This document shows positions 1 to 21,045 of a stretch of 21,045 nt of DNA, piece after piece. This stretch comes from a virus, in the IMG/VR virus record IMGVR_UViG_3300021960_000640, positions 1-21,045 of that record. The stretch is one strand, 5' to 3'. Made by a program: the position numbers and the translations under genes. Under the pieces are notes generated by a model that was not told the origin of the DNA, ran no database searches, and saw only the letters and a list, made by a program, of their open reading frames with translations. Every line of letters starts with the position of its first letter. The stretch's first letter is position 1.

Positions 1-487
1 TGTAATAGTTCCATTCCTTTTCCATCACAGCACTACAACGTTTGTAATCCTTGAAAGAATAAAAATTCGTTATTACGGGAACATCATTTAAATTAACTAA
101 ACAAATATGCTGTAAAGTATTATCCTTTTTGACATCATCAATATGAGGATAATAATTTGAATTTACTATTCCCCACACAGATTGTTTCTCATCATAATAA
201 AAATCTGTGAAAGCATGAAAATTATCAACTGTTTTTATTCTATTGTCCTTAACATACTTTTCCAGTAAAGATTTACCAATCCATTCTGGAAAGAAACTTC
301 TATATCCAGAACTAGCATATCCTTGGTATGGAATTGTTTTCCACCTATCCCTACCTTTTAAAAATTTTCTTGCTTCTTCAAAGTTTTCAAAAAAATTATC
401 AATTAATACGATATCATCAGTAACCTTTTTGCAACTTTCACATTTTGGTTTGCAACTTATATTGTAAGTATGATTTAATGCTTTCAT
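1..487 (-). CDS. Hypothetical protein, possibly 2OG/Fe(II)-oxygenase-like; 3' end beyond window
   Basis: The ATG at 487-485 overlaps the TGA of the upstream endonuclease gene (TGATG). The frame stays open for 162 codons to the window edge, so the C-terminus is missing. The N-terminus holds a small cysteine cluster (C12, C16, C19). Residues 105-135 read as a beta-rich stretch with an H115-I-D117 pair after Tyr-Tyr-Pro, followed by hydrophobic strands and an LVNLN segment. That layout resembles the first metal-binding motif of double-stranded beta-helix oxygenases of the DUF6445/prolyl-hydroxylase kind often seen in marine phages. The distal His and Arg that would confirm this lie outside the window. 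The reading frame is well supported by the tight overlap and clean coding sequence. The functional call is weak. Confidence 0.7.
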   Translation of the reverse strand, partial: MKALNHTYNISCKPKCESCKKVTDDIVLIDNFFENFEEARKFLKGRDRWKTIPYQGYASSGYRSFFPEWIGKSLLEKYVKDNRIKTVDNFHAFTDFYYDEKQSVWGIVNSNYYPHIDDVKKDNTLQHICLVNLNDVPVITNFYSFKDYKRCSAVMEKEWNYY

Positions 488-918
488 CAGAAATAATCTT
501 TTTTAAAATATCGATTCAAAATGTTGGAGTTATAGAATGCAGGTTCTCCGTTGTCAAAAGATTCTGTCAAGACTCCATTGACAAATAATTGTCTTGTTTC
601 TTCAAAGTTAGTTTTGCCCTTTGTTTTATGTAATGACAGGATAGTTCGACTAAAATTTTGTCTTCCAAATTTTTCAATGTCTTCTTTAAGTTCTGGACAA
701 GATCCATAATAATTCTTCCAATCTGATTCTGATTTTACTTTTCGTTTCTTTCCTTTTGGCGTTCTGAACGACCAAAAATACTTTCTACCAATGTAACGTC
801 GTGAGTTGGACTTATTGGTAATGAGATAAACAAAACCGAAGTTGTCCCCAATATTGTCACTAGTAAAAGGTTCGTTATTATATACCCAGGGATTTTCATA
901 ATCAATACCTATACTCAT
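487..918 (-). CDS. GIY-YIG homing-type endonuclease (SegE-like)
   Basis: A 143-aa protein with the GIY-YIG nuclease signature: G28-F-V-Y31 as the GIY element, Y42-I-G44 as the YIG element, nearby arginines (R45, R52), a candidate catalytic Glu at 106-107 and a Y129-N130 pair. Between them are basic residues 54-62 and the segment SDWKNYYGS, a pattern I associate with phage SegE-like enzymes. Such proteins are usually free-standing homing endonucleases that cut a related phage genome and spread themselves by recombination. I start at ATG 918; a TTG one codon earlier is less likely. The start lies inside the second 51-bp repeat copy. The gene follows a 2OG oxygenase and overlaps the next gene by one base. 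Confidence 0.82.
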   Translation of the reverse strand: MSIGIDYENPWVYNNEPFTSDNIGDNFGFVYLITNKSNSRRYIGRKYFWSFRTPKGKKRKVKSESDWKNYYGSCPELKEDIEKFGRQNFSRTILSLHKTKGKTNFEETRQLFVNGVLTESFDNGEPAFYNSNILNRYFKKDYF

Positions 919-952
919 CAATCATATCAAGAACATTGTTCAGATATTTATT
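902..952 (-). repeat. 51-bp direct repeat, copy B (orphan 3' end of the 51-aa gene)
   Basis: On the minus strand these 51 bases match 1640-1690 at 46 of 51 positions by my count. Copy A is the 3' end of the complete 51-aa gene (ending NKYLNKVIDMIDEYRY). Copy B encodes NKYLNNVLDMIDEYRY followed by TGA, but an in-frame stop two codons upstream leaves it without a start, so it is an orphan tail. It overlaps the stop of the 2OG oxygenase gene and the start of the endonuclease gene. The two copies bracket the oxygenase gene. Confidence 0.85.
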
Positions 953-1637
953 TGTAATTCAAATTGGTTTTATCTTCTCCTTCTTTTTCAGGTATTATCA
1001 AAATATTGTTTCCGTGTATTGAGAAAGAATCGTTCATATTCAATATTGATCTAGCCCAAACTGGATGAAACTCCGTTACTGTAATTCCTATAGTATACCT
1101 AGTTTCATCATATGGATTTGATCTAACCATGTGATGAATATTAGACTTTACAAATTGTATGTGACCAAGTTTGTTTTTAACATTAACATACTTGTACCTT
1201 GGAATATCTCCCTCATGATGTAATGCATATGTAATTCCAATATCTTCTCTCCCACCAACAAATACATTGGATGTGAAAGAATTTGGAAAGTCAAAATTTC
1301 CAAACAATCTATGTGTATGCCAATTGATTCCCTGCCCTTTTGCATAAAGGTTGCACCAAGATTGCACTGCAAGAGGGTAATTCAAATTTGGGAAATTTTT
1401 TTCTAATATCTTTTTAAGTCTTGGAATGTATTTTTTATTTTCTAAAAAGAAATTATACTTTGAATGCAATCTTGTTGAGTTGGAAGTATTACCGTAAGTT
1501 ACAGCTCCCTCAAGAAGTTTTTGAGATTGCTCATCTTCTTTAAAAAATTTTTCTTTTCTTTCAATGTAGTTTACAATTTCCTCACACTCATTTTTAGTAA
1601 AAAATGGTAAGTGTAACAAAAAATTATCAGGATTCAT
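948..1637 (-). CDS. 2OG-Fe(II) oxygenase
   Basis: A 229-aa protein with the 2-oxoglutarate/Fe(II) oxygenase layout: H107-T-H109 in the first motif, a distal His at 168 or 169 (SNIHHMVRS), and R180 as the likely 2-oxoglutarate contact in DETRYTIGIT, all within predicted beta-strands. The His-x-His variant of the usual His-x-Asp fits phage proteins of the PF13759 type. Substrates of these phage enzymes are unknown; hydroxylation of protein, nucleic acid or a small molecule are all possible. I chose ATG 1637, two bases after the stop of the 51-aa gene; a TTG two codons upstream is possible. The gene sits between two 51-bp direct repeats and ends inside the second one, suggesting insertion as a cassette. 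Confidence 0.85.
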   Translation of the reverse strand: MNPDNFLLHLPFFTKNECEEIVNYIERKEKFFKEDEQSQKLLEGAVTYGNTSNSTRLHSKYNFFLENKKYIPRLKKILEKNFPNLNYPLAVQSWCNLYAKGQGINWHTHRLFGNFDFPNSFTSNVFVGGREDIGITYALHHEGDIPRYKYVNVKNKLGHIQFVKSNIHHMVRSNPYDETRYTIGITVTEFHPVWARSILNMNDSFSIHGNNILIIPEKEGEDKTNLNYK

Positions 1638-1639
1638 TT

Positions 1640-1690
1640 TCAATAACGATACTCATCAATCATATCAATAACCTTGTTTAGATATTTATT
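1640..1690 (-). repeat. 51-bp direct repeat, copy A (3' end of the intact 51-aa gene)
   Basis: This is the partner of 902-952 (46/51 identical by my count). It forms the last 16 codons plus the stop of the complete 51-aa ORF. After the stop, the two sequences still look alike over about 10 bases (AAATGAATCC here, TTATGAAAATCC at copy B) if a two-base gap is allowed. The repeated unit may therefore reach slightly further than 51 bp. Confidence 0.85.
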
Positions 1691-1795
1691 TGCAAGGTGA
1701 GATACTCCTTCAGAGTATCCTTCTTCTTGTAATTCATTTTTTAATTTTAACACACGAATCTTAAATTCGTCTTTCTTTAGTTGATTTTTTGACAC
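1640..1795 (-). CDS. Small charged protein of 51 aa (GTG start)
   Basis: From GTG at 1795-1793 the frame encodes 51 residues: a lysine-rich helix-forming N-terminal half (KKDEFKIRVLKLKNELQEE) and the tail LANKYLNKVIDMIDEYRY. An in-frame TAG lies upstream within the terminator region and no ATG is available, so GTG is the only reasonable start. Short helical proteins with a tail of this kind are, from memory, frequent in cyanophages; function unknown. The start comes only four bases after the U-tract of the nrdB terminator and has no clear Shine-Dalgarno sequence. The independent second copy of its 3' end at 902-952 supports it as a real coding sequence. Confidence 0.7.
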   Translation of the reverse strand: MSKNQLKKDEFKIRVLKLKNELQEEGYSEGVSHLANKYLNKVIDMIDEYRY

Positions 1796-1798
1796 AAT

Positions 1799-1821
1799 AA
1801 AAAAGGGAGGTATTACCTCCC
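1799..1821 (-). terminator. Rho-independent terminator after nrdB
   Basis: On the minus strand GGGAGGT-AAT-ACCTCCC forms a perfect 7-bp hairpin with a 3-nt loop, followed by six T residues. It begins 27 bases after the nrdB stop and closes the gp61-nrdA-nrdB transcription block. Confidence 0.92.
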
Positions 1822-1847
1822 CTATCTATATGAGTTTACATTTATTA

Positions 1848-3035
1848 TTACAGTTTAAAACCACTAAATGTATCCTTTTTCACATCCTGCTTAATTCCAC
1901 CCACAACATAAGATTCAACCTCAGTCTCTTGTGGCGCAACCTGAAGACCTTTGGAGGAGATCCAATGCTGTGTCCAAGGTAATGGATTGTTCTTAGCAGC
2001 AATATCATACTGAGGAGTCAAACCGATTGCCTTAAGACGACGATTGGCAATCCACTCAACATACTGCTGGAGAAGTTTATCATTAAGACCAATCATAGAT
2101 CCATCCTTGAATAGATGATCTGCCCAGCGTTTCTCTTCGTTTACAGCAAGGTCGAACATCTTATAGGTCCACTCTTCCTCTTCCTTCATGATTTGCTTCA
2201 TTTCAGGATCATCACCATCACGCCACTTGTTCAGAATGTTTTGGGTGATAGCAAGGTGCTGGTTTTCGTCTCTTGCGATAAGAGAGATGATCTTAGCGGA
2301 TCCTTCCATCAGTTTCAGTTCACCAAATGCGAAAGAACATGCGAAAGAAACATAGAAGCGAATACCTTCCAGAATGTTGACATTCGCAACAGCACGATAG
2401 AGTTTTCTCTTAACGTCGTTCAGAGTTTCTTTTGCAGAATAAACTCCCTCTAATTGATGCTGCCATTGATTGCCAGAACCGTAAGTTTGAGCGGATTGGA
2501 TGAAGTCATCATATGCCTCTGTAACCGTTTTAGAACGCTCTAGAATGCGCTCATCGGTGACAATCTTATCAAACACCTCACTGGGGTCTGAATAAACGTT
2601 TTTGATAATGTAGGTGTACGAACGGGAGTGGATCATCTCCATGAATCCCCACACTTCCATACATGCTTCCAGTTCGGGAAGAGAGCAATAGGGAATGAAT
2701 GCCATACCAGGTCCACGACCCTGCACAGAGTCCAACATAATCTGGTACTTCAGGTTAGAAGTGTAGATATGTTTCTGTTCGGGACGAAGTGTATGATAGT
2801 CTCCACGGTCCTTCTGGAGAGAGACCTCTTCTGGTCTCCAAAAATACCCCAGTTGTTGAGTTGTAAGTTTATCAAAAATTGGATACTTGTAAGAATCGTA
2901 TCTTTGAATCCCAAGAGGAGCACCAAAGAACATTGGTTGTTTTTTGGTGTTTACTTGTTGTGTATTAAAAACAGTCATTCCTTTTACTAAACTACTGTCA
3001 TCTACAGACGAAACTTTAAATTGCACAGGATTCAC
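1848..3035 (-). CDS. nrdB: Ribonucleotide reductase class Ia, small subunit (R2)
   Basis: The R2 subunit carries the diiron centre and tyrosyl radical and pairs with NrdA to reduce ribonucleoside diphosphates for phage DNA synthesis. All expected residues are visible in this 395-aa protein: iron ligands D102 (LDSVQGR), E133 and H136 (EMIHSRSY), E223 (ILEGIRF), E257 and H260 (RDENQH), with Y140 as the radical tyrosine. The C-terminus (DTFSGFKL) has the acidic-aromatic-Leu ending used to dock on R1. I take the GTG at 3035 because AGGAGG lies six bases upstream, inside the last codons of nrdA. The ATG at residue 20 (2978) is the alternative and might match shorter relatives. The gene overlaps nrdA by 20 bp. 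Confidence 0.97.
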   Translation of the reverse strand: MNPVQFKVSSVDDSSLVKGMTVFNTQQVNTKKQPMFFGAPLGIQRYDSYKYPIFDKLTTQQLGYFWRPEEVSLQKDRGDYHTLRPEQKHIYTSNLKYQIMLDSVQGRGPGMAFIPYCSLPELEACMEVWGFMEMIHSRSYTYIIKNVYSDPSEVFDKIVTDERILERSKTVTEAYDDFIQSAQTYGSGNQWQHQLEGVYSAKETLNDVKRKLYRAVANVNILEGIRFYVSFACSFAFGELKLMEGSAKIISLIARDENQHLAITQNILNKWRDGDDPEMKQIMKEEEEWTYKMFDLAVNEEKRWADHLFKDGSMIGLNDKLLQQYVEWIANRRLKAIGLTPQYDIAAKNNPLPWTQHWISSKGLQVAPQETEVESYVVGGIKQDVKKDTFSGFKL

Positions 3036-5316
3036 ACTGTCCCTCCTCTACTGAACTTAATTCTTTTAACAGATCATCAAGATTTTCTTTCTTTTCCTCC
3101 TGAACTTCGTCGTTCTTCATGTCATGGGTATTTTGATAATAAGAGGTCTTCCAACCGTACTTATATGTAGTTAAAAAGTCATTTGCCATGACTGAAGTTG
3201 GGACTTCGTTATCTGGATAGTTCTCTGGATTATAAGACCAGTTGCCACTAATTGCTTGGTCAAAGAACTTTTGCATCACAGCAACAACATTAATATAACC
3301 ACGATTAGACTCCATTTCCCAAAGAAGCGTATAATTGTTCTTAAGAGAGTGGTATTGAGGAACAATCTGCTTGAGAGGTCCCTTCTTGGATTTCTTAATG
3401 GACAAGAAATCACGGGGTGGTTCGATTCCATTGGTTGCATTTGACACAACGGAACTGCTCTCCGAAGGCATTTGTGCGGACAGTGTGCTGTGTCGTAGCC
3501 CGTGTTCCAGGACAGATGCGCGAAGAGATTCCCAATCATGTTGCAAAGGAGTGGATGAAATTTCGTCTACGTCTTGCTTGTATGTATCAATTGGAAGAAT
3601 TCCATCAGCATACTTGGTGCGACCGAAGTATTCACAATGACCTTTTTCTTTAGCAAGTTGGTTAGATGCTTTAATCAGATAATACTGGAAGGACTCCGAA
3701 AGTCCATGAACTGCATCCCATGCTTCTTGAGAATCATAGTTGAAACCAAGTTTAGCAAGGTAATGTGCAAGACCAATAAATCCAATACCAAGAGAACGAC
3801 GTGCTTTAGTAGCAACTTCTGCTGCAATGATTGGATACTTTTGATAATCAATCAACTCCTCAAGACCACGAACAGAAAGATCACAAAGATCTTCAAGTTC
3901 ATCATCAGACTTTACTTTACCAACGTTGATTGCAGAGAGAATACACAGAGCAATTTCTCCATGTTCATCATCAATATGTTGCAGAGGATAGGTTGGTAGA
4001 GTGATCTCTTGACAAAGGTTAGACATCTCAACTTTGTCTTTGAATGAGGAGTGACTGTTGCAGTGGTCAATGTTCATAATATAAACACGACCTGTCTCTG
4101 CACGTTCTTTTAGAAGATTGAGAATGAGTTCTTGAGCTCTGACAGTCTTTCTTGGAACAAATGAATCTCGTTCATAACCCACATATAACTCGTCAAATCT
4201 ATCAGTGCCAAAAGCATCATACAGACCAGGAACATCATGGGGAGAGAAGAGTGAGATCTCTGCGTCTTGAATGAAACGTTCATAGAACAGTTTGCTGAAT
4301 TGAATGCTATAGTCTAACTTACGAACACGATTGTCTTCAGTTCCTTTATTATTCTTCAGGACCAGGATGTCTTCGATTTCTTGGTGCCAGATTGGGAAGT
4401 GGACTGTCGCTGATCCACCTCTGATGCCATTCTGTGTACAGCATCGGACAGTTGACTCAAACTTTTTGAGGAACGGTATAACACCCGTGTGCTGAACTTC
4501 TCCACCTCGGATCTTACTGTTGATGCCACGGATTCTGCCTGCGTTGATGCCGATTCCCGCCCTTTGTGCAACATACCTGCCAATTGCCATATCAGAGCTA
4601 AAGATAGAATCGAGGGTGTCATCAACATCAACAAGAACACAGCTAGCAAATTGTCGAAGTGGAGTTCGCACGCCCGCCATGATAGGTGTGGGAATGTTGA
4701 TCTTGTGCTTTGAGATTGCGTCATAGTATCTCCTGACGTATGACATTCTGGTTTCTTTTGGATACTCTGCAAAAATAGTCAGAGCAATCATCATGTACAT
4801 GAACTGGGGTGTTTCATATACTTTGCTTGTGCTTCTATCCTGCACCAGGTACTTGTCAACGACCTGACGTAAACCCGCATAAGTGAACAAGAAGTCACGA
4901 TCATGATCAATATACGAATTAGCACGCTCAATTTCTTCTTGAGAATACTTTGTGAAAATTTCATTATCATACACCTCTTGATTGACACACACATAAATGT
5001 GCTGTTCAAGAGTTGGCAGTTCTCTCATCTTTCCATAGAGAGACTTGCGAACAGAGAACAGAAGAAGGCGAGCAGCAACATATTGATAGTTTGGATGATC
5101 AAGATCAATCAAGTCAGATGCAGAACGAATCAGAATTTCTTGAATCTCTCCTGTGGTAATTCCGTCATAAAACTGAATGCCCGACTTCATCTCAACTTGA
5201 CTCGCAGAGACCCCTGCAAGACCCTTGGTTGCCTCTTCAACCATCAAATGCATCTTGTCTAGGTCAAGAGGTTCAATTCGTCCATCACGCTTTTTAACTT
5301 TGGTGCCGTTACTCAT
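3016..5316 (-). CDS. nrdA: Ribonucleotide reductase class Ia, large subunit (R1)
   Basis: The 766-aa catalytic subunit begins with an ATP-cone-like region (residues about 5-90) and then the barrel. Visible active-site residues, numbered from the chosen ATG, are C226 (QFASC), N433-x-C435-x-E437 (NLCQE), C458 (LCILS), the radical-transfer pair Y726-Y727 (TSYYQNT) and the C-terminal redox pair C761/C764 (CESC). It is full length for class Ia enzymes. I start at ATG 5316, which overlaps the gp61 stop (ATGA) and has GGAAGA upstream; the TTG at 5328 would add four residues. It forms a cluster with gp61 and nrdB. A phage-encoded reductase recycles host nucleotides for phage DNA. Confidence 0.97.
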   Translation of the reverse strand: MSNGTKVKKRDGRIEPLDLDKMHLMVEEATKGLAGVSASQVEMKSGIQFYDGITTGEIQEILIRSASDLIDLDHPNYQYVAARLLLFSVRKSLYGKMRELPTLEQHIYVCVNQEVYDNEIFTKYSQEEIERANSYIDHDRDFLFTYAGLRQVVDKYLVQDRSTSKVYETPQFMYMMIALTIFAEYPKETRMSYVRRYYDAISKHKINIPTPIMAGVRTPLRQFASCVLVDVDDTLDSIFSSDMAIGRYVAQRAGIGINAGRIRGINSKIRGGEVQHTGVIPFLKKFESTVRCCTQNGIRGGSATVHFPIWHQEIEDILVLKNNKGTEDNRVRKLDYSIQFSKLFYERFIQDAEISLFSPHDVPGLYDAFGTDRFDELYVGYERDSFVPRKTVRAQELILNLLKERAETGRVYIMNIDHCNSHSSFKDKVEMSNLCQEITLPTYPLQHIDDEHGEIALCILSAINVGKVKSDDELEDLCDLSVRGLEELIDYQKYPIIAAEVATKARRSLGIGFIGLAHYLAKLGFNYDSQEAWDAVHGLSESFQYYLIKASNQLAKEKGHCEYFGRTKYADGILPIDTYKQDVDEISSTPLQHDWESLRASVLEHGLRHSTLSAQMPSESSSVVSNATNGIEPPRDFLSIKKSKKGPLKQIVPQYHSLKNNYTLLWEMESNRGYINVVAVMQKFFDQAISGNWSYNPENYPDNEVPTSVMANDFLTTYKYGWKTSYYQNTHDMKNDEVQEEKKENLDDLLKELSSVEEGQCESCAI

Positions 5317-6290
5317 ATTTTCTTCCAAGTAGTAAATTTAAGTTTTGCTTCTAGTCCAGAATATGTATTTGATTCTATCACAGATTGAACATCAAGTCCA
5401 GACAGAACCATATCATTAATGTCCTTTTCTTTTATCGTTGATGGCCAAATGACAACTTTTTGTCCACTCTCAATGACTCTGGAGATCCTTGATAGAATTT
5501 CTCTATTTCGTGGTTCGTTATCATAGATCCACACAGGATCGCTAATCCCCCACTTACTAATATCAGCATCAGCTCCACACATAGCAATCGCGTTTGGAAT
5601 GAATGTGCTGTCGAATGGTCCTTCTGTAACATAGACTGTAGCATCTGTTCTGATTTTATCAAGTCCATAGATTTTTGGCGCATCCTCACTAAACATCACA
5701 GTGATATATTTAACAGAGTTCTTATCTCTAAAGTTTAAACTTCTGCCCTGAACTCCAACCAAGTCTTGATTATAAAACAAAGGGATGATGATTCTGGATT
5801 CATCGTATTTTGTGTCATCAAAAGTTTCTTTGATTGTATTAATCCAGGTTTTAAAATCTTTAGCAAAGTAAAATTTGTCTGCATCAATTCCTCTACTTAC
5901 CAAATAGTCATTGGAAATAGAATTAGTAGATGCTTTCGGTAAATCGATTTTTTGATTAAACTTTGGTTGTTCAAATTTAAAGATTGGTTCTTCTACTACA
6001 AAGTTTCTTCCTGTGTGCCCATCTTTAAATTTTTCCAAAGCATATTGCTTATGAACTGTTGGATCAATCTTCTTCAAAAAATTATTAAAAGACATTGAAG
6101 TGCCACAATTGTGACACTTGAAGTTAGTATTTGCCTTTACCGCATACAAATAACCTCTAGTCTTATTTCTATTCTTTTTAGAGTCTCCACAAATTGGACA
6201 GCGAAAGTTGTAAAGATCTGCCTTTACTCTTTTGAATTTTTCTAAACGTGGAGATACAAGTCCAATAAATTTTGAATCAACGTGATCCAT
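5313..6290 (-). CDS. gp61: T4 gp61-like DNA primase
   Basis: The 325-aa primase lays RNA primers for lagging-strand synthesis and works with the gp41 helicase. The N-terminus holds a zinc-binding module, C31-x2-C34 and C59-x2-C62. A TOPRIM domain occupies about 215-285, with the catalytic Glu in E223-G-P-F-D and acidic metal ligands in YDNEP (D257, E259). Length and order fit T4 gp61 and its marine relatives. The ATG at 6290 overlaps the end of the upstream 133-aa gene by 14 bp, and its stop overlaps the nrdA start. Primase and reductase genes are translationally linked here, while the partner helicase lies about 9.5 kb upstream. Confidence 0.93.
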   Translation of the reverse strand: MDHVDSKFIGLVSPRLEKFKRVKADLYNFRCPICGDSKKNRNKTRGYLYAVKANTNFKCHNCGTSMSFNNFLKKIDPTVHKQYALEKFKDGHTGRNFVVEEPIFKFEQPKFNQKIDLPKASTNSISNDYLVSRGIDADKFYFAKDFKTWINTIKETFDDTKYDESRIIIPLFYNQDLVGVQGRSLNFRDKNSVKYITVMFSEDAPKIYGLDKIRTDATVYVTEGPFDSTFIPNAIAMCGADADISKWGISDPVWIYDNEPRNREILSRISRVIESGQKVVIWPSTIKEKDINDMVLSGLDVQSVIESNTYSGLEAKLKFTTWKKI

Positions 6291-6678
6291 TCACAAAGGC
6301 AATCGCTGGTGCCATTATAGCACTGTCAGCGGAAGATAACAACGGTTTAAGAGTTTTTATTGCTTGGGGATTTGATATTGCTACAACTGCTCCCAATATT
6401 CCGAGACCAATCCAAAGTTTTCGTTCCAGTATTGATAATCTTGCAACAACACCGTCATGATCGCTGTCCATTTTATCACGTAATTTGTCGATTTTATCAA
6501 ACAGTACCGAGTCGATTTCTTCTTGTTTGCTGATTCTTTCTTCATGGACGGCAAGCATCCGCGACACATTATTATTTACCTCCGCAATCTTTTCAATTGC
6601 AGCATCTAACTTGGAGACAACAGATTCAAAGTTTTGTAATTTTTCTTCTAATACCGCTACTTTAATTTGTTCCGCCAT
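6277..6678 (-). CDS. Coiled-coil, single-membrane-helix protein (XhlA-like shape)
   Basis: The 133-aa protein is mostly an amphipathic coiled coil (residues about 5-87, rich in Glu, Lys, Ile and Leu in heptad spacing). A hydrophobic segment of about 15 residues follows (88-102, KLWIGLGILGAVVAI), then a short tail. The shape recalls haemolysin XhlA-type membrane-associated phage proteins, but it is longer and I see no sequence signature that settles this. It could be a lysis accessory or a membrane anchor for replication proteins. It overlaps its upstream neighbour by 17 bp and gp61 by 14 bp, so it is co-translated with replication genes, which argues against a purely lytic late role. Confidence 0.85.
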   Translation of the reverse strand: MAEQIKVAVLEEKLQNFESVVSKLDAAIEKIAEVNNNVSRMLAVHEERISKQEEIDSVLFDKIDKLRDKMDSDHDGVVARLSILERKLWIGLGILGAVVAISNPQAIKTLKPLLSSADSAIMAPAIAFVNGSR

Positions 6679-6871
6679 CTTGAGGTTTCCAAATTTTTCT
6701 TAAACCTTTCTGGTAGATATATCGGTTTCTTTTTCTCTTTCTTACAGGAGGATCATCACCTGCTTCCACACTTCCAGCAATCTTGCCATGACCCATTGCC
6801 ATCGTTGGGATACTTTCGTTTAGATGTTCCCTAACGATGTTTATGATCTTATCAAGATTCTTCTTTTCCAT
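6662..6871 (-). CDS. Small basic conserved-type protein, 69 aa
   Basis: I take the ATG at 6871 (MEKKNLDKII). The frame is open further upstream, but that part only shadows the end of the 130-aa gene. The protein has a short helix, a flexible Gly/Met stretch (MAMGHGKIAG), a basic patch RKRKRNR (44-50) and a C-terminal YQKGLRKIWK helix, which suggests nucleic-acid or protein binding. It overlaps the upstream gene by 20 bp and the downstream one by 17 bp, the mark of a compact phage operon. Function is unknown. Confidence 0.8.
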   Translation of the reverse strand: MEKKNLDKIINIVREHLNESIPTMAMGHGKIAGSVEAGDDPPVRKRKRNRYIYQKGLRKIWKPQDGGTN

Positions 6872-7244
6872 TATAGATCTTATAAAGTTCTGATAAACAG
6901 TAAATGTCAACTTGAATATCATGTATATAACATTTTGGAAACTCTGGTAGTTTCCCCAAAAAGACAACGAAGGTTTTCATTGAAGACCAAAGTTCACTTT
7001 CAATCTTAAAAAAAAGCATCGGAGTTGCTGCTTCTCCGAATACATTATATAAAATGATAAAGTGGTTCAAGAGAAGATGTGATTTTAGTTGACCAGTGTT
7101 CTTATACTTTTTAAGCAATCGTTTAATATACTTAAAATGATTTAGATCCTTGTCAAAATCTTCTCTTGTAACCGCTTGAGGATTTTGATAATGTTTAATT
7201 GCGAATAGGAGGAAATTGTCCTCATTCAATTCATTAAAAATCAT
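6852..7244 (-). CDS. Conserved-type phage protein, 130 aa, unknown function
   Basis: A 130-aa, mainly helical protein starting MIFNELNEDNF. It has a basic segment near 40-48 (KRLLKKYKN), a long hydrophobic core (LLLNHFIILYNVFGEAATPMLF, about 55-77) and a Cys/Tyr-rich C-terminus. It has no recognisable catalytic motif. Proteins like it occur, as far as I recall, beside primase genes in T4-like marine phages, so it is probably a replication- or transcription-associated factor rather than a virion part. It starts 9 bases after the stop of the 257-aa structural gene with no terminator between, so late transcripts should run into it. Confidence 0.85.
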   Translation of the reverse strand: MIFNELNEDNFLLFAIKHYQNPQAVTREDFDKDLNHFKYIKRLLKKYKNTGQLKSHLLLNHFIILYNVFGEAATPMLFFKIESELWSSMKTFVVFLGKLPEFPKCYIHDIQVDIYCLSELYKIYNGKEES

Positions 7245-7253
7245 ACTACATCA

Positions 7254-8027
7254 TCAAGCCTTAAGTGTCAGAGTAGTTGTTCCAACACCAACGGATCCTG
7301 CACCAGTAGTTCCACCACCACCAACATATCTCAACAGATCAGCAGTCAATGTCTTTGTAGCTGCACCGCCATCATAGAAGTCAGTAACGGTTCCAACAAC
7401 ACCATCACGGCGAGAAATAGTCAGGATTGTACCAATACCAGCCTGTAAAGATGTAAACGCAAATGCAACTCTGTTGGTGATTTGACCATCGAAATTGGTG
7501 AAGAGTGTTACACCTTCGGTGTTTGCAAATCCAGGAACAGATGCACCAGGAGCAACAGATGCTGCAGTAGCGACGATAGAAGTTGTTGCTACGCCAGCAG
7601 CGTTCACACCTTCAATAAGAATTGTTGCACCTGCTGAACAGAATACACATTCGTTCCAGACAACGTGAACATAACCAGTGCTGCCATCAGTGCTAAGGTG
7701 ATCAGTAGATCCAGCACCAATTGAAAGTCTTGAATTCTGATTTGGATCTTCAAAGAAGTAAGCAACAGGAGTTGCTGCACCTAAACCAGTATTATTAAGT
7801 CCAAGTGGAGTTGTGTTTAACCCAGCTACTGGGACAATAATTTCATCATAATACGTCGTCGAAAGACCAGACTGCTCCGAAGTGCCATATCTTCTATAAG
7901 CCCAACCCTGCTCTGTTGCATAACAGTTCCAAGGAGTATTATTGCGATCAAGATCATTTAGATGCTTTGGGAGCGCATAATTATTTGCTTCAGTTTCAGT
8001 AGTCGTTGAAATGCCCCAGAGTGCCAT
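7254..8027 (-). CDS. Probable virion structural protein, Gly/Thr/Ser-rich
   Basis: A 257-aa protein rich in Gly, Thr, Ala and Ser with alternating hydrophobic residues, as expected of a beta-structured capsid, decoration or tail protein. The N-terminus (MALWGISTTTETEANNYALP) is one I associate with structural proteins of marine T4-like phages. The C-terminal third is low in charge and Gly-rich (YVGGGGTTGAGSVGVG). Expression from its own TATAAATA box at 8061-8068, 33 bases upstream of the ATG, and the terminator just before it make it a separate late unit between two blocks of non-structural genes. Its exact position in the virion cannot be read from sequence. Confidence 0.85.
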   Translation of the reverse strand: MALWGISTTTETEANNYALPKHLNDLDRNNTPWNCYATEQGWAYRRYGTSEQSGLSTTYYDEIIVPVAGLNTTPLGLNNTGLGAATPVAYFFEDPNQNSRLSIGAGSTDHLSTDGSTGYVHVVWNECVFCSAGATILIEGVNAAGVATTSIVATAASVAPGASVPGFANTEGVTLFTNFDGQITNRVAFAFTSLQAGIGTILTISRRDGVVGTVTDFYDGGAATKTLTADLLRYVGGGGTTGAGSVGVGTTTLTLKA

Positions 8028-8060
8028 TCTTTTTACCCTTACTAATTTAAATCGTAGAAA

Positions 8061-8068
8061 TATTTATA
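8061..8068 (-). promoter_or_regulatory. T4-type late promoter TATAAATA for the 257-aa gene
   Basis: The minus strand reads TATAAATA, the full T4 late consensus bound by the gp55-type sigma factor. It lies 33 bases upstream of the structural gene ATG, and its first T is also the last T of the preceding terminator's U-tract. Confidence 0.82.
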
Positions 8069-8095
8069 AAAAAAGGAGACCCCACATCGGTCCCC
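8068..8095 (-). terminator. Rho-independent terminator closing the second late cassette
   Basis: GGGGACC and GGTCTCC pair over 7 bp (one G-U) around a 7-nt loop and are followed by seven T residues. It sits about 20 bases after the stop of the 67-aa gene and directly abuts the next late promoter. Confidence 0.88.
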
Positions 8096-8116
8096 AGAGA
8101 TCAAAATTTATTGATA

Positions 8117-8320
8117 TCAACCCTCTTCGCGGTTTCTAATTGCTGCTGCAACAGTCTCCAGAAGTTTGTCATCCATATCAGTCTTGGTCAGTTTAACTGC
8201 CTTTCCAAGAATAACCAAACAGATGTCAATCAGTTTCTCACCAAGTTCTTCATTCTCGGGAATCTTGGCAACTGCGTCTGTGATAATTTTTGATGCTAAT
8301 GGAAGTAAAAATCCTAACAT
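8117..8320 (-). CDS. Small protein of 67 aa with hydrophobic N-terminus
   Basis: A 67-aa protein. Residues 1-18 (MLGFLLPLASKIITDAVA) form a hydrophobic to amphipathic helix, residues 29-42 a second hydrophobic helix, and the C-terminus is charged. GAGG is seven bases before the ATG. It ends the operon of the nucleotidyltransferase and the 595-aa protein and would be made late. Size, position and helices would allow a small membrane-active or head-associated protein, but the helices are too short and amphipathic to call it a holin. Function unknown. Confidence 0.82.
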   Translation of the reverse strand: MLGFLLPLASKIITDAVAKIPENEELGEKLIDICLVILGKAVKLTKTDMDDKLLETVAAAIRNREEG

Positions 8321-8348
8321 GATAAACCTCGCGTATACAATCTATATA

Positions 8349-10136
8349 TCAAACTTCCTTCTGTTTTTGAAGTGCTTGTTGTCTCTTCTTTGCAATCATT
8401 TGATCAAGCATTGTCTTTCTCTTTTGAAGAGCAAGTTCTTGAGGAGTCATAGGTGCTTCTGTTGCTCCTTCACCAAGTCTTCTACCACCGCGTTCTGCAG
8501 TGAGTTTAGCAGCGATTGCCATCTCACGACGCTTCTCTTTTGATCTGCCCTTGAACTGTGGAGCATCAGACTTATAAAAGTCCTTGATGACATCACCCAT
8601 ATCTGCTTTTTTCAGATTGAGTTTTTCATCAACCAATTCACCTTCGGGTTCATAAGAACTATAGATGCCAGACTTCATTCCTCTATACTGCTTTTCCATA
8701 GCAGCAAGGGCAGATTTCTTTTCTCTTCTATCGTTCTGTCTCTTAAGTCTATCTTTAGCTTTTGCCTCAGACCTACCCATGTATCTGTCTACCCTGCGTT
8801 GCATTTGGATAGACTTTTCTTCAATCTGCTCTACTTCTTCCTTACGCATTCTTGCTGCTTTTCTTTCTGCAGCCTTTCTACGCATTTCTGCTTCAGCAGG
8901 ACTTAATCCTTTTGCAGATGCTGCTTTGTGTGCTGCTTCACCAGCAGACTTTTCCTTTGCTTGTTTAGCAGCAAAGTGCTTCTCTAGTGCAGCGGACTTT
9001 TCTTTGTTAGTAACAACTTCAGACTTACCAACCTTTTGAGAAATACCACCAAACTTAGCTCTTCTTGCCTTGCCAGTTGCTACGTTCTCATCAACTAACT
9101 CACCTTCTAATTCATAACTTTCATTTGGATCATCAGATTTTGATGACCACTTACCACCATATTCTTTTGCCATCTGTTTCTTCATTCCTTTGATGGCTTT
9201 CTTTCTGACATTTTTATTAGGGTGGTCAATGACATTATCCAGTGGTCTTCTTCCACTTGGAGCTTCACCCTCTTCTGGATCAACAAATCCCTCACCAATC
9301 TCAACCATTTCAATCAGAGTTCCACCCAATCTCTCAATTGCTTCACCAAGTTTTGGATTGATTTTGATTTTGTTGTTTACTTTTTTCTCTTTGATTGGTT
9401 TAGAATCAATATCATCAGTCATTACTTCAGTAAGATCTTCTCTCCAGTTTGAGAAACCTTCTTTTACTGATTTCTTTTTCTTACCTAAAGACTTACCACC
9501 TTTAGGGTTATTCTTTCCAGATACTCCCCTATTTTCTTCTGCTTCATCATGATCAAATTCATCATCATCCATTGGATCATAATCAGATGACTCTGCCATC
9601 TTTGTTCTAATTCTCTTCTTACCATCAGGAGAAGGGACGAACTCACCCATTCCTTTCTCTTTTGGATCATCCTTATCTACATCGCCATCATTATCAGCAT
9701 CAATTCTCTTGACTGCCTTTGATACTAATTTTTTAATATCACCTGAAGGAACTTCATGAGGAGCATGAACTCCCATTTTAGTAACTTCTGCAAGTTCTCT
9801 TTCCTCTTTCATTCTCTTCTTCATCGCAGCAGAGATTGCTTTACGACGCTTCATTATGTACTGATCATTCTTATCTTTACTGATAGGAACGCCATCATTA
9901 TCTGGATCATCATCCTCTTTTCCAACTGGATCAAGTGCTTCCATTGCTGCCTTTCTCTTCGCCGCAGACTTGGCAAGGAGTCTCTCTTTTGCAGCTTGCT
10001 GTTCATCTTTGGGAATACTGAACATGTTACGATCAGTTTTCAGTCTTTCTTTAGGAGGTTCAACCTTTGCTTCAGCAACCTGCTCTAAGTATACCTTTGA
10101 GATTGCATTCAAAGGATTTTCGGCAATTCCAGACAT
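8349..10136 (-). CDS. Large charged, repeat-bearing protein with EF-hand-like loops; probable virion-associated
   Basis: A 595-aa protein, extremely rich in Lys, Glu, Ala and Asp and mostly helical or disordered. Two Asp-rich 12-residue loops resemble EF-hand/dockerin calcium sites: D77-P-D79-N-D81-G and D146-A-D148-N-D150-G-D-V. The decapeptide YE-x-EGELVDE occurs twice (341-350 and 495-504). Residues 225-240 carry an FSNWREDLTEV segment, and 380-480 is a long Ala/Lys/Arg/Glu helix. No enzyme motif is visible. It lies between a possibly head-targeted nucleotidyltransferase and the 67-aa gene, with a CATAAATA late-promoter-like box 31 bases upstream. I infer a late, virion- or scaffold-associated role, not a proven one. 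Confidence 0.88.
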   Translation of the reverse strand: MSGIAENPLNAISKVYLEQVAEAKVEPPKERLKTDRNMFSIPKDEQQAAKERLLAKSAAKRKAAMEALDPVGKEDDDPDNDGVPISKDKNDQYIMKRRKAISAAMKKRMKEERELAEVTKMGVHAPHEVPSGDIKKLVSKAVKRIDADNDGDVDKDDPKEKGMGEFVPSPDGKKRIRTKMAESSDYDPMDDDEFDHDEAEENRGVSGKNNPKGGKSLGKKKKSVKEGFSNWREDLTEVMTDDIDSKPIKEKKVNNKIKINPKLGEAIERLGGTLIEMVEIGEGFVDPEEGEAPSGRRPLDNVIDHPNKNVRKKAIKGMKKQMAKEYGGKWSSKSDDPNESYELEGELVDENVATGKARRAKFGGISQKVGKSEVVTNKEKSAALEKHFAAKQAKEKSAGEAAHKAASAKGLSPAEAEMRRKAAERKAARMRKEEVEQIEEKSIQMQRRVDRYMGRSEAKAKDRLKRQNDRREKKSALAAMEKQYRGMKSGIYSSYEPEGELVDEKLNLKKADMGDVIKDFYKSDAPQFKGRSKEKRREMAIAAKLTAERGGRRLGEGATEAPMTPQELALQKRKTMLDQMIAKKRQQALQKQKEV

Positions 10137-10147
10137 GTTGATACGAC

Positions 10148-11383
10148 TTACTTTTTAACCTTATACTTATTTATGAAATTTTTGATACTGGTTGTTCCAG
10201 TCGCTGCCATAGCATTTTTAAGATATCCACCAGTTCCTTCAAGAGTGTTTGGTTTACCAGGAACTCTCATACGACGTTCCATTTTCTTCTCAGTATATTC
10301 CATCACGTCTCTAATCCAAGACTTGAACATATACTCTTCTTGAGTAACACAAATAAGATGATTAGTTCCTCTACGAATAATCTTACCAATCAGTCCTGTG
10401 TTCAAATTTTCAACAATATCCCCAAGATTAAAAATCTTATTGTTTACATATTGTTCACGCAAACCTTTTGGATCACACTTTGGTGCAATCTGCCAAAGTT
10501 CAGTAACCTCTTTTTTCTTTGCCTTAATCTTCATCCCTTGACGAACTGCATCAAACAGTGCTTGAGTATCACCATCATCTAATGTCTTTGGTGTTCCTCT
10601 ACGGAATGATTCAAAATCACCATCTACGACTGCCTTACGCATTTTGGATGCAGACATTCCTTCTACACCTTCTGCATCAGCATCACGAACACCAGCAGAA
10701 ATGACACGGATTAAATTAAAATCATAAAGATCTCCATTATACTTCTGTGCAAGATTTTCAAACTCTGCTTGACGATCAGAACCGACAACAATATTCACAT
10801 TTGCATATCCTTCTTCTGCCGCAGTGACAAGGACATTGAAGATGGATCTCATTTCATCATCATTAATAATGTTCTCCTCATAATCAGGGAACATCTTCTT
10901 CATAAACGAAATCTTCATATCTGGATCAAGTGGATTCTTTTTAGAATCTTGAGTTCTTGATGGATAAATTTTGAAATCTCCACCCAGCGATGCTTTCTGT
11001 GCTGCTTTTAGAAGTTTTTCGTGACCAACTGTTGGAGGATTAAAACGACCAAACGCAACAGTCAACGTATCACTCATCATATCAGCATCACCACCTTCAG
11101 GTGCTGCTGGTTTTGCTTTTGGTTTCTCTTCTGGTGCTGCTTTTGGTTTTGCTGGTTCTGCTGCTTGTGGTTTTGCAGCAGCAGGTTTTCCAGTTGGTTC
11201 TGGTTGTCCCTTTGCTTTCTTCTTGTCTACAAATACAAGTTTTCCCTTTTCAGTGGTTGCAACAAAATTTCCACGGGTGTCTAACCAACCGCCGTGACCA
11301 TCACTCTTGAGGTTTAACTTCTTCGCTTGCATAGATGCTTGCGATTGAGTTGCCTCATTTAGAAATTGGAAAAAACTCTTCAT
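10148..11383 (-). CDS. HxGH-type nucleotidyltransferase with capsid-targeting-like N-terminus
   Basis: A 411-aa modular protein. Residues 1-11 (MKSFFQFLNEA) resemble the T4 internal-protein capsid-targeting sequence MKTYQEFIAEA, with an L-N-E/A site of the type cut by the prohead protease gp21. Residues 18-58 form a small Gly/Lys-rich module, and 60-98 a Pro/Ala/Lys linker. The nucleotidyltransferase core (about 105-265) has GRFNPPTVGH at 112-121, GSDRQAEF at 201-208 and the S-x-S-x-x-R motif near 244-249, as in cytidylyl- and NMN-adenylyltransferases. Residues 317-365 (FNLGDIVENLNTGLIGKIIRRGTN) look like an SH3/KOW-type module. Related enzymes are common in marine T4-like phages, but their substrate is uncertain. 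Packaging into the head is my inference. Confidence 0.9.
   Translation of the reverse strand: MKSFFQFLNEATQSQASMQAKKLNLKSDGHGGWLDTRGNFVATTEKGKLVFVDKKKAKGQPEPTGKPAAAKPQAAEPAKPKAAPEEKPKAKPAAPEGGDADMMSDTLTVAFGRFNPPTVGHEKLLKAAQKASLGGDFKIYPSRTQDSKKNPLDPDMKISFMKKMFPDYEENIINDDEMRSIFNVLVTAAEEGYANVNIVVGSDRQAEFENLAQKYNGDLYDFNLIRVISAGVRDADAEGVEGMSASKMRKAVVDGDFESFRRGTPKTLDDGDTQALFDAVRQGMKIKAKKKEVTELWQIAPKCDPKGLREQYVNNKIFNLGDIVENLNTGLIGKIIRRGTNHLICVTQEEYMFKSWIRDVMEYTEKKMERRMRVPGKPNTLEGTGGYLKNAMAATGTTSIKNFINKYKVKK
10168..10175 (-). promoter_or_regulatory. Possible late promoter CATAAATA inside the upstream gene
   Basis: The minus strand reads CATAAATA (7 of 8 to TATAAATA) 31 bases upstream of the 595-aa gene, at a spacing similar to the better late promoters here. 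It is also coding sequence for the end of the 411-aa protein, so chance is possible. Confidence 0.4.
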
Positions 11384-11402
11384 ATTGATTGATCTTATAC
11401 TT

Positions 11403-11410
11403 TATTTATT
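11403..11410 (-). promoter_or_regulatory. Late promoter AATAAATA for the nucleotidyltransferase operon
   Basis: AATAAATA lies in the short gap between the nuclease gene and the nucleotidyltransferase ATG, 19 bases upstream of that ATG. It matches 7 of 8 positions of the T4 late box, and variants of the form NATAAATA are accepted in T4-like cyanophages. Confidence 0.6.
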
Positions 11411-11418
11411 AATTCAAC

Positions 11419-12252
11419 TTACATTGAAAATAAAACTTCTGCTGTAGAAGCAGAGCTGTCAATATTTACAGTATTACCTCGTGTAGGTGCAATATTATAT
11501 GGAGATTGTGAAACACCAGTTACTTTAAATTCAGCAGTAAATTGATATCCTTGAGCCCCAAGTTTATTTCCAGTCATTAATTCTCTAGCTTCAGATGTAC
11601 CCACAGTCTTAGATTGAACTCTACATCTCAATGTTCCACTATGAGAGTTGTCCCAATTTGGGATTAATGGCATATTTTTACTCCTCAATACATTATTAAG
11701 TCCCAAAGGATCAGAATTTCCCAATAAGAAAAATCCTTTATTTCCTAGATTAATATAATAAGTATGTTTTAAATTATAATATCTAGAAATAGTATTGTTT
11801 GGAACACTAAAATATTTGTCCTGAAAATTTCTTTGATCTGTTGCCAATCTTTGACGTAATCCAGGAAATTTTCCAGTTTTACCAGTAAATAAAGTTTGCC
11901 TATCTTCAATTAAAAATGGAACTTTTTTCCACTGCCTGTGCAAGTTTTCCAATACTCTAAGAGAATTTCCAGTAGATTCTATAAATTGTTTTTCTTCACT
12001 ACCTTCAGTTTCACCCCATTTCCAGGGGTTTTTTCCATTATGTCTTTCCTCTAGATAATATTTTAAAACCAAGGATCCAAAAGAAGCTTCGCTTATTTTA
12101 ATTTCAACACCAGCTTCTTCCCCATCATATTGAACCAAAACATCAGGTTGATCATGTCTAGCACCTGCAGGATTAAAAGATTGAGGCACTATACCCAGTG
12201 GTTTTAAGTAATTAACAATGTTTCTTTCGTATTCGAATCCACGTTGAGCCAT
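11419..12252 (-). CDS. Putative PD-(D/E)XK-fold nuclease
   Basis: The first 65 residues of this 277-aa protein have the layout of a PD-(D/E)XK nuclease: an N-terminal helix with E7/E9 (RGFEYERNIVNYL), P36-D37 on a strand (DQPDVLVQYDG), then E50-I-K52 on the next strand, followed by a small-residue and Lys segment. The remaining 200 residues contain Arg/Lys-rich and aromatic stretches that probably bind DNA and match nothing I know. Substrate could be a branched DNA, host DNA or a specific site; a restriction-like or resolvase-like role are both possible. It is the last gene of the tRNA-methyltransferase-oxygenase cassette. A TCTAAATA box stands 27 bases upstream. Confidence 0.78.
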   Translation of the reverse strand: MAQRGFEYERNIVNYLKPLGIVPQSFNPAGARHDQPDVLVQYDGEEAGVEIKISEASFGSLVLKYYLEERHNGKNPWKWGETEGSEEKQFIESTGNSLRVLENLHRQWKKVPFLIEDRQTLFTGKTGKFPGLRQRLATDQRNFQDKYFSVPNNTISRYYNLKHTYYINLGNKGFFLLGNSDPLGLNNVLRSKNMPLIPNWDNSHSGTLRCRVQSKTVGTSEARELMTGNKLGAQGYQFTAEFKVTGVSQSPYNIAPTRGNTVNIDSSASTAEVLFSM

Positions 12253-12279
12253 ATCACTAATTTTTATATACTTGTTAAG

Positions 12280-12287
12280 TATTTAGA
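12280..12287 (-). promoter_or_regulatory. Weak late-promoter-like box TCTAAATA before the nuclease gene
   Basis: TCTAAATA (7 of 8 to TATAAATA) is 27 bases upstream of the nuclease ATG. An identical octamer stands at the same type of position upstream of the next gene (12802-12809), which makes chance a little less likely. Confidence 0.4.
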
Positions 12288-12782
12288 TTACAAGTAATTA
12301 ATGTTCAACACCAACCTACGCTGTTTGTCGGTGCAGTTTGTTCCAAGGTGCTTCATAGATCCATCAAAAAATACAATACGATTTGCTACACTTTCCACTT
12401 TTGTTCCATCATCAAAAAGAGTATATCCATTATTAGTGTTTAGATAAAAAAGTGCTACGCTATGATCAAATGGTAAATCATTGTGATAATGCCCTTGAAT
12501 AATACTTTCAGATCTAGTGGTAAGATTTAGTTTTATCTTTATTAAAGCTCTTGGATTTATCTTTTTGATTATAGATTCAAGGTGCTGAAAGTGCTGACTA
12601 CATGGTGCAAAATTTCTATACATCCCATGAACAAATTGGAATGCATCTTGCTCATCATCATCTTGTCCAATGTTCTCTGTCACTGGACAAAATTGCCACA
12701 TAAAGTCTGGAGTGTATACAAGTTGATTTTGAATTCTATTAAACTCAAAATCTGACAAAAAATCATCTTCGATATGTATCAT
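12288..12782 (-). CDS. 2OG-Fe(II) oxygenase-like protein, 164 aa
   Basis: A compact 164-aa protein that fits a double-stranded beta-helix dioxygenase: H100-N-D102 (GHYHNDLPF) as the first two Fe ligands, H145 (MKHLG) as the third, and R155/R156 (KQRRLVLN) as the 2-oxoglutarate anchor on the last strand. Between them are the alternating strands ALFYLNTNNGYTLF and NRIVFFDGS, typical of phage members. Substrate unknown. It is about 28 bp from the methyltransferase gene and has no close overlap with the nuclease downstream, unlike the replication genes. It may therefore have its own regulation through the TCTAAATA box upstream. Confidence 0.82.
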   Translation of the reverse strand: MIHIEDDFLSDFEFNRIQNQLVYTPDFMWQFCPVTENIGQDDDEQDAFQFVHGMYRNFAPCSQHFQHLESIIKKINPRALIKIKLNLTTRSESIIQGHYHNDLPFDHSVALFYLNTNNGYTLFDDGTKVESVANRIVFFDGSMKHLGTNCTDKQRRLVLNINYL

Positions 12783-12801
12783 ATTAAAATATTATTTCGT
12801 A

Positions 12802-12809
12802 TATTTAGA
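12802..12809 (-). promoter_or_regulatory. Weak late-promoter-like box TCTAAATA before the 164-aa oxygenase
   Basis: TCTAAATA lies 19 bases upstream of the oxygenase ATG, directly after the methyltransferase stop codon. It is one base away from the T4 late consensus. Confidence 0.4.
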
Positions 12810-12810
12810 G

Positions 12811-13491
12811 TTAAGACTTAACGATCAACCAAAATCTTCTGTAGTGAGTCCTCAATTCTATTCCATCTGTGGACTCTGAAAAATATTTTTTGTAATTCTT
12901 ATCAGTCCAATCATAAACATTTTGGAGGATTACTTTGTCATGTAGTTTTCCATAGGTGTTCAAATTTTTATGGTCAAAACGTTTAAAACTTGCTCCCAGA
13001 TCAGTGAGAACTTTTTCTACAGATTTTTCAGTGAAGTTAGGATGTAGACAATTGAACTCATCATAGATGTAATCACTTCCAGATGTCCAAAAATCATCCA
13101 TATCATTTTCTGGATTGACAACTGTTTCCAATAACATCATATTAGTATGCTTTAAAGCACATTCCAAATCTTGTTTCCAGTTTTCAATATGATACAAGAC
13201 ACCAAAATGAAGAACCATGTCAAACTTCCTTTTCAGATCATAGTATTCATTTTGATTTAAACATACCAATTCAGCAGGTTTATACAAATTTGGTGTGATG
13301 CTGTTCAGGTGCTCTACTCTAGCATCAGAGAAAACAACATTAGATCCAAGTTTCTGAAATTCGATACCAAAGTCTCCATGACATGCACCAAGTTCCAATA
13401 TTTCTTTTCCTTCAAACCATTCTTTACCTAAAATTTCTAAAACTTTATTATGTCTGTTTTCAAACCACTCTTTGTAAAATTCTAATTTCAC
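12811..13491 (-). CDS. SAM-dependent methyltransferase (class I)
   Basis: From GTG 13491 this encodes 226 aa. Motif I is at 31-42 (ILELGACHGDFG), an acidic residue ends the next strand (FSDAR), and the motif IV-like strand reads FDMVLHFGVLYHI. The GVLYH segment is shared with CmoB/DUF1698-type tRNA methyltransferases and several O-methyltransferases; the C-terminal part is less typical. The frame is open through the upstream tRNA, but those codons are tRNA sequence, so the start must lie after it. GTG is the first plausible codon, 17 bases past the tRNA, with no clear Shine-Dalgarno. It probably shares a transcript with the tRNA. Target could be tRNA, protein, lipid or sugar. Confidence 0.82.
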   Translation of the reverse strand: MKLEFYKEWFENRHNKVLEILGKEWFEGKEILELGACHGDFGIEFQKLGSNVVFSDARVEHLNSITPNLYKPAELVCLNQNEYYDLKRKFDMVLHFGVLYHIENWKQDLECALKHTNMMLLETVVNPENDMDDFWTSGSDYIYDEFNCLHPNFTEKSVEKVLTDLGASFKRFDHKNLNTYGKLHDKVILQNVYDWTDKNYKKYFSESTDGIELRTHYRRFWLIVKS

Positions 13492-13508
13492 AATTTCTAA
13501 AATAAAAA

Positions 13509-13582
13509 TGGAGAATAGGAGACTCGAACTCCTGACATTTTGCTTGCAAAGCAAACGCTACTACCAACTGAGCTAATTCCCC
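13509..13582 (-). tRNA. tRNA-Ala (anticodon TGC)
   Basis: The minus strand folds as a cloverleaf. The acceptor stem is GGGGAAT with ATTCTCC (one G-U) plus discriminator A. The D-arm begins TAGCTCAGTTGG. The anticodon stem TTTGC/GCAAA closes the loop TTTGCAA with anticodon TGC (Ala), and the T-arm contains GTTCGAGTC. No CCA is encoded. The D-stem is slightly imperfect, with an extra T before AGC compared with common tRNA-Ala. A consensus sigma70-like promoter lies just upstream. Confidence 0.95.
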
Positions 13583-13591
13583 AATACAGAT

Positions 13592-13620
13592 ATTATAAAA
13601 CCCCTCAACTATAAAGTCAA
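13592..13620 (-). promoter_or_regulatory. Sigma70-like promoter for tRNA-Ala and following genes
   Basis: On the minus strand TTGACT (13620-13615), a 17-base spacer and a perfect TATAAT (13597-13592) form a near-ideal host-type promoter. The expected start point falls only a few bases before the tRNA at 13582. The -35, spacer and -10 coincide with the terminator hairpin arm, loop plus arm, and U-tract. Confidence 0.85.
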
Positions 13621-13624
13621 GAGG
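13597..13624 (-). terminator. Terminator hairpin after the 65-aa gene
   Basis: CCTCTTGACT-TTAT-AGTTGAGGGG pairs over 10 bp with three G-U pairs, followed by TTTT then ATAAT. It lies 23 bases after the stop of the 65-aa gene and would end the late cassette. It is the same DNA as the tRNA promoter. Confidence 0.72.
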
Positions 13625-13647
13625 TTAGAGCAACCTTCCGTGTTTAT

Positions 13648-13845
13648 TTAGTTCTCGTCTCTCAACTCTCTTTTAATCTCATCCTTCAATCTTCTACGCT
13701 CTTCAGCATCTGCGGATCTTTGTCTTTGAGCATCAGCAGAAGATCTAGATTTCTCTTTGAACTTCTGCATCCGATCTCTTTGTCTTTGACGTAGTTGCTG
13801 TCTGCGTTGTTCAATATCTTCAGAGAACTGTTGATAAGTTTTCAT
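13648..13845 (-). CDS. Small basic protein with T4 internal-head-protein-like N-terminus
   Basis: A 65-aa, very basic, helical protein rich in Arg, Gln, Lys, Glu and Asp. It starts MKTYQQFSED, almost the same as the capsid-targeting sequence of T4 internal proteins IPI-IPIII (MKTYQEFIAE). That sequence directs those proteins into the prohead core, from which they are injected with the DNA. The exact gp21 cleavage motif (hydrophobic-x-Glu followed by a small residue) is not evident at the usual place. Its ATG overlaps the stop of the 235-aa gene (TGATG), so the two are co-translated from the late promoter at 14580-14587. It may be an internal or core protein of the head; the link rests on the N-terminus, size and charge. 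Confidence 0.82.
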   Translation of the reverse strand: MKTYQQFSEDIEQRRQQLRQRQRDRMQKFKEKSRSSADAQRQRSADAEERRRLKDEIKRELRDEN

Positions 13846-14552
13846 CAGCGACCCATCTGTTTAGCATACCACTTCTCAAAGTCCTCTCTACGCTTATCAC
13901 CTCTTGGTGGCATAGGAGTTTTTTCTCCACGAACAGGAGCATACTTCTTATCTTCCTTTTCACCCTTCTCTGGGTTACGCTGATAACCTTCATTGTTTAT
14001 TCTTGAAGGACGCTTTTGCCTTTCTGGGTCTTTAGACATCATATCTCTTAGATTTTGAATCGCCTTTTCATCAGCTTCCTTATTCTTTTTCTTCATGTAA
14101 TCACTATTCGCCAAACGATCTTTTGCCGATTTTCCACCCAATCCAAAGATTTCATCAAGAGTGAATTGAGAAACAAGAGCATATGCTTCTTGCTCGGTGT
14201 GTCCTCTCTCAATCAGAGACTCAACCATCTGATCGAGTTCCAGTTCTTCCTTCTTCAGGTTTGCTTTACGATACTTCAGATACTCTCTATCCTTTGTACC
14301 CATGCGACCTTGTGCTTTAGGTCTTTCCTTACCACCAGCAGGATTAGGACCAGTGTTCTTAACAGCACGGGAAGAGTGTGCAGCACCAGATCTCTTGGAA
14401 TCACCAGAGATCATCTTACCAGCATCAGAACGGGAATCTTGATACTCTTTCTCGGACTGACCGTGCTTGCCCTTGTAAAGTTCTTCAATACCCTGTGGAG
14501 CATGAACCTGCTCAAATGCTTCCATCAAACCTCTGTAATTATTAAGATCCAT
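13845..14552 (-). CDS. Charged late protein, 235 aa, possibly head/core associated
   Basis: A 235-aa, Lys/Glu/Asp/Arg-rich protein that looks largely disordered between residues 28-95 and 140-235. A compact helical segment lies at about 100-137 (ELELDQMVESLIERGHTEQEAYALVSQFTLDEIF), which resembles a small UBA-like helical bundle. The N-terminus (MDLNNYRGLMEAFEQVH) recalls the short Y-x-x-LMEA peptides I associate with virion proteins of marine T4-like phages. No catalytic motif is seen. It sits 27 bases after a perfect late promoter and is co-translated with the 65-aa basic protein. A structural, scaffold or packaged role is inferred. Confidence 0.85.
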   Translation of the reverse strand: MDLNNYRGLMEAFEQVHAPQGIEELYKGKHGQSEKEYQDSRSDAGKMISGDSKRSGAAHSSRAVKNTGPNPAGGKERPKAQGRMGTKDREYLKYRKANLKKEELELDQMVESLIERGHTEQEAYALVSQFTLDEIFGLGGKSAKDRLANSDYMKKKNKEADEKAIQNLRDMMSKDPERQKRPSRINNEGYQRNPEKGEKEDKKYAPVRGEKTPMPPRGDKRREDFEKWYAKQMGR

Positions 14553-14579
14553 TTTAGAAACTCTATATTCTTCTATGGA

Positions 14580-14587
14580 TATTTATA
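14580..14587 (-). promoter_or_regulatory. T4-type late promoter TATAAATA for the 235-aa gene
   Basis: A perfect TATAAATA on the minus strand, 27 bases before the ATG of the 235-aa gene. It begins on the last base of the U-tract of the upstream terminator. Confidence 0.85.
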
Positions 14588-14609
14588 AAAAAAGACCCTC
14601 AAGGGGTCT
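14587..14609 (-). terminator. Rho-independent terminator closing the replication block
   Basis: AGACCC and GGGTCT pair over 6 bp around the loop CTTGA, followed by about six T residues. The last codons of the 58-aa gene form the 5' arm and its TGA stop lies in the loop. Confidence 0.88.
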
Positions 14610-14775
14610 CAACAACAGAAGTAATAGCATCATCAAGATCGGTAATGACTTCACGAATCTCAAAGACACGTTCTGGAACAGAAGGTCCAGTAGTATATCC
14701 TTTCTGTGCATCAAACAGAACTTGACGAACTGCTGCTGCAGCACGGACAGACATAGTAATAGTTACTTGACTCAT
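14599..14775 (-). CDS. Small conserved-type protein, 58 aa
   Basis: From ATG 14775 the frame gives 58 residues: MSQVTITMSVRAAAAVRQVL, then a helix ending in FEIREVITDLDDAITSVVETP. The regular hydrophobic spacing suggests a small folded strand-helix-helix protein. From memory, very similar peptides occur near mazG and gp41 in cyanophages; function unknown. It overlaps the preceding gene's stop (ATGA) and ends in the terminator loop. It is the last gene of the replication operon. Confidence 0.8.
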   Translation of the reverse strand: MSQVTITMSVRAAAAVRQVLFDAQKGYTTGPSVPERVFEIREVITDLDDAITSVVETP

Positions 14776-14927
14776 AATGTCTCCAATTTTTGCTTTACAG
14801 ATTCAGGTGTTGCTTTTACACGATATTTAACTTCATCTCTACGGGACAGTTCTGAGAGGATCTCAGCAGCAATATCCCAGAGTTCAGTAGTATGTCTATG
14901 ATTATAAGGCCAGGTTGTTTCAGTCAT
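14772..14927 (-). CDS. Small protein, 51 aa
   Basis: The ATG at 14927 overlaps the upstream stop (ATGA), and the frame gives 51 residues starting MTETTWPYNHRHTTELWDIA and ending VKQKLETL. It contains several Trp, His and Thr near the N-terminus and a helical, mixed-charge C-terminus. I recognise no family. The four-base overlaps on both sides and the codon usage, which matches its neighbours, make it a likely real gene translated by coupling. Confidence 0.72.
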   Translation of the reverse strand: MTETTWPYNHRHTTELWDIAAEILSELSRRDEVKYRVKATPESVKQKLETL

Positions 14928-15076
14928 TTATTACTCTCCATAGAATAATCTTGGACCATTTGTGCAAGTTCCATTACTTCTGCCTTCATTTGCGGCGTAG
15001 AAGTTTTTGCGATCTCATCATAAAAGTTTGTAAGTGCAACCTGAAGAAGTGCTGTTTGTCTGTTTGTGAAGTTCAT
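14924..15076 (-). CDS. Small protein, 50 aa
   Basis: The ATG at 15076 overlaps the mazG stop (ATGA), and the frame gives 50 residues starting MNFTNRQTALLQVAL and ending VQDYSMESNK. It is probably a single two-helix unit with regular hydrophobic spacing. GGAGG, seven bases before the ATG, lies in the last codons of mazG and is the best ribosome-binding site in this run of genes. Function unknown. Confidence 0.75.
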   Translation of the reverse strand: MNFTNRQTALLQVALTNFYDEIAKTSTPQMKAEVMELAQMVQDYSMESNK

Positions 15077-15501
15077 AAATCTCCCTCCACACGATTTTCA
15101 GAACGATAGACATCAAATGCTCCTTCAGGATAACGAGCACTCAACTTCTCATAGTTCATTTCCATAATCTCACGGAAGTTGGTGTCAAGTGCCATACATG
15201 CTTGAGCAACATACCACATAATGTCACCAAGTTCACGCTTCATGTGGAAAACGTTTTCTTCATTATATGCTTTACCCTGAAGAAAAATCTTCTTTACAAC
15301 TTCAGTAAACTCACCTGCTTCTGCAGTCATACCAAGAGCAGCAGTCAGAAGGCGAGGAACATCAGCATCAGATTCAACTTCAAGTTGAGTGAAGCGAGAC
15401 ATCAAATCTGCATAGTTTGTGCTTGCAGGACTTGTCGTTTGACGAACAAATTCAATATACTTATTAGAATCAATAACTTTATTTTCGGTCATGGTTGTCA
15501 T
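15073..15501 (-). CDS. mazG: MazG-type nucleotide pyrophosphohydrolase
   Basis: This 142-aa single-domain all-alpha NTP-PPase has the metal-binding signature E61-x-x-E64 (TAEAGEFTEV) and E90-x-x-D93 (KRELGDIMWY). MazG enzymes cleave nucleoside triphosphates to the monophosphate. Cyanophage MazG was first proposed to lower (p)ppGpp and later shown to act on deoxynucleotides such as dGTP and dCTP, feeding nucleotide recycling for phage DNA. The gene lies in the replication operon, overlapping both neighbours by four bases. The ATG at 15501 is used; another ATG three codons later is possible. Confidence 0.94.
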   Translation of the reverse strand: MTTMTENKVIDSNKYIEFVRQTTSPASTNYADLMSRFTQLEVESDADVPRLLTAALGMTAEAGEFTEVVKKIFLQGKAYNEENVFHMKRELGDIMWYVAQACMALDTNFREIMEMNYEKLSARYPEGAFDVYRSENRVEGDL

Positions 15502-15791
15502 AGATTTAAAGGTTGCAAATCGTTTTCAGGAAGTTTATATTGATGGGTTTTGAGTTGTTTTTGTGGTTGAGGTGGTTCTTTCTCAACAACTACAATCTCA
15601 TTAGTTGGGAGTTGTTTGGGAATTTCAATATCAACAACTTGTCCCATAAGGAATTGGTTTCTTGTAATTGTTCTATTTGATGGGTTATAAGAAACCATCA
15701 TTAGAGCGTCTTTTTCATCTCCACAATCACAAATTTTTCTACCAGTTTTTGTTTCAATAACTGAAAAATAATCTTCAGTGGTGTACTTCAA
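15498..15791 (-). CDS. Conserved-type protein of 97 aa after gp41 (TTG start)
   Basis: A 97-aa protein with a short folded N-terminus (DYFSVIETKTGRKICDCGDE, then a helix with DALMMV) and a Pro/Gln-rich, probably disordered C-terminus (KEPPQPQKQ). The start is TTG at 15791, which overlaps the gp41 stop (TTTTGA). No ATG lies in the first 30 codons, so a rare start codon is implied. It is followed by mazG with a four-base overlap. I recall similarly placed small proteins in cyanophages. Its role is unknown, perhaps linked to the helicase. Confidence 0.78.
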   Translation of the reverse strand: MKYTTEDYFSVIETKTGRKICDCGDEKDALMMVSYNPSNRTITRNQFLMGQVVDIEIPKQLPTNEIVVVEKEPPQPQKQLKTHQYKLPENDLQPLNL

Positions 15792-17164
15792 AACTTAAAT
15801 CCCTCAAATGATTTCTTTGGTTTTTCTTCTTCATAAGTATACTCTTCTTCTTTACCATTGTCAAGAACATCTTCTTGTGCAGACTGTTCACAATCATAAA
15901 GGCGCATCTTTGCACGGTCAATACCAACAACAAAACGCTTATGGATTGTAGGATCATTATAGCGATTCTTCAATTGCTTCACAAGTATTTGTCCCAGGTT
16001 TTCAAGGTCATCAGTAGAAATAAGGGCAAACATAAGATCAGCAGTAGCAGGGAGACCAAAGGATTCAGAAGTATCAGTAAGTTCAACGTCACTGCTACCA
16101 TAACCAGAGCGAGTGGTCTGCGTGGCAGAAACGATAGGGACGTTTGCCTCAACAGCCAACCCTCGAAGCTCTTCAGCAATCGCTTTGATATAGCTATATG
16201 AATTGACAGTGCTGTTTCCCCTATACCGCGAGGAAGCACATATATTAAGGTAATCAATGAAAATAATATCAGGACGGAATGACTTCTTAAGTGCAAGTTC
16301 ATTAAGAAGTGATTTAAAGTGTCCACTGTGTGCGCTCGCTGTTGGATACTCTTTAATAATTAGGGTGCCTTGAGTTTTCTTTGAGAGGTTAGTAACCTTA
16401 TTCTCAAACATCACTTTCGGGAGTTCAACAATCCCCTGAATCGGAACGTTAAGAAGGTTTGCGTCAATTCTTTCCGCAATTCGTTCCTCTGCCATTTCAA
16501 GTGTGATGTAGAGAACGTTTTTTCCCTGCAGTAAGACGGAACTAGCGACATGGCACATGAATAAAGACTTTCCGACGCCCGTACCAGCAAGAGCGATGTT
16601 GAGAGTTTTATTAGGCAAACCACCTTTTGTGATCTTGTTAAAGAATTCAAGATCGAAAGAGATTTTCTCCTCTTTTCTGTGATATGTCTCGTAACGTTGC
16701 TCATAGTCTTGCAGATAATCGTGACCAATGTGAGTATCAAAAGAGACTGCTAATGCATCCGAAAGAATATTTGGAATAGCATCTCTTCCTTTTTTATCAT
16801 CTTTACCATCAGCAAGAGCGATGGATTCCATTAGTGCCAAATAAATGGCACGATCCCGACACCACTTTTCCGTAGTGTCTACCAACCAATCAAAATCTGT
16901 GGGAGAATCTTCAAGATAACTAATGAGTTTTGTAATCTCATTGAAAGATGAGTCATTAATATCCTGACGCTTCTCTACCTCAATACAAAGAACTTCTTTC
17001 GTAGCTGGTTGATTATATTCTTGGATGAAGTTAAGTATTTCTTCAAATACAATCTTTTGATGAGTGTCTTCAAAGTAATCCGATTTAATAAAAGGGACAA
17101 CCTTACGAAGATACTCTTCATTGTAAAGAAGGTTTCGCAGAATTAGAATTTCAACTTTATCCAT
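15788..17164 (-). CDS. gp41: Replicative DNA helicase, T4 gp41-like (DnaB family)
   Basis: A 458-aa hexameric 5'-3' helicase that unwinds the fork and teams with the gp61 primase. The N-terminal helical domain (about 1-150) is followed by a RecA-like core with Walker A AGTGVGKS (193-200), the TLEM element after it, Walker B in IIFIDYLN, and the sensor-like segment VPIVSATQTTRSGYG. The acidic C-terminus ends in SFEGFKF. I start at the ATG at 17164, which is placed as in relatives; an upstream ATG (17176) would add four residues and lie inside the hydroxylase gene. The start overlaps the hydroxylase stop by 8 bp. Confidence 0.96.
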   Translation of the reverse strand: MDKVEILILRNLLYNEEYLRKVVPFIKSDYFEDTHQKIVFEEILNFIQEYNQPATKEVLCIEVEKRQDINDSSFNEITKLISYLEDSPTDFDWLVDTTEKWCRDRAIYLALMESIALADGKDDKKGRDAIPNILSDALAVSFDTHIGHDYLQDYEQRYETYHRKEEKISFDLEFFNKITKGGLPNKTLNIALAGTGVGKSLFMCHVASSVLLQGKNVLYITLEMAEERIAERIDANLLNVPIQGIVELPKVMFENKVTNLSKKTQGTLIIKEYPTASAHSGHFKSLLNELALKKSFRPDIIFIDYLNICASSRYRGNSTVNSYSYIKAIAEELRGLAVEANVPIVSATQTTRSGYGSSDVELTDTSESFGLPATADLMFALISTDDLENLGQILVKQLKNRYNDPTIHKRFVVGIDRAKMRLYDCEQSAQEDVLDNGKEEEYTYEEEKPKKSFEGFKF

Positions 17165-17693
17165 GAGGCATGTCAAATACGAATGTTATTCTTGTCTCAT
17201 CACCGATATTTACAGTGCCATGAGGTAATTTATTATTGAACCAGAGGAGAGTTCCTGGTTCAACAATCACGCTTTCTGTTCCACAAAAATATTGATATCT
17301 TCCAAGAATGGAAAGATGATATCTGTCTCTTGTGAGGTAGTAAGTACCTTCATCAATATGTGCCCCAACAATCTCATCTACAGGCAAAGAAAGAAAACCG
17401 CACCTATGCAACTCTCTATTCTTAAAATGCTTACGTATGATCTTTCTTATCTCACTGTGATGAGAGTATGCAGGAGTCTTTACATTAATCTCCGAGTCTC
17501 CAACAAAGTCTTCTTTGTTTTTGACTCCACCCATTATAAGTTGCAAGGAGCTTACTGGCAAGTCAGAGAATCCCCTATCAACTAAAGATTGAACATCTTT
17601 AATGTGTTTTTGATGATCCCAATCAAGTGGATATTTTTTAAGTTGTTCTACAACTTTAGAGACATTGATCCCAGTTTTTAATATCTTAATCAC
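17157..17693 (-). CDS. Aspartyl/asparaginyl beta-hydroxylase-like dioxygenase
   Basis: A 178-aa protein with the aspartyl/asparaginyl hydroxylase double-stranded beta-helix: H112-I-D114 (GAHIDEGTYY), R124/H126 (RDRYHLSI), the glycine-rich turn, PGTLLWFNNKLPHGTVN with distal H158, and R168 (DETRITFVFD). The overall motif order matches PF05118-type enzymes, which use Fe(II) and 2-oxoglutarate to hydroxylate protein side chains. The start is GTG at 17693, overlapping the stop of the other oxygenase (AAGTGATT); no upstream ATG exists. The gene lies between uvsX and gp41, with tight overlaps on both sides, so it is made with the replication proteins. The substrate is unknown. Confidence 0.86.
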   Translation of the reverse strand: MIKILKTGINVSKVVEQLKKYPLDWDHQKHIKDVQSLVDRGFSDLPVSSLQLIMGGVKNKEDFVGDSEINVKTPAYSHHSEIRKIIRKHFKNRELHRCGFLSLPVDEIVGAHIDEGTYYLTRDRYHLSILGRYQYFCGTESVIVEPGTLLWFNNKLPHGTVNIGDETRITFVFDMPHG

Positions 17694-18355
17694 TTGTAAT
17701 TAAAACCTGATTTGGATTTTGTCCCTTGTGTATTATATAAAATTTGAAGATTGAAACTCATGGTTCTTCTCTCTTCACTTATTTTAGTCGGATACGCAAC
17801 ATGCTTTAACCAACTTGGAAATATTATAACTTTTCCAACTTTTTGTTCGGGTCTCCAACGGTCTGTTGAAAAAGCATTTGATTCTCCAAACACAAACTCA
17901 AGAACACCATCCATCGTGTCATCAATATCAATTTTTGGAATTTTCAAAAACATTACTCCAGATAGAGATCCCGAATGAGTATGTATTGGAGTGTAATGAT
18001 TTTCAAAATACCTATTGACCCAACAATCTTTATATTCTTTTGATCCAAAAATATTGTCGTTTAAGAATGCAATAGATTGTTGAGTTGATTCATCTACTGA
18101 AGAAAAAGTATAGTATCCTTGAGATAGGTATGAGTTTCCTAAATTTTCCAAAAAGGAAGTAATTCCGTTTTCATCAGAAAATTTTTTATTTAAAAAAATG
18201 TTTTCTAAATTTCTATTGAGTAGATTTGGAATATCCTCTTGATTAAAAGTATTGTCATCAACATAGTTGTTGATTAATTTGACAATACTTTCTGGACATT
18301 CCGCTTCCATCATCAGCGGTCCAAATGGAGATATGTAGTTTGTGTCATAGACCAT
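17690..18355 (-). CDS. 2OG-Fe(II) oxygenase
   Basis: A 221-aa protein with H125-T-H127 (YTPIHTHSGSLSG), strand-rich core, distal H185 (SWLKHVAYP) and R196/R197 (EERRTMSFNLQ), the arrangement of PF13759-type phage 2OG-Fe(II) oxygenases with His-x-His instead of His-x-Asp. It resembles the oxygenase at 948-1637 in motif style, and both end in NYK. I take ATG 18355, overlapping the uvsX stop by 11 bp; a TTG at 18376 would add seven residues. Oxygenases near uvsX are, as I recall, a common cyanophage feature. Proposed links to DNA modification or repair are unproven. Confidence 0.88.
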   Translation of the reverse strand: MVYDTNYISPFGPLMMEAECPESIVKLINNYVDDNTFNQEDIPNLLNRNLENIFLNKKFSDENGITSFLENLGNSYLSQGYYTFSSVDESTQQSIAFLNDNIFGSKEYKDCWVNRYFENHYTPIHTHSGSLSGVMFLKIPKIDIDDTMDGVLEFVFGESNAFSTDRWRPEQKVGKVIIFPSWLKHVAYPTKISEERRTMSFNLQILYNTQGTKSKSGFNYK

Positions 18356-19349
18356 AACTAAATTCTTGTTTTGCAATCTCGTCTAGTTTCTCCATCACTT
18401 CTGGAGTGAAATACTGGTCGGGGTCTTTGAGAATTGCTTTAGCATAGACTTTTTTGCCGTCAATCTCATAGCGTCCTGCGACGTTTTTCCAGAGACCGCC
18501 AATCTCACCGAGTTCAAGAAGACCATAATAACGATCAAGACCACGCTCATCGTAAAACAGACGTACCGTAACATCTTTGTTCTCCTTACTCAAACGCGAC
18601 TTAGCAGTCTTAGCTTTGATAAGATTGCCGACCACTTCTGTTCCATCCTTTTCTTTCTTTTTGCTGAGATAGATGATCGTACTTGCTGCGTACTTGAGTC
18701 CAGAACCTCCGCCCATTTCTTTCGTTGGTACGTAAGCTCCGATGACATCATACGTGTGATTCGTGACAATGAGCGGAACATTTGCTTGTCCTAATTTGAG
18801 TGTGAGCATACGGAAGGCACCTTTGACCAATTGAGATTTGGTCATGTCACGAACTTGTTTGTCGTTGAGTGCGTCAGTGATCTCCTTTTCAGTGGAGAGC
18901 ATCCCCAATGAGTCTAACACGAACATACAAGGTTTGCGTTCTTCTAAAGGTTTTTTTAAGTATATATCTACTGCCTTGAGTGCTTTGGTCCTAAACTCTT
19001 CAATCGTGACAACATTGACTACGACAACACGATCAAGGTCCAGTCCACGACTTTCTAGAAGTGATTTATTAACAGCAGCTTCAGTGTCAAAATAGAGGCA
19101 GTAACCATCAGGGTTGGAATCAAGAAAATTCTTAACGACAGCGAGAGAGAAGAAAGTCTTTCCAGTAGAAGACTCTCCAGCAATAGCAGTAATCTTATTC
19201 CCAGATACACCACCAAATATACTACCTGAGACCAGTGCATTAAAAATATACGAACCTGTGTCAACATACGTTTCTGTCTCATCAATGTCCGATGCTAGTT
19301 TGGTGTAATCATCACCAATCTCTTTTACAATTTCTTTTAAGAAGTCCAT
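18345..19349 (-). CDS. uvsX: RecA-like recombinase UvsX
   Basis: The 334-aa strand-exchange ATPase that starts T4-type recombination-dependent replication and repair. Walker A is GESSTGKT (58-65), Walker B is MFVLDSLG (142-149), and DNA-binding loop regions lie around ALNDKQVRD and EMGGGSGLKYAA. Length fits marine T4-like UvsX. The ATG at 19349 overlaps the TGA of the 54-aa gene (TGATG). An extra TTG immediately before it would add one residue. Confidence 0.97.
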   Translation of the reverse strand: MDFLKEIVKEIGDDYTKLASDIDETETYVDTGSYIFNALVSGSIFGGVSGNKITAIAGESSTGKTFFSLAVVKNFLDSNPDGYCLYFDTEAAVNKSLLESRGLDLDRVVVVNVVTIEEFRTKALKAVDIYLKKPLEERKPCMFVLDSLGMLSTEKEITDALNDKQVRDMTKSQLVKGAFRMLTLKLGQANVPLIVTNHTYDVIGAYVPTKEMGGGSGLKYAASTIIYLSKKKEKDGTEVVGNLIKAKTAKSRLSKENKDVTVRLFYDERGLDRYYGLLELGEIGGLWKNVAGRYEIDGKKVYAKAILKDPDQYFTPEVMEKLDEIAKQEFSYGL

Positions 19350-19513
19350 CAAGCAACCATCCCGTATTGTTCACGAAGTATTTTTTTATATGGCAGATCT
19401 TGTTCACGCAATTCTTTTACCAGTTTAAGTTTCTGGTATAGTGCAGTGTCACCACCCAGTGCCATTGCCTTTACAATAGTGGCAAGCTCATTGTCATTAA
19501 TAGGAAGATCCAT
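19349..19513 (-). CDS. Small protein between gp43 and uvsX, 54 aa
   Basis: From ATG 19513 to TGA 19349 the frame encodes 54 residues: MDLPINDNELATIVKAMALG at the start, then a helical LYQKLKLVKELREQDLPYKKILREQYG segment. The ATG overlaps the polymerase stop (TAATG) and the TGA overlaps the uvsX ATG, so it is translationally linked to both. A small gene at this place is usual in T4-like cyanophages. The protein is probably two helices; function unknown. Confidence 0.85.
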   Translation of the reverse strand: MDLPINDNELATIVKAMALGGDTALYQKLKLVKELREQDLPYKKILREQYGMVA

Positions 19514-21045
19514 TAAGAGAAAAACAATTCAAGGTTTACAGTTTTTTCCACACTCCAACCAATAGAGTTGAGGATAATTTTAAGCGGTTCAAGAAATGAC
19601 TTTTCAAATTGTAAGTCATAATCAATGTATTTGTCAATGTTCAGTTCTTTGGGAAAATCCTGAATGAATGAAATAACATTCTCATGCATTGGGTTGGGAT
19701 TTTTCAAATAACAGAACTTGATCTTTTCTCCATTCTGAATGAGGGAGTATTTGTTCGTCAGTTTTTTCTCCTTAATATAGTGATTAAAGAGGAGTGCTCC
19801 GCGACAATGAATGGGAGTACCCTTAATATAGATTTCAGATGAACCCTTGTACTTGGTCACATCAGAAACGGATCGTGGGAATGAAATTTGCTCTGGAGGA
19901 AGTTTCTTAAATTGTTCACGACTTTTATCGATAAACTTAATTACATCATCTTCAGTTCCAGTCATCATAATCTTAAGAGCATCTTTAATCATCTTCCTAC
20001 AAGGAGCAGGAGTGGATGACTTAACTGCTTCAATACCCATCATCTTCAGTTTAGGTTCAGTATATTGAACTCCTTCACTGTTCCACACATTAAGAATATA
20101 TCGCTTCTTTGCAGTCCAGATCCCACGGTCAGCGATGTTCTCACGCTTCATTTGCATCTTCTGGTCATACGCCGAAACGTAATCCGCAAGTTTCTGATAG
20201 GATTGTTCAATGAACGGTTCAAACTTGTCCTCACAGATCTTATCAAGTACAGAAACAACTGCTGCTTTATCGTCAGACTTATTACTAAAAAATTTAGTAA
20301 TAAGAGGTCCAAGATTAAGATAGATCGAATCAGTGTCTGATGCGATAACATAATCTTCTGCTTCCGTTTGCAAAAGTTTATTTAGATATTCATTCATCTT
20401 ATTTTCAATCCAACGGATAGAAACCTGCCCAGAAAGTGTAATCGCTTCAGCATTGGCAAGTTTGTAGTACCTAAAATATTGATTACCAATGGCACCATAA
20501 GCAGAGTTGAGAGAGATCTTTTTAGCCATCTGAATATTATTACACCTGGCAATCTCTTTCTCAAGTGCTTTAGTTGGAGTCTTTTCATATTCTTGTTTTG
20601 CCTGAAGCATTTTCTTTTTAAAGATCACACGATCTCCGTACATCTTTTCCATTAGTTCTGGCAAGAATCCACGGACATCTTTACGGTACATTGCACCATT
20701 AGCACAGACAGCATAATCTTTATACAACTCAAAATTTAATTCTTCGTTTAAGATTTTTTCAACTGTTGCTGTTGGGTGTCTTTCGTCCAAAAGAGTTTCT
20801 GGCGAAATATTGTACTGCATAATGAGATGAGGATATAGGGAGTTAAGATCAAAAGAGACAACCCAATCATACTTCCCTGGAATCGGTTCTTTAACATATG
20901 CACCTGCATATTTTTCATCCTTTTGTGACTTGTTCTTTGGCGGAATAACTATATTTCTTTTCTTCAAGTAATTGTAAATGATGTTGTCCCACATACGAAC
21001 CTGATAAAACACATCGGCATAGTTGACTTTTGCGTCATATGCCAT
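19513..21045 (-). CDS. gp43: DNA polymerase, T4 gp43-like family B (C-terminal part, start outside window)
   Basis: 510 codons of the polymerase domain are present. The first Met sits exactly at the window edge and is probably internal, since gp43 is about 830-900 aa; the 3'-5' exonuclease domain is upstream. Motif A is FDLNSLYP (residues 65-72 of this fragment), motif B is KKISLNSAYG, and motif C is ASDTDS with its two catalytic aspartates. The C-terminus VNLELFFS is a hydrophobic peptide like the one with which gp43 binds the gp45 sliding clamp. The stop TAA overlaps the next ATG. It opens the replication operon in this window. Confidence 0.97.
   Translation of the reverse strand: MAYDAKVNYADVFYQVRMWDNIIYNYLKKRNIVIPPKNKSQKDEKYAGAYVKEPIPGKYDWVVSFDLNSLYPHLIMQYNISPETLLDERHPTATVEKILNEELNFELYKDYAVCANGAMYRKDVRGFLPELMEKMYGDRVIFKKKMLQAKQEYEKTPTKALEKEIARCNNIQMAKKISLNSAYGAIGNQYFRYYKLANAEAITLSGQVSIRWIENKMNEYLNKLLQTEAEDYVIASDTDSIYLNLGPLITKFFSNKSDDKAAVVSVLDKICEDKFEPFIEQSYQKLADYVSAYDQKMQMKRENIADRGIWTAKKRYILNVWNSEGVQYTEPKLKMMGIEAVKSSTPAPCRKMIKDALKIMMTGTEDDVIKFIDKSREQFKKLPPEQISFPRSVSDVTKYKGSSEIYIKGTPIHCRGALLFNHYIKEKKLTNKYSLIQNGEKIKFCYLKNPNPMHENVISFIQDFPKELNIDKYIDYDLQFEKSFLEPLKIILNSIGWSVEKTVNLELFFS

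Follow-up and report, generated by a model that had tools for sequence, protein, structure and literature searches.

A 65-codon gene in a marine virus fragment, the product of which begins almost exactly like two internal head proteins of phage T4, raises the question whether that product is carried inside the phage head and, if so, what it does there. The capsid-targeting sequence (CTS) was worked out in T4 and has been used to identify internal proteins in T-even phages. The window (the whole stretch of DNA analyzed) is the entire virus record of 21,045 bases and represents part of a genome. Its UvsX shares 94% identity with the UvsX of Synechococcus phage Bellamy and more than 90% with those of other Synechococcus phages, which assigns the window to a Synechococcus T4-like phage.

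The 65-aa Gene and Its Neighbors

The gene was confirmed as an ATG-to-stop ORF of 65 codons, MKTYQQFSEDIEQRRQQLRQRQRDRMQKFKEKSRSSADAQRQRSADAEERRRLKDEIKRELRDEN, at the position given in a preliminary description of this DNA (13648–13845); the strand, which that description did not give, is the minus strand, with the gene running from 13845 to 13648. The same description called the protein highly basic. This holds for its pI of 10.3 and net charge of +6, but the protein is chiefly very charged, with 20 K/R and 14 D/E residues making up 34 of the 65. T4 IPI, IPII, and IPIII have pI values of 8.9–9.5, and the protein shares with the CTS class the property of being small and basic. The body behind the leader lacks Pro in all 13 aligned homologs and Gly in most of them. 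Salt bridges at i,i+3/i+4 spacing, an excess of which would suggest a single helix, were not significantly enriched in most family members.

Upstream lies a late gene of 235 aa (13845–14552, minus strand; start MDLNNYRGLMEAFEQV). The two genes overlap in the sequence TGATG, where the stop codon of the 235-aa gene and the start codon of the 65-aa gene share base 13845. The 235-aa gene is related to cyanophage genes including S-SCSM1 gp089, which is annotated as a virion protein. A T4-type late promoter, TATAAATA, is located at 14580–14587 (minus strand), 28 bp ahead of the 235-aa gene. All six ATAAATA sequences in the window were found on the coding strand 20–46 bp before a gene start; with the gene list used, such an arrangement would arise by chance with a probability of about 2e-10. 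In every relative examined that has the upstream gene, the late promoter occupies -26 to -28 relative to that gene, and in loci L009 and L016–L019, which are without it, ATAAATA precedes the 65-aa gene directly, at -26. Judged by these promoters the gene is expressed late, as are those of the CTS class.

Just downstream is a tRNA-Ala(TGC) gene (13508–13583, minus strand), which likewise follows the 65-aa gene, or what is left of it, in L001, L008, L014, L019, L020, and L021. The listed start of a methyltransferase-like ORF (12811–13554, minus strand) is a TTG within this tRNA gene, and the true start must therefore be further in. Farther along the minus strand is a cytidylyltransferase/NMNAT-like gene (10148–11383; PHROG 395) with a leader of the same kind, MKSFFQFLNEA, and a late promoter core ATAAATA at 11403–11409. 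Its S-SCSM1 counterpart, gp281 (MKSFLQFLKEA), is annotated as a virion protein. The late gene that follows (595 aa, 8349–10136, minus strand; start MSGIAENPLNAISKVYLEQVAE; ATAAATA at 10168–10174) resembles the virion protein gp280 of S-SCSM1, a likeness of position and N-terminus and not of formal alignment. The S-SCSM1 gene order around tRNA-Ala resembles that of the window, and the annotated virion proteins gp089, gp282, gp281 (NMNAT), gp280, and gp279 agree with the proteome of that phage (PMC9602691).

The Leader Compared With T4 Internal Proteins

In the T4 record both IPII, MKTYQEFIAEARVG, and IPIII, MKTYQEFIAEASVV, begin MKTYQEFIAEA, while IPI begins MKTFKEFTST. The leader of the 65-aa protein, MKTYQQFSED (codons 1–10, 13816–13845, minus strand), matches IPII and IPIII at positions 1–5 and 7. 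The match of the first seven residues except one, as originally described, is thus correct (six of seven), the only change being E6 to Q. In IPIII residues 4 and 7 serve targeting, while residues 8 and 10 serve processing (PMC9026906). The aromatic residue at position 4 and the Phe at position 7 are both present in MKTYQQF, as Tyr4 and Phe7, whereas the T4 processing residues are replaced by Ser8 and Asp10. An Asp at position 10 blocks IPIII processing in T4 and leaves targeting intact (PMC9026906). With Tyr4 and Phe7 but Ser8 and Asp10, the 65-aa protein is predicted to be targeted but not to be cleaved at the position used in IPIII.

The prohead protease site I/L-x-E reads S8 E9 D10 here, and no [LI]xE occurs in the 65-aa protein; because of this and of Asp10, cleavage may not happen at all. 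The sequence F-S-E9|D10 may serve as an alternative site, with the candidate cleavage point after Glu9 (codon 9, 13819–13821, minus strand), but cleavage is uncertain. Of the 47 leader families among the matches listed (see below), 15 resemble the 65-aa protein in having Glu at position 9.

A tblastn search of 50,697 phage records (isolated phages; E 10, low-complexity filtering on) gave no match to the 65-aa protein, and there was no family match, the best PHROG having an E of 0.16. Neither search revealed homology of the body to IPI, IPII, or IPIII. As far as the sequences tell, the protein is not a homolog of IPI–III and belongs with the CTS-bearing internal proteins.

Conservation and Loss of the Gene

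An IMG/VR scan identified 21 loci, 19 of them with a full-length relative. The leader MKTYQQFS served as one of six seeds, so that the search favors relatives that kept the leader, although the leaderless L008 was still found. The leader was kept in 18 of the 19 full-length relatives. Residues M1, K2, T3, Q6, F7, E9, and D10 were invariant across 13 aligned sequences, and position 4 was Y or F. The median pairwise dN/dS was 0.21, corresponding to purifying selection. A small ORF could arise by chance in a window where 140 ORFs of at least 40 aa can be read, and so could a match to MKTYQEF. The 19 full-length homologs, the dN/dS of 0.21, and the conserved late promoter led us to reject both, and we give them a negligible probability. 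The 65-aa gene is real.

In L008, the one exception, another N-terminal piece has been joined to the front of the body; this piece starts MLTFREFYQICEG (an MLTFREF leader) and has its own late promoter, CATAAATAA. The inner leader has decayed to VKSVNKIEED, and the body is well conserved. This is the pattern expected if the leader acts only N-terminally and independently of the body.

The gene was not found at the corresponding place in S-SCSM1 or Bellamy. In L020 (4992–5051) and L021 (89–148) a stretch of 19 codons (QGSRKRLKDEIKRELRDEN, stop) directly before tRNA-Ala is the trace of a lost gene. The gene is thus dispensable and variable in presence, which is a further property of the CTS class.

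The Leader on Other Late Genes

The internal-protein reading had been said to fail if the leader were missing from other late genes of related genomes. We searched IMG/VR for TATAAATA, followed by 8–38 bases and ATG-K-T-[FY]-[KQ]-[EKQ]-F, a pattern that fixes residues 1–7 only. The leader was found directly behind the late promoter in at least 120 contig stretches, while a scrambled residue order gave 0. The matches listed comprise 47 protein families without detectable mutual similarity, of 19 to 341 aa (compared after removal of the first 10 residues; E 1e-3, single linkage; a small number of the shortest are perhaps interrupted reading frames). Glu occurs at position 9 or 10 in 81% of the families among the matches listed compared to a background of 12%, and was not fixed by the search. 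Among the same 47 families Ile is commonest at position 8 (16/47) and Ala at position 11 (15/47), which reproduces the T4 site I-x-E|A. When TFKEF[LF]E was searched without any condition on position or promoter, 47 of 82 distinct occurrences were at a protein start. A C-terminal form of the motif was rejected as unconvincing, since only 8 of these 82 were within 8 residues of the stop.

On this sequence evidence the leader is a portable N-terminal signal of general use, attached to late proteins that are unrelated to one another, and the T4-type leader appears to mark numerous late proteins in cyanophages and phages related to them. A search of the open literature found no such statement.

The largest cargo family (e.g., L031:3428–3985, minus strand) accounts for 23 of the 120 stretches among the matches listed, and one scanned representative had a match to the S-AdoMet lyase family in Pfam (E 2e-8). 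Phage enzymes that degrade SAM are known to counteract restriction (discussed in PMC10665884), and the SAM lyase of this family is likely to be a capsid-borne anti-restriction enzyme. One cargo matches the PHROG 'internal virion protein' (E 6e-102), while most have no known function. Two leader-bearing genes, L087:2046–2741 and L099:5058–6080 (both minus strand), encode one kinase-like protein and one with a P-loop (GGGASGKG), the latter perhaps being the polynucleotide-kinase PHROG match; both may possibly be injected enzymes.

A second N-terminal class (start like MDSKELRGLMEAYSEVY; MDxKELRGLMEAYxxVY), represented in the window by the 235-aa gene (13845–14552, minus strand) and elsewhere by L159–L252, was also found behind late promoters in at least 120 stretches, with 0 for the scramble. 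Most of its members form one mosaic family of modular proteins, with gp089 as the S-SCSM1 relative found among virion proteins. It was rejected as a portable leader, because nearly all belong to that one family by single linkage.

Two further observations concern CTS-like motifs elsewhere in a protein. The small virion protein gp279 of S-SCSM1 (L144:41626–41835), which like L304 is of the MPAVSKAQQRFMG kind, has a C-terminal end, KRTFKEFLEYIE, that is a CTS-like motif. S-CREM2 gp12 (L149:7704–10313, minus strand), which is annotated Cas9/Csn1 and present in virions, carries LRFASFMAEA close to the N-terminus and terminates in KTFRDFLN.

Leader Proteins in Cyanophage Virions

According to the mass spectrometry data published in PMC10665884, 52 of the 219 proteins of S-CREM2 are in the virion. 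The motif M[KRQN].?[FYL]xxFx(1-2)E occurs in S-CREM2 in gp6 (SAM hydrolase), gp13, gp14 (APH-like kinase), gp15, gp136, and gp154 (cytidylyltransferase). The virion list contains every one of these six (Fisher p 1.4e-4, or p 2.6e-6 for the 28 proteins without a structural classification), with a motif partly tuned after some of these N-termini had been seen; the plain [FY]xxFx(1-2)E gives 5 of 6 (p 0.003). For the virion enzymes the authors consider contamination possible in their account of the proteome (PMC10665884), but the shared leader makes this less likely. The virion-protein section of PMC10665884 mentions no leader.

One of the two S-SCSM1 leader genes, gp030, has no virion-protein annotation. 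This would fit an N-terminal element with another role, e.g., in translation or scaffold assembly, on a protein that is not in the mature virion. However, the leader is conserved at the amino acid level including the Glu at the T4 cleavage position, the leader proteins of S-CREM2 are all in virions, and the leader of L008 was replaced and not merely lost. We therefore regard such a role as improbable. With good confidence, a confidence that concerns location and excludes the role of the body, we interpret the 65-aa protein as a late internal head protein targeted to the capsid by a T4-type CTS. The original proposal of an internal-protein equivalent in a marine T4-like phage is in agreement with the leader, the late promoter, and the leader on unrelated late genes. 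The protein is probably injected with the DNA.

In this interpretation of a targeted head protein, the late sigma factor would transcribe the gene from TATAAATA, and the first nine or ten residues would act as the CTS, with Tyr4 and Phe7 presumably binding the prohead core. Core binding would enclose the protein before DNA packaging. The prohead protease would then probably cut after Glu9 (F-S-E|D), leaving a charged basic body of 56 residues. This body is predicted to sit among the packaged DNA, presumably in contact with it, and would be released together with the DNA when the phage infects.

The Role of the Body

The composition of the body would suit a structural protein of the prohead core or a protein condensing DNA, like gp67/gp68 or the basic internal proteins that contact DNA. 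It belongs to a small protein with a high pI and charges on more than half of its residues, it is under purifying selection, and similar proteins with a leader and a charged body exist, e.g., L049. T4 internal proteins contact DNA phosphates (PMC3012670). Since the gene is optional, the protein is not an essential core component, which counts against the core version, and we give the structural explanation somewhat less than an even chance.

The optional presence of the gene, missing in S-SCSM1 and Bellamy and left as a remnant in L020 and L021, fits an injected effector that blocks a host nuclease or other defense or reprograms the host, like IPI–III. Each of these three T4 proteins inhibits a different GmrSD restriction enzyme (PMC12373910), and for this reason an anti-defense role is possible. 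The commonest cargo of the leader among the matches listed is a SAM lyase, and S-CREM2 virions contain a SAM hydrolase that has a leader of this type. However, the sequence of the body is repetitive and charged and matches no family, and its dN/dS is low and not raised, unlike that of an arms-race protein. We consider the effector explanation possible but less probable. Low dN/dS and a charged body without family fit DNA packing at least as well as anti-defense, and packing or charge neutralization of DNA is slightly likelier for the body than a specific anti-defense role.

The most far-reaching interpretation takes the CTS as a general injection signal of T4-like phages in natural waters, serving dozens of unrelated cargo families (SAM lyase the commonest among the matches listed), and the 65-aa protein as an injected effector against cyanobacterial defense. 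Taken as a whole we find this rather unlikely. The wider result on the leader is of more interest than the 65-aa protein itself. If the leader acts alike in cyanophages, a simple N-terminal motif predicts which of their many uncharacterized late proteins enter the head, probably to be injected, and accounts for the presence of SAM hydrolase, kinase, and cytidylyltransferase in cyanophage virions. The question of what marine phages inject would thereby become a list of testable candidates.

Comparison With Known Systems

The 65-aa protein resembles T4 IPII and IPIII in the MKTYQ-F leader with Y4 and F7, in late expression, in the small basic body, and in being encoded by an optional gene. It differs from them in having S8 and D10 where they have I8 and E10, and its body is shorter and without detectable relation to theirs. 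With IPI it shares a leader of the form MKT[FY]xxF, and the IPI class consists of injected restriction inhibitors. Whereas IPI has a compact alpha/beta fold (PMC9026906), the body here is a charged stretch of 55 residues with no detectable relation to it. Among cyanophage virion enzymes, comparable leaders are found in S-CREM2 gp6 (MKDFDSFLEE), gp14 (VKRFDAFLTEE), and gp154 (MKNFSSFLTEA) and in S-SCSM1 gp281, and a late promoter (TATAAATA or ATAAATA) precedes gp6, gp154, and gp281. These leader proteins of S-CREM2 and S-SCSM1 are enzymes, while the protein in the window is small and charged.
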